Part shown: positions 1-64,000 of the stretch, piece after piece
How the letters are laid out: every line of letters starts with the position of its first letter
Numbering within the stretch: the stretch's first letter is position 1
From: Candidatus Woesearchaeota archaeon
GTDB lineage: Archaea; Nanobdellota; Nanobdellia; Woesearchaeales; UBA10216
Assembly (NCBI GenBank): GCA_016192905.1
Contig: JACPTG010000001.1
Span: 227,005 to 291,004, forward strand
Direction of reading: 5' to 3'
Length of the DNA: 64,000 nt
Translations under genes and position numbers: made by a program
Notes under the pieces: generated by a model
Seen by the model: only the letters and a program-made list of their open reading frames with translations
Databases searched by the model: none
What the model was told of the DNA's origin: nothing

Positions 1-373
1 ATTTATCAGCCTCTGCCTCCGAACAAAGCAGACAAACCCCCGCTTTATCCCCGGCTAATTTATCCTTAAACCTTTCAAGTTTTCTATCCTTAATCAATTC
101 TCCGAAACCTTCCGCATATTTCTCCCAGTCCTTGTCTTTTCTATAAGTTTTCAGGAGGCCTTCAGTTGGAGAAAATTCTGGCACGATTTCATATCCTATC
201 TTCAGGATTTCCTCCAGAATATACTTAAGGTCCCTGCTTTTAGCGAATCCAGACAACTGCGAGTCCCTCCTTAATCTCGTATCAATTATCCTGCTTACCC
301 TGTTTCTGTCCAATATTTCTGCAAAATCCTTCAATGACTTTTTTGCAAACCCTATCGTAAAAATAGTCACCAT
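1..373 (-). CDS. DUF488-family protein (partial, runs off window start)
   Basis: Own translation of minus strand from ATG at 373: MVTIFTIGFAKKSLKDFAEILDRNRVSRIIDTRLRRDSQLSGFAK...; DUF488-like FTIG/DTR pattern; abuts the next DUF488 gene. Confidence 0.7.
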   Translation of the reverse strand, partial: MVTIFTIGFAKKSLKDFAEILDRNRVSRIIDTRLRRDSQLSGFAKSRDLKYILEEILKIGYEIVPEFSPTEGLLKTYRKDKDWEKYAEGFGELIKDRKLERFKDKLAGDKAGVCLLCSEAEADK

Positions 374-375
374 TT

Positions 376-828
376 TCAGAAGTTCACAAGCGTCCTTTGG
401 CCAATTCTTTGAACAATCCCTTTCCTGCTTATGTCCTCAACCGTAAACCCCTCATCGGCAAGCCTTAAACCTATAAATCTCCTGTGGCACCTGCCATAAT
501 CAATCTCCGAGCACATGATTGCTGCCCTGCGGCCATTAATCGCCCTGCGAAGCAAAGCCATCCCCCGGGTAAACTCCTCCGAATTCAGATATTTGGCGAA
601 CCACTCCGGATTCCTCCTTCCCCCCAGCACATTCCCCATATGCACATACTCAATGTCATCTTTGGCTAAAAAGCCCCTTATGCTGCCCTCATTGAACTCA
701 GGGACGTACCTGCTGAACGGCACGCTTCTGACATCAACAAGCAGATCCACCTTCATTTCATTCAGCAATCCTACAAACTCGGCCGCTTTCATGTTTCCAT
801 GACCAATCAAATATGCAGCCTTTGGCAT
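376..828 (-). CDS. DUF488 family protein
   Basis: ORF track; YLIGHGN...LLVDVRSVPFSRY...IMCSEID..RCHR pattern. Confidence 0.85.
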   Translation of the reverse strand: MPKAAYLIGHGNMKAAEFVGLLNEMKVDLLVDVRSVPFSRYVPEFNEGSIRGFLAKDDIEYVHMGNVLGGRRNPEWFAKYLNSEEFTRGMALLRRAINGRRAAIMCSEIDYGRCHRRFIGLRLADEGFTVEDISRKGIVQRIGQRTLVNF

Positions 829-830
829 TT

Positions 831-1886
831 TTACCTTTTCAACCTTGTAAATAACTGCAAAATCTCCTTGACTGCCCTAATTTTCCCAAGGATATCCTCG
901 GGGACAAATTCCTCTATCCTCTCCTTCGGGTACCATACCCTCTCGAATTTACGGCAAAATACAACCATTCTTTCACTATCATATTGGCTTATTCCCTTTT
1001 TAACCATTTCTTTTTTTATTATTTCCTTCAATTCATTTTCCCTTTTTTGCAGTCTGCCCAATGCCGCCTTGGTTTCGTAATACTCATCCATCAGTTCGGG
1101 ATCCAGGGTCCCGGCTGACTGGCCTTGGAATTCAGGAACATGCTTTGTCGCTGCTCCCTGCATAGGAAACAAAGCTGCATAGTCAATACTTTGCTCATAC
1201 TCAGGAACTGTATTTATTGCAACAGCCATTGGCCAGTAATCGCCTTTCCATAGCTCGGCAGTCAAGCCTACAACAATAAAAAATCTTTCGGTGTTCAGAA
1301 GGCGTTTTACGTGCGCCCCATTCAACCTGAGATAGGGCGCATTCATTTGTTCCAAAAAGTCTTTAGCAAAAGCCAGGAATCTTAAGTCGGTGCAGGGCAA
1401 GCTCCTTCCATTCTGGTTTTTTATGCTTACCCCACCCACACTGAAATCCACCCGGGCCTTGACCTCTTCATCCTCGTTCCGCAATTCCACAGAATCAAGG
1501 GCTACAGGCCCGAGCATGATTAATGAACGGTTTTTCACCTTTAGCAATGTGCAGATGTCCAGCCCTGGATTGGAGGCAATCATTGAATTTTCGGATAATA
1601 TTGAGAAAAGCCTTTCTCTTTCCGCGTCCATTAGGCTTTTCACATGGGTTATGCGCGTGTTTTCATCAATAATGTAATTCTCCTTCTGATATCCTGAAGG
1701 ATCGGCCTTTCCAGTGGAAAAATCATAAACGCATGAGGGTGAAATGCACATATTGTCATTCAGCATGATATCTGCCAACACCAGTATTCTTGCCTTAACC
1801 GGCCTTAGCCAGTTTAAATTTTCATCCACCCCGGCTATGCAGACCCCATTATCCCTTCTTGATACAGCTAAAATGGTGGCTTCCAT
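831..1886 (-). CDS. Hypothetical protein, possible dual OB-type domain
   Basis: ORF track; N-terminus LAVSRRDNGVCIAGVDENLNWLRPV; operonic with DUF488 genes. Confidence 0.55.
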   Translation of the reverse strand: MEATILAVSRRDNGVCIAGVDENLNWLRPVKARILVLADIMLNDNMCISPSCVYDFSTGKADPSGYQKENYIIDENTRITHVKSLMDAERERLFSILSENSMIASNPGLDICTLLKVKNRSLIMLGPVALDSVELRNEDEEVKARVDFSVGGVSIKNQNGRSLPCTDLRFLAFAKDFLEQMNAPYLRLNGAHVKRLLNTERFFIVVGLTAELWKGDYWPMAVAINTVPEYEQSIDYAALFPMQGAATKHVPEFQGQSAGTLDPELMDEYYETKAALGRLQKRENELKEIIKKEMVKKGISQYDSERMVVFCRKFERVWYPKERIEEFVPEDILGKIRAVKEILQLFTRLKR

Positions 1887-2004
1887 TCATCCAGAGTATA
1901 CGACGCCATTTAATTAACTTTGCCCAGGCCTGTCCAGTGACCAGCGGGTTTTATCGAAAATATATTTGGAAAAAATTAAAAAGCCCCCTCCATTCGCCTG
2001 AATC

Positions 2005-2811
2005 ATGTCCAACTTGTACAACCTTCTGGGACTGCTGGAGGAGGAGGTTTCCATAACTCGGCGGCTGGAAAAGTGCACAGCAGCGTCTGACGCCTCTATG
2101 AAACAGGCTCTGGAGCAGAAGGAACTTGCCAGAAATTTTTTCATTGACCAATTGTTTGATGTACTAAGGCATAACCTTCCAATGTTCTCAGTTTTTGGCC
2201 GCAGGTCTGATGATATGAGCCCCATATTCAGGGATTATGGCCTAATCCAGGCACTTCAATTTTCATATAAGCCTTCTTCCCCCTTTGTTACTTTCCCCTT
2301 TGTTACAGACTACATTTTGGCTGCGCCAGTCGTTCAGGATGCTGCGCCCGGGTCCTTTCTCATACGCACCTTTGCTGTTCACAGACATAAAGGTCATGGT
2401 GACCTTGTTAGCGTTGACGGGGTGAACCTGTACAGTCCTTTAAGGGACGGGTATCGTATTCCATCCGGGCTGGTGCCAGGACTGAACCATTTGAATGTAT
2501 CAGAGGAGTCTGGCAGGCGGTTATGGGACAGTTCAATTGGAATAACCCACTCAAGGCTTTGTGCCGCATACTTAGGAGAGTTGCCTGATATTGAAGTTCC
2601 TCGTGATATCTTCCCCGGGTTTTATGCCGGATTTATGGCCACTGTGGGGCAGGCCCTATTAGAGCATAGGGTTAAGAATGGTGACGCAGAGGAGCAAATT
2701 TATAAGAATTCAAGGTTAATTAAGGCTGCACAAAGCGAAGGTTCGTTACTTGGGAGAGATTTGTCTCTGCTTATGCTGGTAAATCATGCATTAGAAGAAC
2801 CTCGCCCCTGA
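2005..2811 (+). CDS. Hypothetical protein
   Basis: ORF track; no family recognised. Confidence 0.5.
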   Translation: MSNLYNLLGLLEEEVSITRRLEKCTAASDASMKQALEQKELARNFFIDQLFDVLRHNLPMFSVFGRRSDDMSPIFRDYGLIQALQFSYKPSSPFVTFPFVTDYILAAPVVQDAAPGSFLIRTFAVHRHKGHGDLVSVDGVNLYSPLRDGYRIPSGLVPGLNHLNVSEESGRRLWDSSIGITHSRLCAAYLGELPDIEVPRDIFPGFYAGFMATVGQALLEHRVKNGDAEEQIYKNSRLIKAAQSEGSLLGRDLSLLMLVNHALEEPRP

Positions 2812-2830
2812 TTCAGCAGGACACTCCATT

Positions 2831-3238
2831 ATGAAAAAAGTCATGTGCTTCGGCACCTTTGACGGCATGCACAAGGGGCACGAGTTCTATTTGACTGAAG
2901 CAAAAAAGAAGGGTGATTATCTGGTGGTTGTTGTGGCCCTTGACGAGACTGTTAATGAGGTGAAGGGCCGCAGGCCGAAACTCCCTGCCTCGGAAAGGGC
3001 ATCGCTGCTCCGGCAGCTTGGAATTGCCGACAAAGTTCTAATCGGAAACCCCGGCGACAAGCTGATGGTTGTTATTGATGAAAGGCCGGACATAATTGCG
3101 TTGGGCTATGACCAGACTTCCTTTACAGAGAGACTTCAGCAGCAGCTTAATTCCTTAGGATTAAACCCTGAAATAATCCGCCTGCCTGCATTCCAGCCTG
3201 AGGTTTACAAGAGCTCAAAATTAACTAAATCTTATTAA
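2831..3238 (+). CDS. Cytidylyltransferase-family protein (FAD synthase-like)
   Basis: GTFDGMHKGHEFYLTEAKK HxGH nucleotidyltransferase signature. Confidence 0.85.
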   Translation: MKKVMCFGTFDGMHKGHEFYLTEAKKKGDYLVVVVALDETVNEVKGRRPKLPASERASLLRQLGIADKVLIGNPGDKLMVVIDERPDIIALGYDQTSFTERLQQQLNSLGLNPEIIRLPAFQPEVYKSSKLTKSY

Positions 3239-3389
3239 ACCGGCTGTTGAAGGAAGCGGATAGTTTTTAGCCATCCTCTTCAGAACAATATGTTCCTTAT
3301 CAGGGACAGATATCTGGATTTCTTCCCCTGCTTTCAGGTCCAGGCTTTCTGCAACATGCCTGTTAAAATACATTCCCAGGTCATTTTGA

Positions 3390-4166
3390 CTACAAAATCG
3401 TAGTCTTTAACAAACCTTTCCCCAGAGCCCTTAGCCTTAGCTCACTGCAAACCAGTTTTGATATCCTCTCAAGGTTGACAATGTCTTCCTCATTGTATTC
3501 AACAAGCAGGTTAAGGTAATAGCTGTCTCCAGTTGCCCTGTACAGGCGCCACAGCTCGGCAGCGTCGCCGCCGTTAAAGTCAGCTATTATCTTGTTCGCC
3601 CTTTCAATTCCAAGCTGCCTTTCAATGCTCTTGAGGCCGCCGCTTAATCCTACCCTTTTGCATGCAAACCTCAGGTCAAGGTGAGGCACTTCAGGTATTT
3701 TGGCGTACTTCCGCAAAAAGGGAAGGTCAAAGCTCGCGCCGTTGAAGGTTATTATCATGCGATATTTTGACAGCTCCTCTGCCAGCCTGCGGTAATCCAG
3801 GTTTACCCCGCGAATCATCGTCTTTGTGGCTGTGCCGTCATAAAGGCCGACCACTGTCAGGGAATCATAAAAGCCAAGCCCTGTCGTCTCAATATCAAGG
3901 TAAACTGCCTCACTGCCAAACTCATCAAACAGCCGCCAATGCTCTGAAGCAGGCAGCGCAGCCGCGAAGTAATGCGAGTCTTCATCAGCCAAAGCCTTCC
4001 TTGCCCTAACTATTTGCCTGTCGTAGAATCCTTTGCTGGCCTTTCCAATGCCATTTACTTTGCCTGCACTCAGGAAATCGCGCCAATCCCCTACTCCCTG
4101 GCTCCAGATGGAGCGCTCCTTCCTCACGCCTATCTTGTCAAGCAGTATGAAGCTTTTCCTGAGCAT
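3390..4166 (-). CDS. RNase H-like 3'-5' exonuclease domain protein (YprB-like)
   Basis: VYLDIETTGLG...TFNGASFDLPFLRKYAK...YNEEDIVNL DEDD-type motifs; start trimmed to MLRKSF. Confidence 0.8.
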   Translation of the reverse strand: MLRKSFILLDKIGVRKERSIWSQGVGDWRDFLSAGKVNGIGKASKGFYDRQIVRARKALADEDSHYFAAALPASEHWRLFDEFGSEAVYLDIETTGLGFYDSLTVVGLYDGTATKTMIRGVNLDYRRLAEELSKYRMIITFNGASFDLPFLRKYAKIPEVPHLDLRFACKRVGLSGGLKSIERQLGIERANKIIADFNGGDAAELWRLYRATGDSYYLNLLVEYNEEDIVNLERISKLVCSELRLRALGKGLLKTTIL

Positions 4167-4247
4167 CCGCCAGCTTACTGGCTGCCTCCTTTTAAGGTAT
4201 CCGCAGGCGGGTGGCCAGTGGCCAGTGGCCAGGCAGCACAATTAACC

Positions 4248-5006
4248 CTATTCCTCATCAGGTGAATCGCCCGGCTGTTCTGCTTGCTCCTCATCCCCCT
4301 CGCCCTTGAGCCTGAAATAAATTCTCCTGTTCTTCTTACCCTTGTTCTCAGTCCCGACAATCTCTATCTCGCCCACTTCAGAAGTGTTGGCTACGTGCGT
4401 ACCGCCGCAAGCCTCCTGCTCAAAGCCCTCGACTGAGACCATCCGGACTTCCCTTATCGCCTCCGGCAGGCCCATGGCCAGCTTTGTGACGCTTGGTATC
4501 CTTGCTGCCTCCTCCCTTGGAAGGAAATTGATGTTAACCTTATGACCTTCCTTCAGTATCCTGTTCGCCTCAGCCTCGTACTCCTTAACCTTTGCCCTGT
4601 CAAAGTCCTCAAGATTAAAGTCAATCCTCGTCATGTCAATGTCAATCTGGTTTCCTGTTATCTCTGCGCCTGCCTTCTGGCAGATGACCCCTGAGAGTAC
4701 ATGGCTTCCTGTGTGGTACCTCATGTGCAAATACCGCCTTGTCCAGTCCACCTGGCCGTGCACCTGGTCGCCCTCTTTCAGACCAGGCCTGTCCAAATGA
4801 TGGATTATCCTTCCCTTATCCTTCCTGACTGAAGCAACGATATAATCCTTGCCCCCGCAGGTCAGTATTCCTGTGTCATCGGGCTGGCCCCCTGCGTTTG
4901 GATAAAATGCAGTCTTGTCAAGCTCAACCTCATTGCCGTTGACAGCTGCAACCGCAGCGTCAAATTCCTTCAGATAGCAGTCCTTCAGATAGAGTTGTGT
5001 TGTCAT
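4248..5006 (-). CDS. alaX: Alanyl-tRNA editing protein AlaX-like
   Basis: FYPNAGGQPDDTG, HTGSHVLSG, CGGTHVANTSEVG motifs. Confidence 0.9.
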   Translation of the reverse strand: MTTQLYLKDCYLKEFDAAVAAVNGNEVELDKTAFYPNAGGQPDDTGILTCGGKDYIVASVRKDKGRIIHHLDRPGLKEGDQVHGQVDWTRRYLHMRYHTGSHVLSGVICQKAGAEITGNQIDIDMTRIDFNLEDFDRAKVKEYEAEANRILKEGHKVNINFLPREEAARIPSVTKLAMGLPEAIREVRMVSVEGFEQEACGGTHVANTSEVGEIEIVGTENKGKKNRRIYFRLKGEGDEEQAEQPGDSPDEE

Positions 5007-5099
5007 AAAATGAGTTTGGCTTGGACTTTTATATAAATTTTATCAGAGCAAATCCGGTTTTGCCGCCAAATATTTAAACAGCGGCACGGTTGCACAGCC

Positions 5100-5957
5100 A
5101 TGACAAAGCTTCACCTGGGCGGGCAGGCTGTAATTGAAGGGGTTCTGATAAGAAGCCCGCACCATTACTCGGTCGCTGTCAGGAAGCCTGACGGGTCAAT
5201 CTCTGTAAAAAGGGAGCGGATAAAAAGCTCAAAGCTGCAAATTGCCAAGGTTCCCTTCTTCAGGGGCGTCTTTGCACTATGGGACACGCTGGACATAGGA
5301 TTCAGGGCGCTGGTTTACTCGGCAAACGAGTCATCAGGCGAGAACGAGAAGCTTGGAAAGACAGAGGTCTTCGCCACTGTAGGCCTTTCAATCCTCCTGG
5401 CTGTGGCGCTTTTCATAGCGCTGCCATTTTACCTCTCAGTGCTTGTTGCCAAAAACAACTCTCTGCTTTTTAACGTGATTGACGGGCTCCTAAAGGCTGC
5501 TGTTCTTGTGGGCTACCTCTTCGTAATATCACTATTCCCGGATGTCAAGGTAATGTTCCAGTACCACGGGGCAGAGCACATGGCAATCCACTCATACGAA
5601 GCAGGCAAAGGCAACACAGTAAAGGATATCAGGAGATTTAAAACTATGCATCCCCGCTGCGGGACAAGCTTCCTCCTGTTCGTGCTGCTGCTGGGCATTA
5701 TCGTGTTTTCGGTTGTTCATTTTGAGAACCTTGCTCTTAGGTTTGCGTCAAGGATAATACTCCTGCCTGTGATTGCGGCAATCTCATATGAAGTGCTGAA
5801 ATTCAGCGCAAGGCACAGCGAAAGCCTCCTTGCAAAGCCATTCATACTTCCCGGAATACTCCTTCAGAAGATAACCACAAAACAGCCTACTGACAGGCAG
5901 ATTGAGGTGGCAATGGCGTCAGTTGAGGATGTGCTTGAGGGTGAAAAGGCTGGTTAA
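5100..5957 (+). CDS. DUF1385 family membrane protein
   Basis: GGQAVIEGVLIRSP ... YHGAEHMAIHSYE ... HPRCGTSFL. Confidence 0.85.
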   Translation: MTKLHLGGQAVIEGVLIRSPHHYSVAVRKPDGSISVKRERIKSSKLQIAKVPFFRGVFALWDTLDIGFRALVYSANESSGENEKLGKTEVFATVGLSILLAVALFIALPFYLSVLVAKNNSLLFNVIDGLLKAAVLVGYLFVISLFPDVKVMFQYHGAEHMAIHSYEAGKGNTVKDIRRFKTMHPRCGTSFLLFVLLLGIIVFSVVHFENLALRFASRIILLPVIAAISYEVLKFSARHSESLLAKPFILPGILLQKITTKQPTDRQIEVAMASVEDVLEGEKAG

Positions 5958-6022
5958 TCCCCTACCTTATGAAACTTTGCTTAACATAAACAGTTGTTAA
6001 AGTGCTCTAAGGCACCGAGACT

Positions 6023-6184
6023 TTACTCCCCCGCTCTTTTTTCAGAAGTGAACTCGTCTATCAAATCCTGCATCTCCTTCGCCTTCTCAAGGCTGCCTTC
6101 CTTTGAGCAGTAAGGGCATCTCTGAGGAGCCTTTCCGGTCTTCGGGGCGAACTGATAGTTGCAGTTTGAGCAGTGGAGCTTCAT
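6023..6184 (-). CDS. Small zinc-ribbon protein
   Basis: MKLHCSNCNYQFAP...QRCPYCSKEG, paired CxxC. Confidence 0.6.
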   Translation of the reverse strand: MKLHCSNCNYQFAPKTGKAPQRCPYCSKEGSLEKAKEMQDLIDEFTSEKRAGE

Positions 6185-6275
6185 GTGTTTCCAACGGGCT
6201 TTTTGCATATATAAATTTTCTTGTTGGAACAGTATTTCCTGCCCCTTCGGGATTATGGAATCATGGCCGCAGCAG

Positions 6276-7415
6276 TTATTGCTTGTTCAGAAGCTGCAGC
6301 CGCCCAAGCTCATCAATCACCAATTCAGCGGTCAGGTTCACTCCATTCTCATTCCAATGAGTGTCATCCAGCTGGTAAAGCAAAACTCCCTTTTGCTTGG
6401 CATCCATGAATGCAGTGTAAGCGTCAATCACGGCTATATCCTGTGCTCTCAGCCTTTTTGTCACATCTGGCAGGAAGCCATCATAAGTGGCGTTTGCGTA
6501 CTTTGGGATCATTTCATTGTAGATTGTCTCCTTGTCAGGGACCGGAAGGTAGATGAACCTGATTTTCTGGTGCCTGAAAAACTCGCCATAGGTTTCCAGC
6601 GATGCCACAGTTGCATCAAGCTTCTGCCTGTTGAGCTGCCTGGCTGGAAGCGCATCCTTTATGAAAAACATGCCTGTCCCGGGATTGTACAGGTCGTTAT
6701 AGGGGTTGGGCTTTTGCCCCAGCACGGATTCATTGCCTGTCCTGTTGAACAGGTTTACACGCGTGGTCTTCAGATACTTTACCAGGCTGAGCTTGGCAAC
6801 CCTGTCCATAAATATCTTTGTCCTGTCAGCAGGCCTGTATTCCTGAGGGCCGGGATTTCCTGAAAGCTGCACATGCCTGACATAATAATTCGCTGCCTCA
6901 TCCAAAGTAACTGGTGGGGGCGCGGCCATGCTTCTTTCCACATACTCCACAATCACTGCCTTAGGCGGGTGAGCCATGAATCTCTGATCCTTCAGGTAGG
7001 AATCGATGTTTGTGCTGGCCATTGTGTAGACTTTCAATCCTGTCCTGGCCATTATCACCTCTGACAGCATGCTTTCCTGGCTCAGCCGGTTTCCAAGCGC
7101 GTAGGAGTCGCCTATGATTACGATGTCATAGGTTCCATTAAAGGGCATGTTTCTGTATCCATATGCGTCGGTAAACCATTTGACCTTCTTTTCTACTGAG
7201 TATTTTGTTCCGTACGCCAAATCGCCCTCCTCGTATTTCTCAAGGCGGATGTTTGGGTAAAAAGGGCCTCCCTCGTGCCCGCCATGGAAGGAAAGGGCGC
7301 CGTATGCAGTGTAGCTGAACTGGTCAACAGGCAAGAGCAAGATTACCAACACAGGGAGGGAGACAACCAAAAGGAACAATGCCGCAGAAACAAAAAATTT
7401 CAGGTCCTTATCCAT
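6276..7415 (-). CDS. SGNH-hydrolase-like protein (AlgJ/AlgX-like), N-terminal TM
   Basis: GDSYALG and DDTHWNENG motifs; directly downstream of MBOAT gene; start trimmed to MDKDLKFF. Confidence 0.7.
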   Translation of the reverse strand: MDKDLKFFVSAALFLLVVSLPVLVILLLPVDQFSYTAYGALSFHGGHEGGPFYPNIRLEKYEEGDLAYGTKYSVEKKVKWFTDAYGYRNMPFNGTYDIVIIGDSYALGNRLSQESMLSEVIMARTGLKVYTMASTNIDSYLKDQRFMAHPPKAVIVEYVERSMAAPPPVTLDEAANYYVRHVQLSGNPGPQEYRPADRTKIFMDRVAKLSLVKYLKTTRVNLFNRTGNESVLGQKPNPYNDLYNPGTGMFFIKDALPARQLNRQKLDATVASLETYGEFFRHQKIRFIYLPVPDKETIYNEMIPKYANATYDGFLPDVTKRLRAQDIAVIDAYTAFMDAKQKGVLLYQLDDTHWNENGVNLTAELVIDELGRLQLLNKQ

Positions 7416-7423
7416 TTTTTCCC

Positions 7424-8830
7424 TCAAAATTTTGCATAGATGAACCCTATGCCGAGCTGCCCTTCTGTCAGCGCGAACAGGGCTATAGCCCACGTGGCCG
7501 CCACATATACAGGCCACCTCACCCAGGCAGGCAGGCCCGAAAACAGCGTAACGCCACGCCGATTCATTACATGCGCGGCTTCCACCACCGCTATCAATGC
7601 GAATGCGAGCAGGATTCTCTCAAGGCCTAAAGTTGAGCCGAGATGATTCAGAATTCCAGATGGAAAATGCCATTCTGAAAAAACCCTGCGGAAAACTGAA
7701 ATGGCCGCCGACGGTTTTGCAGTGAAGAAAAAAACCCAGCTAACTGATATTGCAGTGAATGCCCAGATAAACCCTGCAGCCTTAAACAACAGCCTTTGGA
7801 ATTTGCTGCGCAGCGATATGCTGCCTGCGAGAACCCTTCCCGCAAAAGCCTCTGCACACAGAAACAGCCCGTGCAGCAACCCCCATATTGCAAATGCAAA
7901 TGTCATGCCATGCCACAGGCCTACGGCCAGAAACACCACCAGAAGGTTCAGGCATTGCCTCAGCAGGCCATGCCTGCTTCCTCCAAGGGGGATATACAGG
8001 TAATCCCTGAACCAATGCGAGAGAGTCATATGCCATTTACGCCAAAATTGGCCCACAGATGATGAAAGGTAAGGCGTGGAGAAGTTTTCGGATAATCTTA
8101 TTCCCAGCAGCCTGCTTGCGCCTATCGCCATATCCGTATATGCTGAGAATTCAAAGTAAATGTAGAAGGCCAGGAAAAAGATTGCCAGCAGCACGTCCAG
8201 CCCGGTGTACTGCTGATAGCCAGCGATGACAGGCAATGAAAGCCTGTAAAGGACTGCAACCACCACGAATTTCTTAAACGCCCCAAAAAGGAGGGTCTTA
8301 AGCCCGCTCCTGAACAACGCCTCATCGAACCCGGGATGGGATTTCAGCTGGCTTAGGAATGACTGCGCCCTCTCAATCGGGCCTGCAATTATTTTTGGAA
8401 AATAGGAAACGTACGCGGCGTACACTCCAAGGCTTTGCTCAGGCTGGAGCTTTCCCCGGTACACATCTATCAGGTATGCCATCTGGGAAAAAGTGTAAAA
8501 AGAAAGCCCCAGCGGCATGGCAAAGCTGAACTGGCTGTTTATCACCTTGAACGCAAACAGGACTGACGCATTGCCGGCAAGTGCAGCCACAAGAAGGGAG
8601 TGCCTGAGGGGTGATTTGTTTTCCGGCCCCAATTCAAAGGCTGCAAAATAATTGATAAAAATGGACAGGCCGACAAACAGCAAGCTCACCAGCCTGCCAT
8701 CATACAGAAGTATGAGGAAAGAACTGAAGAAAAAAAGGACAGGCCACCGCGCCTTACTTGGAAGAAGATAGTAAAGGCCTATCAGGGTTATGAAAGAACC
8801 AAAAAGGAGGTATGGAGAAATTACCAGCAT
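7424..8830 (-). CDS. MBOAT family O-acyltransferase (AlgI/DltB-like)
   Basis: SFYTFSQMAYLIDVYRG ... FWRKWHMTLSHWFRDYLYIPLGG ... GLWHGMTFAFAIWG. Confidence 0.9.
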   Translation of the reverse strand: MLVISPYLLFGSFITLIGLYYLLPSKARWPVLFFFSSFLILLYDGRLVSLLFVGLSIFINYFAAFELGPENKSPLRHSLLVAALAGNASVLFAFKVINSQFSFAMPLGLSFYTFSQMAYLIDVYRGKLQPEQSLGVYAAYVSYFPKIIAGPIERAQSFLSQLKSHPGFDEALFRSGLKTLLFGAFKKFVVVAVLYRLSLPVIAGYQQYTGLDVLLAIFFLAFYIYFEFSAYTDMAIGASRLLGIRLSENFSTPYLSSSVGQFWRKWHMTLSHWFRDYLYIPLGGSRHGLLRQCLNLLVVFLAVGLWHGMTFAFAIWGLLHGLFLCAEAFAGRVLAGSISLRSKFQRLLFKAAGFIWAFTAISVSWVFFFTAKPSAAISVFRRVFSEWHFPSGILNHLGSTLGLERILLAFALIAVVEAAHVMNRRGVTLFSGLPAWVRWPVYVAATWAIALFALTEGQLGIGFIYAKF

Positions 8831-8837
8831 ATTGGCC

Positions 8838-9392
8838 TTATTTCCCCTTCCTCTGATGGGCCCTCATGCTGGGCCGCAGCTTTTCTGCGCCAAAGCCCTT
8901 GTTCCGAAGGCCGCGACTCTTTTTAGCGGCTGAAGTAAGGCCCCGCATAACCCTATTCTGGTGGCCAATAAGCCATGAAAGCTGCTTGTCTGACGCAAGC
9001 GCAGGATGCATCTTGTCAGCCATTATCACCTCATACCAGAAATGAATGCCATCCTTTCCAACAAAGTAAGAGTTTAACACTTCCATGTTAGGGAATTTAC
9101 CTGCAGCCCTCCTCTCCGCAACATGCTGATAGCTCATACCCAGAATCTTCCTCTGCCTCGCGTGCTTGGAACGCCTGCCGCCCTTGATATCAGGCCTCTG
9201 CCTGCCGCCCCTGATAACGCGCTGCCTGACCACAATAACCCCTGGCTTAGCAGTGTAACCCAGCTCCCTGGCCCTGTCAAGCCTGGTAGGCTTTGGAATC
9301 CTGATAGTTGAAGGCTCCTTCCGCCAATCAATCATCCTTGCACGCATACCGCCAGTCTTCCATGCTTCTGCGATGCGCTTGTAGAGGCTCAT
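8838..9392 (-). CDS. rpl15e: 50S ribosomal protein L15e
   Basis: MSLYKRIAEAWK...RLDRARELGYTAKPGVIVVRQRVIRGGRQRP; ORF-track start trimmed. Confidence 0.95.
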   Translation of the reverse strand: MSLYKRIAEAWKTGGMRARMIDWRKEPSTIRIPKPTRLDRARELGYTAKPGVIVVRQRVIRGGRQRPDIKGGRRSKHARQRKILGMSYQHVAERRAAGKFPNMEVLNSYFVGKDGIHFWYEVIMADKMHPALASDKQLSWLIGHQNRVMRGLTSAAKKSRGLRNKGFGAEKLRPSMRAHQRKGK

Positions 9393-9468
9393 TGGGGTTG
9401 GCGGAAAAGCTGACGGTTTATAAAACTTGTCAAAAAGTTTAAATACGCCTGCTGGAGTGCGGGTCACC

Positions 9469-10494
9469 ATGCCCATTGACCCTGACCTTTTGAAGCAGCT
9501 TGACAGCCAGGACATGCTTGGGGTACTCCAGGAATTCCCTGAGCAGCTTGTGAAGGCAGCAGAACTTGGCTTGGATATAAAAGTAAATCCCCAGCCTTCA
9601 AACATCATCGTGACAGGCATGGGCGGCTCAGGCCATCCTGGCGACATGCTGGCAGCATACGCACAGAGCACAGGCCTAAAGATTCCTGTATTTGTTGTAA
9701 GGGACTATGAGATTCCGGGCTTCATGTCAAGCAGCAGCCTGGTGTTTGCAATCTCGTATTCAGGCAATACCGAGGAAACAATAAGCTCGCTAAGAAGCGC
9801 ATACAAGCGAGGGCTAAGGCCTGTCGTAATAACCTCAGGAGGAAGGCTGAGGCAGATGGCCGAAGAGTACAAGCTGCCTCTTGTGGTGGTGCCTTCAGGA
9901 ATCCAGCCAAGGCTGTCCCTTGGATACATGTTTTTCCCCATGCTTAACATTCTTGCCCACTCAGGGATAATCAAGGATGCCCATGGAGAAATGGAAAAAG
10001 CGGCCAGCTTCCTCCGCCATTCCAAGGTCAAGGAGCAGTCATTCAAGATTGCCGAAAGGCTTGTAGGCAAGGTGCCCCTTGTCTATGCATCAAGAAGGAT
10101 GGGAATAGCGGCGTACATCTGGAAGATACTCATCAATGAGTGCTCAAAAACGCACTGCTTCTCCAACGTATTCCCTGAAATGAACCACAATGAACTCAAC
10201 GCATTCGGAAACTTCACAGCAAAATATCATGCAATATTCCTCAGGGACGAGGACGACCACGAGCGTGTAAGGCTCAGAATGGACGTAAGCAAGGACATGA
10301 TTGCCAAGTCAGGTGTTGAGACGACAGACATCGTGCTCAAGGGAAACTCCTTCCTTACAAAACTGTTCACCGCCATATACGCAGGCATGTACGTGTCCTT
10401 TTACCTGGCCATAATGTACAGGACAGACCCAAGCCCTGTGCCTGTTGTTGAAGAGCTGAAGCAGAGGCTTGCGAAGAAGAGGTTTATTGCCTGA
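9469..10494 (+). CDS. Bifunctional phosphoglucose/phosphomannose isomerase
   Basis: GMGGSGHPGDML, SYSGNTEETISS, FPEMNHNEL; start trimmed. Confidence 0.9.
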   Translation: MPIDPDLLKQLDSQDMLGVLQEFPEQLVKAAELGLDIKVNPQPSNIIVTGMGGSGHPGDMLAAYAQSTGLKIPVFVVRDYEIPGFMSSSSLVFAISYSGNTEETISSLRSAYKRGLRPVVITSGGRLRQMAEEYKLPLVVVPSGIQPRLSLGYMFFPMLNILAHSGIIKDAHGEMEKAASFLRHSKVKEQSFKIAERLVGKVPLVYASRRMGIAAYIWKILINECSKTHCFSNVFPEMNHNELNAFGNFTAKYHAIFLRDEDDHERVRLRMDVSKDMIAKSGVETTDIVLKGNSFLTKLFTAIYAGMYVSFYLAIMYRTDPSPVPVVEELKQRLAKKRFIA

Positions 10495-10530
10495 TAAATT
10501 ATTTATAGCCCTGTCCAGAAGCCCTGGGCC

Positions 10531-12762
10531 ATGCGGCTTAAGACGCTAAAGCTCAACAACATCCGCAGCTACTCTGACGGCATAATACACTTTTCAGCAG
10601 GCAGCACACTGTTAAGCGGGGACATCGGCAGCGGCAAGACAAGCATCCTTCTTTCCATAGAGTTCGCGCTCTTCGGATTTGCTGGCAACGTTGACGGAAA
10701 TGCCCTGCTCAGAAACGGAAAGCCTGCAGGCTTTGTTGAACTGACCTTTGAAGTTGACGGCAAAGAGGTAGTGGTCAGGAGGCACCTGCGAAGGCTCAAG
10801 GACGCTGTCAGGCAGGAGTCAGGGTATATTCTGGTAGATGGGCAGAAATACTACGGAACTCCTGTTGAACTCAAGGCGCGCATATTGGGCCTGCTTGGCT
10901 ATCCTAAGGAACTGCTTACCAGGCGCTCCCTCATCTACAGGTACACGGTCTACACCCCCCAGGAGGAGATGAAGCTCATAATGACTGACGGAAACTCGGC
11001 AAGGCTTGACACACTCCGCAAGGTCTTCCAGATAGACAAGTACAAGCGCGTGAAAGACAATGCTGAGACAGTGCTAAGGATTCTAAGGCAAAGGGTGGCT
11101 GAAGACTCTGCACGCGCAGAAGGCCTCGCTGACCTGCGAAAGAAGCATTCTGAACTCTCCGACATTGCCACCGAAACCTCTGGAAGGCTGGAATTGCTGG
11201 ATAAACAACTTCAAACCCTGGAAGCCTCAATTTCATCCCAAAGGAAACTTTACGACGCACTTTACGCGCAGGAAAAGGTGCTGGCTGAACACAGAAGACA
11301 TTTTGAAGTCGCAAACGCCAAGGCTGAATCCTGCCGCAGGCAGGCATCCATGGCAACAACAGAACTCCAGTCTGCAGCCGCAGACCTCGCTGCATACCGC
11401 TCAAGCCTGGCCAAGGCCCAGTCGCTCTATTCTGAATTCGGACAACTTTACAATGCGGCCTTAACCATGCTGTCAAAACTCGAGTCAGGGCTCAAGGCAA
11501 AATCAGAGCTTTCTGAAGCGCAAAAGAATGCCCAGGACGAGCTTGGAAAGAGCGAGGCAGAATTGAAGAAGCTTGAATATGTCATTGAAGAATGCAGAAA
11601 AGCCTCTGAAGCAATATCCTCACTCGGAACCTGCCCAACCTGCATGCAACCGGTCTCTGAAGAGCACAAGCAGAGGATACGGGCCCAGGAATCCAGCAAA
11701 ATCGAGGCTTCAAGAGGCAAGTCGGCGCTGCACCTCTCAAAAAAAGACTCGCTCAGGCAAAAGCTTGCAGGCCTAAGGGAAGAAATTGAAAGGCTAAATG
11801 AAAATGCGCGGTCAGCCGCAAGCCTCTCTGCAGAGGTCTCCCAATTCAGGGAGACGGCTGAAAGCATTGGAATTTCCAACGCACCAGTGGAAAGCGCTGC
11901 GGATATGCCCAAACTCAGGGAAGTCCACAGGCAAATACGGGCAGCCTCCCACATCCCCCAACTCACCATGGAAAAGGAAAGGCTGATAAAATTGCTTGAG
12001 GAAAGGCGTGCCGCCTGCATTAAGGATGCGGCTGCCTTTGAGACCCAGGCTGAAAAATCCAAGGCTGACATTGCAAGCCTTTCAGGACTGGAAAAGGAGT
12101 TCTCAGAGTGCAGGTCAGCCCTGGACTCGTTGCTCTCCAGGGAGAAGCACCTGGGAGCTGAAAAAGCAGCCCTGGCCGCAGACCTCGCGTCCAGCAGAAG
12201 GCATATTCAGCAGCTACAGGCTGAGATAGACAAAAAGCAGGAACTGGAAAGGCAGATGGAGTCCACCAGGAAAGTCGCATTCTGGCTGGATGAGCACTTC
12301 ATCAGCCTTGCAGGCGTAATGGAACGCAGCGTAATGCTAAGGGTCTACGGCGAATTCAACTCCTTCTTCCAGAAATGGTTCTCAGTCCTAATCGACGACC
12401 AGTCCCTCAGCATACGGCTTGACGAGGAGTTTTCCCCAGTAATAGAGCAGGACGGGTATGAAATGACATATGACAACCTATCCGGAGGCGAGCGCACAAG
12501 CTGCGCATTAGCCTACAGGCTGGCGCTAAACCGGGCAATAAATGACGTAGTGAGCACAGTCAAGACAAGGGACCTGCTGATTCTTGACGAACCCACTGAA
12601 GGATTCTCAAGCCAGCAGCTCGACAGAATACGGGACGTGCTGGGACAGCTCGGCATAGCACAAATAATAATCGTAAGCCACGAGCCAAAGATAGAAGGCT
12701 ACGTTGACAATGTAATCAGGGTGCTGAAGGAAGAGCATGCCAGCAGGATTGCAAATGTTTAA
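10531..12762 (+). CDS. Rad50/SbcC-like SMC-family ATPase
   Basis: GDIGSGKTSILLSIEFALFG Walker A, CPTCMQPV zinc hook, NLSGGERTSCALAYRLAL, LILDEPTEGF. Confidence 0.9.
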   Translation: MRLKTLKLNNIRSYSDGIIHFSAGSTLLSGDIGSGKTSILLSIEFALFGFAGNVDGNALLRNGKPAGFVELTFEVDGKEVVVRRHLRRLKDAVRQESGYILVDGQKYYGTPVELKARILGLLGYPKELLTRRSLIYRYTVYTPQEEMKLIMTDGNSARLDTLRKVFQIDKYKRVKDNAETVLRILRQRVAEDSARAEGLADLRKKHSELSDIATETSGRLELLDKQLQTLEASISSQRKLYDALYAQEKVLAEHRRHFEVANAKAESCRRQASMATTELQSAAADLAAYRSSLAKAQSLYSEFGQLYNAALTMLSKLESGLKAKSELSEAQKNAQDELGKSEAELKKLEYVIEECRKASEAISSLGTCPTCMQPVSEEHKQRIRAQESSKIEASRGKSALHLSKKDSLRQKLAGLREEIERLNENARSAASLSAEVSQFRETAESIGISNAPVESAADMPKLREVHRQIRAASHIPQLTMEKERLIKLLEERRAACIKDAAAFETQAEKSKADIASLSGLEKEFSECRSALDSLLSREKHLGAEKAALAADLASSRRHIQQLQAEIDKKQELERQMESTRKVAFWLDEHFISLAGVMERSVMLRVYGEFNSFFQKWFSVLIDDQSLSIRLDEEFSPVIEQDGYEMTYDNLSGGERTSCALAYRLALNRAINDVVSTVKTRDLLILDEPTEGFSSQQLDRIRDVLGQLGIAQIIIVSHEPKIEGYVDNVIRVLKEEHASRIANV

Positions 12763-12794
12763 TAAAGCCGGTTTTTCGCCCTTCCACTAATGTT

Positions 12795-12869
12795 GGGGCC
12801 GTAGTGTAGCTTGGTCTATCACTCCACCTTGGGGTGGTGGTAACCCCGGTTCAAATCCGGGCGGTCCCA
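12795..12869 (+). tRNA. tRNA-Pro (GGG), no intron
   Basis: Acceptor GGGGCCG/CGGTCCC, anticodon arm CCACC-TTGGGGT-GGTGG, T-loop TTCAAAT. Confidence 0.93.
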
Positions 12870-12955
12870 CTATTAGTTTATGGTTCGGGGTTTGTGGTTC
12901 TGAAACTGCGGGTTCTGTCTGGGATTTAAGCAAGCATCAGCTTGAGGAAGCAATA
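12849..12955 (+). repeat. 107-bp direct repeat copy 1 (tRNA-Pro 3' end plus flank)
   Basis: Matches 15560-15666 with 3 mismatches by hand alignment. Confidence 0.95.
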
Positions 12956-13064
12956 TGTGGTTTTGTATGTATAGATATTTTCAGGGTTAATGTTCTTTAT
13001 ATGAGCTTGAAATGTTTGAATACATCAATAATCACTGTTGATTTAACTTTTTTAAGAGAGTATA

Positions 13065-13154
13065 TCACTGCTGCATGAGGCAATGGGTTGTCAAGCCCGA
13101 TTTTTTCCCGATTATTACTCCGTCAACATCCAAAATCACACCTTTTATTGCCAT
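13065..13154 (-). pseudogene. HAD-superfamily hydrolase N-terminal fragment
   Basis: MAIKGVILDVDGVIIGKKSGL then stop; DxDG motif of HAD proteins. Confidence 0.5.
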
Positions 13155-13329
13155 TTCATCACCTCGGTTTGCCTTTTTATATATATGTATATATATTTTC
13201 TGAGGGATACTGCAGTCCAATGCCGACCAGATAGCCTGTGAACTCAAGACAGATTTGTTCATTACAAATGCACAAAGGTGTTCATTAGTAATGAAAAGAT
13301 TTAAATATTCAAGGACTACCTGTCATAGA

Positions 13330-14586
13330 ATGATACTTAAGGATGTATTAAGGGGCATTGTGCGATCCCAAAGGGAAGCCTTGCTTTCAATGGATGGGGG
13401 CGTGAAACGTGAGGCTTTCAAGAAAATAGTGCTGAACTCGCCTTTTGCAATAACATTATCAGGTGTCAGAAGATGTGGAAAGAGTACTTTGCTCAAACAG
13501 ATTTCCAGAAAGCTTGATACTTTCTATTATTTCAATTTTGAGGATCCCCGTCTCGCAGCCTTTGAAGTGGAAGATTTCCAGAAGCTTAACGAAGTCTTTG
13601 AGGAAGAATTTGGAAAATGCGATTACTACCTTCTTGATGAAATACAGAATGTTAAAGGCTGGGAGCTTTTCGTGAGGTCAATGCTCGACAGGGGGGGACG
13701 TTTTGTCATTACAGGCTCAAACGCTTCTTTGCTAAGCAGGGAACTCGGAACCAGGCTGACTGGAAGGCATATAAGATATGAGCTTTTTCCATTCTCCTTC
13801 AGGGAATTCCTTTCTTTTAACAAATTTCGACCGGATGAAAGTTCGTTCTCGGACTATCTAAGCAGAGGAGGTTTCCCTGATTATCTGCGATTTACAAGGC
13901 CTGATGTGCTGCAGGAGCTTTTGAATGACGTGATTGCAAGGGATATAATTGTGAGGCGCGGCATTAGGAATGTGAAGGTTGTAAAGGAGCTGGCGATTTA
14001 TCTCATTACCAACATCGGAAAGGAATTTTCTTATAACGCTCTGAAAAAGCTGTTTATGCTGGGCTCAGTAAACAGCGCGATAAACTTTGTTTCCTCTCTT
14101 GAAGAGAGCTATCTTCTTTTTACAGTCCCAAGGTTTGACTATTCCTTAAAAAGCCAGATTGTAAACCCCAAAAAAATTTATTGCATTGACAATGGATTGG
14201 CTGTTGTCAACTCTGCTTCGTTCTCGGAAGACAGAGGGAGACTGCTTGAAAATGTGGTCTTCCTTGAGCTTAGGAGGAGGCATAAGGAGATTTTTTACTT
14301 CAGGGGCAATGGCGAGTGCGATTTTCTTGTGAAAGAAGCTGGCAAAATTGTTGATGCAGTGCAGGTGTGTTGGGAACTGAATAGCGACAATACCAAGCAC
14401 GAGCTTGAAGGTCTTCAAGAGGCGGCCATCAAATCAGGGCTAAAGCGTGGCTTGGTGCTTACATTCTCGCAGGAGGACAAACTAGATTATGAAGGCATTC
14501 ACGTTGATGTTCTTCCTGTGTGGAAGTGGATGACTTCGCTTGCTGCAAAAAATTCTGATATTGATGGAAAAAAAGGGAAATACTGA
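13330..14586 (+). CDS. ATPase with AAA_14 / DUF4143-like architecture
   Basis: LSGVRRCGKSTLLKQI, YYLLDEIQNVKGWELFVRSM, FLELRRR..EIFYFRGNGECDFLV. Confidence 0.9.
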   Translation: MILKDVLRGIVRSQREALLSMDGGVKREAFKKIVLNSPFAITLSGVRRCGKSTLLKQISRKLDTFYYFNFEDPRLAAFEVEDFQKLNEVFEEEFGKCDYYLLDEIQNVKGWELFVRSMLDRGGRFVITGSNASLLSRELGTRLTGRHIRYELFPFSFREFLSFNKFRPDESSFSDYLSRGGFPDYLRFTRPDVLQELLNDVIARDIIVRRGIRNVKVVKELAIYLITNIGKEFSYNALKKLFMLGSVNSAINFVSSLEESYLLFTVPRFDYSLKSQIVNPKKIYCIDNGLAVVNSASFSEDRGRLLENVVFLELRRRHKEIFYFRGNGECDFLVKEAGKIVDAVQVCWELNSDNTKHELEGLQEAAIKSGLKRGLVLTFSQEDKLDYEGIHVDVLPVWKWMTSLAAKNSDIDGKKGKY

Positions 14587-14814
14587 AAGAAAGAAGGCAG
14601 AAACTGAACCCCAGAAACCAAACCGCAGTGAACCACAAACCACCGACTACAAACCACAAACAGCCCTTGAACTAAGCAAGGAGCTAAGCTTCATAGACCT
14701 CCAGATATGCACAAGCCTAAAAGTCAAACCAATCACGTGGGCGCAATGCCCACAAACCTGATAAACAAGATGTGCAAGAATGACATTAAATAATCACTGA
14801 TGGGGGAGCCTTTT

Positions 14815-14913
14815 ATGATGCTGATATTAATTGATGGCGGGCCAGCTTCGGGGAAAAATACCATTGGAACTTTACTGGCGAATGAGTTTCATAATTGCCA
14901 AAGATATAAGTAA
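14815..14913 (+). pseudogene. Truncated P-loop nucleotide kinase fragment
   Basis: MMLILIDGGPASGKNTIGTLLANEFHNCQRYK then stop; Walker A. Confidence 0.5.
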
Positions 14914-15054
14914 ACATCTCACCTTTATCATTTAAATGCTCCCTTAATTGATTTGAATAAAGATCAAAAAGAAGGTGGGAAAAAAGGAACGCTTGAAAAA
15001 TGAGAAAAACAAAACTTTAAATATATGTAAGGCATATCTTACTTGGTGATTTAA

Positions 15055-15312
15055 ATGGGCATAGCAATAACGACAATGAGTTCCAAAGGCCAGGTAGTAA
15101 TACCTTCTGAATTAAGGAGCGGGTTTAAGGAAGGCGACAAGCTATTGATTATTCGCAACGATGAACGAATAATAATGAAAAAGGCTGATAAAAATCTTGA
15201 GCAGGACCTTGAGTTTGCAAAAAGAGCTGATGAGGCATTCAGGAAATATGAGCGTGGCGAATTCGTGGAAGAGGATTTTGACAAGTTTTTAGAAAAAGCC
15301 AAAAAATGGTAA
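15055..15312 (+). CDS. AbrB/SpoVT-type antitoxin
   Basis: TTMSSKGQVVIPSELRSGFKEGDKLLIIRNDERIIMKK; overlaps next ORF by 7 nt. Confidence 0.85.
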   Translation: MGIAITTMSSKGQVVIPSELRSGFKEGDKLLIIRNDERIIMKKADKNLEQDLEFAKRADEAFRKYERGEFVEEDFDKFLEKAKKW

Positions 15313-15554
15313 TTGTCGCCTATAATGACGAATTTCAAAAGACGTTCTCCAAAATTAAGGATGCCTTACTGAAACAAAAAGTCCTAAAACAGCTTTCCAA
15401 ACTAAGGGATTATCCTGAGGTTGGAAAGCCGATGAGGTTCGCGAGGCAGGGTACCAGGGAAATCCATATTTCCCCTTACCGTTTATCATACCTGTTTCTT
15501 AAGGACCAAAATAAGATCATAATACTTGATCTTTACCACAAAGATGAACAGTGA
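15306..15554 (+). CDS. RelE/ParE-type toxin
   Basis: FQKTFSKIKDALLKQKVLKQLSKLRDYPEVGKPMRFARQGTREIHISPYRLSYLF. Confidence 0.85.
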   Translation: MVIVAYNDEFQKTFSKIKDALLKQKVLKQLSKLRDYPEVGKPMRFARQGTREIHISPYRLSYLFLKDQNKIIILDLYHKDEQ

Positions 15555-15559
15555 GCCTT

Positions 15560-15666
15560 GTTCAAATCCGGGCGGCCCCACTATTAGTTTATGGTTCGGG
15601 GTTTGTGGTTCTGGAACTGCGGGCTCTGTCTGGGATTTAAGCAAGCATCAGCTTGAGGAAGCAATA
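15560..15666 (+). repeat. 107-bp direct repeat copy 2 (tRNA-Pro 3' fragment plus flank)
   Basis: See 12849-12955. Confidence 0.95.
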
Positions 15667-15768
15667 CACAAGCTGATAGCAGTTTTTTCCAGGCTAACCG
15701 CATAGGTAAGTAAGCTGTAAAAGCACGCAAAACAATATATTTAATAATGAATCAGCAACAGACAGACC

Positions 15769-16236
15769 ATGCTTAGAAGAGGAGGCTTGTTCCAGTCCAT
15801 TGTGATTCTAACTGTATTGTCAGCCATAATTCTGGCAAGCGCAAGTTTTATCGATGGCAAACATTGGATTGGAACTATTCTTGTTTTTCTTGGAATTGGG
15901 CACATAATGATTCTGAACGCTCTTGAACGGGCGTCATACAAAGCTGTCCTGCCTGACATAGTATTTGGATTAGTGGATAATGGATTGCTTGTTGCTGGAG
16001 CAGTCATAGGAGCAGAATTTGCAGGCATATTCGGAGCTGTAGTTGGAGCTGCGGCGATGAACACGGTAACTGACGGGCTTGCAGGGCTTTTTGAGGGGGT
16101 AGCTGTCGAACATTTAAGAAGCCAAAAAATCAGGCAAAAAAGAACTGCATTAACAACATCAATGGGAAAAATGGCAGGATGCCTGATTGGAGCCGGAGCA
16201 GCATTAATCCTGTTCTGGAACATACTTGGATTTTGA
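15769..16236 (+). CDS. Hypothetical membrane protein
   Basis: ORF track; several hydrophobic segments. Confidence 0.6.
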   Translation: MLRRGGLFQSIVILTVLSAIILASASFIDGKHWIGTILVFLGIGHIMILNALERASYKAVLPDIVFGLVDNGLLVAGAVIGAEFAGIFGAVVGAAAMNTVTDGLAGLFEGVAVEHLRSQKIRQKRTALTTSMGKMAGCLIGAGAALILFWNILGF

Positions 16237-16260
16237 CATTATTTTACAGATAAATTTAGT

Positions 16261-17217
16261 TCAATATCCCGCTATCTTATCAATCAGACTGGGCATACTT
16301 TCGCCTTTCATATATGCCCTTAAATTTTCACTCAGCAAATCAAGCGCCCTATCCAGATAATGAGGCGTGTCGCCTGCGCTGTGGGCAGTCACTATGACAT
16401 TTTGCATAATCCACAGCGGGCTTTCCGCTGGCAAAGGTTCGGTTTCAAATACATCAAGGCACGCCCCCCTTATTTTCCTGTCTCCAAGCGCGCTGATTAA
16501 ATCCTGTTCAATTACAGTTTTCCCTCGACCCACATTAACAAAAAGGGCTGTTTTCTTCATTGCTCCAAACATCCCCTTATTGAATATGCCTTTAGTTTCC
16601 TGTGTAAGGGGCAAAACTGACACCACATAGTCAGCCTTAGACACAGCTTGCCTAAGCCTGTCTGTTTTATGCACCAGATCAAAATATTGCCCTTCCTTTC
16701 CTTTTCTGCTTATTCCTATTGTTTTGCACCCCATCGCCTTTGCAAGCAAAGCAATTCTTCCCCCGATTCTTCCTGTTCCTACTATGCAAAAAGTCTTGCC
16801 AGCAACCTCCTGTATTCCAAAATTACCAATCCATTTCTTTTTCTCCTGATTTTCTATTGAAATCTTGAGTCCACGCTCAAAAGCTAAAATCATTGCAAAT
16901 GCGTGCTCTGAAACGGGAATCATGTGTACTCCGCTTGAATTGGTAACTAAAATTCCGGAGTTCACAACTTCAGGCACAAGAATTTGGTCAACTCCTGCTG
17001 CAAATGAATGAATCCATTTCAATTTTGGAGAAACAAATTCTTGGCTGAAGAATGAAGGAAAACATGCCAGGACGTCCGCCTCTTTAGACAGCTTAAGCAA
17101 TTCGTCATAACCCCTGCAAACCCTTACGCTGCAGCCCTTCAGCAAGGCCTGCGCCTTTCTTTCAGGTGGAAGGATGCTTGGGTTTTTCTGATCGTAGGAT
17201 ATTACCAGTTTTAACAT
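16261..17217 (-). CDS. D-isomer-specific 2-hydroxyacid dehydrogenase
   Basis: GTGRIGGRIALLAKAMGCKTIGI, VNVGRGKTVIEQDLI; start trimmed to MLKLVISYD. Confidence 0.9.
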   Translation of the reverse strand: MLKLVISYDQKNPSILPPERKAQALLKGCSVRVCRGYDELLKLSKEADVLACFPSFFSQEFVSPKLKWIHSFAAGVDQILVPEVVNSGILVTNSSGVHMIPVSEHAFAMILAFERGLKISIENQEKKKWIGNFGIQEVAGKTFCIVGTGRIGGRIALLAKAMGCKTIGISRKGKEGQYFDLVHKTDRLRQAVSKADYVVSVLPLTQETKGIFNKGMFGAMKKTALFVNVGRGKTVIEQDLISALGDRKIRGACLDVFETEPLPAESPLWIMQNVIVTAHSAGDTPHYLDRALDLLSENLRAYMKGESMPSLIDKIAGY

Positions 17218-17288
17218 AATCAGATTTTGTCCACAAAGATTTATAGATATTTCTTTTAACTGTTGAAACTTGGGCATTTTCCTGCCGA

Positions 17289-17450
17289 TGTGTGTATATG
17301 CGGGGAAATTTACAAATAAATTTCGCCTGGGTTTAAAACCCCGCCCTTTAGGGCGAAATTTATTGTTCCAAAAATCCGCCATTGAAGCGAGGAGCGTAAA
17401 GCCTCGTGCCTTCAGGCCGAGGATAGCTCCGAGCGGCGGATTTTTGTTAC
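17289..17450. repeat. Tandem stem-loop structures resembling IS200/IS605-type end hairpins
   Basis: AAATTTCGCC..GGCGAAATTT; AAAAATCCGCC..GGCGGATTTTT enclosing GGAGC..GCTCC and CCTCGTGCC-TTCA-GGCCGAGG. Confidence 0.6.
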
Positions 17451-17528
17451 TTTGATGAATCAACTGCTGCACACATACAGTCAAAGTCCAAGCAACTGGG
17501 ATTGTTCGGTCTGGCAAGAAAAGCCAAG

Positions 17529-17657
17529 GTGGCGGAAATCGGGAATAGTCTTGCAATAAGAATACCGAAGGAAATCGCACAATTCATGAATCTGAAGAAA
17601 GGCGAGGAGGTGATTGTGCTTCCAGAAGGGAAAAAACAAATCAAGATCGGCATCTGA
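17529..17657 (+). pseudogene. AbrB-type antitoxin remnant or very short GTG-start ORF
   Basis: VAEIGNSLAIRIPKEIAQFMNLKKGEEVIVLPEGKKQIKIGI*; frame open upstream without ATG. Confidence 0.5.
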
Positions 17658-17693
17658 AGGGGCCCGCAAAAATTTTAAAAATAGGGTGATTCC

Positions 17694-18188
17694 ATGAATG
17701 AAACAGTTGTGTTTGAGACATCAGAAGGCGTTATAGAAGTTGAGTTGGACAGGCAAAAGGCCCCCACAACAGTCGAGAATTTTGTAGGCTATGTCAACAA
17801 TGGCTTTTACGATGGCACAATATTCCACAGGGTCATAAAAGGCTTCATGATTCAGGGTGGCGGATTTTTATCAGATGGGAGAGAGAAGCCGACAATGCCC
17901 CCTATCAGGCTTGAGTCATCAAACGGATTAAGGAACCTGATTGGCACAATCGCCATGGCAAGGACTGACGACCCTGACAGCGCGACATCACAGTTTTTCA
18001 TAAACACGGCCAACAACGGCTTCCTTGACCATAACGCCAATAATGATGGCTACGCTGTCTTTGGAAAGGTCACAAAAGGCCTGGATGTTGTCAAGAAAAT
18101 TGAATCTGTCCAGACAGCCTCCAAAGGTTCTTATGATAATTGGCCTGTTAAGGCTGTCGTGATAAAAAAGGCGTACATAAAGACCTGA
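17694..18188 (+). CDS. Peptidyl-prolyl cis-trans isomerase, cyclophilin type
   Basis: [19 protein letters not shown] ... [15 protein letters not shown] ... [13 protein letters not shown]. Confidence 0.95.
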
Positions 18189-18258
18189 TTTTTGGCAGGA
18201 CTAAAAACAATTAGAAAACTATTTAAATACCTGTCCTCAGTTTTCCGGTCTGGGTGAA

Positions 18259-19698
18259 TTGATTTTGGGTGCTAAAAGAGGGGTTTTGCTGGCAGTCCTC
18301 CTAATCCTTGCCTTTGCCATGGCGGTCAGGGCTGAGAAGTTCAGCGTTGCATCCTATCCAGTTCAGGACTCAATAACAGGCAATGAGCAGGCAGAGTACC
18401 AGCTTGCCATTACAAACAACCAGGCGGCCGAAGATACATTCAGGATACGGGCTCCTGAGGTTTTCTGGAGCATACAGTCAAAGCCGCTTTACCAGTACTT
18501 CAGCGGAGTTGACATACCGCCAAGAAGCTCAGAGTCTGTTGTGCTGCTGGTAAATCCCATTCAGGACCTTCCGGCAGGCCAGTACAAGGTTGAGATAGAT
18601 GTAGAGTCGCTTAACACAGGAGAGGTTCAGCAGGCGTTCCTTATTGTAAATGTAAGGGGCGGGAGCCTGCCTGTAAGGGAATACCTGCCGAGCGTTGCCA
18701 GAAGGGTTGAAATGCCTGGCAAGATAGACCCCAGGCAGCCGGTTCAGGTTACAATAATCCTTGAGAACAAGAATCCCAGAAAAATTGAATCCCTGTCAAT
18801 TTCAGGCGTGAGCGCAACCTTCAAGGCAGAAGCTGCGACTTCACTTGAGCCTCTTGGAAAAAAAGTTGTCAGGCTGAATGTCTCCTTAAGCCCTTCCACA
18901 ACGCCTCAGAAGGATACTGCTGTATGGAGCTTCCAGGCAGGGGATTATCCCCTTGAACCTGTGAAGATTTCCTATGAAGTCATAGCATATTCCGATGTCG
19001 CCTCGGCAAAGAAGCCTGCGGAGTCTGCATTCCTTGCCTCGGTTGATGAAACCGTCTATGAGAACAGGGGGAACAGCGTAGCCTACCAGACAGTCAAGCA
19101 TCCCACAAATTTCCTGAAGAGGATTTTTACATCAACAGAACCTTCTGCCAGCTATGTTTCAGGCCCAGACGGCTCATTCCTGGTCTGGGAGATTGCCCTT
19201 CAGCCAGGCGAAAAAGCAACAGTGCGGGTTGTGGAGAATTACAGGATACTTGCGGTATTGCTGCTCCTTGCGGCAGTAATGGCTGTGCTCTATTACTTCT
19301 TCAGGAGCCCGGTCACAATCAGGAAGGAAGCGGCCATAATAGGCTTTGAGGAAGGCGGAATATCTGACATTAAAGTCATACTTCACGCAAGAAACAGAAC
19401 CAGAAGGGCTTTCGAAAGGCTAACGCTGGTTGACAGGGTTCCTGCCATAGCCACAATAGCCAAAGAAATGGAGATTGGCTCCCTGAAGCCGGTAAAGACA
19501 GTCAATTCACGGGAAGGCATGCTGATAAGGTGGGAGCTTGAGAACCTTGAGAAATATGAGGAAAGGGTATTCTCCTACACTATCAAGTCAAAGCTTTCTA
19601 TATTAGGGAGATTCACCCTGCCAAGGTGCACTGCAAAGTTCAATGAAGGCGCAACTGAGAGGAAGACTTCCTCTAATACTGTTACACTCTCTATTTAG
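18259..19698 (+). CDS. Secreted/membrane protein with Ig-like repeats
   Basis: N-terminal signal, internal TM segment (LAVLLLLAAVMAVLYYFF). Confidence 0.6.
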   Translation: MILGAKRGVLLAVLLILAFAMAVRAEKFSVASYPVQDSITGNEQAEYQLAITNNQAAEDTFRIRAPEVFWSIQSKPLYQYFSGVDIPPRSSESVVLLVNPIQDLPAGQYKVEIDVESLNTGEVQQAFLIVNVRGGSLPVREYLPSVARRVEMPGKIDPRQPVQVTIILENKNPRKIESLSISGVSATFKAEAATSLEPLGKKVVRLNVSLSPSTTPQKDTAVWSFQAGDYPLEPVKISYEVIAYSDVASAKKPAESAFLASVDETVYENRGNSVAYQTVKHPTNFLKRIFTSTEPSASYVSGPDGSFLVWEIALQPGEKATVRVVENYRILAVLLLLAAVMAVLYYFFRSPVTIRKEAAIIGFEEGGISDIKVILHARNRTRRAFERLTLVDRVPAIATIAKEMEIGSLKPVKTVNSREGMLIRWELENLEKYEERVFSYTIKSKLSILGRFTLPRCTAKFNEGATERKTSSNTVTLSI

Positions 19699-20261
19699 GC
19701 TCTTGATTCCTGCTGCGCATTGGTTAGCCACAGTCTTATTGCCTCAGCCACCATCTGCATTTCACCATCCTTAAGATGATGAAGCAGATGCTGATGGGCA
19801 ACCCATTTAACAGCCCTCACTTCAAGCAGGGGTGATACGGGATTTGGCATGGAGGCTATTGCCCGGGCAGCCACGCGCATGTACAGCGGGTTCTGCTCCG
19901 GACCAGTATATTCTGCCAGGAAGTAACTCACTATTTTGCCCTGATATTCCGGATATACCAAAAGCGCCCCCCTGGAGTTGTATTGGCTTCTTACGGTCAA
20001 GCCTGTATCCTTCAGGTTTCTGAAGGCGCCCTGCACCGGGAGATGCGCGGCGAGTTCCTGCCTTATGCCTCTAGCCACTGTACGTTCAAGCGAGTTCTGG
20101 TCCTCTGGCTCGTAGCCTTCCTGCGGTATTTTCCACCTGAACGGCGGGAATGACTGCTGTGCCAGAAGGTACCTGATGCCCTCCTCGGGGTCCTGCCTAT
20201 ATACAATAATGCCGACTGTCAGCCGATACGGCCTTTCATCTGCTGTCTGCTCAAGCGTCAA
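19695..20261 (-). CDS. NUDIX hydrolase-like protein
   Basis: WKIPQEGYEPEDQNSLERTVARGIRQEL Nudix-box-like. Confidence 0.75.
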   Translation of the reverse strand: MTLEQTADERPYRLTVGIIVYRQDPEEGIRYLLAQQSFPPFRWKIPQEGYEPEDQNSLERTVARGIRQELAAHLPVQGAFRNLKDTGLTVRSQYNSRGALLVYPEYQGKIVSYFLAEYTGPEQNPLYMRVAARAIASMPNPVSPLLEVRAVKWVAHQHLLHHLKDGEMQMVAEAIRLWLTNAQQESRA

Positions 20262-20346
20262 TTTTAAGGGCAGGACTTGGCCTTGGTTTTAATGCTTGTT
20301 TTTTTGCAGCAATATTTAAATAGCAGCCTGCCAGTCCACTAATTCT

Positions 20347-20472
20347 CCCCGCGTAGCTCAACGGCAGAGCGATCGGCTGTAGATATGCACTGCTGACTTT
20401 GCCTTTAAGGCTCCTGATGATGCTGTGCCAGCCGTTCCCGATAGGCTGCCGGTTCAAATCCGGCCGCGGGGA
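20347..20472 (+). tRNA. tRNA-Tyr (GTA) with canonical 37/38 intron (20383-20436, 54 nt)
   Basis: Acceptor CCCCGCG/CGCGGGG (C1-G72), ATCGG..CCGAT anticodon stem, CGGCTG/CAGCCG central helix. Confidence 0.9.
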
Positions 20473-20536
20473 TTTTCTTTTCTGAATCAAAAGTTTTTTA
20501 TACTACCGTATACAATACTGGTATACGGGTAATTGT

Positions 20537-20728
20537 ATGCAAACTATGATTCGTGTTGAAAATGAAGTCCTCAGGATGCTTGAGGATGAGAAATCCAGGG
20601 CAAACGCAAAATCATACAACGAAGTAATCAGGAAACTGCTTGAACAGAAAAAAATAAGCATGTTGGGCGCTGATAAAAGCCTGAAAAAATGGAATGAGCC
20701 TGAGGACCGTGCCAAATTCAGAGCCTAG
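20537..20728 (+). CDS. VapB-type antitoxin
   Basis: Small ORF before and overlapping PIN ORF: TMIRVENEVLRMLEDEKSRANAKSYNEVIRKLLEQKK. Confidence 0.8.
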   Translation: MQTMIRVENEVLRMLEDEKSRANAKSYNEVIRKLLEQKKISMLGADKSLKKWNEPEDRAKFRA

Positions 20729-21128
20729 AAGAGCGGTGCTGGACACTTACGCATGGATTGAATATTTCAGGGGATCAGCTGAAGGCTCGGCTGTCAGCAA
20801 ATATCTCGAAAACGGTTTTCAGCCATTTACCCCTTCTATAGTTATTGCGGAATTAAGCGACAAATACAGGCGGGAAGGGATTAATGAATGGCCTATCAGA
20901 AGGAGCTTTATCAAATTAAAAAGCAAAATATTGCACCTGGACGAACTGACCGCAGACAGGGCAGGAGAGCTAAAGCAAACCTTGAGAAAGAAATTCAAGG
21001 ATGCTGGTTTGGCTGATGCCATTGTCTGGGCGCATTCCCTTCAAAACGATGCGCTTGTAATTACAGGCGATAAGCACCTTCGGGAGATGGATAATGCTGT
21101 TAACCTAAAAAAGGTTCCAGAGGTCTAG
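20694..21128 (+). CDS. PIN-domain toxin (VapC)
   Basis: AVLDTYAWIEYFRGS...SIVIAELSDKY...GLADAIVWAHSLQNDALVITGDKHLREM. Confidence 0.9.
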   Translation: MSLRTVPNSEPRRAVLDTYAWIEYFRGSAEGSAVSKYLENGFQPFTPSIVIAELSDKYRREGINEWPIRRSFIKLKSKILHLDELTADRAGELKQTLRKKFKDAGLADAIVWAHSLQNDALVITGDKHLREMDNAVNLKKVPEV

Positions 21129-21135
21129 CATTATC

Positions 21136-21543
21136 ATGATGCCAATAACCCAGGAGGAGCCAATGGGATGCGCGGTTGCATGCGTAGCTTTTGTGCTCAG
21201 GAAAAACTACAGGCAGGCAAGGAAATTGTTTGCAAACCCTGAACATGCAGTGGCGAGGGGGTATTATTGCAGGGAGATTTGCGCTGTGCTGACGGCTGCT
21301 GGAAAGAGTTATGAGTATGGTCGGTACACTCCAAAGCGCAAGGCCATCCTGAAAAAGGCAGGGACGATTGTATTTATCCAAAGGTCAGGAAAATATCCTG
21401 CAGGCCACTTTCTCGTTAAGGCCGGAAAAGGCTGGATGAACCCGTGGATAAACCTTCCGTCAATGACACCTGCAAAGGCAGGCTTCCAGAAGAGGCTGCC
21501 TGGAAAGCCAGGATGGATTATATATGCTGATGCGCCTCATTGA
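21136..21543 (+). CDS. C39-like cysteine peptidase domain protein
   Basis: QEEPMGCAVACVAFVL ... PAGHFLVKAGKGWMNPW. Confidence 0.65.
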   Translation: MMPITQEEPMGCAVACVAFVLRKNYRQARKLFANPEHAVARGYYCREICAVLTAAGKSYEYGRYTPKRKAILKKAGTIVFIQRSGKYPAGHFLVKAGKGWMNPWINLPSMTPAKAGFQKRLPGKPGWIIYADAPH

Positions 21544-21747
21544 AAAGCTCGTTTTTGCCTTAAATTAATAATGGTGGGCTTACTCTTCGTGTACTAACGC
21601 AAGGGCATGTTAACAAGGGCAAACGAAGGGAACGAAAAACGCAGAGTCAGCCTGCAAGGAAATAGTTTAACTTCAATAATGGATGCAGGGTTTTCAATCC
21701 GCCTACTGATGCGCACCTTTAAATAGTGCGCATACCTCCACACAGAT

Positions 21748-22347
21748 ATGCAGCCAAATCCCGAAGTTGCAGGTCATAGAAAGGCAGAGCATGACATCAG
21801 CCCCATTTTCCTTAACCGCTGGTCGCCAAGTGCCATGACCAGCGGAGAGATTTCAGAAAAGCAGCTGATGTCACTGCTTGAGGCTGGCAGATGGGCGCCC
21901 TCCTCATACAACAACCAGCCGTGGCGCTTTATCTACGGGCTGAGGGGAACCCCTGCCTGGGACCTGCTTTTCGGGCTTCTGGGCGACTACAACAGGAAAT
22001 GGGCTGCCAATGCATCAGCTCTGGTCATGGTCATATCAAAAAAGACGTTTGACTTCAACGGAAAGCCATCAAAAACCCACAGCTTTGACACAGGCGCTGC
22101 ATGGATGAGCATAGCCCTGGAAGCCTCCATTAGAGGATTTGCAGCCCACGGCATGGAGGGATTTGACTACGACAAGGCCAGGACAGAACTGGGCATTCCA
22201 AACGACTATGACGTGGAGGCAATGTTCGCTGTGGGCATAAGGGCGCCGAGGGAAAATCTGCCGCCTGACCTTGCTAAAAGGGAGACGCCCAGCGGCCGCA
22301 AGCCCTTAAAAGAGATAGTTATGGAAGGAAGGTTCAGGGAAAAGTAA
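21748..22347 (+). CDS. Nitroreductase family protein
   Basis: RWSPSAMTSGEISEKQLMSLLEAGRWAPSSYNNQPWRF. Confidence 0.9.
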   Translation: MQPNPEVAGHRKAEHDISPIFLNRWSPSAMTSGEISEKQLMSLLEAGRWAPSSYNNQPWRFIYGLRGTPAWDLLFGLLGDYNRKWAANASALVMVISKKTFDFNGKPSKTHSFDTGAAWMSIALEASIRGFAAHGMEGFDYDKARTELGIPNDYDVEAMFAVGIRAPRENLPPDLAKRETPSGRKPLKEIVMEGRFREK

Positions 22348-22357
22348 ATATGTCCCT

Positions 22358-22774
22358 CTATTTTAGAGGATTGTCAAGCACGTATGCCACGGCAGCCATT
22401 AAGGCGTCATAGCCCGGAGGCTCCGGCAGGTGAAACACGTACGGAGCCTCAGATGAGGGCCTAAGCCCGGTGTCGTGGTTGAGAACTATCACATGCGTTC
22501 TTGGAGGAATTGGTGCATGGCCTTCCACTATGTCTGTTATTGAAGTGTTGCCTGCCTGATCTCCATGTGTCGGGAAATCCCTGGCAATGGCTAAATCATA
22601 CCTTCCGGAATGGAGTTCAGCTGCGAATTCCTTGGGGTCGTCTACGCGTGTGCATCGGGCATTAAGGTCTCTGAGCCACAATTCATACAATTCAGGAAGG
22701 CTTTCACCGGGAAACCTTCCAACAGAAAGGGAGCCATTATGCGGAAGGTAAATAAGTATTCTGGGCGCAGCCAT
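22358..22774 (-). CDS. Hypothetical protein
   Basis: ORF track only. Confidence 0.5.
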   Translation of the reverse strand: MAAPRILIYLPHNGSLSVGRFPGESLPELYELWLRDLNARCTRVDDPKEFAAELHSGRYDLAIARDFPTHGDQAGNTSITDIVEGHAPIPPRTHVIVLNHDTGLRPSSEAPYVFHLPEPPGYDALMAAVAYVLDNPLK

Positions 22775-22844
22775 AAAGGAAGCGAAAATTAAACTTGATA
22801 TAAATATTTTGCTGTTTTATCACTACTGCTTAGTTATTAAATAA

Positions 22845-23825
22845 TCATTCCTTCTCCATTCTGGGATAAACCCCTGCTGGCATGAAAACCCTCTCGGGCT
22901 TGACTGCGATACCCCTGTCGCCAAGCATTCCCTGCGTGCCCAGCCTGGCGGTTCCATAGCAGACCAATTCGCCCTTCAAGGTTAAAACCGCCACAATGTC
23001 GCCTTCCCTAATTCCTGTCTCCACCCTGGATATGCCCGGAACCTTAAGCGAGGCGCCATGCGCAAGTGAGTCAACCGCAGAGTCAAGCACCCAGACTTTT
23101 GGAAGGTGCCTTACCGCAGTCTCCACTGGCTGGATGCAGTGACGCAGATAGCGGTCATTGCCTTCCTTCCAATAATAGACAGCATCTGCCAGGTCCTGCA
23201 AGGTCACGAGGCTTTTCTCATCAAACGGCCCTGCCCTTGTCCTGCGGAGCTCTGCCATGTGAGCCCCGCCAATAAGCTTTCCAATGTCATCTGTCAGCTT
23301 CCTGATGTAAGTCCCTGCCTGGCAGCCCACCCTGAAAAGCACGTCCTTCCCCTCTATCTCAAGAATGTCAAGGTAATAGATGCTTCTCTCCCTAAGCTGC
23401 CTCTTCACTGCGCTTTTTACAGGCGGAAGCTGCTTAATCTTTCCAAGGAACTGACTGCAAGCCTGCCTTATCTCCTGCTCGCTTTTTTCCTTGTGGATGT
23501 GCATCAGGCAGACATACTCCTTGCCTGCGGTCAGGAGAACGTGCGAAATCTTGGTAGAGGCGGCGAGCCCTATCGGAAGCACACCGGTCACGTTTGGATC
23601 AAGAGTCCCTGAGTGGCCTGCCTTCCTTATCCCAAGTATCTGCTTGACGTATGAGCTTACCTGATGACTGGTCGGGCCTGCGGGCTTGTCTATGTTAACC
23701 ACGCCGCTGTCAACCAAAAGCTCAGCCGGCCTCTTGTCAGGCCAGAATCCATATTTCTCAGAAGGCTCTGCCTGCTTCCTGACCTGTATTTTCCTATGCT
23801 CTGTCTCAAAAGGCAGCAGGCCCAT
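22845..23825 (-). CDS. tRNA/rRNA pseudouridine synthase, Cbf5/TruB family with PUA
   Basis: GVVNIDKPAGPTSHQVSSYVKQILGIRKAGHSGTLDPNVTGVLPIGL. Confidence 0.95.
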   Translation of the reverse strand: MGLLPFETEHRKIQVRKQAEPSEKYGFWPDKRPAELLVDSGVVNIDKPAGPTSHQVSSYVKQILGIRKAGHSGTLDPNVTGVLPIGLAASTKISHVLLTAGKEYVCLMHIHKEKSEQEIRQACSQFLGKIKQLPPVKSAVKRQLRERSIYYLDILEIEGKDVLFRVGCQAGTYIRKLTDDIGKLIGGAHMAELRRTRAGPFDEKSLVTLQDLADAVYYWKEGNDRYLRHCIQPVETAVRHLPKVWVLDSAVDSLAHGASLKVPGISRVETGIREGDIVAVLTLKGELVCYGTARLGTQGMLGDRGIAVKPERVFMPAGVYPRMEKE

Positions 23826-24003
23826 CCTTTTGTGGACTCTGGGTCGCTTAATAAAACTTTTCTAAACAAAAAGCAAATATAATAGCATTAAACTATTTAG
23901 CTGTTATGAGGAAACGAAAACGAAGACTTGACGGGTTTGGCGCCTTTAAGGGCATTGGACCCCTCAATAAATCTGACAAGCTGGACATTGACTAACCCCA
24001 GAA

Positions 24004-24501
24004 TCAGACTTCTTTGGCTTCTGCAGCATCCCTCTTCTTTTGGCTGGCAGCCTTTTTGGCGGCCTTCTTCTCAGTTTTAGCTTCCTTAGGCTTTGCGGGC
24101 TCTGCCCCGCCTTCTGTTTTCGCCTTTGGAACAACTTCCCCCTTATTCATTTCGCCTTCCAAAACCTCTTTCAGCTCTGCCGCCTCCTTTGAGGTGTCCT
24201 TCTTTGGAACAGCCTTCTTCTCTTCCTTTACAGCAGGCTTTGGAGCACCAAACAATTCAGCGGTCACCACGCCTTTGTCATCCTTTACTGCGGTAACCTT
24301 GACGTGATGCGGCGGGCTCTTAATGCCCCTCTCCCAGATTTTCCTGTTAAGATGGCCGCCTATAATGATGGTTTCAGCCTTCATATGCCTGGACAGGAAT
24401 TGCCTCAGGGCAATCATTGCCTTGTTGGCCCGCTTGTACCTGGGCACCTTAAGGAATTCCTTCCTCAACGGGACATTGTAGGTTCTTTCAAGAGCAGCCA
24501 T
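24004..24501 (-). CDS. rpl31e: 50S ribosomal protein L31e with long Lys/Ala-rich C-terminal extension
   Basis: ERTYNVPLRKEFLKVPRYKRANKAMIALRQFLSRHMK. Confidence 0.9.
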   Translation of the reverse strand: MAALERTYNVPLRKEFLKVPRYKRANKAMIALRQFLSRHMKAETIIIGGHLNRKIWERGIKSPPHHVKVTAVKDDKGVVTAELFGAPKPAVKEEKKAVPKKDTSKEAAELKEVLEGEMNKGEVVPKAKTEGGAEPAKPKEAKTEKKAAKKAASQKKRDAAEAKEV

Positions 24502-24502
24502 G

Positions 24503-24676
24503 TCATACCTTTGTCTTGGTCCTTCTCCAGCTTCGCTTTACAGCAGTGTGCCTTCCGGGATGGACCCTTCTTCCCTTTCCATAAATCTTTGGCACTGTCC
24601 AGAAAGGAGCCCACTTAGTCTGCTCTCCCTTCTTCGCCAGCTTCCTCTTCCTACTCGGATGCTTGTACCTTGCCAT
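24503..24676 (-). CDS. rpl39e: 50S ribosomal protein L39e (absent from ORF track, 57 aa)
   Basis: Own translation: MARYKHPSRKRKLAKKGEQTKWAPFWTVPKIYGKGRRVHPGRHTAVKRSWRRTKTKV. Confidence 0.9.
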   Translation of the reverse strand: MARYKHPSRKRKLAKKGEQTKWAPFWTVPKIYGKGRRVHPGRHTAVKRSWRRTKTKV

Positions 24677-24677
24677 A

Positions 24678-25202
24678 CTACCCTGGAACTCCTGAAAATG
24701 GAGCCCTTACTCCAATGGTGATTGTTTTTTCATCATAATGAAAGGCCGTGTTTGTTACAAACACCTGTGTCCCTCCTTTGTATGCTTCCTGTACGCTGGC
24801 AAACCTGGGGTCATACTCCGAAGGCTCTTTCTTATCCTTATTGCCAATTGATACTGAAGCGGCCTGGGCTGATGGTGTACTTGGCCTGTTATCTGTTGTT
24901 TTATCATCCAATGGGAAAAATTGAGTGAGAAGGTCCAGTCTATGTCGGGATACCTGACCTGTAGGTATAACCAGCACCAGGTACTCGCCATGACCCTTAT
25001 ATTCTTTCAGGCTGGCCATTGCATGAGCTCCTGTAGGTAATTTTATGTTTACTGGAGGGTCGCTCTTTTTTAAAGAGCCGGCAGTATATGCCGTCGTAAG
25101 TGCTGCAATGCAGCTTCTGATGCCCATGTAACCGTCACAGTTTATCATGTCGCTCAAAGCCCTTTCCAAGGCAGACATCCTTATGCCTTCATTTCCAGTC
25201 AT
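24678..25202 (-). CDS. Hypothetical protein
   Basis: ORF track; embedded in ribosomal protein operon. Confidence 0.6.
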   Translation of the reverse strand: MTGNEGIRMSALERALSDMINCDGYMGIRSCIAALTTAYTAGSLKKSDPPVNIKLPTGAHAMASLKEYKGHGEYLVLVIPTGQVSRHRLDLLTQFFPLDDKTTDNRPSTPSAQAASVSIGNKDKKEPSEYDPRFASVQEAYKGGTQVFVTNTAFHYDEKTITIGVRAPFSGVPG

Positions 25203-25238
25203 TTCCTTATAATGCTTTCTTTACAAACCCTTGGTTCA

Positions 25239-25574
25239 CTATCTCCTCACTATCCTGCCCTGGCTCTTTGGCTCTGAAAGTTTCTTAAGCAGTTCCTTCA
25301 TCTGCAAGTCACTTACGCTGTCCATCCTTCCTGCCTGGATAAGCCTGGCCAGCACTACCAGCAGCTGAACTGCCTTATCAGGGTGGGCTGCCTTAATGTT
25401 CCCATATCTTGTCAGCGCCTCTCTGGCCATCTTTGGCTTTACAAAAGCCTCCAGCGCGCCAATCTGCTGCCTGGCCTGCTGCTCCTCCTCTATCTGCGCA
25501 GCAGCCTGATCCTGATACTGCCTCTGAAGCATCTCAAGCTTCCGCTGCCTTATCTGGTCCAGCTCGTTTTCCAT
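25239..25574 (-). CDS. PDCD5-family DNA-binding protein
   Basis: LDQIRQRKLEMLQRQYQD...LTRYGNIKAAHPDKA. Confidence 0.85.
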   Translation of the reverse strand: MENELDQIRQRKLEMLQRQYQDQAAAQIEEEQQARQQIGALEAFVKPKMAREALTRYGNIKAAHPDKAVQLLVVLARLIQAGRMDSVSDLQMKELLKKLSEPKSQGRIVRR

Positions 25575-26091
25575 CCTTCCTCTTCCCTGCTTTCTTTGGC
25601 TCAGCCTTCCTCGGCTCTGGCTTTGGCTCAGCAGCAGCCTTTGGCCTCTTTGGCAATGGGCCTGAAAGAGCCTTTGCCAGGCTGTTAAGGAGCTTAGCCC
25701 CTTTTGGAGTCATAATCCTTCCCTTACGCAGCCCTTTAGTTGCCTGCGCCACCAAACCTGCCTTTTCCAGCTGCTGAAGAATCGTCCTAATGATGTTTCC
25801 CGAGCCCTTGTAGGCGTGCTCACTTGCAACACCCCTGTTTTTCTTGCCACCGTATTTAGTCCTGAGCTTGGAAGTGCCCACAGGGCCAAGCCTGTAAACT
25901 GTCCGCAAAATCGCTGCTGAGCGGACATGCCACCAGTCCCTTTGCAAAGGAGGCCTTTCCCGGTCCCTTCCTGTCTTGACAAACACCGCCCAGCCCGGGG
26001 CCTTTATCTCAGGGTATTCCTGCAGCCTTGCAGCAAGCTCCTTGACGAACACTGAAGGATCAATGTCAACCGGTTTTATCATGACCATCAC
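25534..26091 (-). CDS. rps19e: 30S ribosomal protein S19e with basic C-terminal tail
   Basis: QRDWWHVRSAAILRTVYRLGPVGTSKLRTKYGGKKNRG. Confidence 0.95.
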   Translation of the reverse strand: MMVMIKPVDIDPSVFVKELAARLQEYPEIKAPGWAVFVKTGRDRERPPLQRDWWHVRSAAILRTVYRLGPVGTSKLRTKYGGKKNRGVASEHAYKGSGNIIRTILQQLEKAGLVAQATKGLRKGRIMTPKGAKLLNSLAKALSGPLPKRPKAAAEPKPEPRKAEPKKAGKRKDGKRAGPDKAAEA

Positions 26092-26186
26092 TTAGAATCC
26101 AAAAATCGGAGTGGGCTCTAGTTTAAAAGATTTATTGTTTTAGCAACCGCGTGTCATACATCTGACAACATTGCAACTCGCCTGTG

Positions 26187-26285
26187 TACAATAACTAATA
26201 GCAGGCTGTTCCTGCCTTGCTTCAGCCGCCCCTTTCGGGAAGTCGTTACGTGTACTGTCTGGCTTTGTGCACTGTTCTGCAATGT
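26187..26285. repeat. ~95-nt structured repeat copy A upstream of S-layer gene
   Basis: Similar to 29470-29570; shared aatagcaggctg, gcccctttcggg, gt-t/c-actg.ctggctt.gtgcactg blocks. Confidence 0.75.
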
Positions 26286-26391
26286 CAACTCCCCTAAAAT
26301 TGAATACGGAGAGGAAAGTCAAATGTCACCAGCCTGTAATGCCTGCCCAAACGCAACTATTATATATATACCCGGAGGCCCTACTGGATGT

Positions 26392-26497
26392 GCGGGGGTG
26401 CCGGAGCGGCCAAACGGGCCAGGCTTAGGACCTGGTGGCTTAGTGCCTGCGCGTGTTCGAATCGCGGCGATGCCGCGCGGATGTCACGTCCCCCGCA
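26392..26497 (+). tRNA. tRNA-Leu (TAG) with 22-nt T-loop intron (26462-26483)
   Basis: Acceptor GCGGGGG/CCCCCGC+A73, anticodon arm CCAGG-CTTAGGA-CCTGG; T-stem GCGTG/CACGT only forms if 22 nt are removed; BHB at junction. Confidence 0.88.
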
Positions 26498-26695
26498 TTA
26501 CAAACTATATGTTCAGCCTCAACAATATTTATAAAGCCGGCTGGCAAATCAAACAGGAAGGAATCGTGTTCTGCAATGTAACTGTTGCAGAATATAGGAA
26601 TTCCAAAAACTTTAAATACCAACGATTGTTTGTGTGACCTAAATGGCTACCGCAACTGTTAAAGAAAGTGATAATCAACAACCAAAAATTCGGAG

Positions 26696-29374
26696 GTGTT
26701 TAGATTGAATTTTAGAAAAACCATTCAGAAGATAATGGCTTTGGGTGTCGGTGCAGCTTTTGTTGGCGCGACAGTCATGAGCGCAGCTGCAGCTGATTTG
26801 AAGGATTACCCGGCTCCATTCGTCCAGGATGGCAAGTTCAATGCCGTGCTGGTTGTTGGAGATGAGGCTGCTTCTTCAGACGTCATAGGCTCTGTTGATG
26901 TCGCAACAACCCTACAGTACGCTGCAAAGGTCAAGAAGACAGTCAACACAGGAGGAGGCTCATCTGTAAGCCTTGCAGGAGATTCCAAAAAGGTGGAGGA
27001 GTCAACGAACCTGCTTGAGCTTGGTGAGAACCTTACATCTATCAGGTCATCAATCACCAGCAGCGACCTGAAGGCCCTGCAGGATGGCTCAATAACAAAC
27101 CAGTATGGCACGCATACATACACCCAGATTCTGGAGTTGCCAAAGTATGCGTATGTCCGGTTCTTAAGGGACACGCAGAACGATGCTGAAGTGCACGTTG
27201 ACAATGTTCCGGCAGACTATTTGCTCTTGCCCAGGAACACCACATCAGCGACAACGCACGCATACAACCTTAAGCTGTCCTTCAGCCCAGCCCTGAAGTC
27301 TGACCATGCGACTTCTGGCACAAACCACCTGAAGGATGTCAAGAACAAGAAAATCAAGATACTCGGAAAGGAGTATGAAATACTAAAGGCAGACCATTCA
27401 GCATACGGAAACCTCAAGCTGACATTGATGGCTGGCGCTGTCAGGGATGTCATGAATGAGGGTGACTCAAAGACCTTCACACTAGGCGGGAAGGACTATG
27501 AAGTCACATTGGACTTCGTGGGCTCCACAGAAGCCAAGTTCATCGTGAACGGCCAGGTCACAGACTCATTAAAGGAGTCGGACACTTTCAGGCTGACTGA
27601 TGGAACAGAAGTTGGCGTTGTGGACATTCTGGCCCAGGAGTTCGCAGGAGGCAAGAGGGCTGTTGACTTCACGGTTGGAGCCTCCAAGATAGTGCTGGAA
27701 GACACCGCAACCTTCACAAAGGGAGCTGGCGGAACAGTAACAATAGGCTCAAAGGACTCCAGCTACGTGAAGACCGACATCGTTTCCGCAACAGACACTG
27801 GAATAAACGACAGCAGTTCCAGGGTGACAATAAGCTCAATAGAGATATATTATGACCCGTCATCTGTCCTGTACGTTGGCAAGGGCGAGAGCGGCTCAGC
27901 CATCGCAGAGGCTGTTGAGGGAGAAAAGAATGTGTTCTTCCTGAACGGGTTTGACTACAAGTATGAGGGTCTGACATTTGACTCTCCAGAAGAGGTTAAG
28001 ATAAAGCCTGCCGGAAGCCAGGACTACAAGCTTAACTTCAAGAACAAGGCAGGAATTCAGTACTCCGCGCCCTTGTTCACCCTGGTTGGAGGAAACATAA
28101 CCCTCGGACAGTCAACATCGACAACAGCAAGGCGAACCTTGGTTTTGAACGAGTCACAGAACATTACAAAGGACGACTACCTGCTTGTCAGCAAGAACAA
28201 GTACAGCAGGGTGCTGCAGTTCAAGGACGCTGCGCCTGGCTCAAGTACAACTGACAACTCAGGAACAGTGAAGTTCAAGGATGTAGGTTCAGGCGACACA
28301 TTTGAAGTGACATACGCAAGCCTCACCGGTGACTTGGTGCTTGACGGAAACACCTACAGGGTGACAGTCCACAGTGATTCATCAAACTCGCCTGTCAGGG
28401 TGGACATGGACGGCAGCGGGTCAACTGGCACAAACGCAGTGGGCGACGATTCCAATGACGGAATCTACACATTCAACGAGGCATACATAACATTGCCTCA
28501 GTTGAGCGGCCCGCTTGGACCTAACCTGACCGCCAATCCAAACGGCGGAGGGGAATTGATTGTAGCCGGCGGTGTTGGCAACATCACACTGGTCCAGATA
28601 ACATCCCCGCAGGATGAGGACAGCCAGAGAAGCACTTCAGGTGTTGTCTTTACAGTGTCAAGCGACGGAAAGCTGGACCTTAGCACTGTGAACGGAACCT
28701 TTGACAACGTGGCTGACGTTGCAACCACAACCCTGTCCAGCGGCCTCTACCAGATTGGCGACAGTGCTGTAAAGTACGAGGGCTACACATACTTCCTCGC
28801 AGATGATGGAACCAACCTAGGCCAGTATGGTATGAAGGTACTGTACGACAAGAAGAGCACAACCGCCACAGACCAGGATGAGGTGGCCATTTCAGTGCCT
28901 AAGACATCAACCAGGGCCAATGTCTTCGTGACATCTGGCGCTGTGTCTAAGACAGAGTCAACCTCAAAGGAAGGTGAAGTCGTCTACTACGAGACAACAC
29001 CAGTTGAGGTCGGGTCTGCAAAACTGGCATCTGAAGTGCCCAACATCAAGACTGTGAACGCCATAGTCGTAGGCGGACCATGCGCAAACACAGCTGCCGC
29101 AGCCCTAATGGGAAACCCAGCAGACTGTGCAGCAGGCTTCGAAGAGGGCAAGGCAATGCTGAAGCTGTATGAGAACGGCAACAACGTTGCACTGCTCGTC
29201 GCGGGCTACAGCGCAATGGACACAAGGCGTGCCGCAAGGGTGCTTGCCAACTACGAGACCTACAAGGGCAAGCTGGTAGGCAAGGAAGTCGTTGTGGCAG
29301 GAACAAGCTTCACTGACATCTCAGTGAGCGCACCTGCTCCAAAGGCAGCCGCAACAACCGAAGCATCAGCCTAA
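26696..29374 (+). CDS. S-layer protein (GTG start or nearby TTG)
   Basis: Signal-like N-terminus ALGVGAAFVGATVMSAAAADLKDYPAPFV, Ser/Thr/Asp-rich body, C-terminal VVGGPCAN..VAGYSAMDTRRAARVL. Confidence 0.85.
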   Translation: MFRLNFRKTIQKIMALGVGAAFVGATVMSAAAADLKDYPAPFVQDGKFNAVLVVGDEAASSDVIGSVDVATTLQYAAKVKKTVNTGGGSSVSLAGDSKKVEESTNLLELGENLTSIRSSITSSDLKALQDGSITNQYGTHTYTQILELPKYAYVRFLRDTQNDAEVHVDNVPADYLLLPRNTTSATTHAYNLKLSFSPALKSDHATSGTNHLKDVKNKKIKILGKEYEILKADHSAYGNLKLTLMAGAVRDVMNEGDSKTFTLGGKDYEVTLDFVGSTEAKFIVNGQVTDSLKESDTFRLTDGTEVGVVDILAQEFAGGKRAVDFTVGASKIVLEDTATFTKGAGGTVTIGSKDSSYVKTDIVSATDTGINDSSSRVTISSIEIYYDPSSVLYVGKGESGSAIAEAVEGEKNVFFLNGFDYKYEGLTFDSPEEVKIKPAGSQDYKLNFKNKAGIQYSAPLFTLVGGNITLGQSTSTTARRTLVLNESQNITKDDYLLVSKNKYSRVLQFKDAAPGSSTTDNSGTVKFKDVGSGDTFEVTYASLTGDLVLDGNTYRVTVHSDSSNSPVRVDMDGSGSTGTNAVGDDSNDGIYTFNEAYITLPQLSGPLGPNLTANPNGGGELIVAGGVGNITLVQITSPQDEDSQRSTSGVVFTVSSDGKLDLSTVNGTFDNVADVATTTLSSGLYQIGDSAVKYEGYTYFLADDGTNLGQYGMKVLYDKKSTTATDQDEVAISVPKTSTRANVFVTSGAVSKTESTSKEGEVVYYETTPVEVGSAKLASEVPNIKTVNAIVVGGPCANTAAAALMGNPADCAAGFEEGKAMLKLYENGNNVALLVAGYSAMDTRRAARVLANYETYKGKLVGKEVVVAGTSFTDISVSAPAPKAAATTEASA

Positions 29375-29375
29375 G

Positions 29376-29412
29376 TAAAAAAAAAAACGGCCTAACGGCC
29401 TTTTTTTATCTT
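29376..29412 (+). terminator. Terminator-like hairpin and T-run after S-layer gene
   Basis: aaaaaaaaaacGGCCtaacGGCCttttttt. Confidence 0.6.
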
Positions 29413-29469
29413 TTTCTTAATTTTCTTCTTTTATGCAGCTAGCCTTCTGACTATTAACTTTAAACTCTT

Positions 29470-29570
29470 GACTAATAGCAGGCTGTGGCTGACTTGGCTT
29501 AAGATGCCCCTTTCGGGGTTCGGGACGTGCACTGGCTGGCTTCGTGCACTGCTTTGGAATGTTCAAAATT
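29470..29570. repeat. ~95-nt structured repeat copy B downstream of S-layer gene
   Basis: See 26187-26285. Confidence 0.75.
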
Positions 29571-29586
29571 AGTTTAATGATCATAT

Positions 29587-31377
29587 TTGAACAAAGCCCG
29601 CGAAAAATTTAATAGATGTGCCCGCCACCAATTTGCCGTAATGGACTTCCTTGGCCAAAAAAGGGCAGCCTTCCTGATATGCCTCCTTGCCGGAGTCCTA
29701 TTTGCTGCGCCAGTGCTTTCCAATATCCAGAACTGGGGCGGGTATGACTGGGACCAGCACTTCTTTTACCACGGCTCTGCGTGGATTTCCATGGTAAAGT
29801 ACTGGCAGATTCCCTTATGGAACCCCTTTTACTGCGGCGGAAGCCCGCTGCTGGCAAACCCGCAAAGCACATTCCTAAGCCCATTCTTCCTGCCAGTGCT
29901 GTTTTTTGGGCCTGTGACAGGGCTGAAGATTGAACTTATTGTTTACCTTGTCCTGGGCCTGTTTGGCATGTTCCTGCTGGCAAGGAAGCTGGGAACAAAG
30001 GCGCTGCCTGCTTACCTGGCTGCTGGCCTGTTCATGTTTTCAAGCTGGTTTACGGCACGGGTAGCGGTGGGACACACAACTTTCCTGCCATTCGCGCTGC
30101 TGCCATGGGCAGTCCTATTCTTCCTTGAAGGCTACACAAGAAGGCTTTTCCTGCTGGCGTCTGCGGCTGTGTTGGCTGTAATGTTCCTTTCAGGAGGCAT
30201 TTATCCCTTTTACTTTACATGCATGTTCCTGGCCCTTTATGCTGCCCTTGATGGAGTTGAGCGCAAGAGCTTTAAGCCTGTGATTCTGGTGGCTGCTGTC
30301 CTGGTTTTAGCTTTGGGCATTTCCGCAGTCAAGCTTATTCCCATGCTCCAGTTCACAGGCGGCCTTTCTGCTGAGGACAGTCAATATAGCAGCTTTGGCA
30401 TGCTTGTCCAAGGCCTTGCTGGCCGGGAGCAAAAAATACCTGCGAATGACGCTGCCACAGGAAGGGGCTCTCTGGACGGAGAGGAACTTGTCGGAGCCAC
30501 TCTCCAGGGAAAGGTAGCCTGGGGCTGGCACGAATACTCAGCGTACATAGGCATACTTGGACTGGTGCTGGTTCTGCTTTCGGTGATTTTGTACAGGAAG
30601 ACGTGGAAGCTGCTAGTAATTGGTTTTGCCTTCCTTGTCCTTAGCCTTGGAGACTACTCGCCAATACCAGCCTGGCAGATTATCAAGGAAATCCCGGTAA
30701 TCGGAGCCCTGCACGGCCCATCCAGGCTGCTGATACTATTCGTGTTCTGCGCCTCACTGCTTGCCACCAAATCCCTAAGTGACATCAAGCCAATCAACAG
30801 GCATTGGATATCGGCAATAATCATAGTGCTTGTCCTGGCTGACCTGATGCTTGTATCCAGGCCGCTGCTATACAACGCATTTGACTCAGAGCCGCTGCAG
30901 ATAAACCCATACGAGCACAAGGAGTATGTGCACCTGGCTGTGGCTGACCAGTTCAAGTCACAGTACCCAAACATGCTGCAGAACCTGGACACTGTAAACT
31001 GCTACGAAAGAGTCCATCCAAGGATAAGAGCCGTGCCGCAATTCTATGACAACGGAGAGCCGTATCCTGGATTCATAGGAAACGCCTACATTGCTGAAAC
31101 CAACAAAACTTACAATCTAAGCTTCTTCTCCCCAAACAAGGTTGTTGTTGAAGGAATTGATGAGCCTGGCACGCTGGTCTACAACCAAAACTACCTGCCG
31201 GGATGGAATGCGGACGGACAGCCAGCAATTTCACATGGAGGCCTTGTGGCTGCCAGGGTTACCAGGCAGGAAAAGGTGGAGTTCACTTACCTGCCATCAA
31301 CCTTTTATATAAGCTTAGCCCTGTCATTGCTAAGCCTGCTAATTGGAGGATTCATCTGCTGGAAATGGCAACAATAA
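29587..31377 (+). CDS. YfhO-like polytopic membrane protein
   Basis: DWDQHFFYHGSAWISMVKYWQIPLWNPFYCGGSPLLANPQS; many TM segments. Confidence 0.75.
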   Translation: MNKAREKFNRCARHQFAVMDFLGQKRAAFLICLLAGVLFAAPVLSNIQNWGGYDWDQHFFYHGSAWISMVKYWQIPLWNPFYCGGSPLLANPQSTFLSPFFLPVLFFGPVTGLKIELIVYLVLGLFGMFLLARKLGTKALPAYLAAGLFMFSSWFTARVAVGHTTFLPFALLPWAVLFFLEGYTRRLFLLASAAVLAVMFLSGGIYPFYFTCMFLALYAALDGVERKSFKPVILVAAVLVLALGISAVKLIPMLQFTGGLSAEDSQYSSFGMLVQGLAGREQKIPANDAATGRGSLDGEELVGATLQGKVAWGWHEYSAYIGILGLVLVLLSVILYRKTWKLLVIGFAFLVLSLGDYSPIPAWQIIKEIPVIGALHGPSRLLILFVFCASLLATKSLSDIKPINRHWISAIIIVLVLADLMLVSRPLLYNAFDSEPLQINPYEHKEYVHLAVADQFKSQYPNMLQNLDTVNCYERVHPRIRAVPQFYDNGEPYPGFIGNAYIAETNKTYNLSFFSPNKVVVEGIDEPGTLVYNQNYLPGWNADGQPAISHGGLVAARVTRQEKVEFTYLPSTFYISLALSLLSLLIGGFICWKWQQ

Positions 31378-32357
31378 GCCTGTGCATGATAGCAAAGGAC
31401 GAGGAACAGTCAATCGGAAGGGCCATAAACAGCGTAAAGCCATTCGTTGACGAAGTCATCGTAGTTGACACAGGCTCAGCTGACAATACAGCAGGGGTTG
31501 CAAGGCAGCTTGGGGCCTCAGTGTACCACTACAAATGGGTGGATGACTTCAGCAAGGCAAGGAACTTCTCCATCTCAAAGGCAAGCAGCGACTGGATACT
31601 GGTACTGGATGCTGACGAAGAACTGCTTGAAGGCGACGCCAGCCGCCTTGCAAAGCTGGCGGACGGCAACTGCGACGCCTACATGCTCATACAAAAGAAC
31701 TTCAGCAACACGCAGGCGTTCGGCTTTGTGCCTGAGAAAAAAAGGGGGTTTGCCGGATTCTACCCCTCATTCATAATCAGGATGTTCAAGACAGGAAAAG
31801 GCATACAATTTGAAGGAATGGTGCATGAGACAGTTGACGACAGCCTTTCAAAGTGGAAGGCCAACGTAGTGCTTGTCCCTGAACTGCCAGTTTATCATTA
31901 CCCTGAGCTTAAGGGAGCAGAATACTTCAGGCAAAAGCAGCTAAAGTACGCAGAGCTCATGGAAAAGAACCTTGGAAGCTTCAAGAACAAGGCAAAGGCC
32001 TACGCTGACATAGGACTTGTCCATTACAGGTTCAAGGCAGACTATGCAAAGGCGGCTGAATACTTCAGGAAGTCGCTGGAACTAAAGCCTGATGCGCCTC
32101 TTGTGCTCAACGACCTTGCAGCCGCCTATGTACAGCTTGGCGACATCAAAAAAGCAGGCGAAACATTCGCACAGTCCATGCAGCTAAAGCCCTCTGCCTC
32201 CACACTCTTCAACATAGGCCTCGTCCACCAGAAAATGGGGGATAATGAAGCTGCGGCAATTTCCTTTGAAGAGTCTGCAAGGCTCGGCCACCCAAGGGCA
32301 AAGGAGCTCCTTGAGCGCGCGGCAGCACTGAGGGCTGCAAATGGAAAAAAAGGGTAA
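31365..32357 (+). CDS. Family 2 glycosyltransferase with C-terminal TPR repeats
   Basis: ISLCMIAKDEEQSIGRAINSVKPFVDEVIVVDTGSADNT; start trimmed. Confidence 0.9.
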   Translation: MATISLCMIAKDEEQSIGRAINSVKPFVDEVIVVDTGSADNTAGVARQLGASVYHYKWVDDFSKARNFSISKASSDWILVLDADEELLEGDASRLAKLADGNCDAYMLIQKNFSNTQAFGFVPEKKRGFAGFYPSFIIRMFKTGKGIQFEGMVHETVDDSLSKWKANVVLVPELPVYHYPELKGAEYFRQKQLKYAELMEKNLGSFKNKAKAYADIGLVHYRFKADYAKAAEYFRKSLELKPDAPLVLNDLAAAYVQLGDIKKAGETFAQSMQLKPSASTLFNIGLVHQKMGDNEAAAISFEESARLGHPRAKELLERAAALRAANGKKG

Positions 32358-33720
32358 GTTTCCTATCTCAAAGATTGCGGCCCTGCTGCTGCTCCTGCTG
32401 TTTCTCGCAGTGGAATTCAGGGGCCTCTCCCACCTTGAAAACTCTGACGAGAATGTTTACTTCTATATGAGCAGGCTGGTTGCTGAAGGCAAGCTGCCGT
32501 ACAAGGATTTCTTCTACGCGCATCCACCCCTTGAACTGCTCATTGGAGCAGCCATCTTCAAACTGTTTGGGTTCAGCCTTCCTATGCTAAAGCTTGTGCC
32601 ACTCCTGGCCATGGCAGCCTCCGGATACCTGGTCTACAGGATTAGCGGCGCACAATTTGGAGAGCTTGCCGGCTTCCTGTCCTCGGCATTCTTCCTGTTC
32701 AGCTACAGGGTGCTGTTCGAGGCAACCTACTTCACAGGCATTGCTCTTGCTGTATTTTTCCTGCTGATGGGCTTCTGGCTCATGCAGAGGCAGCCGCTCC
32801 TCGCTGGCCTGTTCTTCAGCCTTGCTGCACTCACCAGGCTGCTCAGCCTGATTCCAATAGCTGTTTTGCTCGGGTTCCTGCTTTTGAAGCGGTTCAGGAC
32901 ATTTGCCGCAGCAGCATCAGTCTTCACCGCAGTCTTCCTATCCGCAAACCTGCTGCTATTGGGCCTTTCACCAGACTATTTTGTTTCGGTCTACAAATTC
33001 CACCTGCTGAAGCCAGCTGCTGAAGGCAACACCCTCCAGCTCTTCGCCGAGTTTGCCACCCAGAACTGGCTTCCTCTTACTGCCGCATCCCTGGCCATTG
33101 TGCTCTGGAACAGGCGGCTAATGGTTTTTGCAGCAGCGGCTGGGGCTTCACTTGTCTTCCTCCTTGGCCTGAGCAGGATATTCAGCTTCTATTTCCTGAT
33201 AGCCCTGCCATTCCTGGCCGTAATGGCAGGCGTAGCAGTTGACTCCTCCCTGAAGAAGCTGTCATGGCAGAAGTATGCTTTAGTTGCAGTCCTGCTTGTT
33301 ATAGCTGCAAATGCGGCTTTTTCAATAAGCCACCTGTGGCAGTTTGACTTTGCCCAGTTCAAAACAGGGCAGGAGATGGCAGATTATGCAAAGGCCAATT
33401 CCATGGAAGGCGACCTTATATTTGGCGACATGACGTCCGCCCCCTTAGTTGCCCTGCTGTCAGGCCGCAGGATAATGGCAGACATAGCGGATACAAACGA
33501 GATGGCCTACCTGTCCGGAGTGAGAGACATCAAAGCCGAGCTTGAACTGGCCAAAAGGCTGAAGCCCAGGTTTTTCATAGTAAGGCCCCTGTACGGGATT
33601 GGAAGCCTGAGGGAGACTGAACAGTTTTTAACTGAAAACTGCCACTTGGAGAAGGCCTACAAAGACCCCCTCTGGGCGGACTTTCTGGTGTTTGACTGCT
33701 CGACCAATCGAAAGGCTTGA
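32341..33720 (+). CDS. GT-C-type membrane glycosyltransferase (GT39/ArnT-like)
   Basis: ENSDENVYFYMSRLVAEGKLPYKDFFYAHPPLELL; paralogue of 36730-38160. Confidence 0.75.
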   Translation: MEKKGKFPISKIAALLLLLLFLAVEFRGLSHLENSDENVYFYMSRLVAEGKLPYKDFFYAHPPLELLIGAAIFKLFGFSLPMLKLVPLLAMAASGYLVYRISGAQFGELAGFLSSAFFLFSYRVLFEATYFTGIALAVFFLLMGFWLMQRQPLLAGLFFSLAALTRLLSLIPIAVLLGFLLLKRFRTFAAAASVFTAVFLSANLLLLGLSPDYFVSVYKFHLLKPAAEGNTLQLFAEFATQNWLPLTAASLAIVLWNRRLMVFAAAAGASLVFLLGLSRIFSFYFLIALPFLAVMAGVAVDSSLKKLSWQKYALVAVLLVIAANAAFSISHLWQFDFAQFKTGQEMADYAKANSMEGDLIFGDMTSAPLVALLSGRRIMADIADTNEMAYLSGVRDIKAELELAKRLKPRFFIVRPLYGIGSLRETEQFLTENCHLEKAYKDPLWADFLVFDCSTNRKA

Positions 33721-33729
33721 GCTATTGCA

Positions 33730-34356
33730 TTACAGTTTTCCATCTGTAACCTGCTGCCTTCTCCTGCCATACACTTCAACATCCTCAATAACCCCCTGCC
33801 AACCTTGCTGGAGCTGGGGATACCAGGGCTGCAAATCAGCATTAAGCTTCAACAAGTCGCCAAGCCAGCCTTTGCCAAACTCTGCCATTCCAGGCTCAAC
33901 AATGCGCATGAATCTATTGACCTCCTGCCTGTGCGCCCTAAGATTATGCCCCCGCAAGCCATCATAGCCCCCTGTGTCAACCATGACGTAGTGGACAACC
34001 CTCAATGCATCAGCAAAGGCCATCGCATTAACTGGGTTAGATATTCCTTCCTCAGCAGCCTTAACCAACGGGTTTATGTGCGGAAGCTCATAAAGGTTAG
34101 CAGTGCCCTGCCCGGCGGCAAGCAACCTTTCCAGTCCAAATGCAGTTTCCCTGAGAGAGAAAGGCAGCGGCTTAATTCCGGTGATTCTCCCACCTTCAAT
34201 CGCAGTCTGATGGGTTATAAAATTAAGCGTTGCAATCTCAAAGGCAGTACCACCATCGAGCATGTAAAAAATATCATTCCTATACCCTGCATGGTGCCCC
34301 CTATACGGCCTGCCAAGATGGAGGAGATATGTTTCATTGGTGTGCTCCCTGAACAA
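33730..34356 (-). pseudogene. AlaRS-like catalytic domain, C-terminal part (frame-shifted)
   Basis: AFGLERLLAAGQG...DGLRGHNLRAHRQEV resembling AlaRS GLERI/GYVLRRI regions. Confidence 0.6.
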
Positions 34357-34879
34357 GCCTCACTCCTTTTTCCCTCCACAATTCCTCTGAAAAGCCATCA
34401 GCAGGGATATATTCATCATTGCTGATGATGCCCTTTGATGCTTCCCTTACAGTGGCGCCGCCAAAGCAGAATATCTTCAACCTCTTTGGATCCATTCCTA
34501 AAAAGTCCCTGTAAAATCCCGTAAATTCGCCAATTGTACCCCTTGCCATTTGTGGCGGGCTTAGCCTCTCAAATTTCCAAGTGGCAGTTCCAAGAATAGT
34601 AAACATCCCCAAGTGCAGCAGGTCATAACCTGCCCTGGCTGCGTCCTCTGCCCGCACGCAGGGCTGGATTGCGCCAAAATTTGCCTCCACACCGGGCTCA
34701 AGCAAGGACTTGGCCTCCGTTTGCCTAAGGTTTAACCCATCAAAGCTTGCGTTCAGGAAATGCAAGTATCCGTCGTTTATCGCGGGAACAGGATTGACGA
34801 ACTGCATCCCTAATTTGACAACAAAGCGTTCATACGCTGCAATGAATCTGTCTATGCCAGCTACTGTTAGCTTATTCAT
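34334..34879 (-). pseudogene. AlaRS-like catalytic domain, N-terminal part (frame-shifted)
   Basis: AIQPCVRAEDAARAGYDLLHLGMFTILGTATWKFERL resembling AlaRS KCIRAGGKHNDLENVG..HTFFEMLGN. Confidence 0.6.
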
Positions 34880-34957
34880 CCCTATCGGGTAGCTAATGCG
34901 AAATATTTAAATATGATTGACCACTTTAAGTGGTGAATTTAACCACTATAAGTTAAA

Positions 34958-35707
34958 ATGGAAGCTGAACTAAGAAGGATTGGGCTGACAGAATACGAGA
35001 CGCAGGTTTACATGGCACTGCTGCAGAATGGCTCAATGACAAGCCGGGCACTTTCCAAAGCCAGCAGTGTGCCACAGAGCAAGATATACGAGGTTTTGTA
35101 CAGGCTTGCGGATAAGAAATTTGTTTCCGTTCTCGAGGTAAAGCCCAAGCAGTTCAAGGCAGTCGAGCCAAAAATAGCGGTGCGGCATTTCCTCAACTCC
35201 AAAAAGCAGCAGCTTGAGGAGCTTGAAGAAACACTGCCTGGCAGGCTGGAAAGCCTCGCCAAAGGAAAATACAGGGAGCAGGATACATCTGAAAAAATAA
35301 CCGTATACAGGGGCGAGAAGAACACGCATCCATTGGTAATCCATAAGTTTGTTGCGGCCAGAAAATACGTCAAGGACATGTTCACCTTTGAGTACCTACC
35401 GCAGGCAATGATGAGGGAAGTGGCGAAATGCATTCAACGGGGAGTTAAGATATACATGCTCGCCACAATGAAAGGCAAGGATAATTTTAAGCTGATGCGC
35501 AGCATGAAAAGGGCAGGGGCGGAAGTCCGCTATTACCCTGTCCAGGAGATACGGCTTGCAATCTGCGACGGGACTGAATCATACCAGATGATAGTCAACC
35601 CAAAAAATCCCATGGACAGGTTATCGATTGTGATACAATCGCAGGAGCTTACCAGGGCATTGGAGAACTATTTTGACCACCTCTGGAGGAAGGCTGAGAG
35701 AATATAG
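34958..35707 (+). CDS. TrmB-family transcriptional regulator
   Basis: GLTEYETQVYMALLQNGSMTSRALSKASSVPQSKIYEVLYRLADKKFV. Confidence 0.9.
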   Translation: MEAELRRIGLTEYETQVYMALLQNGSMTSRALSKASSVPQSKIYEVLYRLADKKFVSVLEVKPKQFKAVEPKIAVRHFLNSKKQQLEELEETLPGRLESLAKGKYREQDTSEKITVYRGEKNTHPLVIHKFVAARKYVKDMFTFEYLPQAMMREVAKCIQRGVKIYMLATMKGKDNFKLMRSMKRAGAEVRYYPVQEIRLAICDGTESYQMIVNPKNPMDRLSIVIQSQELTRALENYFDHLWRKAERI

Positions 35708-35793
35708 CTTGCACTTTGTTAATTTTTACTAACAGATGTTAAAAATATTTAACAAATGGAAAAATTTATAAACAATTAGCCATTACACCCTAC

Positions 35794-36303
35794 ATGCTGG
35801 ACATATTTTCGGATTTGTCGCCGTTTTTTGAAGATAGCTACCGGAGGATTCATGTCCGCGAGTACGCCCGGCTAAAAGCCATTTCACCGCCCTCCGCTTC
35901 AAGAAAGCTTGACGGCCTGCATAATGAAGGTTTGCTAAAGCGGGAAAGGGACAGAGGTTACATCCGGTACTATTCAAATCGGGACAGCAGGATCTTCGTT
36001 CATTTGTCCAGAATCTTCTGGATGGAGCGACTTAGAATGACCGGCCTCCTGGACGAACTGGAAAAAGGTTTTGTCTCCCCCGTGATAATTCTTTTCGGAT
36101 CGGTCTCTAAGGCGGAGATTACGCAGCGCTCCGACATTGACATTGCTGTTTTCAGCCCAACCCAGAAAAAGCCTGAGCTTGCCAGGTTTGAAAAAAGGCT
36201 GAAAAGAAGGATTCAGCTTTTTACATTCCGCAGCAAAGATGAAGCGCCAACTGAACTTCTAAACAGCATACTTAATGGGCATATAATTTCAGGTGCATGG
36301 TAA
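35794..36303 (+). CDS. HTH + MNT-type nucleotidyltransferase
   Basis: LFGSVSKAEITQRSDIDIAVFS after winged-HTH-like N-terminus. Confidence 0.8.
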   Translation: MLDIFSDLSPFFEDSYRRIHVREYARLKAISPPSASRKLDGLHNEGLLKRERDRGYIRYYSNRDSRIFVHLSRIFWMERLRMTGLLDELEKGFVSPVIILFGSVSKAEITQRSDIDIAVFSPTQKKPELARFEKRLKRRIQLFTFRSKDEAPTELLNSILNGHIISGAW

Positions 36304-36717
36304 ATGAACTGGACGGATTGCAGAAAAAGCAAGAACCTCGTCAAGGAGGTATCACCTGACAATAACCTTATTCAGTCATTGATAAAATCCTCGGCCAAGA
36401 AAGAGCACAGCTTCAAGCTCCTGATTCTGGACGAGAATACTGCAAGCTCAAAGGTGTCCCTTGCCTATGATTCGCTCAGGGAACTTCTGGAAGCCATAGC
36501 ATTGCTAAAAGGTTACAAAATTTACAACCATGAATGCTATGCCTCCTTTATCAAAGAAGAGCTAAATCAATCGCAATTAGGCGAGGACTTTGACAAATTC
36601 AGGAAGGCTAGAAATGCCATCAATTATTACGGGAAGGATATAACTCCTGTGGAAGCGGAGTATTTGCTTGGGAAAATGAATGCTTTCATGGATAGGATAA
36701 AATTATTCCTACGCTAG
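36304..36717 (+). CDS. HEPN-domain protein
   Basis: AYDSLRELLEAIALLKGYKIYNHECY...FDKFRKARNAINYYGKDI; adjacent to MNT. Confidence 0.75.
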   Translation: MNWTDCRKSKNLVKEVSPDNNLIQSLIKSSAKKEHSFKLLILDENTASSKVSLAYDSLRELLEAIALLKGYKIYNHECYASFIKEELNQSQLGEDFDKFRKARNAINYYGKDITPVEAEYLLGKMNAFMDRIKLFLR

Positions 36718-36729
36718 CTCATATCCAGC

Positions 36730-38160
36730 TTAATGGGATTGGCTTGAGCAGTCATAAACATAGAACTCATGCCAGAAGAAAGAGCCCTGGAACTCCGCGC
36801 CCCTTGATGTGTTAATTTTCAGAGCCTCCCTGCACTTTTTCAGGAATTCCCTGAACTCGTCGATGTAAGCAGGGCCGAACTGGAAGCTGCCCACGCCGTT
36901 GTTCAGCCTCCGGACAATAACAAACCTTGCAGCGCCAGCCCCTATTTCCCTGATGGTCTGGTTCATGCCAAGAAGCCCAGACCTCCACCGCAGGCTGTTG
37001 CTGTCAATGTATCCCGGGGCAACAGGCCTGCCTGCCAGAATGGCAACAAGAGGCGTTACTGAATCGTCGCCGAAGACAGCGTCCCCTGCCCCTGAATTCG
37101 CCCTGACATAATCTGCAACCTGCTGCGCCTCGTAGAAATCCTGATACGTATTGCTGTAATAATAGTATGCGCTGACCGCTCCGGAGACTGCAATTATCCC
37201 GATGGAAACCAGCAATGCCTGCTTTACCCTGTCCTCACTGAGCCTGGAAACAAGGCTTGTTATTCCATGCGCCCCAAGGACGGCGAAAAATGGAAGCGCC
37301 ATCAGGAAATAATAGCCATAGACCTTGGAAACCAGAATCAATGCGCCAACCAAGCCGAGCGACGCAGCAGCTGGAATAAGATAAGCATGCCTCATCTTCC
37401 TGCCTGAAAAGACAAAAAGCGCCACAGCCGCGAATAACAGCGGATTCCTCCTTGCCATTTCCACAAAGACCGAGCCCTTGTTCCCACCTTCACTTGGCTT
37501 GGATAAATGGTACTTCAAAACATCCTCAAAATAACCTGGGAGAAGAAGGCCTAACGCGATGTTTGCAGCAATGAAAACAGCCGCAAAAGCGGCCATATAC
37601 CGGATTGCCCCCTTCCTGTCTGCCAGGAACAGATAAACGCCAATAGCTGCGGCTCCTGCAACAGAGAGAAACCCTGCCATGCCCGCAAATCCCGCGGCAG
37701 CCCCAGCCCACGTGCATTTTTTCTCCACCGCAAGCACAGCCGCCAGCACGAGGATAAATGTGGCCAGGGTTATCCAGACGGCAAATGTTGAAAAGCGCAT
37801 TGTGTCATAGGCAAAGTAAAAGATGGATGTGAACAACAGGGCCTCTGCCCAAAGCTGCCTTTTGCCCAGCATCCAGAAAATCAGGCCAGCCGCTGCAATT
37901 ACTGGAATTACCGCGGTTGCCTTTAAAACCAAAATGTTCAGCCCGAAAATGAGGTAAAAAAGGGCGAGGTAATAAATGTGGAGCGGAGGATGCGCATAGA
38001 AGAAATCCTTATATGGGGCTTGGCCTTCAGTAATTGTCTTGGCCATGTATATGTAGGTGTTCTCATCGCTGATTGAGTACCGGAAATGCGTGGCCTGGAT
38101 GGCAAGGAATGCTACGCTGAGAGCGGCAAATATTATCCAGTACTTAGATACGAGTCTCAT
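36730..38160 (-). CDS. GT-C-type membrane glycosyltransferase (paralogue)
   Basis: ISDENTYIYMAKTITEGQAPYKDFFYAHPPLHIYY. Confidence 0.75.
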   Translation of the reverse strand: MRLVSKYWIIFAALSVAFLAIQATHFRYSISDENTYIYMAKTITEGQAPYKDFFYAHPPLHIYYLALFYLIFGLNILVLKATAVIPVIAAAGLIFWMLGKRQLWAEALLFTSIFYFAYDTMRFSTFAVWITLATFILVLAAVLAVEKKCTWAGAAAGFAGMAGFLSVAGAAAIGVYLFLADRKGAIRYMAAFAAVFIAANIALGLLLPGYFEDVLKYHLSKPSEGGNKGSVFVEMARRNPLLFAAVALFVFSGRKMRHAYLIPAAASLGLVGALILVSKVYGYYFLMALPFFAVLGAHGITSLVSRLSEDRVKQALLVSIGIIAVSGAVSAYYYYSNTYQDFYEAQQVADYVRANSGAGDAVFGDDSVTPLVAILAGRPVAPGYIDSNSLRWRSGLLGMNQTIREIGAGAARFVIVRRLNNGVGSFQFGPAYIDEFREFLKKCREALKINTSRGAEFQGSFFWHEFYVYDCSSQSH

Positions 38161-39383
38161 ATTGCAATCGCATCAAACACATTATGCTTGCTTCTTATTA
38201 TTTTCGCCCTTACAGTCCCTGAGCTCTTGGGGCAGTTGCTGATTGTTATGTTCCTGTTTCCGGCCACAGCTATTTTTTCGTTTGGATACCTTCCGGGTAT
38301 TTTAATTTCGGCATCCACTACCCGCCCTTTTCTGAACGGTTTTGGAAGGTTTATTGTCGGCCTTATCCTGAACTCATCCGCAAGGTCCATTTTTGTCAGG
38401 TTTATGCCATATTTTTCCTCAAGGCCCGCAAGCCTGGCGTAGAAATCCTCCCATTTCATTGCAGTGACCGGGTTTCTTCCCCGCTTGTAATACAGGAAGT
38501 TCTGAATTCCTATTTTTGCACCAATGCCCAATGCAAATTCGACTAATTTGGGTATTTCATCGTCGTTATACCCTGGAAGCCATACCGGCGCTATGAGCAA
38601 TTCTGTTTTTTCGGCAGCGTATGCAGCCATCCTTTTTGTCCTTTCAATGTCATACTTCCCCCAGCCCGAGATTATCTTTGCCTTCTGCGGGTCAATCGCG
38701 TTCAGCGAAAGGTTAAGCCGCCTAAGCCCTGCGGCGGCCAGCCGGTCAATGTAATCCTCGTCAAGAAGAGAGCCGTTGCTGTTCATCACCACCCCCCTCA
38801 CCATTTCCAGGCCTTTAAGGTCGCTTATCAGCTCGGGAAGCGGGCCGTAAAGCGTTGGCTCGCCCTGAGAATTAATGTAGGCCTCGACTTCGCATCCCTT
38901 GAACTCTGCAAGCTTCCTAAACTCCTGGACCAGGTATTCCCTCTCAATCACAACCTCAGAAACCTTCCTTGTCCTCAGCCCCTCATCAACGCTGCAGTAA
39001 TTGCAGTTCTCATTGCATCCTGTAAGCGGTTTTACCTCTATGATGTTCGTGTTCCTGTCAATAAGACCGAAGGCATTGCTTCCTATCAACGGTATGCCGC
39101 TGTACCTGTGGATGTAGTAGGAAGGCTTTTTTGTGACCTTGTTATACATATTGGCAAAACCATGGTCAAGAATCTGGTTGAACCTGGCCCTTGCGGATTT
39201 TTCAGTTGAGCCCGCAAAGACAATTGAGTTCCCATCAGCCTGGAACGGCCCTATCCTTTCAAGAAGCTCATTCTCTACATCGAAATAGAAGTTCCTGAGG
39301 AAGCTTACCCTCGTCTTCCCTTCCAGCTTTTCAAAGCCCAAATCCCTGAACTCCAGGCGTGCCTGCTTTACCTCTATCTGCAT
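38157..39383 (-). CDS. Radical SAM protein
   Basis: LTGCNENCNYCSVDEG Cx3Cx2C; basic C-terminal domain. Confidence 0.85.
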   Translation of the reverse strand: MQIEVKQARLEFRDLGFEKLEGKTRVSFLRNFYFDVENELLERIGPFQADGNSIVFAGSTEKSARARFNQILDHGFANMYNKVTKKPSYYIHRYSGIPLIGSNAFGLIDRNTNIIEVKPLTGCNENCNYCSVDEGLRTRKVSEVVIEREYLVQEFRKLAEFKGCEVEAYINSQGEPTLYGPLPELISDLKGLEMVRGVVMNSNGSLLDEDYIDRLAAAGLRRLNLSLNAIDPQKAKIISGWGKYDIERTKRMAAYAAEKTELLIAPVWLPGYNDDEIPKLVEFALGIGAKIGIQNFLYYKRGRNPVTAMKWEDFYARLAGLEEKYGINLTKMDLADEFRIRPTINLPKPFRKGRVVDAEIKIPGRYPNEKIAVAGNRNITISNCPKSSGTVRAKIIRSKHNVFDAIAI

Positions 39384-39458
39384 GGGGAAAGGTAGTTTCG
39401 GAGCGTATTTAAGGGTTTCTGGAAAGCATTTTTATAGGCGTAACTACGCCTGAAAAGC

Positions 39459-40049
39459 ATGGCAGCAGGCTATACTATCCAGTCAGGAACAATCGTTCTG
39501 AACAGGGAACTGACTGCCTTGGATATTTTTGTCCGCGACTTCCTTGACGTGCTGAAAAAGCACTCAGACTATCTTGTAGTGAGCGGGTATGTCAGCATAG
39601 CAACAGGCAGGTCAAGGGGCACAGAGGATGTTGACATATTAGTGCCGCAGATGAGTGGGCAACATTTCGCTGGCCTGTTCAAAGCTCTTGATGATGCTGG
39701 CTACTGGTGTTACCAGGGTGATAGTGCCCCAGAATTGCTGCCTTACCATAAGGATATGCTGCCGCTGCGCTTCGCCAGAAACGGCCAAATTTTCCCCAAT
39801 GTAGAGCTGACTCCGATTAACACCACAAAAGAGCTTCAGTTCTTTGAATTCAACCACCCGCAGAAAATTCGGATTGATGGCTTTGAGTTTAATGCTCCGC
39901 CTATTGAATTTGAAATACTGTACAAGGAACTTAAGCTTGGCAGTGAAAAAGACTTGGAGGACGCCAGGCATTTAAGGGCGTTTTTTGCCGATTGCATAAG
40001 TGATGAAAAGCTGGATAAATTCACGAGGCTGATAAAGGAGAATGGCTAG
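39459..40049 (+). CDS. Nucleotidyltransferase-like hypothetical protein
   Basis: LVVSGYVSIATGRSRGTEDVDILVP. Confidence 0.55.
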   Translation: MAAGYTIQSGTIVLNRELTALDIFVRDFLDVLKKHSDYLVVSGYVSIATGRSRGTEDVDILVPQMSGQHFAGLFKALDDAGYWCYQGDSAPELLPYHKDMLPLRFARNGQIFPNVELTPINTTKELQFFEFNHPQKIRIDGFEFNAPPIEFEILYKELKLGSEKDLEDARHLRAFFADCISDEKLDKFTRLIKENG

Positions 40050-40242
40050 GGTTCTGTCAAGAATGGATTATGTGGAGTTATATGCCAAGGCTCTAAGGCA
40101 GGATAACCGGCATTTCGCCCAGCAGAAGATGCTCATTGAATCGCAGATGAAGTCAAGCTCACAGCTGTTTGGCAGGATGTTCGGCGGGCCTGATTTCAAG
40201 GAGAAGGCAAGGGAGTACTTGAGAAAAGTTGGGCTGATTTGA
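40042..40242 (+). CDS. Hypothetical protein
   Basis: ORF track; overlaps preceding stop. Confidence 0.5.
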   Translation: MARVLSRMDYVELYAKALRQDNRHFAQQKMLIESQMKSSSQLFGRMFGGPDFKEKAREYLRKVGLI

Positions 40243-40251
40243 AATAGAATG

Positions 40252-40352
40252 CGCCGCGGCCGGGATTATCGCACCCGAGGTGATTCGAACCCGGAGACCC
40301 TTTCGGGCAGCGAGTCTGAATCGCTCGCCATTCCTGATTAGGCGACCGCGGC
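40252..40352 (-). tRNA. tRNA-Leu (CAG) with 18-nt T-loop intron (40266-40283)
   Basis: Acceptor GCCGCGG/CCGCGGC, anticodon arm AGCGA-TTCAGAC-TCGCT, T-stem CCGGG/CCCGG closes only after removing 18 nt. Confidence 0.85.
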
Positions 40353-40391
40353 ATAATAAGATTTATAAAGCAAAAGCTTCTCCAAGGTTCT

Positions 40392-40427
40392 GAGTCTGAA
40401 TCGCTTGCGACCGGATTAAGCGGCCGC
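40392..40427 (-). repeat. Partial copy of tRNA-Leu 5' half
   Basis: gagtctgaatcgct.gc....gattaagcg.ccgc matches adjacent tRNA-Leu(CAG) 5' half. Confidence 0.6.
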
Positions 40428-40529
40428 TTTTTTTTATTTAATCGCTTTGATTTATGAACCTTAGGCAGGCACCTGTCCAGTGTCCAGTGGAATTTTCCGA
40501 AAATTTCGGAAGAATTTCGGGAATAGGCT

Positions 40530-41504
40530 TTATTTTTTTGGCTTGACATCCAGGCAATCCGGAAAATAAGTGTACTTCGGCTCATCAAGGATTATCAGTA
40601 TCTCAAACCTCCTGAGAGCCTGGCCCATAATTGACCTTATGTCCAGCAGTATCCTCGCCAGCTCATTTGTGGTCCTTGTCCTGATTTCAACCTGAATGTC
40701 ATTGCCGCCTATACTCTGGTAGAAATAGGTTACATTTGCCTGGCCTATGAGATAGCTTTTGAGCCTTGGCTCAAGCTGCCCCAGCTCACCTGTTTTCAGG
40801 GTCAGCAAATGCCAGTTGTACCCGAGCACTTTAGGCAGCACATCAGGCCTGTATTTCAGGATTATCCCTGACTTCTCAAGCTGCCTAATCCTGTATTTAA
40901 CAGTCTCAGGGGGCATTCCTGTCCTTGCCGCGATGTCAACGACATTCATCCTTGCATTCTTGGCCAGCTCTTTCATGACAAGGTAATCCTTTGCCGAGGC
41001 TTCATGCGCAGGGTATTTTGCTGTCCTGATTGTTTTCTCCTTTGGCATATACAGGAACCTGAACGGCACCGCAGTTTCAGCAGTTACATAGTCTATCTCA
41101 TAATGCTCAAAATGCGAGCCAAGCTGGCTCTCAAGGCTCTTGATTACAGGCTTTATGTCATCATACTCCCTTACAAACACCTTAATCACCGCATCATAGC
41201 TTCCCACGCACTTGAACACCTGGGCAACATTCGGATGGCCTTTCAGGATTCCGGTTACCCTCTCCTCGTCTGAAACCTGCAGGCCATGCAGCCTGAGATA
41301 GATGAAAAAAATCCTCCAGCCAAGCCTCTTCACGTCAATCACGGTGTTATACCCGACTACAAGCCCTTCCCTGTGCATCCTCCTAATCCTGTAGCCGACA
41401 ACCTCCTTGCTGAGCCTGCACTTCCTGCCTATCTGCGAATAGGATGCCCTTGCATCCCCAAAAAGCTCCCTGATAATAGACCCGTCCTTGGATGAAAGAT
41501 GCAT
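40530..41504 (-). CDS. Lrp/AsnC-family regulator, duplicated domains
   Basis: REL.GDARASYSQIGRKCRLSKEVVGYRIRRMHREGLVVGY; second HTH NARMNVVDIAARTGMPPETVKYRIRQLEKSGII. Confidence 0.85.
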   Translation of the reverse strand: MHLSSKDGSIIRELFGDARASYSQIGRKCRLSKEVVGYRIRRMHREGLVVGYNTVIDVKRLGWRIFFIYLRLHGLQVSDEERVTGILKGHPNVAQVFKCVGSYDAVIKVFVREYDDIKPVIKSLESQLGSHFEHYEIDYVTAETAVPFRFLYMPKEKTIRTAKYPAHEASAKDYLVMKELAKNARMNVVDIAARTGMPPETVKYRIRQLEKSGIILKYRPDVLPKVLGYNWHLLTLKTGELGQLEPRLKSYLIGQANVTYFYQSIGGNDIQVEIRTRTTNELARILLDIRSIMGQALRRFEILIILDEPKYTYFPDCLDVKPKK

Positions 41505-41695
41505 TTCATAGGCAATAAGCTGCTTCTGCTTATAATTTTTGCTGTTTGAGAAGAAAATAAGAGGAAAGTTTAATCAATTCTCTGTTCATCCCCTTACAGG
41601 AGTATATGTGTGAAATCAAGGAAGTTTTGTTTGATACCTATCCTAGAGGCGGCTAAAATTACCCTTGATGCAGTAATTTACGATAAGGTGGGAAA

Positions 41696-42511
41696 ATGGA
41701 CGGATTAACTCTTGAGGAAATGTTACGCTTTGCAGGCGCGCATCAGGTTTCAGAGATGGATTATCACCGCCTTAGGCAGGAGGCAATCCAGCACGCATCT
41801 GAGTTTGGGTATGAAGTTGCAGTTATGGATTTCGCAGAGCCGCAAAACCCGTATTCAAAGGACCTTATTGAAAGGGAGAAAATTTTTGACTCTTACAATG
41901 ACAGAAAGATTATTTTCCTCCATGAGCACATTGAAATGGCTAGTCCTGACATGCTTCAAGTTGCAAGGAGTCACTTGGAAAGGCACGCAATTTATGGTCA
42001 TGGTCATGGTCATGTGTTCCTGGCCACTTTTGACAAGTTAGGCGTTGAGGACAAATTACGGCTTTCCGAGCCTTGGTGCTCCTCTTACTTCACAAGATGG
42101 GAGATAAAGTCTACTGATAGCGGACAGGTGGAATACGTCAATGGAGTTGTTGACAGCATGATTTCAGGCATAAATTCAGTTTACAGACAGAAGGGCCGGG
42201 CCACATTTGTTTTGGTCGGTGAAGAGGGCTCTGGCAAAACAACTGTTTTGACGAGGCTCAACCATAGACTGCACAGCTCGCATTATGATTCAATGCTGCG
42301 GTATGCATGGATGGATGATGACCGTGTGCTTGAAGGCATTTTGAAGGGGCGACCAAGCACAATCCTTCTTTTGGATGAGGCTGACAGGATTACTCTGGAC
42401 TTTCATCAGGCGCTGGCAGAAAATTACCGCATAATAGTCTATGGCGCGCATCAGGAGCTGCCGGTTCCGGATGCAGGCGTATTTCGAATGGACTATAATC
42501 CCAAGAGGTAA
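41696..42511 (+). CDS. P-loop ATPase, hypothetical
   Basis: VLVGEEGSGKTTVLTRL ... STILLLDEADRI. Confidence 0.65.
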   Translation: MDGLTLEEMLRFAGAHQVSEMDYHRLRQEAIQHASEFGYEVAVMDFAEPQNPYSKDLIEREKIFDSYNDRKIIFLHEHIEMASPDMLQVARSHLERHAIYGHGHGHVFLATFDKLGVEDKLRLSEPWCSSYFTRWEIKSTDSGQVEYVNGVVDSMISGINSVYRQKGRATFVLVGEEGSGKTTVLTRLNHRLHSSHYDSMLRYAWMDDDRVLEGILKGRPSTILLLDEADRITLDFHQALAENYRIIVYGAHQELPVPDAGVFRMDYNPKR

Positions 42512-42520
42512 GAGGGCATC

Positions 42521-42952
42521 ATGTCCCGTATTAAACGCCCGAGGGTGCAAGTGGAAGATTCAGAATGGCAGTGCATCAAGGACCAGTTGCTGGCAAAAAA
42601 AATCAACCAGGTAACTGTTGCCCAGGTAACAGGGCTTTCCCAATCAGTTGTGAGCAGTTATATTGGGGGCCCGGATTGCAGGAATCGCCCTGCTGCTGGA
42701 GTTTTAACAAAGTTTATCAGGGGACTTTCCAATTTTGGGATTGAGTTTCCAGATGGACTGGAAGAGAGGATGCTTGCTGCCGAGCAAACAGCACCTAAGC
42801 CCTTTGACACGGAAAAATCCTGGGGTGACTTATTTGAAGATTATTTCACCAGACTGGGGCGCATTTACAAAAAAGCTCCGGAGAGAACGAAGGCTGAAAT
42901 GCTGGCGGATATCGGTGATGTGGTTGCCGAATACGGCAGGCAAAAGGAGTAA
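42521..42952 (+). CDS. HTH-containing hypothetical protein
   Basis: KKINQVTVAQVTGLSQSVVSSYIGG. Confidence 0.55.
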   Translation: MSRIKRPRVQVEDSEWQCIKDQLLAKKINQVTVAQVTGLSQSVVSSYIGGPDCRNRPAAGVLTKFIRGLSNFGIEFPDGLEERMLAAEQTAPKPFDTEKSWGDLFEDYFTRLGRIYKKAPERTKAEMLADIGDVVAEYGRQKE

Positions 42953-42967
42953 TCCAATTACTTTAAG

Positions 42968-43462
42968 GTGAAGCTGATGCATGGAATCCATCACATAGAC
43001 GATTATTGTGATTTTAGTGGATATGACTATCGCAGGCTGTTGGCTCTGAAGGCTGCGTTGAAATCCCAGCCTGAACTGGGAATTGTAGATTTTAGGAACA
43101 TGGGTGGATTCGCGGTGTATACGGCATATGTCCGGTCTGAGAATCTTCTAGACACTGAAGAGCCTTATGCGCTGAGACATATTGATGATATTCTGGCAGG
43201 GGCAAGCCAGGCAGGGAGCTTTCAATTCTCGCCTGCCAGGATTTCTTTGGTCAGGAGTAGGGTTATCGGGGTTACAGCCGATTACTATGGTGATGTTGAA
43301 ATATTGTTTCGTTTGTTTTCATCCCATGTAGACATATCCAGCGGGCGCAGGAAAACTGAAATTTTGCCTGAAGCCGCATTCGAGTATCGCTTCGGGTGGG
43401 TTCCTTATAATGCGCCTCCGGTTGAGGTGCTTGTCCATGCAGGAAGGGGGATCAGGCCATAA
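42968..43462 (+). CDS. Hypothetical protein
   Basis: ORF track. Confidence 0.5.
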   Translation: MKLMHGIHHIDDYCDFSGYDYRRLLALKAALKSQPELGIVDFRNMGGFAVYTAYVRSENLLDTEEPYALRHIDDILAGASQAGSFQFSPARISLVRSRVIGVTADYYGDVEILFRLFSSHVDISSGRRKTEILPEAAFEYRFGWVPYNAPPVEVLVHAGRGIRP

Positions 43463-43516
43463 AAGGAAAAGTTTCACAATTTTTTTATATTACAGCAGGC
43501 GGCCTCACAGGGGTGT

Positions 43517-43936
43517 ATGCGGATGATCTTATCACCATCGGATTTTCTGGATGACAGGGCTGTGCGCCTCGCTGGGGAATTCGGCTTGGCTCCTGGCGAG
43601 ATACTGCTAAGGTATGTCAGGCAAAATTACCTGCCCGCTGAAGAAAGACAGCTGGAAAACATGGGCTGGGTTGGAAATCGCCGCCTTGATTTGGCTGCGC
43701 AGGCCATAGTGTTCTATGAGCTCACACAAAGACGAGAGGTTGTGCTGCCCCTTATTGTCCCATTGTCCAACAGCCCAGAAGACATGCAGGCCTATGCGCT
43801 TGCAAAGGAAACCGACGGAACTATTAAGCGGGAATTTCCTATTCTGGATTATGAAAGGGATGGGGACTATTCACTGAATATTGTTTGTATTCTGCGTGAC
43901 TTCCAGGACGACTGCCTCAGGAGAATGGCGGCTTAA
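43517..43936 (+). CDS. Hypothetical protein
   Basis: ORF track. Confidence 0.5.
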   Translation: MRMILSPSDFLDDRAVRLAGEFGLAPGEILLRYVRQNYLPAEERQLENMGWVGNRRLDLAAQAIVFYELTQRREVVLPLIVPLSNSPEDMQAYALAKETDGTIKREFPILDYERDGDYSLNIVCILRDFQDDCLRRMAA

Positions 43937-44008
43937 AATCGAGTTCCCTTATTGAAAAGATCAGACCCGAGATACATTTATAAATTGCCAAGCATATCCG
44001 CGTTAACC

Positions 44009-44188
44009 ATGGCGGAAATAACAATTGACAGGAGAACAAGGTTTGGAAAGCCAATCATTAAGGGAACAAGAATAGCCGTCGCAGAGGTTCTGGGCGCATT
44101 AGCTGGAGGTATGACTTTTGCAGAAGTTGAAAGCGAATACGGTCTGAAAAGGGAAGATATTTTGATGGCCGTTAAGAAATCAGATTAG
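44009..44188 (+). CDS. DUF433 (VapB-like antitoxin) protein
   Basis: RTRFGKPIIKGTRIAVAEVLGALAGGMTFAEVESEYGLKREDI. Confidence 0.85.
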   Translation: MAEITIDRRTRFGKPIIKGTRIAVAEVLGALAGGMTFAEVESEYGLKREDILMAVKKSD

Positions 44189-44296
44189 CCGGGGCTCTCT
44201 AATCAGGTTAGGCAATCCGGAGCATCTTTCTGCCACCAGTCCAACCATCCACAAACCTTATATAAACGCGGGATAATGCCCTGCAAGGGGTGCATT

Positions 44297-44914
44297 ATGT
44301 CAGCTCAGCAGGCAAGCCTTACCTATGAGAAGATTTTCGACATCTGGAGCAGGGAGAGGAGCCGTGACGACCTGCAGAGGATAGAAGACTCCTTCTACGC
44401 GGACGCCTCAGCATACATAAAGGCAAAGCTGTCGATGGCTGGCGCCAGCCCTGAGAGCCAGGAGAAGGCATCAAGGCAGGCAGACAACATAAGGCGGATG
44501 CTTCGCGACCTGTACGAGCGCAGGGAAAGAAAAATCCTGAACCTTGCCCTCACTGCATCCAGGACCACTCCAAGCTTTATTGACTCATCTGCAATGACCT
44601 CAGCCGAGAACCAGCTTTTCCTTTCGCTGCTGGACAGGATGGACCATTACAGGGCCGCAATTGTTGGAGGCACTGCAAGGCAGAGTCCCAAGGACTACCA
44701 GCCAAAGGCAGAGCCTGATGCCCAGCCTGCTGTCCAGCTGGGTAACCTGTACAGCAACTTCAAGCAAGTTAAGTTTCTTCAGGACGTGCAGAGGTTTGTA
44801 GGGCTTGGCGGAGAGATTTACGGCCCGTTCCAGACCGGGCAGACTGCAAACCTGCCATCGCAGCTTGCTGACGTGCTGCTGAACAACGGCGACGCTTCAG
44901 AGGTTGCAGGATGA
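44297..44914 (+). CDS. Archaeal GINS-like replication protein
   Basis: C-terminal VKFLQDVQRFVGLGGEIYGPFQTGQTANLPSQLADVLLNNGDA typical of GINS. Confidence 0.75.
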   Translation: MSAQQASLTYEKIFDIWSRERSRDDLQRIEDSFYADASAYIKAKLSMAGASPESQEKASRQADNIRRMLRDLYERRERKILNLALTASRTTPSFIDSSAMTSAENQLFLSLLDRMDHYRAAIVGGTARQSPKDYQPKAEPDAQPAVQLGNLYSNFKQVKFLQDVQRFVGLGGEIYGPFQTGQTANLPSQLADVLLNNGDASEVAG

Positions 44915-45426
44915 CAGGCGAACTGCACGGGGCGGCAAGGGCATCGTGGCATGGCATAGACTTCGTTGCTGGAATTGACGCAGACTACATGCGGGGAAAG
45001 GGAATTCTTTTTGCTGGAAATGTGGACGCTGAAAACTGGTCAGGCCTGGAAGTTTCCATGTTCGCCTTCAATAATGAAGAGCTGATCGGAGCGGCTGTTA
45101 CTGCCTTGGTAAGTTATGCAGACCAACTTGAGGGGCTCTTAATTGGGGGCATGAGCTATGCCCGCCGCTGGATAGGCCTTATCGCAGGCGTTGTGGCAAT
45201 GGGTGAGGAGGGAAAGGGCGTGATGATTGGAGGCCTGGTTTCCTGCGATGAACTTTATGGCGTTCAGATGGGCGGGCTTTGCAGCGCAGGCTATGGCCGC
45301 TACCTCCAGATTGGCCTCATAACAGAACGTGTGAACGATGATGGAACGCGGAGCATGACGCCCCTCATTGGCTTCAGATGGGAGAAGCCAGTGAGAAAAT
45401 ACGCAGAACTGACCTATCTGGATTAA
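44911..45426 (+). CDS. Hypothetical repeat protein
   Basis: Repeated GLLIGG/GVMIGG/GVQMGG-type units; ATGA overlap with GINS. Confidence 0.5.
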   Translation: MTGELHGAARASWHGIDFVAGIDADYMRGKGILFAGNVDAENWSGLEVSMFAFNNEELIGAAVTALVSYADQLEGLLIGGMSYARRWIGLIAGVVAMGEEGKGVMIGGLVSCDELYGVQMGGLCSAGYGRYLQIGLITERVNDDGTRSMTPLIGFRWEKPVRKYAELTYLD

Positions 45427-45471
45427 AGCCCCTGACACGCCATAAATTTAAATAGTCCCGTTTTCTCCGCC

Positions 45472-45789
45472 TTGAATATGAAAATGCCAAAGGCAGTAAA
45501 AAGGTACTGCCCCTTCTGCAGGAAGCACACCGAGCACAAGGTCATGCAGGCTAAGAAGAAAGCGCCTTCATCCCTGAGCCACGGGTCCAAGGTAAGGGCG
45601 AGGCGCAGGGGAAGGGCCAGAGGAACAGGCAACCTTGGCAGGTACTCAAAACCGGCCATCACAAAATGGAAGATGACCGGAAAGAAGTCCACAAAGAAGA
45701 CTGATTTAAGGTATGAATGCTCTGTCTGCAAAAAGCAGCACGCCCAGCGCAAGGGCTTCAGGTCAAAGAAGATTGAGTTTGCCCAGTAA
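45472..45789 (+). CDS. rpl44e: 50S ribosomal protein L44e
   Basis: KMPKAVKRYCPFCRKHTEHKVMQAKKK. Confidence 0.95.
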   Translation: MNMKMPKAVKRYCPFCRKHTEHKVMQAKKKAPSSLSHGSKVRARRRGRARGTGNLGRYSKPAITKWKMTGKKSTKKTDLRYECSVCKKQHAQRKGFRSKKIEFAQ

Positions 45790-45839
45790 AATTCCAAAGT
45801 TCCAAAATCTTTTTAAAGCGCCTTTCATTCCGCCTTCTG

Positions 45840-46022
45840 ATGCTAGTACGCGAGCCTGTGTCAAAGTTTGTCAAGGTAAGATGCCCAAAATGCAAGAATG
45901 AGCAGATTCTCTTCGGCAAGGCCTCATCTGAGGTCAAATGCCTAGTCTGCGGCAAGGTTGTCGCCGAGCCTACTGGAGGTAAGACCAGGATAAAGTCAAG
46001 GATCCTGGAAGTGCTGGAGTAA
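45840..46022 (+). CDS. rps27e: 30S ribosomal protein S27e
   Basis: FVKVRCPKCKNEQILFGKASSEVKCLVCGKVVAEPTGGK. Confidence 0.95.
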   Translation: MLVREPVSKFVKVRCPKCKNEQILFGKASSEVKCLVCGKVVAEPTGGKTRIKSRILEVLE

Positions 46023-46796
46023 ATGCTGCTGCTCAAGAAAACTGGATTTCCTGAGGATTCCGAGCTTGTCCTTTGCACTGTAACCTCTGTCCAGAGCCAT
46101 TCTGTATTTGTAAATGTAGAGGAATACGGCCTCAGCGGCATGATCCACATCTCAGAGGTCAGCCCGGGCAGAATAAGAAACATCCGCGACTTTGTGAAAG
46201 AAGGAAAGGTCGTTGTCTGCAAGGTACTGAGGGTCAATACAGAGCGCGGCCATGTAGACCTCTCCCTAAGAAGGGTAACCGACGCGCAGAAGAGGTCCAA
46301 GATAAATGACATCAAACAGGAGCAAAAGGCTGAAAAGATAATTGAGGTTGTGGCTGCCAAGCTGAAGCGCGACGCAAAGAAACTCTTTGAGGAGCTTGCT
46401 GAAAAAATACACAGGGAGTACCCGTCGATATACTCCTGCTTCATGGACGTGGCTGAGGACAAGGCCAGCCTTTCCAAGCTCAAGGTTGAAAAGGAAGTTG
46501 CAGATGAGCTTACAGCCGCAATCAAGGCAAGGGTGAAGCCATCTGAAGTCGCAATACGAGGAGACCTCAAGCTGGTTAGCTACGCTGCCGACGGCGTTGA
46601 GGTAATCAAGGCGGCGCTAAAGAAGGTAGTTGACTCCGGAGCTGAAGTGCAGTACATAAGGGCAGGGAAGTACAAGGTAGTCGTAAAGGCTGCCAACTAC
46701 AAGGCTGCTGAGCAGATTATTGAAAGGGCGAGCATGGACGCAATAAATTATGTAGGGGGCCACGACGGCTCTGGCGAGTTTGTGAGGGAGGAATGA
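46023..46796 (+). CDS. Translation initiation factor aIF2 alpha
   Basis: S1 domain EYGLSGMIHISEVSPGRIRNIRDFVKEGKVVVCKVLRVN...GHVDLSLRRV. Confidence 0.95.
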   Translation: MLLLKKTGFPEDSELVLCTVTSVQSHSVFVNVEEYGLSGMIHISEVSPGRIRNIRDFVKEGKVVVCKVLRVNTERGHVDLSLRRVTDAQKRSKINDIKQEQKAEKIIEVVAAKLKRDAKKLFEELAEKIHREYPSIYSCFMDVAEDKASLSKLKVEKEVADELTAAIKARVKPSEVAIRGDLKLVSYAADGVEVIKAALKKVVDSGAEVQYIRAGKYKVVVKAANYKAAEQIIERASMDAINYVGGHDGSGEFVREE

Positions 46797-46966
46797 GGCG
46801 CATTCTGAAATGCACAGCCTGCGGCTCATATACCCTTGCCGAGGCATGCAAGTGCGGAGCCAAGGCTGTAAGCCCAGCGCCTGCCAAGTGGAACCCCGCT
46901 GACCCGTACGGCAAATACAGGCGCCACGCCAAACATGAGAGCAGGCAGGAGGCAGGACTGATATGA
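46793..46966 (+). CDS. nop10: H/ACA RNP protein Nop10 (absent from ORF track, 57 aa)
   Basis: Own translation: MRRILKCTACGSYTLAEACKCGAKAVSPAPAKWNPADPYGKYRRHAKHESRQEAGLI. Confidence 0.95.
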   Translation: MRRILKCTACGSYTLAEACKCGAKAVSPAPAKWNPADPYGKYRRHAKHESRQEAGLI

Positions 46967-47739
46967 CCAAATGGGTTCTGACACAGGTCCCGAAGCAGCT
47001 TCCCAAACTCAGGAATCCTGTCCTCGTAGAGGGCCTTCCGGGAATCGGCAATGTGGGCAAGCTGGCTGTTGACTTCATAATTGAGGAACTAAAGGCAGAG
47101 AAGCTATACGACCTGTTTTCATACGCGCTTCCAAACTCTGTTTTCGTCACAGAGGACAACCTTGTCGAGCTACCCAACATAGCAGTCTATTGGAAGAAAG
47201 GCAAGAAAGACCTGCTCTTCTTGGCGGGCGACGTGCAGCCCATAGACGAAATCTCAGCCTACGAATTCTCTGACTACATACTTGACATCCACAGCCAGTT
47301 CGCAGGCTCAGAAATAGTCACGCTTGGAGGCATCGGACTCCCACACATCCCAAAGAAGCCAAAAGTATACTGCACAGGCAACTCCAAGGAAATCATCAGG
47401 GCATACTCAGGACACCCCAACGTGGAGTCAAGCCTATACGGCGTTGTAGGGCCAATAATCGGGGTTTCCGGACTGCTACTCGGCCTTTCAAAGCGCCGCA
47501 ACATCTCAGCTGTATCGCTCCTTGCCGAAACCTACGCCCGGCCGATGTACCTTGGCATGCGCGGCGCAAGGGAGATTGTAAAGGTGCTTGACAAGCAATT
47601 CTCACTCGGAATCGATATCAACTCCATCGACAGGGAAATTGCAGAAGTAGAGCAGGAAATGGGCGAAGGCAAGCCGACATCCGCAGCCCTCAGGAAGCTC
47701 CAGCGGAAGATGGGCTCTGATGTCAATTACATAGGATAA
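46963..47739 (+). CDS. PAC2-family proteasome assembly chaperone
   Basis: PVLVEGLPGIGNVGKLAVDFIIEEL. Confidence 0.9.
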   Translation: MTKWVLTQVPKQLPKLRNPVLVEGLPGIGNVGKLAVDFIIEELKAEKLYDLFSYALPNSVFVTEDNLVELPNIAVYWKKGKKDLLFLAGDVQPIDEISAYEFSDYILDIHSQFAGSEIVTLGGIGLPHIPKKPKVYCTGNSKEIIRAYSGHPNVESSLYGVVGPIIGVSGLLLGLSKRRNISAVSLLAETYARPMYLGMRGAREIVKVLDKQFSLGIDINSIDREIAEVEQEMGEGKPTSAALRKLQRKMGSDVNYIG

Positions 47740-47827
47740 TGGTTTGAATACGGCTCACACACCAGGTACAGCAGGGAACTGACGCACCTCACAACCTTTA
47801 AATAAGCAGCAGCAGCAACCAGCGGGA

Positions 47828-48430
47828 ATGGAACCCCAGGCAAAGGCTAGGCTTGGCCAGGTCATTGGAATCCCAAGCTGGCTTGTAAAAAGGTTTCTCA
47901 GGCACAAGTGGCTGCTAATCGGAGGAGCCCTCACTGCATTTGTCATTCTAATGTTCGGCATCCAACTTAAAAATGCCTTGTTGATTGTGCTCCTCACACT
48001 GGCTGCATCATTCTCAACCTACTACAAAAAATACATCAAGTTCACTGTGGGCTTTGAATTAGTAACTTTGGCAACCGTGCTCACCGCAATCGCATACGGG
48101 CCATTCATCGGAGCCATTGTAGGGTTTGTTTCCTCCCTGGCCGCAGAAGTCATTCCGCAGATGATTGACCCGTCCAGCTTCTTCTGGATAATCTCAGTCG
48201 TTGTTTCTGCCTTCGCCGCAGCATTCCTCCACAGCATAGGGCTTCCGCTCTTCTGGATTGGCATGGGCGCGCTGGCTGTCCAGCTAATAATATCAGAGCC
48301 GCCAAGGCTATTCTCCGGAGACCAGTACCTTCAGAGCATGGCAGCTGTTAACATAGTAACCACACTGGGCTGGACTGTGCTGTGGTTCAGGCTGCTTGCC
48401 GAGCCGCTGCTGACAGTGATGACAGGTTAG
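47828..48430 (+). CDS. Hypothetical membrane protein
   Basis: ORF track; multiple TM segments. Confidence 0.6.
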   Translation: MEPQAKARLGQVIGIPSWLVKRFLRHKWLLIGGALTAFVILMFGIQLKNALLIVLLTLAASFSTYYKKYIKFTVGFELVTLATVLTAIAYGPFIGAIVGFVSSLAAEVIPQMIDPSSFFWIISVVVSAFAAAFLHSIGLPLFWIGMGALAVQLIISEPPRLFSGDQYLQSMAAVNIVTTLGWTVLWFRLLAEPLLTVMTG

Positions 48431-48514
48431 AATGGAACTTTTCAATAGCAGGCCGACTACTTCACCGCACACTGACCGAAACCTTTAAATCCGATGTTCT
48501 GCCAGGAATAACTG

Positions 48515-49783
48515 ATGCCTGGGTACAGAATCAGCAAAGTTATTGCGCGGGAAGTCCTTGACAGCCGCGGCAATCCAACTGTTGAGTGTGTTGCTGTCAC
48601 AGGAGGGCACTGTTCATCCGCAATTGTTCCAAGCGGCGCATCCACAGGAAGGCATGAGGCCCTGGAGCTGAGGGATGGCGGAAAAAGGTTCGGGGGCAAA
48701 GGCGTCTCAAAGGCAGTTGACAACATTAACAGGCTGATTTCCAAGAAAATCGTGGGAATGGACTGCACCGGCCAGCAGGCCATTGATGATGCTTTAGTTA
48801 GATTGGATGGAACCGACAACAAGGCAAGATTAGGCGCCAATGCCATCCTTGCGGTCAGCCTTGCAGTCGCCCGCTCAGGAGCTGCAGCGCTTAAAATGCC
48901 CCTTCACCGCCACATCGGCCGGATGGCGAACAACAAGAAATTCCTGCTTCCACTTCCCTTCTCGAATGTTATTAACGGCGGGAAGCATGCTGGCGGCGAC
49001 TTGAAGTTCCAGGAGTTCATGATAGTTCCGGTCGGCTCAAAGTCCTTCCAGCAGGCCCTGCAAATGGTAGCTGAAACCTATCACGCCCTTAAGGGAATCA
49101 TCGAAAAGCAATATGGAAAGTCGGCTGTGAATGTCGGGGATGAAGGGGGATTTGCGCCAAACCTCCAGACAGCTGACCAGGCTTTGCAGCTTCTTGAATC
49201 CGCCATCTCTGCCGCAGGATACAAAGGAAAAGTCAGGATTGCAATGGACGCTGCGGCTTCGGAGTTTTATGAAAAGGGAAAGTACAATATCGGCGGCGGA
49301 AGATTGCTGTCTTCAGGAGAGCTTGTAGATTATTACATCGGCAGCATTATCCGGGCTTACAAAATATTGTCCCTTGAGGACGCCTTTGACCAGGATGATT
49401 TTGAAAGCTTTGCCGAGTTGACCAGGAAATCCAAGATTCAGATTGTAGGAGATGACCTGCTGGTCACCAACACTGCCAGGATAAGAACAGCAATTGAAAA
49501 GAAGGCCTGCAATTGCCTGCTCCTGAAGGTAAACCAGATTGGGACACTGACAGAGTCCCTCGCTGCCGCTGCTTCTGCCACGGCTGCAAAATGGAATGTC
49601 ATGGTCAGCCACAGGTCTGGGGAGACGGAAGATTCGTTCATATCGGACCTTTCTGTGGGGCTTGGCTGCGGGCAGATTAAGTCAGGAGCTCCTGCGCGCT
49701 CGGAAAGGGTGGCGAAGTACAACCAGCTGCTCAGGCTGGAGCAGGACTTTGGCCTGAAGATTGCAAGGTTTGGAGCTAACTGA
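48515..49783 (+). CDS. eno: Enolase
   Basis: AREVLDSRGNPTVECV, VGDEGGFAPNL, MVSHRSGETEDSFISDL. Confidence 0.97.
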   Translation: MPGYRISKVIAREVLDSRGNPTVECVAVTGGHCSSAIVPSGASTGRHEALELRDGGKRFGGKGVSKAVDNINRLISKKIVGMDCTGQQAIDDALVRLDGTDNKARLGANAILAVSLAVARSGAAALKMPLHRHIGRMANNKKFLLPLPFSNVINGGKHAGGDLKFQEFMIVPVGSKSFQQALQMVAETYHALKGIIEKQYGKSAVNVGDEGGFAPNLQTADQALQLLESAISAAGYKGKVRIAMDAAASEFYEKGKYNIGGGRLLSSGELVDYYIGSIIRAYKILSLEDAFDQDDFESFAELTRKSKIQIVGDDLLVTNTARIRTAIEKKACNCLLLKVNQIGTLTESLAAAASATAAKWNVMVSHRSGETEDSFISDLSVGLGCGQIKSGAPARSERVAKYNQLLRLEQDFGLKIARFGAN

Positions 49784-50684
49784 TATCCTTAAGCTGCTGA
49801 ACAAACCGCATGACCCTTTCCCTGAGCATACTTGATGGCTGAGCTGGTTCAGTAAGGTGAGCATACACCTGCTTCTCTGACACGCCTGCCGCCCCAGCCA
49901 GTTGACTTGGGCGAATCCCATACTCGGAAATTACCTGATGTAAAACCGAATGGAACGCCTGAGCCTCCTGCCTTTCCCTCGCTACATCCTCTGGATTCCT
50001 GGTGACGTATCCTGTAGGCGGCGCCCTAACCTTCTTTGGCGGACGCCATTCCTCAGGAAGTTCGTCATAAGGAAGCTCAAACACCGAAGAATAAGGAGCC
50101 TGAAGCGCCTGAAAGAGCTTCGGCTGGTTCTCCAACCTCGGTACCCTTCCATGGGAGCTGCCGAAGATTGTCAGCCTATACAAGCCTGAAGCCTCTGCTG
50201 CATCATCCAGAGTCTGCCCTGTCTCCCAGAGCCTTCTTTTCACATAAGCCGCAAATTTTCTCTTCTGCCCAAGCGTCAGTTCTTGGCGGACTTTAATCTG
50301 GGTTTCAGGCATTGAATAAAGACCCATAAACCTTTCGGCATCGATGCCCACCACTTCGCAAATTCTAGAAAGTATGCCCTCCTGCGGCATGCTTCGGGCA
50401 GCCAAATACCTGCAGATGGACTCCTGCCTGACACCCACTTGTCGCGCCAGCCAAACCTGTGTCTTATCAAGCCCCTCCAGCGCGCGGTGCAACTCATCCC
50501 TAAACTCCATATACAGTGGACTACAGCCAAGTGCCTGGCGCCGCGCTTCTTCTGCTGGCAGCGTCACGGAATAGTAAGCTGCCGAGGCATGGGAAATTCC
50601 GGCTGTATCTGCTATCTGCTCGAGCCCAATGCCCTGCGCGTATGACGACCTAATCTTCGCCACTGCGTCTGCTTCAAGAACCAT
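49776..50684 (-). CDS. Multi-HTH hypothetical DNA-binding protein
   Basis: Several HTH-like segments, e.g. QVWLARQVGVRQESICRYLAAR, RPSQLAGAAGVSEKQVYAHL. Confidence 0.6.
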   Translation of the reverse strand: MVLEADAVAKIRSSYAQGIGLEQIADTAGISHASAAYYSVTLPAEEARRQALGCSPLYMEFRDELHRALEGLDKTQVWLARQVGVRQESICRYLAARSMPQEGILSRICEVVGIDAERFMGLYSMPETQIKVRQELTLGQKRKFAAYVKRRLWETGQTLDDAAEASGLYRLTIFGSSHGRVPRLENQPKLFQALQAPYSSVFELPYDELPEEWRPPKKVRAPPTGYVTRNPEDVARERQEAQAFHSVLHQVISEYGIRPSQLAGAAGVSEKQVYAHLTEPAQPSSMLRERVMRFVQQLKDIS

Positions 50685-50722
50685 GATAATCCCCGGAGAT
50701 TAAGCTGCTGATAAAAAATTTT

Positions 50723-50977
50723 CTAATAAGCCAGGTCAATCTCGGCCGCGGAATCATCCATCCCATCCGAGTAAAGGTCAGAATCAGATTCCCGGCTTGG
50801 CTGCTCAGGCTGCGCAGGCGCCTCCTGGGCTGCAGTGCCGGACTGTGCCTGGTCGGATGAAGACTGGCCCTGACCTGCTGGAAGCTGCTGCCCTTCCGGC
50901 TGCTGAACCTGCGCCTTACCGCAACCTGCAATCAAAAGCAAAACGCCAACTACAAAGAGGAACAACGCATTTCTCAT
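50723..50977 (-). CDS. Small lipoprotein-like protein
   Basis: LFLFVVGVLLLIAGCGKAQ lipobox-like, then Gln/Ser-rich. Confidence 0.55.
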   Translation of the reverse strand: MRNALFLFVVGVLLLIAGCGKAQVQQPEGQQLPAGQGQSSSDQAQSGTAAQEAPAQPEQPSRESDSDLYSDGMDDSAAEIDLAY

Positions 50978-51684
50978 TTTTCACCAAGCTGCAGCTTTGC
51001 CTCTGCAACAAAAGCCTTCCACAAGCTCCTGACCTCTGCAACAACGGCCTTCTTCTCCTCCTTTGTGCGGGCGCTGTTGTACGCCAGCTTCTTTTCCTCG
51101 ATGGAAGCTACAAGATTAACAACCAGGTCCTCACTTACCCCCTTGCCCTTCAGCCGTTGCGCCTTCTCCTCAAGGTTATAGAACTTGAACTTGACATAGG
51201 TATCGGCTTTTGACCTCAACTCGCGAATGCAGGCTGACTTGTTATCGCCGAGAGCCTCGCATTCAGCCCTTTCATCCGCAATATTCCCAAGCGCGAATTC
51301 CCGCATTGCGCAGTCAAACCTTTCCCTGTCTGACTTGAAAACCCAGCATTTCTGCGCTTTCTTATAGTTGGCGGTGCAGTTCCCCCTGGCAGCTCCTGAC
51401 TGCTGCCTGCACTCCTCAGGAAGATAATTGTACTCGTTCTCCTCATCCAGGTTTATCCTGCAGCGTATCCTCTCCTTTCGGCTTGTGAATTCGCTGCATT
51501 TGTATACGGACTTTACAGAGCCGGGCTGGACTGATTGCGGAGATGCGTTTATGTTTGGATTGGGTATTACTGTTGTTGTGCTGCCCCCGGATGAACTGCT
51601 GCTGCTCCCTCCGCTGGGGCCTGATGCGCCATAGACAACTGCTGCCGCAAGAACAAGCAATGCGACAACAGCAAACGCCCTCAT
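50974..51684 (-). CDS. Hypothetical secreted protein
   Basis: N-terminal signal, Ser/Gly-rich, Cys-containing. Confidence 0.6.
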   Translation of the reverse strand: MRAFAVVALLVLAAAVVYGASGPSGGSSSSSSGGSTTTVIPNPNINASPQSVQPGSVKSVYKCSEFTSRKERIRCRINLDEENEYNYLPEECRQQSGAARGNCTANYKKAQKCWVFKSDRERFDCAMREFALGNIADERAECEALGDNKSACIRELRSKADTYVKFKFYNLEEKAQRLKGKGVSEDLVVNLVASIEEKKLAYNSARTKEEKKAVVAEVRSLWKAFVAEAKLQLGEK

Positions 51685-51840
51685 ACGCTACAGTACGCTT
51701 AGGCTTTATTTAAGGTTTGCTAATGCTAAAAGATGGATGACTTATAAAAAGCAACCTTGCGATGTTCACTGCCCTGAATGCATAATGCCTTTATTAAGTA
51801 AATGGAAAGTAAAATGTCTTAGTCTATACACTACCGCCCG

Positions 51841-52596
51841 CTACTGCACAGTCCAGCCGCCGTCAACAGCAATAACCGAGCCTGTGACAAAGGAGGACTC
51901 GTCTGAAGCAAGGTAAAGCGCGGCATTTGCAATGTCCTCTGGTTCGCCCAGCCTGCCAATTATTGTTGACTTTAGCAGGGGCTGCATGGCCTTTTTGTCC
52001 TTGAGAAGGTCCTGGGTCATGCCAGTCCTTATCACACCAGGACAGATGACATTCGCCCTGACCTTCTTGGAGGCATAGTCAAGCGCTATTGACCTCGCCA
52101 GCTGGATTAATCCGCCCTTTGACGCGCAGTAAGCAGCTATATTCCCGAATGCAACCTGCCCTGCGATGGATGAGGTCATTATCACAGAGCCGCCGCCTGC
52201 CTTCATCATTTCCGGAATGGCATACTTTGAGCAAAGCCAGGCCCCCCTCAGGTTAACGCCCATGACCTTATCCCAGTCTTCCTCAGAGCAATCTGCAGCT
52301 GTCCCGTACCTTACAATTCCCGCATTGTTGTAGAGTATGTCCAGCTTTCCAAATTTTTTTACAGTATGGTCAACTATCCTCCTTGCATCAGCGCTGCTTG
52401 ATACGTCGGCCTTCACGAACAGCGCATTCCTGCCGATGGACGCCGCGGTCTGCTTCCCGCCCTTCTCATCCCAATCAGCCACTGCAACCCCTGCGCCCTC
52501 CCTTGCAAATAGCTGCGCTGCAGCGCGCCCTATTCCTGAGCCAGCGCCTGTTATTATCGCAACCTTTCCCTGAAGCCTTCCAGCCATTTGAATCAC
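51841..52596 (-). CDS. SDR-family oxidoreductase
   Basis: AIITGAGSGIGRAAA, YNNAGIV, YCASKGG. Confidence 0.95.
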   Translation of the reverse strand: MIQMAGRLQGKVAIITGAGSGIGRAAAQLFAREGAGVAVADWDEKGGKQTAASIGRNALFVKADVSSSADARRIVDHTVKKFGKLDILYNNAGIVRYGTAADCSEEDWDKVMGVNLRGAWLCSKYAIPEMMKAGGGSVIMTSSIAGQVAFGNIAAYCASKGGLIQLARSIALDYASKKVRANVICPGVIRTGMTQDLLKDKKAMQPLLKSTIIGRLGEPEDIANAALYLASDESSFVTGSVIAVDGGWTVQ

Positions 52597-52689
52597 CTCA
52601 CCGCTTTTCCTAATTCCGGAATATAAAAAAGTGGCTTACGAATTTGTAAGCAGTTAACTATTTAAACAGGCGCAGCCAGTGACCGGGCA

Positions 52690-53937
52690 ATGAAATCCAT
52701 CCTTGTTGTCCTTGACGGCATGGCTGACAGGCCGGTTCCTGAGTTTGGCGGAAAGACGCCTTTGGAGTTTGCAAATACGCCAGCCCTTGATTCCATGGCA
52801 AGAAAGGGCTCAACAGGGCAACTGGACGTGCTGCAAGGGGCTGCTCCTGAATCAGATGCAGCGGTCCTAAGCCTCCTTGGCTACGACCCCCACCGCTATT
52901 ACACAGGAAGGGGGCCGCTTGAGGCAGTCGGGCTTGGAATGGAAATGAAAAAAGGGATGCTGGCGCTCAGATGCAACTTTGCAACCGCCGGAGAGTACCC
53001 GGAGCTCACTGACAGGAGGGTGGCCAGGACGCTTACAAGCAAAGAGTCAGCTGAAATCGCCGCGACCATAAACAGGAAAGTAAGGCTTAAGGGGGCTTCG
53101 TTCAGGTTTATAGCAGGGGTGGCCCACAGGGGCGTGCTTATGATAAAGGCAAAAAAGGCCCTGGGCTCATTCATCACAAACACAGACCCCGCATACCAGA
53201 TGACCCGGTCAGGCATACCAGAAGCGCTGGCCAAGTTTGAAATGAAGGTCCAGCAGGCCACAGCGCTTGACAAAGAATCTGTTGAGGCGGCGAGGCTTGT
53301 GAACGAATTTACAAGGAAGACGTTTGAAGTGCTTTCGAGGCATCCACGCAACCTGAAGCGCCAGAAAAATGGATTGCTTCCAGCTAATGTAATAATCTCC
53401 AGGGATGCTGGCAACAGGCTGCCTGACTTGTATGACATTTCGTCCAAGCACAGGAAAAAATTCGCCATCCTTGCTGACATGCCACTTGAGGTCGGAATAG
53501 GGAAACTGTCAGGAATGGACATTGTAAGGCTGCCGCTGCCAACTTTCGGGAGGCGAGACCACAAAATCAGGGTGGAGAAAGCGGTGTCTGCCCTGAAAAA
53601 ATATGATTCACTCTACATCCACATCAAGGGCCCTGACCTTTACGGCCATGAAGGCGACGCAAAGGGGAAGGCGAAATGCATAGAGGAAATTGACGCACAC
53701 TTTTTCTCGCCGCTGCTGAGGAAGCTGGACATGAAAAAAACTGTGATTGCGGTCACTGCTGACCACGCCACGCCCTGCTCAATGAAAGGCCACTCAGGCG
53801 ACGCTGTGCCTTTCCTGATATCCGGCGGGAAGGTGCCAGCGGATGGAAGCCAGGCATTTTCTGAGGCGCAGCAGGGGGGGTTTGGCAAAATTCCAGCTGT
53901 CCAGTTCATGGAACTGCTGATGAAGTATTCATCTTAG
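52690..53937 (+). CDS. apgM: 2,3-bisphosphoglycerate-independent phosphoglycerate mutase, archaeal type
   Basis: VVLDGMADRPVPEFGGKTPLEFANTPALDSMARKG ... TADHATPCSMKGHSGDAVPFLI. Confidence 0.93.
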   Translation: MKSILVVLDGMADRPVPEFGGKTPLEFANTPALDSMARKGSTGQLDVLQGAAPESDAAVLSLLGYDPHRYYTGRGPLEAVGLGMEMKKGMLALRCNFATAGEYPELTDRRVARTLTSKESAEIAATINRKVRLKGASFRFIAGVAHRGVLMIKAKKALGSFITNTDPAYQMTRSGIPEALAKFEMKVQQATALDKESVEAARLVNEFTRKTFEVLSRHPRNLKRQKNGLLPANVIISRDAGNRLPDLYDISSKHRKKFAILADMPLEVGIGKLSGMDIVRLPLPTFGRRDHKIRVEKAVSALKKYDSLYIHIKGPDLYGHEGDAKGKAKCIEEIDAHFFSPLLRKLDMKKTVIAVTADHATPCSMKGHSGDAVPFLISGGKVPADGSQAFSEAQQGGFGKIPAVQFMELLMKYSS

Positions 53938-54454
53938 GCTGCATTCTAAAGGAACGCCAGGTCCGCAAGGTTGTGTATCCCGCAGCAGCAGCAGAAACTA
54001 CGGCAAGAACAGAGTACAAGAGAAAATCAGTCATTGTCCTATTCGCTATTGCTTCCAAGCCGTTTTCCACCTTCTCGGACGATTCAACAGGCGCATTTTG
54101 GGTCAATTCGCGCGGAAAATACGTGGCCTCTGCCCTGGGAATTGCCGGGGCTGGCGTGGAGGCCCGAATCGGGCCAGTCGAGCGCAGCGCTGGCGTCGGA
54201 GAAGGATTTGAACTTTGAATGATAACCACCAAGTCAGACATCCCGGAAGCAAGCTCAGGGTACTGCCCCTGTATTGCCCTTACATCGTCCTGCGCCTGCC
54301 TCACCCTTACAGAATAATCAATTCCTGGCTGCCTGAAACGGCTCAGGGCTGCATGCAACAGCTCAGCCTGCGGCTGGATATAAGCTGCCTGACCCAAAGT
54401 AAACAATGCAGTAAACCAGAAAAAACCTGCAGTGATAGGATATTTAACGTCCAC
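53906..54454 (-). CDS. Hypothetical membrane protein
   Basis: ORF track; N- and C-terminal hydrophobic segments. Confidence 0.5.
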   Translation of the reverse strand: MDVKYPITAGFFWFTALFTLGQAAYIQPQAELLHAALSRFRQPGIDYSVRVRQAQDDVRAIQGQYPELASGMSDLVVIIQSSNPSPTPALRSTGPIRASTPAPAIPRAEATYFPRELTQNAPVESSEKVENGLEAIANRTMTDFLLYSVLAVVSAAAAGYTTLRTWRSFRMQPKMNTSSAVP

Positions 54455-54531
54455 AGCAACACTCTCAAATGCAGCCTATATATTGTTTTTCCACATGGCT
54501 GCGGCAGGATGCAGCCTCAAAAATTCTGCGG

Positions 54532-54553
54532 CCGAAAGCTTTATATATATGCT
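54532..54553 (+). promoter_or_regulatory. Candidate archaeal BRE/TATA promoter of rRNA operon
   Basis: cgaaagctttatatatatg about 220 nt upstream of 16S. Confidence 0.55.
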
Positions 54554-54666
54554 GTTCTTTGCGTTATGGTTTGCTGAGCGCGTCATCCACTGGAAATGTG
54601 CTCGGGTATTCGCCTCCGAGTGGCTTTTGCCACATTCTCTTATGAATACTTAACAAAGTTAAGTAT

Positions 54667-54684
54667 GATGCAGTTGTCAGCGAC
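54667..54684 (+). other. Pre-16S processing stem, 5' strand
   Basis: atgcagttgtcagcgaca pairs with tgtcgctggcaactgcagcat near 56922-56943. Confidence 0.75.
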
Positions 54685-55081
54685 AAGAGTGAAAAATCTT
54701 GTGCGCCAATTCTAAGCTTCTGAAATGCGACCCATTTGATTGTCCCGCTTGTATCCCAAGCGGTGTCAGCTGAATTCCAGTTGATCCTGCTGGGGATCGC
54801 GGCTATTGGAATCCGACTTAGCCATGCAAGTCTTTCCGAAAGGAAGGCAGACTGCTCAGTAACACGTCGCTAACCTGCCCTTAGGACCGGGATAACCTCG
54901 CGAAAGTGAGGATAACACCGGATAGGGGAATGATTCTGGAACGAGCATTCCCCAAAACGCAAGGCCTAAGGATGGGGCGGCGCCCGATTAGGTTGTTGGC
55001 GGTGTAATGGACCACCAAGCCTTGGATCGGTAGGGGCCCTGAGAGGGGGAGCCCCGAGAAGGGCACTGAGACACTGGCCCT

Positions 55082-55117
<36 letters not shown>

Positions 55118-55398
55118 CTACGCGGAAGCGTGATAAGGGGATTCCAAGTGCTACCTGCATAAGGTGGCTTTTGCCAAGAGTAAACATCTTGGCGAATAAG
55201 TGGTGGGCAAGACTGGTGCCAGCCGCCGCGGTAACACCAGCGCCACGAGTCGGGATCACATTTATTGGGCCTAAAGCGTTCGTAGCCGGCCTGACAAATC
55301 CATTGTGAAATCGTTAAGCCTAACTTAACGACGAGCAGCGGACACTACCAGGCTAGGAACTGGGAGGGGCAAGAGGTATGCTTGGGGGAGCAGTAAAA

Positions 55399-55442
55399 CA
55401 TGTTTTGCTTGCAGCAAAAAGCTGTAAACAAAATGTTTACAG
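55399..55442 (+). other. 44-nt BHB-type intron in 16S helix 23 / 690 loop
   Basis: Central helix GTAA/TTAC, bulges AAC and AGT, inner helix ATGTTTTG/CAAAATGT; removal restores AGCAGTAAAATGCTATAATCC. Confidence 0.8.
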
Positions 55443-55539
55443 TGCTATAATCCCTTGCAGACCACCTGTGGCGAAGGCGTCTTGCCAGAACAGATTCGAC
55501 GGTGAGGAACGAAAGCTAGGGGAGCAATCCGGATTAGAT

Positions 55540-55681
55540 ACGAGAAATCCTGTGGATTTCTGGAGCCCGTCAGGGTACAATTACGCGTAGCGTAATTTGT
55601 ATTAGCTTCGGCAAAGATTGTTCAGTTCTACCATTGCCTTAGTGAAGCCAGAAGGTATAATCAGGGTTTGCCTCGCTAACT
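55540..55681 (+). other. 142-nt BHB-type intron in 16S 790 loop (793/794)
   Basis: Central TTAG/CTAA, bulges ATA and CTA, inner CGAG/CTCG; removal restores GGATTAGATACCCGAGTAGTCC. Confidence 0.88.
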
Positions 55682-55780
55682 ACCCGAGTAGTCCTAGCTG
55701 TAAACGCTGCGAGCCAGGCGTTGCGCTTTCTTTGGGAATGCGCAGTGTCGAAACGAAGGTGCTAAGCTCGCCGCCTGGGG

Positions 55781-55826
<46 letters not shown>

Positions 55827-56262
55827 TACAAGGGGTGCGGCGTGCGGTTTAATTTAATTCAACGCAGGAAATCTCACCAGGAGCGCCGGCAGGATGAAAG
55901 CCAGGCTGAAGACCTTGCTTGACAAGCCGAGAGGTGTTGCATGGCCATCGTCAGCTCGTGCCGTAAGGTGTCGTGTTAAGTCACGCAACGAGCGAGACCT
56001 GTACTCACAGTTGCTAACGAGCCCCACGGGGTGATCGTGCACACTGTGAGAACTGCCTTTGAAAGAAGGAGGAAGGTGCAGGCTACGGTAGGTCTGTACG
56101 GCCCGAATCCCTTGGGCTACACGCGCGCAACAAAGGCCGGAACAATGGGATGCAACCCCGAAAGGGGAAGCCAAGCCTCCAAATCCGGTCCCAGTCCAGA
56201 TCGAGGGCTGAAACTCGCCCTCGTGACGTTGGAATCCCTAGTAATCGGACGTCACTATCGTC

Positions 56263-56722
<460 letters not shown>

Positions 56723-56810
56723 GCCCGTCAAACCACTCGAGCAGGGTTTAGATGAGAACCGCCTTATTGGGCTGTGCGAATCTAAGCTCAGTGAGATGGG
56801 TTAAGTCGTC

Positions 56811-56853
<43 letters not shown>

Positions 56854-57006
56854 TTACTTTCATCAGGAAATGCCAAGTCCATTGCAATGTTCGATGCAAG
56901 ACTGACTAGGCAGTTCTGAAATGCTGTCGCTGGCAACTGCAGCATAATTTTTTCATGCTCACAAAACTTTATTAAGCTGGGCAGGATTGTGCCCTTATCA
57001 ATTTAA

Positions 57007-57107
57007 GGGCTCGTAGCTCAGCCTGGTAGAGCATCGCCCTTGCAAGGGCAAGCAACGGCTTGCCCAAGGAGAGGCGGGGGCCTCGGGTTCAAATCCCGAC
57101 GAGTCCA
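57007..57107 (+). tRNA. tRNA-Ala (TGC) in 16S-23S spacer, 27-nt intron at 37/38 (57045-57071)
   Basis: Acceptor GGGCTCG/CGAGTCC+A, stem TCGCC/GGCGG, intron hairpin GGGCAAGC-AACG-GCTTGCCC. Confidence 0.93.
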
Positions 57108-59192
57108 TTCAGTTAGTCTTTAATTAGCAATTCAATAATCATTCATGCTCAAAAATCGTTTGAGAGCCGTTCCTTACCCGAAAAGGTTTGGGCCGAGCTG
57201 GTTGAGTGATCGCGAGGTCACGTTTATGATGCCGTGCGTATCCTAACTACGCTGTTAGATGGAGGACTTGGCTCAAGCGCTGACGAAGGGCGTGGCAAGC
57301 AGCGTTATGCTCCGGCGAGGCGCATGCAGCCGTAGAACCGGAGATTCCTGAATCAGACATCTGAGCGCAAGCTGATCCGTGAGGATGGGAAACGCAGGGA
57401 ATTGAAACATCTTAGTACCTGCAGGAGAAGAAATCAATTGAGATGCTGTAAGTAGCAGCGAGCGAAAACAGCGAAGGCCAAACCGAATCCTGCCCTGAAA
57501 GGGGCCGGAGATGTGGTGTTGTAGGACCGCTCATTAAGGGCCCTCCCTGGGCAACCGGAATTTCCCTGGAAAGGGAAGCCACAGAGGGTGACAGCCCCGT
57601 ACGGGCAAACTTAGGTGGGCCTGAGCGTGTTCCTGAGTACCGTTTATCGGATATTAAACGGGAAGCCGGGAGTCATCAACTTCCAAGCCTAAATACGTCT
57701 TGAGACCGATAGCGAATAGTACCGCGAGGGAACGTTGAAAAGAACCCTTAACGGGGAGTGAAAAGAGCCTGAAATCTAACAGCTATAGTCGGTCATGGCT
57801 CTAAGGAGTTATGACATGCGTTTCGAATAACGTGCCAGGGAGTATATCTGAGTGGCAAGGCTAATCCACTTCGTGGAGGAGCCGCAGCGAAAGCGACAAG
57901 CCCGCAGGCAACGAGGGGCGCGGAGTGAAAGCTCCGGGAGTTACTTGGATATGACCCGAAACCGGGCGATCTATTCCAGGGCTAGGTGAAGCGTGGGTAA
58001 AACCTCGTGGAGGCCTTAAGGGGTTCTGGGTGCAACCGTTCCTGTGACCTTGGATTAGGGGTGAAAAGCCCATCGAGCCCGGTGATAGCTGGTTCCTGCC
58101 GAAATAGGCCGCAGTCTAGCCTCAGGTCAGACAGCATGTGCGGTAGAGGGACGGATTAGGGGTTGAGGCACCGAAAGGTGTCGGCCCTTTGTCCAACTCC
58201 GAATGTGCATGCGTCATAGCCTGGGAGACGGGGAGTCGGGGTAAGCTTGACTTCCGAGAGGGGAACAACCCAGACTGCAGGTAAGGCCCCTAAGTGCTGG
58301 CTAAGTGCTAATGGGGTAAGGGCGTCTGCAGCCGAAGACAGCGAGGAGGTTGGCTCAGAAGCAGCCATCCTTTAAAAAGTGCGTAACAGCTTACTCGTCG
58401 AGGTTGCAGGCACCTAAAATGGACGGGGCTAAGTCAGCCGCCGATACTGCAGACCCTGAAAAGGTGTGATAGGCAAGGCGTTCTGCTGGGCTGGAAGCAA
58501 GTCCACGAGGACTTGTGGACCCGGCAGAAATGAAAATCCTGGCGGTAGTAGGATCTGAGAAGCTTGAGAATAGCTTCCACCGAAAGGGCAAGGGTTCCTT
58601 TACAATGTTCGTCAGTAAAGGGTTAGCCGGTCCTAACCGACGCCCCAATTGGGCTCAGGGAAAGGGATAACGGTTAATATTCCGTTGCTGCCTGGGTATG
58701 TGCGGCGACGCAAGTCTGGCTTGCGACGCCTCCGGCTAGGCTGACACTGTACAAGTGTTAACCGGAACAAGTCAGTGGAGTATCGTAATGGTGAGAAACT
58801 GATTAAATCCGGGAATAGTGCGAAAGCATTCAGCCAATGCCAGGGGCCCGTGAAAAGCGAGCCGGAAAAAATCCCAGGCAACCGTACCAAGAACCAGCAC
58901 TGGTGCCCCTAGGTGAAAAGCCTAAGGTGTGTAGGTGTAATCTGGCTAAGGGAATTCGGCAAACTAGCCCCGTGACTTCGGTCTAAGGGGTCCCTGTTCC
59001 CGTCTCCGCATGGAGGCGTTTTCAGGGCGCAGTGACAAGATGGGCCCGACTGTTTAACAAAAACTTAACTTACCGCAACGCTGCAAAGCTGTGTATGGTA
59101 GGTGACGTCTGCCCAGTGCCGGTACTTCAAACTCCCTTCCAAGGGAGCTAAGAGCCGGTAAACGGCGGGAGTAACTATAACTCTCTTAAGGT

Positions 59193-59456
59193 GAACAGTT
59201 GCCTTAACAAAATCGGGCTGTATGCTGGAACATCTCTTTGAGCTTATGATAGGCTACTGCTATGGCGACATGGCAGCGACCCCTTAAAATTCATAAGCGA
59301 GAGACAATCAGCAGGAAAGGCTGGACTTTGTCCAGAATCCCCAGAGACTGTACGCCTGACTCCTGAAAAGGAGAAGATACAGTCCGACCCCAGCAGCGAT
59401 GTTGGGAAGCCAGCAGAAATGACTGGCTCGCCTCGAATGAGGTTGTAACAGACGTG
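59193..59456 (+). other. 264-nt ORF-less group I intron in 23S at L1931
   Basis: Exon CTTAAGGT^AGCGAAAT; P1 exon TTAAGGT pairs with IGS GCCTTAA with U.G; R CAGAGACTGTACG and S AAGATACAGTCC forming P7; terminal G. Confidence 0.92.
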
Positions 59457-60050
59457 AGCGAAATACCTTGTCGTTTGATTGACGACGTGCATGAATGACG
59501 TAACGAGGTCCATGCTGTCCCTAGCCAGAGTCCTCCGAACACCCTCTCCTGGTGCAAAGGCCAGGGATCTCCAGTGGGAAGCGAAGACCCCGTGAAACTT
59601 TACTGTAGCTTGTTGCTGCAACGCGGGTTCTGCTGTGTAGTGTAGGTGGGAGTCGCTAAAGCTGGGCTGCAAGGTTCAGTGTAGACGCCGATGAAACACC
59701 ACTCTGTGGGACTTGCGCTGCTAACTTCGCAAGAAGGACAACTATAAGCAGACAGTTTGGCTGGGGTGGCACTCTGCTGAAAAGGTATCAGCAGAGCCCT
59801 AAGGTTGGCTCAGGCGGGTTGGAAATCCGCCGTGGAGTGCAAAGGCATAAGCCAGCCTGACTGGATTTGCAACAAGAACAAATCCAGAGGCGAAAGCCGG
59901 GCTTAGCGAACCCCTGTGTCCCCCTTGATTGGGGCCAGGGATGACCGAAAAGTTACTCCGGGGATAACAGAGTTGTCTCGCCCGAGAGCTCCTATCGACG
60001 GCGAGGCTTGCTACATCGATGTCGGCTCTTCCTATCCTAGCCGTGCAGAA

Positions 60051-60071
60051 AAGCCTCATGGGCTACTGTAG
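60051..60071 (+). other. 21-nt BHB-type intron in 23S near ~E. coli 2531
   Basis: Outer AGCCG/CGGCT, central GCAG/CTGT, inner AGCC/GGCT; removal restores GTGCAGAAGCGGCTAAGGG. Confidence 0.75.
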
Positions 60072-60860
60072 GCGGCTAAGGGTGGGGGTGTTCACCCATT
60101 AAAAGGGATCGCGAGCTGGGTTCACAACGTTGTGAGACAGTTGGTTTGATATCTACTGGAGATGCGAGGATGTCTGAGGGAAAGGGACGTCTAGTACGAG
60201 AGGAACGATGTCCCGGCGCCTCTGGTCAACCGGTTGTCCAACAGGGCAGGCCGGGCAGCTACGCGCTAGAGGATAAGTACTGAAAGCATCTAAGTACGAA
60301 ACCTCCCTCGAAAATAGACATCTCAGACACCCATAGAACATGGGTTTGATAGAGCAGGGGTGTAAGTACCAAGGTAACGAGGTATTCAGCCCGCTGCCAC
60401 TAATCGTCACAATTGGATACGCACGGCATTTTCATTTCTTTTGAGTTTTAATTGGTAGGCGCAGCTATGTCCTGCTGAAGGTCTTAAAAATATTCAGGCT
60501 CACAGAAACCCAGTTCTCCCCCTGTGAAATTTTTATAGAAACTTTCAGAGGGGCCATTTGATGTTGCTGATATTGCGCTTGGCCTTGGTGCCATTGCTGT
60601 TTACGGCGCAGCGACGCATGCCTACAACAAGGTTTTTGGCCGGGATGGAATAAGGAAAAAGCTGCTTGACTCTGAGCTACGCGGAGGCTATGATTTTATC
60701 CAAGATTTGGCTTTGAAGGCAACCGCGCAGTTCTCAGGGGGGAGCACATCTGTTTTGGCATATGCCCTTCATGCGCAGGGCTGAAAGGGCCGTATTATCC
60801 GGGATTCCAAAGCAGCGCTGAGCCACAAAGGATAAATATATGCACATACATACAGGCCAT

Positions 60861-61091
60861 ATGTCTACCAAATGCATCACCATAACCTCTGAAGCCTATG
60901 AGAGGCTGGCTTCCCTAAAGGGCCCTAATGAGAGCTTTACTGATGTAGTAAAAAGGCTGACCAAAAGCAGGTCACTATTCGACCTGGTTGGGATTCTGTC
61001 TGATGATGAGGCTGCCGAGCTAAGACGCCATGTCAAGGATACGAGGGAACGCATGGACAGGGAGTTTAATGGAAAGGCACTTAAATTGTGA
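60861..61091 (+). CDS. DUF217/VapB-type antitoxin (no adjacent toxin seen)
   Basis: KCITITSEAYERLASLKGPNESFTDVVKRLTKSRSLFDLVGIL. Confidence 0.75.
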   Translation: MSTKCITITSEAYERLASLKGPNESFTDVVKRLTKSRSLFDLVGILSDDEAAELRRHVKDTRERMDREFNGKALKL

Positions 61092-61109
61092 CCCATCGAA
61101 TTTTTAAGT

Positions 61110-61616
61110 TTGCCCATTTCCCCAGTGCAAATGGCTGAACCAAATGACGGGTCCAGGCTTTGCAAGCTTGCCGATGCCTTTTACAGTGCGAGGCAGGACG
61201 GAATGATTTCAAGAAGCCCAAAGGCTGTTGACCCCCTGTCGCAGGGATTGACCAATTCGGAAAGGGCAACAGATTACGTGCTTCAGCAACTGCAGGAATT
61301 TGTGAGGCTGTACGGAGCTGCAGTGTCTGCAAACACCGTGCCTGGGCTACGGGTATGCACGATTACGGCCCTTGAAGGACTGATTGGTTCTCCAGAGTTC
61401 CAGGCTGCAAAGAAGAACCCGAATCTTGCTGGCTTTGCCTCAGGCCTGAAAACGCAGCTGCAGACAGCTATTGACGGCACCTACATTTCATCCAATCTCC
61501 CAGACCTGGGAGCGCGCATACTTGTAGGCGTGGGAGGCTCAGGCGAAGCATATGAGAAAAGGCTTAAGGCACTGCAGGAGCTTGCATTTGAATGGAGTGT
61601 CAGGCTAAGGAGTTAG
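61110..61616 (+). CDS. Hypothetical protein
   Basis: ORF track. Confidence 0.5.
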   Translation: MPISPVQMAEPNDGSRLCKLADAFYSARQDGMISRSPKAVDPLSQGLTNSERATDYVLQQLQEFVRLYGAAVSANTVPGLRVCTITALEGLIGSPEFQAAKKNPNLAGFASGLKTQLQTAIDGTYISSNLPDLGARILVGVGGSGEAYEKRLKALQELAFEWSVRLRS

Positions 61617-61640
61617 CTGGCGACGTAAATTGATACAGGA

Positions 61641-62399
61641 TTACCACGCATGATAAACTTCTGCGACCATGGCGTTGCGCTGCATATCCTGGTGAAGGCT
61701 GGACCTTGCCGCCTTAATTCGGGTTTTCGCCTCTGTGCGGATTATATTTTCAGCCATCTCAACGTATGGATTCCTTGCGATGTCATAAAGGTCGCCAACT
61801 ATTGGAATGGCGCTTGTGACGAATTCCTTGAAAAGAACATTGCCCACCTCAGCCGAGTACTGGGGAAATTTAGCCACAACATAACGGGAGAATAACAGCT
61901 TCGGAACAATTTCAGCCGATTCCTCCATGATGTTAAGGCCAAATGGCAGGGAAAGGCCAGGAACCTCCCGGCCAAGGACATACAGGGGAAGTGGCAGCAC
62001 TCCTAAAAGGGATCCAATAGATTCCACAAAAAAGCCGAACTCGCTCATAGCCCTGTCAATCGTATCAACTCCCCTTGCGCCCAGGTGAAGCAACCTGTAA
62101 GCCTGCTCTGAATGGACCTGCCTTAAGTACTGCTCTGCCTCAGGCTCAGTGACGCCAATCTCCTGCATTTCAGCTTCCTTTGCAAGGCCTTTTGCCTGCT
62201 CTGCAGGATTATACCAGTCGAAAACCGGAAAAAGGGTCTTAGCCACCCTGCTGGCAGCATGCCCAGCGACCTTTGCAAATGCCCTTGCATGGCCTGGGCT
62301 GCCACTTACAATCGCCTCAAGGCCGCCACCCTTAATCGCCGCAAAATCCATAGGATTGCGGGACAATAAACAGTATTTAAACCTTTTGTTTGTAATCAC
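61641..62399 (-). CDS. Hypothetical protein
   Basis: ORF track. Confidence 0.5.
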   Translation of the reverse strand: MITNKRFKYCLLSRNPMDFAAIKGGGLEAIVSGSPGHARAFAKVAGHAASRVAKTLFPVFDWYNPAEQAKGLAKEAEMQEIGVTEPEAEQYLRQVHSEQAYRLLHLGARGVDTIDRAMSEFGFFVESIGSLLGVLPLPLYVLGREVPGLSLPFGLNIMEESAEIVPKLLFSRYVVAKFPQYSAEVGNVLFKEFVTSAIPIVGDLYDIARNPYVEMAENIIRTEAKTRIKAARSSLHQDMQRNAMVAEVYHAW

Positions 62400-62413
62400 T
62401 CCTAAGTGATTAA

Positions 62414-64000
62414 TTACTCCACCTTGACGTCCACAACATTCTCAACCTGCTTCACCTTCTTGACTGCATCATCCAGCTCCTTATGCTCCTTAATCCCCAG
62501 GATAATGTAGAGCTTCTGCCTGATGTTCTTAGTCGTAATTGAGGCCACCTTTACACCTGCCCTTCCAAGGGTGTTGAGCAGGTCCCCAAAAAGACCTGCC
62601 CGGTCCACAACCTCAGCCATTATCTGCATTTCCTCCCTTGCAAGAGCCTTCCAGGAAAGGGCTATTTTCCTCGCCTCAGCCAGCTCCTGAATGTTGGGGC
62701 AGCTTCTCCTGTGCACTGCAACCTTGCCATCCTTCAGCCTGAGCCCGATAATGCTGTCATTCCGCCTCGGGCTACAGCACCTAGACAACTGAAGCAGGGC
62801 AGGCTTTTCATACACTATTGCATCCACAAGCGCCTCAGGCTCAAATGACTGCTGCTCCACCCATGTAATGCCCAGCTTATGCCTAATCTTGCTCCTTGCA
62901 TGGTTTGTCTTCACAAACTTAAGCCAGTTTCTTGATGGAAGGGCATTCTTTGCAGTCACTATCTCAACCACATCCCCACTTTTCAGCTCATAATCCAAGG
63001 GGACTATTTCACTGTTAACCTTAGCCCTTATGCAGTGGTCTCCTATGTCCGAATGAACCGCATACGCAAAGTCAACAGGGGTCGCACGCTCTGGCAGCGG
63101 AATCGCGTCGCCCTTTGGAGTTATAGCATAAATCTCGTCCTTGAACAGGTCTATCTTCAGGCTTTCAAGGAATTCAGTTGCGCTGCCTGAGGTCCTTCTC
63201 CACTCAAGGATTTGCTTAAGCCACGCTATCCTGCGCTCAAACCTCTTATCGCGCTCTGTCTCCTTATACCTCCAATGGGCAGCTATCCCCTCCTCTGCAA
63301 GATGATGCATCTTCAAAGTCCTTATCTGGATTTCAACCGGCCTGCCATTTATCAGGACTTCTGTATGCAGCGACTGGTACATGTTTGGCTTAGGCTTTTC
63401 AATGTAATCGTCAAACCTGTTCATCAGCGGAGTCCAGGCTGAATGCACAAGCCCCAGAATCCTGTAACAGTCGTCTGTACCCTCGGTTATTACCCTGATT
63501 GCGGCCAGGTCATGAATCTGCTCAAATGGAATGCCCTTCTTCACCATCTTCCTGTAAATCCCGTAGAAGTTCTTTGCTCTTCCAGTAATGCTTGCCCTGA
63601 TTTCCCTCTGGGCCAGAAGCCTCCCAACCTGCCTAATAATTGCCTTAACCTCCTTTTCCCTCTCCTCCTTGGTCTTGACAACGCGCTTCTTAAGCTCCTG
63701 GTACACATCAGGCTCCAGGAACCTGAGGCACAGGTCCTCCATCTCTGACTTTATCCTGTACATCCCGAGCTTGTAGGCAATCGGCACATAAACGTCGATT
63801 GTCTCCCTTGAAATCTCAACCTGACTCGCCCTTGGATGATACTTCAGGGTGCGCATGTTATGAAGCCTGTCAGCAAGCTTAATCAGGATAACCCTGATAT
63901 CCTTGATTGTGGCGAAGAGCACTTTCCTGATGTTCTCCGCGCGCTCCTCCTCCCTGGCAATGCTAATCCTGCGAATCTTGGTAACGCCGCCCACAAGATA
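62414..64000 (-). CDS. RelA/SpoT-family (p)ppGpp synthetase/hydrolase (N-terminus off window)
   Basis: LIKLADRLHNMRTLKYH; FYGIYRKMVKKGIPFEQIHDLAAIRVI; YQSLHTEVL; TGS-like PLPERATPVDFAYAVHSDIG; ACT-like C-terminus. Confidence 0.93.
   Translation of the reverse strand, partial: YLVGGVTKIRRISIAREEERAENIRKVLFATIKDIRVILIKLADRLHNMRTLKYHPRASQVEISRETIDVYVPIAYKLGMYRIKSEMEDLCLRFLEPDVYQELKKRVVKTKEEREKEVKAIIRQVGRLLAQREIRASITGRAKNFYGIYRKMVKKGIPFEQIHDLAAIRVITEGTDDCYRILGLVHSAWTPLMNRFDDYIEKPKPNMYQSLHTEVLINGRPVEIQIRTLKMHHLAEEGIAAHWRYKETERDKRFERRIAWLKQILEWRRTSGSATEFLESLKIDLFKDEIYAITPKGDAIPLPERATPVDFAYAVHSDIGDHCIRAKVNSEIVPLDYELKSGDVVEIVTAKNALPSRNWLKFVKTNHARSKIRHKLGITWVEQQSFEPEALVDAIVYEKPALLQLSRCCSPRRNDSIIGLRLKDGKVAVHRRSCPNIQELAEARKIALSWKALAREEMQIMAEVVDRAGLFGDLLNTLGRAGVKVASITTKNIRQKLYIILGIKEHKELDDAVKKVKQVENVVDVKVE

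Follow-up and report, generated by a model that had tools for sequence, protein, structure and literature searches.

The islet behind the tRNA-Pro(GGG) gene of this genome is read here, with moderate confidence, as small accessory modules that accreted where the tRNA gene ends, each insertion having copied the 3' end of that gene. The proposed process has several characteristic features: (i) the tRNA-Pro(GGG) 3' end would be a site where insertions recur within this woesearchaeal family, (ii) the core module would be a promoter-plus-ORF unit of ~1.4 kb, its ORF being that of a solo AAA_14-DUF4143 ATPase, with an AbrB-RelE pair behind it, and (iii) each insertion would leave a copy of the target 3' end on its far side, so that the target remains intact and neighbouring modules have a copy between them. 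Modules may leave and enter as a circle with one copy, through recombination inside the duplicated 3' end, and a rarer event would found a new site. The ATPase itself, a trans-acting tyrosine recombinase, and host recombination are the candidate agents. This reading is given without naming an enzyme because the process is not exclusive to DUF4143 genes and because the ATPase clade represented here carries a changed motif, QVC.

The islet between two copies of the tRNA-Pro 3' end

The features of the locus are collected in Table 1, where positions refer to the window, that is, the whole 64-kb stretch of DNA that was analysed.

Table 1. Features of the tRNA-Pro islet and of the variable region around it
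Feature	Position	Strand	Basis and remarks
tRNA-Pro (GGG)	12795..12870	+	ARAGORN, Rfam; target gene with copied 3' end; behind Rad50 in relatives too
Proximal copy of the 107-bp repeat	12849..12955	+	last 21-22 bp of the tRNA and ~86 bp of non-ancestral flank
Whole variable region, bounded by tRNA-Pro and by the promoter of the next conserved gene (18259-19698)	12871..18200		gene order in G001, G007, G013, and G003
Tandem palindromic operator-like words (TTCATTACAAATG / TTCATTAGTAATG)	13254..13301	+	upstream of the ATPase gene; kept as a scar in G001
Solo AAA_14 + DUF4143 ATPase, putative core module	13330..14586	+	Pfam; PADLOC PDC-S01 candidate; in-frame ATG at 13330
Conserved tract on the 3' side of the ATPase module (AGAAACCAAACCGCAG... 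ACCACAAACCAC...)	14605..14661	+	resembles the tract behind the G003 ATPase gene
AbrB/MazE-family antitoxin	15055..15312	+	Pfam, NCBIfam
ParE/RelE-family toxin	15306..15554	+	Pfam; NCBIfam RelE_StbE slightly below cut-off
Distal copy of the 107-bp repeat	15560..15666	+	sequence comparison with the proximal copy

The islet of 2.7 kb forms the first half of the variable region, which continues beyond the distal copy to ~18.2 kb. As described in the earlier note, the two copies of the 107-bp repeat differ by exactly 3 mismatches (12865 T/C, 12903 A/G, and 12913 T/C). The pair is far beyond chance (E 1.6e-48 with 1.5-kb flanks) and represents one of only two families of direct repeats of at least 26 nt and at most 8 kb apart in the window. 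Further copies were sought with the tRNA and its flank, and the genome (1,429,225 bases in 6 contigs) yielded only these two. MAG assemblies can misplace repeats; an artefact of short contigs is unlikely here because the contig of the window has 623,706 bases. The repeat extends 86 bp past the tRNA gene, and this 86-bp flank of the proximal copy was not observed behind tRNA-Pro in the relatives G001, G007, and G013.

The presence of a DUF4143-type ATPase and an AbrB/RelE pair between the repeats agrees with Pfam, and the toxin stop codon, previously placed close to the distal repeat, ends 5 bp ahead of it. Both Pfam domains of the ATPase are over the cut-off (PF13173, 127 bits; PF13635, 71.5 bits). 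The protein also matches the PADLOC candidate defence family PDC-S01 (E 3.5e-115), a match that is silent on mobility and makes the defence function only a candidate one. The truncated HAD and P-loop kinase fragments that had been proposed for the same segment rest on short motif-like peptides and were not upheld. ORF 13065-13262 has no Pfam match and no convincing full-length relative among the loci compared. The repeats are not compact around the ATPase gene, their inner edges lying ~375 bp upstream and ~973 bp downstream of it.

In the ATPase clade of the window, QVC replaces the EVK motif of other members, and a working nuclease is therefore disfavoured in this clade. The C-terminus has a predicted helix-strand-strand-strand-helix-strand order in a low-confidence AlphaFold model (pLDDT 55, 3 sequences), and this domain is predicted to be PD-(D/E)XK-like, with the motif changed in the window clade. 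Foldseek searches with the model gave weak AAA+ matches only, none at E 0.001, and the ATPase has no PDB relative by sequence. The AlphaFold and Foldseek output was kept out of the evidence for the mechanism.

A classical integrative element at the tRNA gene, with the 107-bp copies as attL and attR and the integrase either lost or provided in trans, is a possible explanation, to be held tentatively. Direct repeats with one copy within the tRNA 3' end are a feature of integrase-type tRNA islands, and the target is the 3' half of the tRNA, starting in the T loop. The statement of the earlier note that no integrase is visible holds for the islet, which weakens this explanation, but not for the genome, where three tyrosine-recombinase matches elsewhere (C1:46333, C1:148786, and C2:141972) speak in its favour. 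However, none of the PF00589 matches of the genome falls inside the window, and the two larger recombinase matches are situated ~1.3 kb from tRNA-Glu and ~0.5 kb from tRNA-Arg, respectively, not near tRNA-Pro.

The distal copy indeed reads CGGCCCC and the tRNA CGGTCCC. From this difference it had been proposed that the tRNA lost its original 3' end by displacement and owes the current one to the element. The comparison with relatives does not support this proposal, which was rejected: the G4-U69 wobble pair is common to G001, G003, and G007 (in G001 and G003 as CGGTCCC against GGGGCCG, as in the window; in G007 with CAGTCCC), and thus the present end of the window tRNA is most simply regarded as the inherited state. 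The C in the distal copy would most simply be a derived change in an unselected copy. The tRNA-Pro genes of G013 and of other, more distant genomes read GGCCCC, so that the state varies within the family.

The tRNA-Pro locus in related genomes

The order of genes is PGI, Rad50, tRNA-Pro, and the homologue of the window's 18259 gene in both G007 and G001, and Rad50, tRNA-Pro, and the 18259 homologue in G013. In G007 and G013 the tRNA-Pro gene is followed almost directly by this homologue, with a gap of ~80 bp in G007. Since the gene order of the relatives places the 18259 homologue right behind tRNA-Pro, the islet segment is, as judged by synteny, acquired and not ancestral, in line with the integration proposed in the earlier note; the ancestral state in relatives, which that note had named as a refutation, did not turn up. 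The empty tRNA-Pro site in G007 and G013 is again what is expected of an integrase-type island. The corresponding gap in G001 measures ~125 bp; it includes a 48-bp match (92% identity) to the operator region of the window ATPase gene (13254-13301), followed by CACACCACAAACCACAAACCG and by the promoter-like stretch of the 18259 homologue. This scar, made up of the operator-like part and a ACCACAAACC tract, suggests that an ATPase module seems to have been present once behind the tRNA-Pro gene of G001.

In G003, another Ca. Woesearchaeota genome, an array of modules lies behind tRNA-Pro, with copies of the tRNA 3' end between them, in the following order: tRNA-Pro, DUF4143 ATPase, copy, nucleotidyltransferase (NTase) and a 140-aa ORF, copy, GNAT and NTase, copy. 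After the third copy, a stretch matches the sequence behind the first ATPase gene (70% over 131 bp), as if it were the 3' remnant of a lost second ATPase gene. The first G003 ATPase occupies the same place behind tRNA-Pro as the window ATPase and is 50% identical to it; it is nearer to the G013 ATPase (74%), which is found at a different site.

In G003, GTTTGTGG/ACCACAAAC tracts border the copies of the tRNA end. A tract of this kind also follows the window ATPase gene, and over 53 bp it has 89% identity with its counterpart behind the G003 ATPase gene. These tracts were considered as a genome-wide repeat, and this possibility was rejected for the window: the scanned GTTTGTGG/ACCACAAAC word is confined to the islet and therefore is not a common intergenic repeat there. 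The module ends at tRNA-Pro look locus-specific, being common to the window genome (G000) and G003 despite the 50%-identical ATPases, so that classical att sites fit too; in G003 the core has these tracts on either side, where they resemble the arm sites of integrases. Against the integrative element, att-like patterns occurred in no viral contig searched and in only 2 of the 352 genomes of the order. The search of genome contigs yielded 4 stretches, namely the G003 contig and three bacterial ones. Because these pattern searches gave few matches, the tRNA-Pro core and arm appear to be local. The general bracketing signal described below emerged only via the ATPase, not from the att-like pattern searches.

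The repeats could also have been formed without any mobile DNA, if the tRNA 3' end was duplicated locally in tandem and the genes between the copies came independently. Cargo-free extra copies of a tRNA-Pro end, two in G010 and one in G006, are consistent with such duplications. However, the region is absent in G007 and G013, and this, together with the G003 ATPase at the equivalent position and the operator-like scar in G001, makes the explanation very improbable.

Repeats and gene 3' ends around DUF4143 genes

Flanking repeats were counted around DUF4143 genes in the order Woesearchaeales as direct repeats of at least 40 bits between 1-kb flanks; the controls were other ORFs of 250-600 aa from the same loci, called mechanically and so including some that are surely not genes. 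Set A comprised 78 loci with 72 DUF4143 ORFs, of which 66 were tested and 6 had no flanks. Set B comprised 80 loci from previously unused genomes with 91 DUF4143 ORFs, of which 81 were tested and 10 had no flanks; its regions were taken in list order among the matches listed, most of those near contig ends being skipped. Solo AAA_14-DUF4143 genes were bracketed in 15/66 cases in set A, compared with 5/273 other ORFs, a result that is not independent, since the hypothesis arose on part of this set. In set B the counts were 19/81 for DUF4143 genes and 4/135 for other ORFs (p 3.9e-6), giving 34/147 versus 9/408 for the pooled sets. All hits were counted, including the low-complexity L092 and L159 and also L203, where two genes have one common central repeat. 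The remaining 113 of the 147 DUF4143 genes tested have no repeat at 40 bits.

Thresholds of 30, 40, and 50 bits were all computed, and at 30 bits the counts were 21/66 versus 10/273 in set A and 22/81 versus 10/135 in set B. With flanks of 300 bp on each side and at least 38 bits, 8/66 DUF4143 genes versus 0/273 controls were bracketed in set A, and 15/81 versus 2/135 in set B. Many relatives pass this narrower form of the test; the window islet fails it, its repeats being too distant from the gene.

The repeats differ from locus to locus, and for this reason they would belong to the target and not to the module. In 14/34 pairs, an ORF of 100 or more codons has its 3' end within the repeat, compared with 166/1012 random windows (p 7e-4), and at L137, L193, and L203 the repeats end at the stop codon itself (offset 0). 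As far as these loci can be compared, the DUF4143 pattern is wider than the window, since across the order many genes unrelated to one another have such brackets at their 3' ends. Brackets of the same anatomy at protein-gene 3' ends without an integrase also count against the classical element at tRNA-Pro. Compact, integrase-free ATPase modules at so many unrelated 3' ends argue for a process different from, or more general than, a trans-acting integrase.

Three other accessory families were examined in the same way, with 30 loci fetched for each. Flanking repeats were found in 2/25 loci with flanks for PF01637, in 2/25 for PF05016, and in 4/24 for PF04326. Together they give 8/74, above the ordinary ORFs (9/408, p 0.0016) and below the DUF4143 genes (34/147, p 0.019), the latter comparison being between sets that differ in size and manner of picking. 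Bracketing is thus not exclusive to DUF4143, and the ATPase need not be the agent. These counts, as well as arrays that mix DUF4143, AbiEii, SLFN_AlbA_2, NTase, and GNAT genes, favour a host-driven process, in which imported DNA of relatives would recombine in a common gene 3' end and join illegitimately on the other side, so that the 3' end is duplicated around any cargo under selection, DUF4143 genes being simply frequent cargo. The excess of DUF4143 genes over the other families and the near-identical DUF4143 units with sharp ends at unrelated sites count against this process, which we consider doubtful.

One unit at a protein gene lies in G013, behind a kinase-like gene that we take to be Bud32 and that has kinase Pfam matches. 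The 3' end of this gene is present twice (76 bp, 96%), with a DUF4143 gene between the copies. In G014 a DUF4143 gene occupies the same place and the second copy is decayed, and at the Bud32 loci examined in G011, G016, and G018 no DUF4143 match was found beside Bud32, an Rrp42-like gene lying near by. The DUF4143 proteins of G013 and G014 are 95% identical, whereas their Bud32 proteins are 72% identical; because of this difference, the DUF4143 unit seems to have moved more recently than the hosts diverged.

For DUF4143 genes with 72-95% protein identity and unrelated flanks, the common DNA starts 28-118 bp before the start codon and ends near the stop codon, at the most 43 bp ahead of it within the gene or 32 bp beyond it. 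The ends are sharpest in the pair L253/L256 (94.6% identical, at unrelated sites), whose common DNA reaches only from -64 to +15, with 93.3% identity. Two tandem palindromic words were observed upstream of 19/160 DUF4143 genes versus 3/473 others (11/13 matches). Some loci form arrays of defence-type modules with 3-4 copies of the target end as separators. At L203, three gene-end copies surround two divergent DUF4143 genes. At L195, a glycosyltransferase gene is followed by two DUF4143 genes, a copy of its 3' end, an SLFN_AlbA_2 gene, and a further copy. At L186, four copies separate DUF4143 genes, a nucleotidyltransferase gene, an AbiEii gene, and an SLFN_AlbA_2 gene. By its layout, the window islet together with the G003 locus is the tRNA form of such arrays.

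A stronger version of the accretion reading, which we regard as speculative and rather unlikely, is that solo AAA_14-DUF4143 genes are minimal self-moving genes. An operator-promoter-ORF unit of ~1.4 kb would then be inserted by its own product, guided by the tandem palindromic operator, just after tRNA or protein genes, copying the 3' end of the target and seeding integron-like defence arrays without an integrase.

Comparison with known mobile systems

AAA_14-DUF4143 ATPases occur in at least 109 of the 242 genomes of the order searched, yet they are almost unstudied in the literature searched. The ATPase of the window presumably belongs to COG1373. A study of gene transfer in the gut lists COG1373 among the gene families common to different genera (PMC10782964). 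The literature searched gave no description of the bracket anatomy for DUF4143 genes and nothing on a Woesearchaeota integrase. Bracketed defence-like genes behind copied gene ends hint at a little-known way in which single genes move. If these ATPases, or the process that carries them, place single genes behind host genes and leave those intact, this would explain the scatter of defence and toxin-antitoxin genes in small archaeal genomes without obvious carriers. A solo gene with a copy of its neighbour's 3' end beyond it would then be a searchable signature of integrase-free mobile genes.

The words RYYYAAC and GTTRRRY are characteristic of the attC sites of integrons; none of them occurs in 12840-12975, 14560-14680, or 15540-15690, and no IntI adjoins the array. 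The arrays resemble integrons in having tandem accessory cassettes with a repeated site between them, but they have no integrase beside the array, and it is the 3' end of a host gene that is repeated. Cassette arrays of integrons are reported from archaea (PMC9668308).

Similarly to tRNA-associated islands and integrative and mobilizable elements, the locus has a tRNA 3' end as the target, repeats that bracket the cargo, and, in G003, tandem modules. Unlike those islands, the modules read here have no integrase and contain one or few genes each, and the targets include the 3' ends of protein genes, with repeats of 27-230 bp.

The mobile ORFs (mORFs) of fungal mitochondria, as described in PMC3630166, show C-terminal duplication and encode LAGLIDADG or GIY-YIG endonucleases. 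As in mORFs, an ORF follows a gene, and a second copy of the 3' end of that gene follows the ORF. This arrangement is found for the DUF4143 class in the 14/34 pairs mentioned above, at Bud32, and at the L195 glycosyltransferase gene, and by direct reading the window tRNA has it as well. The difference from the mORFs so described is the protein, which here is an AAA_14-DUF4143 ATPase; its predicted PD-(D/E)XK-like tail has an altered motif in the window clade. The architecture is closest to the fungal mitochondrial mORFs, and the arrays are closest to tandem accretion at tRNA genes.

tRNA-Pro genes and 3'-end copies in related genomes

Comparison of the tRNA-Pro loci revealed additional tRNA 3'-end copies that lack cargo: two in tandem behind the tRNA-Pro gene of G010 (locus L021) and one behind that of G006 (L016). 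These copies may be excision scars or, alternatively, raw material for insertion. The tRNA-Pro genes of two other genomes contain additional sequence, near the anticodon in G001 and in the D-arm region in G003, where an incomplete copy of the tRNA 5' part lies ahead of it. ARAGORN called neither of these two genes, and the additional sequences are probably archaeal tRNA introns.

Upstream regions and a viral homolog of the DUF4143 ATPase gene

Upstream of a subset of the DUF4143 genes of Woesearchaeales lie tandem palindromic words that vary in sequence by lineage (TTCATTAGTAATG, CTATTGTCAATAG, and others), a pattern that would fit a separate operator for each ATPase. A DUF4143 ATPase with 34% identity is encoded on the viral contig IMGVR_UViG_3300025308_000337 (L262), near a tRNA-like sequence that looks split.

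Other repeats in the window

In the scanned 64-kb window, the only long direct repeat besides that of the islet is a 92-nt pair (73%, spacing 3277). The variable region includes a GC-rich imperfect palindrome that resembles DNA near the tRNA-Pro genes of G047 and G040, and is followed by an AbrB-like coding remnant, read by eye. The palindromic stretch appears to be a small mobile repeat rich in palindromes, of the IS605-derived type.

Coordinates of the described features
Feature	Sequence	Position
Direct repeat, first copy	window	26194-26285
Direct repeat, second copy	window	29471-29562
Imperfect palindrome	window	17305-17450
tRNA-Pro, G001	L037	6948-7059
tRNA-Pro, G003	L038	about 10125-10030
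tRNA-like sequence	viral contig	about 1421-1590

Follow-up and report, generated by a model that had tools for sequence, protein, structure and literature searches.

The rRNA operon and its insertion at L1931

The analysed window, a stretch of 64,000 nt from an assembly of six contigs that is 95% complete, contains an rRNA operon in which the 16S gene (54774 to ~56852) is interrupted by three inserts and the archaeal 23S gene by one insertion of 264 nt with exact ends (Table 1). The junctions of this insertion read CTTAAGGT^GAACAG...GACGTG^AGCGAAAT and lie at 59192/59193 and 59456/59457. These boundaries cannot be slid, so that the intron ends are unambiguous, and relatives carry an uninterrupted CTTAAGGTAGCGAAAT at the same site. 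With numbering assigned from the conserved flanks, the insertion site corresponds to E. coli U1931, in agreement with the LSU/1931 site of PMC6125680.

Table 1 Features of the rRNA operon (window positions)
Feature	Position	Strand	Evidence or remark
16S BHB-type insert, 44 nt	55399–55442		good bulge-helix-bulge junction
16S BHB-type insert, 141 nt	55540–55680		good bulge-helix-bulge junction
Candidate group II-type intron, ORF-less, 428 nt, 16S ~1400	56295–56722		between CACC and GCCCGTC
Host archaeal 23S rRNA gene	57235–60423	+	RF02540 (LSU_rRNA_archaea), 2573.6 bits
ORF-less group I intron (IB4-type), LSU position 1931, 264 nt	59193–59456	+	RF00028, homologues, covariation, empty sites
P1 5′ exon strand, UUAAGGU, terminal U	59186–59192	+	exact pairing with 59201–59207; kept in 19 homologues
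Internal guide sequence (P1 3′ strand), GCCUUAA; its G wobbles with exon U	59201–59207	+	pairing, covariation set
P3 5′ strand	59213–59218	+	partner 59354–59359; compensatory changes in 5/6 pairs
P4 5′ strand	59223–59227	+	partner 59309–59313; near-invariant in 19 homologues
P5 5′ strand, closes long P5 extension	59233–59237	+	partner 59300–59304; pairing, covariation analysis
P4 3′ strand	59309–59313	+	partner 59223–59227; covariation analysis
P6/P6a minimal hairpin	59314–59340	+	P6a covaries; homing-endonuclease ORFs sit here in related introns
P7 5′ strand GACUGUA, guanosine-binding helix	59346–59352	+	pseudoknotted pairing with 59378–59384
P3 3′ strand	59354–59359	+	partner 59213–59218; covariation
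P8 hairpin	59360–59373	+	4/4 counted pairs covary
P7 3′ strand UACAGUC	59378–59384	+	pairing with 59346–59352
P9, P9.1, P9.2 hairpins	59389–59443	+	P9, P9.1 covary; P9.2 from window pairing only
Terminal guanosine (omega-G), 3′ splice site	59456	+	G at this column in 19/19 homologues

Group I identity and fold of the L1931 intron

The insertion matches the Rfam group I model RF00028 over its whole length (model positions 1–253) with 41 bits and E = 2.7e-9. This score lies below the gathering score of 50 bits, so the intron is detected by E-value threshold, and at the gathering score Rfam calls no group I intron in the 23S gene of the window. Homologous L1931 introns exceed the gathering score, the highest reaching 87.8 bits. 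The intron RNA folds better than its shuffles by 6.35 standard deviations (z = −6.35). No ORF of note lies inside the intron, the longest + strand frame wholly within it encoding 34 aa, and searches across the host genome returned no match to LAGLIDADG_1 (PF00961) and none to the reverse transcriptase model PF00078; the intron is therefore without an evident homing endonuclease of the LAGLIDADG_1 family. A reading of 'DNQQERLD' in P4–P6 as an endonuclease relic was rejected, since it is conserved core sequence and by itself no evidence of a relic. The first-pass annotation had proposed a group I intron without homing-endonuclease ORF at L1931 of the archaeal 23S gene and had named an Rfam search as a check. 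That search did yield a match, though below the gathering score, and together with the covariation and the empty sites it supports the assignment of the 264-nt insertion as an ORF-less group I intron.

Structure was derived from an alignment of 19 compact introns, for which RNAalifold returned 58 pairs; compensatory change is seen in 37 of these. In the resulting model (P1–P9 with the P7 pseudoknot), 98.1% of cells are paired across the 19 homologues, a figure favoured by construction of the model from the same 19 sequences, so that the double-sided compensatory changes in 37 of 60 pairs are the stronger evidence. In controls with partners slid by one to three columns, only 34–43% of cells are paired, and none of the shuffled alignments attains any of the five measures used. 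The homologues keep P1 with its U·G wobble as well as the terminal G and the core of P7: the wobble closes the end of the exact P1 helix in 19/19, and P7 is 95.5% paired, with its first five pairs kept in 19/19 (two of these via double changes) and lower conservation of its last two U–A pairs. The P3/P7 pseudoknot and P4–P6 are both present, P4 to P6 being 93–100% paired. The exact P1, exon U·G wobble and terminal G claimed in the first-pass annotation are all found here, and so is its P7 (ACTGTA/TACAGT), here as GACUGUA with UACAGUC. The bases GTT directly precede the guide G in 30 distinct introns and could pair with exon AGC as a short P10.

An alternative is an archaeal bulge-helix-bulge (BHB) intron, for which the tRNA splicing endonuclease makes the cuts and a protein ligase seals the exons. 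Introns with good fit to this motif do occur in the operon: the 16S gene holds two and the spacer tRNA a third. Measured against the motif, in which a 4-bp helix across the junctions has a 3-nt bulge on either side, the L1931 intron fails: it has no central 4-bp helix, and its junction score of 7 compares with a mean of 8.7 at arbitrary positions 264 nt apart, 86% of which score equally well or better. The missing motif and the covarying P3/P7 core of a group I intron refute this origin in practice, and we regard it as extremely improbable. A degenerate insertion that no longer splices, and is either kept in the mature rRNA or excised to leave a fragmented 23S, would fit the sub-threshold Rfam score, and splicing itself is deduced from sequence. 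Against such decay, the core helices, U·G wobble, omega-G and P7 elements are all preserved and agree with the columns conserved among the relatives. At this 23S site, flanked on both sides by universally conserved segments, a retained 264-nt insert would presumably disable the ribosome; we consider decay very unlikely.

We therefore favour, with a probability of about 96%, a compact group I (IB4-type) and presumably self-splicing intron that has no mobility gene and interrupts, at L1931, the 23S gene of a DPANN archaeon related to Woesearchaeota. The transcribed intron RNA would fold into the P3–P9/P4–P6 core, with P1 setting the exon U·G wobble in the active site. A guanosine bound by P7 would attack after U1931, and the exon 3′-OH would next attack behind the terminal G and so ligate the exons into an intact 23S. 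We infer this two-step guanosine pathway because it is the standard of the family and its parts are intact. As the intron contains no mobility gene and the genome no LAGLIDADG_1 match, the intron is probably kept by inheritance and neutral self-removal.

Homologues and distribution

Homologues were sought in the species collection with a pattern that combines the archaeal 23S flank with the guide sequence. This search returned 54 stretches with an archaeal-type 23S exon and the L1931 guide sequence, labelled mostly as Woesearchaeota, Nanoarchaeota, Pacearchaeota, Thermoplasmatota and Euryarchaeota, with one Altiarchaeota and one Hermodarchaeum record. The exon-guide sequence in the latter, an Asgard assembly (L006), suggests that the intron family may reach Asgard archaea. 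Archaeal-type 23S exons with an L1931 intron also occur under the labels Limnochordia, Patescibacteria and Aminicenantes (L003, L007 and L012), which are probably mis-binned archaeal contigs. Complete introns come in two forms, ORF-less (P6 segment of 27–33 nt in most) versus ORF-bearing (~405–445 nt in most), and the P6-segment reading frames that were translated carry a LAGLIDADG-type motif.

We searched 59 relatives; 22 genomes, the host included, have a 23S match at the downstream exon of the site. L1931 is occupied in seven of them (the host, G002, G006, G012, G019, G022 and G047) and exactly empty in 14 order-level relatives; one further genome (G004) was counted neither as occupied nor as empty. 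Within the host's family, all four genomes with a readable site are occupied. A search of the whole family for the exact empty site found none, and BLAST showed most genomes of the family to have no recovered 23S at that place. The nearest homologue belongs to the same-family genome G006, and is 78% identical in BLAST over the greater part of its length. Two loci named Woesearchaeota (L048, L049) carry the introns of G006 and G002, both of the host's family, and on this ground the host is placed near Woesearchaeota. Two distinct 23S copies with different L1931 introns, one of 677 nt with an ORF and one of 553 nt, are found in G012 of the same family (L067 and L082 on contigs C6 and C13), reflecting either two rRNA operons or contamination.

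In a tree of intron cores, the host intron falls into a supported set of 13 introns (100/99), all 13 ORF-less and from source genomes mostly labelled Woesearchaeota or Nanoarchaeota, mostly DPANN. Two complete L1931 introns of CPR bacteria are placed among the archaeal introns, where deeper support is weak. The ORF-less lineage that holds the host intron is akin to L1931 introns with an endonuclease. Group I introns of cyanobacteria, hyperthermophilic bacteria and organelles share the L1931 insertion site.

L1931 is mentioned in PMC1995217, and among the 39 archaeal group I introns surveyed by Nawrocki, Jones and Eddy in 2018, LSU/1931 is the commonest site, with 15 IB4 introns (PMC6125680). 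The first-pass annotation was right that the site is known and understated its familiarity in archaea. Short published IB4 introns include IB4.24 (248 nt) and IB4.1 (281 nt) (PMC6125680). The published IB4.27 (MNWW01000056.1 8341-9021) was recovered among our homologues with matching coordinates (L036:341-1021 / L068), and homology to this same-site intron, placed in the same tree, indicates subtype IB4 for the host intron. Archaeal IB4 introns such as IB4.27 (Woesearchaeota) and IB4.24 (Micrarchaeota) share with it the gene, site, P1, omega-G, alignable core and archaeal hosts; the family is known in ORF-less and ORF-bearing forms, and the host intron, of the ORF-less form, differs in sequence only. 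The L1931 insertions of CPR bacteria (PMC11270868; L105, L106) have the same site and core, and their ORF-bearing form has an enlarged P6 segment like that of archaeal ORF-bearing introns. Unlike the host intron, both complete CPR introns recovered contain a LAGLIDADG-type ORF, and their hosts are bacterial. The L1931 intron is accordingly not new in kind, and adds one more well-supported ORF-less member, within a DPANN lineage, to a known archaeal family that the general Rfam group I model overlooks, at its gathering score, in cases such as this one.

16S inserts and the combined precursor

The two smaller 16S inserts and the intron of the spacer tRNA-Ala (57007–57107), which also has a good BHB junction, reach BHB scores of 15–16, small boundary shifts being allowed for these. 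This tRNA gene and another at 20347–20472 exceed the 71-position tRNA model and were found by Rfam and missed by ARAGORN.

The third 16S insert resembles a group II intron: it has a hairpin like domain V, which scores 25.3 bits with RF00029 (E 0.0086), and it matches group II D1–D4 (RF01998) with 23.2 bits (E 0.054), both scores lying below threshold. An 8-nt linker precedes its 5′ motif AUGCGCC. The same insert is found in G014 with 83% identity, and in two Woesearchaeota loci (L019, L032) it contains a LAGLIDADG_1 ORF (E 8.7e-19 and 4.6e-19). Its 5′ pattern is matched in four of 288 genomes of the order, and a search of the plasmid collection gave no match. Relatives of the LAGLIDADG protein of L019 and L032 are encoded by CPR bacteria (best match 46% identity); the CPR inserts with this protein end at the same GCCCGTC and have a similar hairpin, and two of these inserts score above the gathering threshold of RF01998. 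For CPR bacteria, insertions that resemble group II introns and carry LAGLIDADG have been described at 16S position 1400 (PMC11270868). Our searches of the searchable literature found no description of an archaeal counterpart, which does not prove its absence; if the assignment is true, this intron is an archaeal case undescribed in that literature, and possibly the first.

Given the BHB junctions of the two smaller 16S inserts and of the spacer tRNA-Ala, a single pre-rRNA appears to combine BHB, group II-type and group I introns. We think it likely that this precursor needs three splicing chemistries, and that both ribozyme introns are ORF-less with kin carrying LAGLIDADG genes at the same rRNA sites of DPANN archaea and CPR bacteria. 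This rRNA setting is more unusual than the L1931 intron, and the rarer 16S intron is the bigger surprise. An old proposal holds that, in archaea, BHB introns have taken the place of group I introns. The apparent presence of all three intron types in one archaeal rRNA transcript bears on this proposal, and also on rRNA intron exchange between DPANN archaea and CPR bacteria.

Follow-up and report, generated by a model that had tools for sequence, protein, structure and literature searches.

The gene for archaeal 23S rRNA considered here contains 21 additional nucleotides in the loop of helix 91 (H91), directly preceding the A-loop helix 92, and this raises the question of whether they are kept in the mature rRNA or removed from its precursor. 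The comparison described below points, with high probability, to a very short BHB intron, which would be cut by the endonuclease EndA and joined by the ligase RtcB.

Position and folding of the 21-nt insert

The window, the whole stretch of 64,000 nucleotides that was analysed, belongs to a 624-kb contig of a 1.43-Mb genome that is 95% complete. An earlier note on this DNA had proposed a 21-nt BHB intron at 60051-60071 of the 23S rRNA gene, adjoining the A-loop helix, and the placement proved exact to the base by sequence match and by alignment to E. coli 23S rRNA. The junction separates E. coli positions 2534 and 2535 in standard numbering. Annotation of the E. coli record that served as reference runs one base early: its 2535 corresponds to the standard 2534, as verified via U2552 of the A-loop. 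At 60039-60082, exons and bracketed insert read AGCCGTGCAGAA-[AAGCCTCATGGGCTACTGTAG]-GCGGCTAAGGG. Excision of the 21 nucleotides yields GTGCAGAAGCGGCTAAGGG, which is the form read directly in intron-less relatives and bears out the claim that removal restores the archaeal consensus. The placement of the 21-nt gap is unambiguous, as any other placement gives a different product. The features of the site are as follows (a caret marks a predicted cut):

57235-60423, + strand: host gene, archaeal 23S rRNA (Rfam RF02540, LSU_rRNA_archaea, 2573.6 bits)
60039-60043, + strand: AGCCG, 5' side of the outer helix, which is formed by exon bases and belongs to the H91 stem; pairs with 60073-60077
60045-60048, + strand: exon GCAG, 5' side of the 4-bp central helix; pairs with 60066-60069
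60049-60051, + strand: AA^A, a 3-nt bulge on the 5' side of the fold, with a cut predicted after 60050; its position is common to 26 inserts
60051-60071, + strand: candidate 21-nt BHB intron, AAGCCTCATGGGCTACTGTAG, in the H91 loop (E. coli 2534/2535); unambiguously placed; no insert in 120 of the order's 140 genomes with a readable site
60052-60064, + strand: hairpin AGCCT-CAT-GGGCT on the inner side, with a single unpaired A (60065) after it, from the fold
60066-60069, + strand: intron CTGT, 3' side of the central helix; 4/4 pairing at the same offset in 25 of 26 inserts
60070-60072, + strand: AG^G, bulge on the 3' side, with a cut predicted after 60071; from the fold and the comparison of 26 inserts
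60073-60077, + strand: CGGCT, 3' side of the outer helix of exon bases; from the fold and the same comparison

The MFE fold (z = -4.1, a figure that includes the ordinary H91 stem) contains all elements that had been proposed from the sequence, namely the outer helix AGCCG/CGGCT, the central helix GCAG/CTGT, the inner hairpin and one extra A. Measured against the definition of the BHB motif (PMC7714728), the 4-bp central helix GCAG/CUGU is located between the 3-nt bulges AAA and AGG. The archaeal splicing endonuclease cuts between nucleotides 2 and 3 of the bulges (PMC2738675); both junctions fall at exactly these positions, and removal restores the conserved exon. The fold departs from the canonical motif by the extra unpaired A60065 on the inner side and by a possible wobble pair between U60044 and G60072.

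A mechanical scan of the rRNA operon recovered eight BHB-like folds of comparable quality, against one to six in each of six Markov shuffles. Such folds are common by chance in this operon, which argues against the BHB reading, and the fold was rejected as stand-alone evidence since it is hardly rarer than expected (8 vs 1-6). The insert appears to be more than a chance fold because the structure coincides with an insertion defined by alignment and because homologous inserts keep its geometry. The strength of the case thus comes from comparison, while the structure drawn in the earlier note would be a good guess by itself. A catalytic core of a group I or group II intron was looked for at the site; the insert comprises only 21 nucleotides and gave no Rfam intron match even at a permissive threshold.

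Inserts at the same junction in other archaea

A search of the genome contig collection for the 21-nt insert plus its adjoining bases matched no genome but the source, and the conserved junction was used as the search target instead. Within the order, to which genomes deposited as Candidatus Woesearchaeota belong, 140 genomes have a readable site. According to a tally made from the site listing, 120 of these are free of an insert, with GTGCAGAA followed directly by GC and nothing between GTGCANMA and GC, and 20, including the source genome, carry an insert at exactly the same junction. Both states are found within nine families and even within two genera, g72 (G093 without, G094 with) and g93 (G132 without, G131 with), and the same-family genomes G002, G004, G006 and G012 lack the insert. 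The matches of G044 and G049 that start at the junction were discarded, as they are contig starts with an intron-less H91. In the close relative G003 the contig ends two nucleotides 5' of the junction, reading AT and then GCGGCTAAGGG, which is a hint of an intron and shows nothing.

A scan for interrupted H91, using one genome per species for 84,980 species, resulted in 25 loci, 24 of which were usable, with inserts of 22 to 54 nucleotides. The species scan and the set from the order overlap with identical sequences (e.g., PEXD01000004.1 is G059 and NYYS01000059.1 is G043). Carriers in the scan are mostly DPANN archaea; the others are, by the titles of the metagenome-assembled records and with taxonomy as deposited, two Thermoproteota, a Sulfolobales, a Diapherotrites and a Methanocellales bin. 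Altogether, 26 distinct inserts of 21 to 54 nucleotides share the same two junction bases, and their hairpins are mostly unrelated in sequence and varied in length. The present insert is the shortest of the 26, in keeping with the earlier suggestion of a very small rRNA intron. L037 shows the same design in cleaner form, with an insert of 22 nucleotides.

The geometry is kept throughout this set. The insert bases ending two nucleotides short of the 3' junction form pairs with exon GCAG at all four positions in 25 of the 26 inserts (103 of 104 pairs formed), some of the inserts being related by descent and therefore not all independent. At other offsets the central helix is essentially lost, and shuffled inserts formed on average 0.48 and at most 3 full central helices, compared with the 25 observed. 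The outer H91 stem is complete (5/5 bp) in all 26 inserts, and both Thermoproteota inserts end in CUGC rather than CUGU with pairing still full.

These data bear on the possibility that the 21 nucleotides are kept in the mature rRNA as a lengthened H91 hairpin. The insert lies in a hairpin loop and folds as an extension of the stem, and its length differs among relatives, as in expansion segments. However, most relatives are free of an insert at a site that is otherwise near-invariant, so that the 21 nucleotides are not a helix extension common to relatives, the finding that would have spoken against the earlier reading. Retention would also require neither fixed 3-nt bulges nor a fixed distance between pairing and junction, yet both hold in 26 mostly unrelated inserts. 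A retained expansion is therefore considered very unlikely. The BHB intron reading is instead strengthened, since carriers have inserts of differing sequence and length at the same two bases with a geometry of the endonuclease type.

An assembly error or duplication artefact is the least probable explanation of all. One apparent insert (L049/G239) is indeed such a case, consisting of 23S rRNA sequence duplicated at a contig end, and was discarded. The 21-nt insert, however, does not duplicate adjacent 23S sequence, is far from the ends of the 624-kb contig and matches the pattern in other independent assemblies.

Splicing machinery and the interrupted rtcB gene

The genome encodes both an endonuclease and a ligase. 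EndA (183 amino acids) contains both Pfam domains and scores above the TIGR00324 cut-off, and its best single-unit solved relative is the catalytic subunit of Nanoarchaeum equitans (3iey_A); a gene for the RtcB ligase is also present. Only one gene with the EndA domain PF01974 was found in the genome, and both a homotetramer and an undetected partner are possible. Homotetrameric splicing endonucleases favour canonical motifs (PMC6379350), and this preference, together with the single EndA-domain gene, argues against the BHB reading, given the imperfect motif described above.

The insertion, its boundaries and its folding potential are established, as are the geometry kept across the 26 inserts and the two genes; from these we infer cleavage and ligation. 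In the proposed mechanism, exon GCAG would pair with intron CUGU in the pre-23S rRNA between two 3-nt bulges, and the resulting BHB would be closed on the outside by the H91 stem and on the inside by the 5-bp hairpin. EndA would cleave each bulge after its second nucleotide (60050 and 60071, respectively), and RtcB would seal the exons, thereby restoring the standard AGAA loop of H91.

Alternatively, EndA might remove the 21 nucleotides without rejoining of the exons, thereby leaving a fragmented 23S rRNA. The cutting motif would be the same as that of an intron, and DNA cannot distinguish ligation from its absence; the main point against this explanation is the presence of RtcB, and the ends would fall in the conserved domain-V helix beside the A-loop, where fragmentation of the rRNA would be unexpected. 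We regard this outcome as even less likely than retention, and splicing with ligation of the exons remains the preferred reading.

The rtcB gene of the source genome (L104; G000:C2:112722-114070) is itself interrupted twice, by 29 nucleotides near L104:1470-1498 and by 30 nucleotides near L104:1571-1600. With both interruptions removed, PDAHEGYGFPIG and ISPGGIGYDVNCGVR are restored, and the protein regains the motifs HEGYGFPIGG and GGIGYDVNCG. One or both of these introns occur in ten same-family genomes (among the relatives, L126-L131 and L133-L135), and in each of the 13 rtcB introns the central helix forms with all 4 bp at the endonuclease offset. Most of them shift the reading frame (lengths of 29 to 32 nucleotides), and the 30-nt one of the source genome adds in-frame stops; a stop-free, full-length rtcB is found in G003, G004 and G012 of the same family and in most other families sampled. 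The interruptions appear to be BHB-type introns. Since RtcB joins BHB exons and rtcB is itself interrupted in this way, the ligase seems to require splicing in order to be made, and RtcB thus appears to depend on its own reaction for its mRNA. No report of BHB introns in rtcB was found in the literature searched. In two further genomes of the family (G008:C13 and G015:C15), the rtcB matches break near profile position 50 within open frames of 913 and 1001 amino acids, which suggests inteins in a gene that has BHB-type introns in relatives.

Known intron systems and other insertions in the operon

A class of short, hairpin-forming BHB introns of less than 50 nucleotides is well documented in archaeal 16S rRNA (Jay and Inskeep 2015, PMC4496867). 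The present insert resembles them in its rRNA host, a hairpin without an open reading frame, a BHB placed at conserved exon sequence and a patchy distribution; unlike those introns, which are found in 16S rRNA and mainly in Thermoproteales, it is located in H91 of 23S rRNA in a Woesearchaeota-type genome and comprises only 21 nucleotides. Archaeal tRNA introns of 11 to 175 nucleotides and cbf5 introns of 16 to 44 bp (PMC2738675) have an EndA-type motif and a similar size, whereas the host here is an rRNA. Archaeal group I introns are known at positions 1923, 1931, 2500 and 2593 of the LSU (PMC6125680); they share the host gene and also occur in Woesearchaeota, but they are ribozymes of a few hundred nucleotides at other LSU positions.

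The literature searched, which covered few subscription papers, yielded no description of an intron at LSU 2534; position 2534 is possibly an uncatalogued intron locus, this negative being weak evidence of novelty. We lean, by a narrow margin, towards regarding E. coli position 2534 as an uncatalogued archaeal hot spot of very small rRNA introns, occupied in several phyla and repeatedly gained or lost in Woesearchaeota-type genomes, with the 21-nt example among the smallest rRNA introns known. The 21-nt case would illustrate how short rRNA introns can be, at a recurrent splice site next to the ribosomal A-site; the lineages concerned are known largely through metagenomes. The natural variants, over 20 in one exon context, offer a ready series for testing the requirements of the archaeal splicing endonuclease, and probes, primers and rRNA models that cross H91 will misread the site in about one of every seven genomes in the order.

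Further insertions are present in the same operon. A 264-nt insertion in the 23S rRNA gene (59193-59456, near LSU 1931) matches the group I intron model RF00028 (E = 3.1e-9, below the gathering score), and BHB and group I introns thus seem to share one rRNA gene. In the 16S rRNA gene, a 428-nt insertion at 56296-56723, between CACACACCG and CCCGTC (provisional ends), gives weak matches to the group II models RF00029 (E = 0.058) and RF01998 (E = 0.5) and has a domain-V-like hairpin; it may be a small, ORF-less group II intron. A 44-nt 16S insertion at 55399-55442, absent in six relatives, has a BHB-type central helix GTAA/TTAC with bulges AA^C and AG^T and is, by this fold, a predicted second short BHB-type intron of the operon. 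Another 16S insertion of about 140 nucleotides (55528-55669, approximate boundaries) is found close to the GATTAGATAC motif, in the region of locus 781, a known site of archaeal introns, and the relative L094 has a different insertion at this site. Finally, in the window as a whole, two tRNA matches, at 57007-57107 (101 nucleotides, between the 16S and 23S genes) and at 20347-20472 (126 nucleotides), probably contain introns, as both exceed the 71-nt model.
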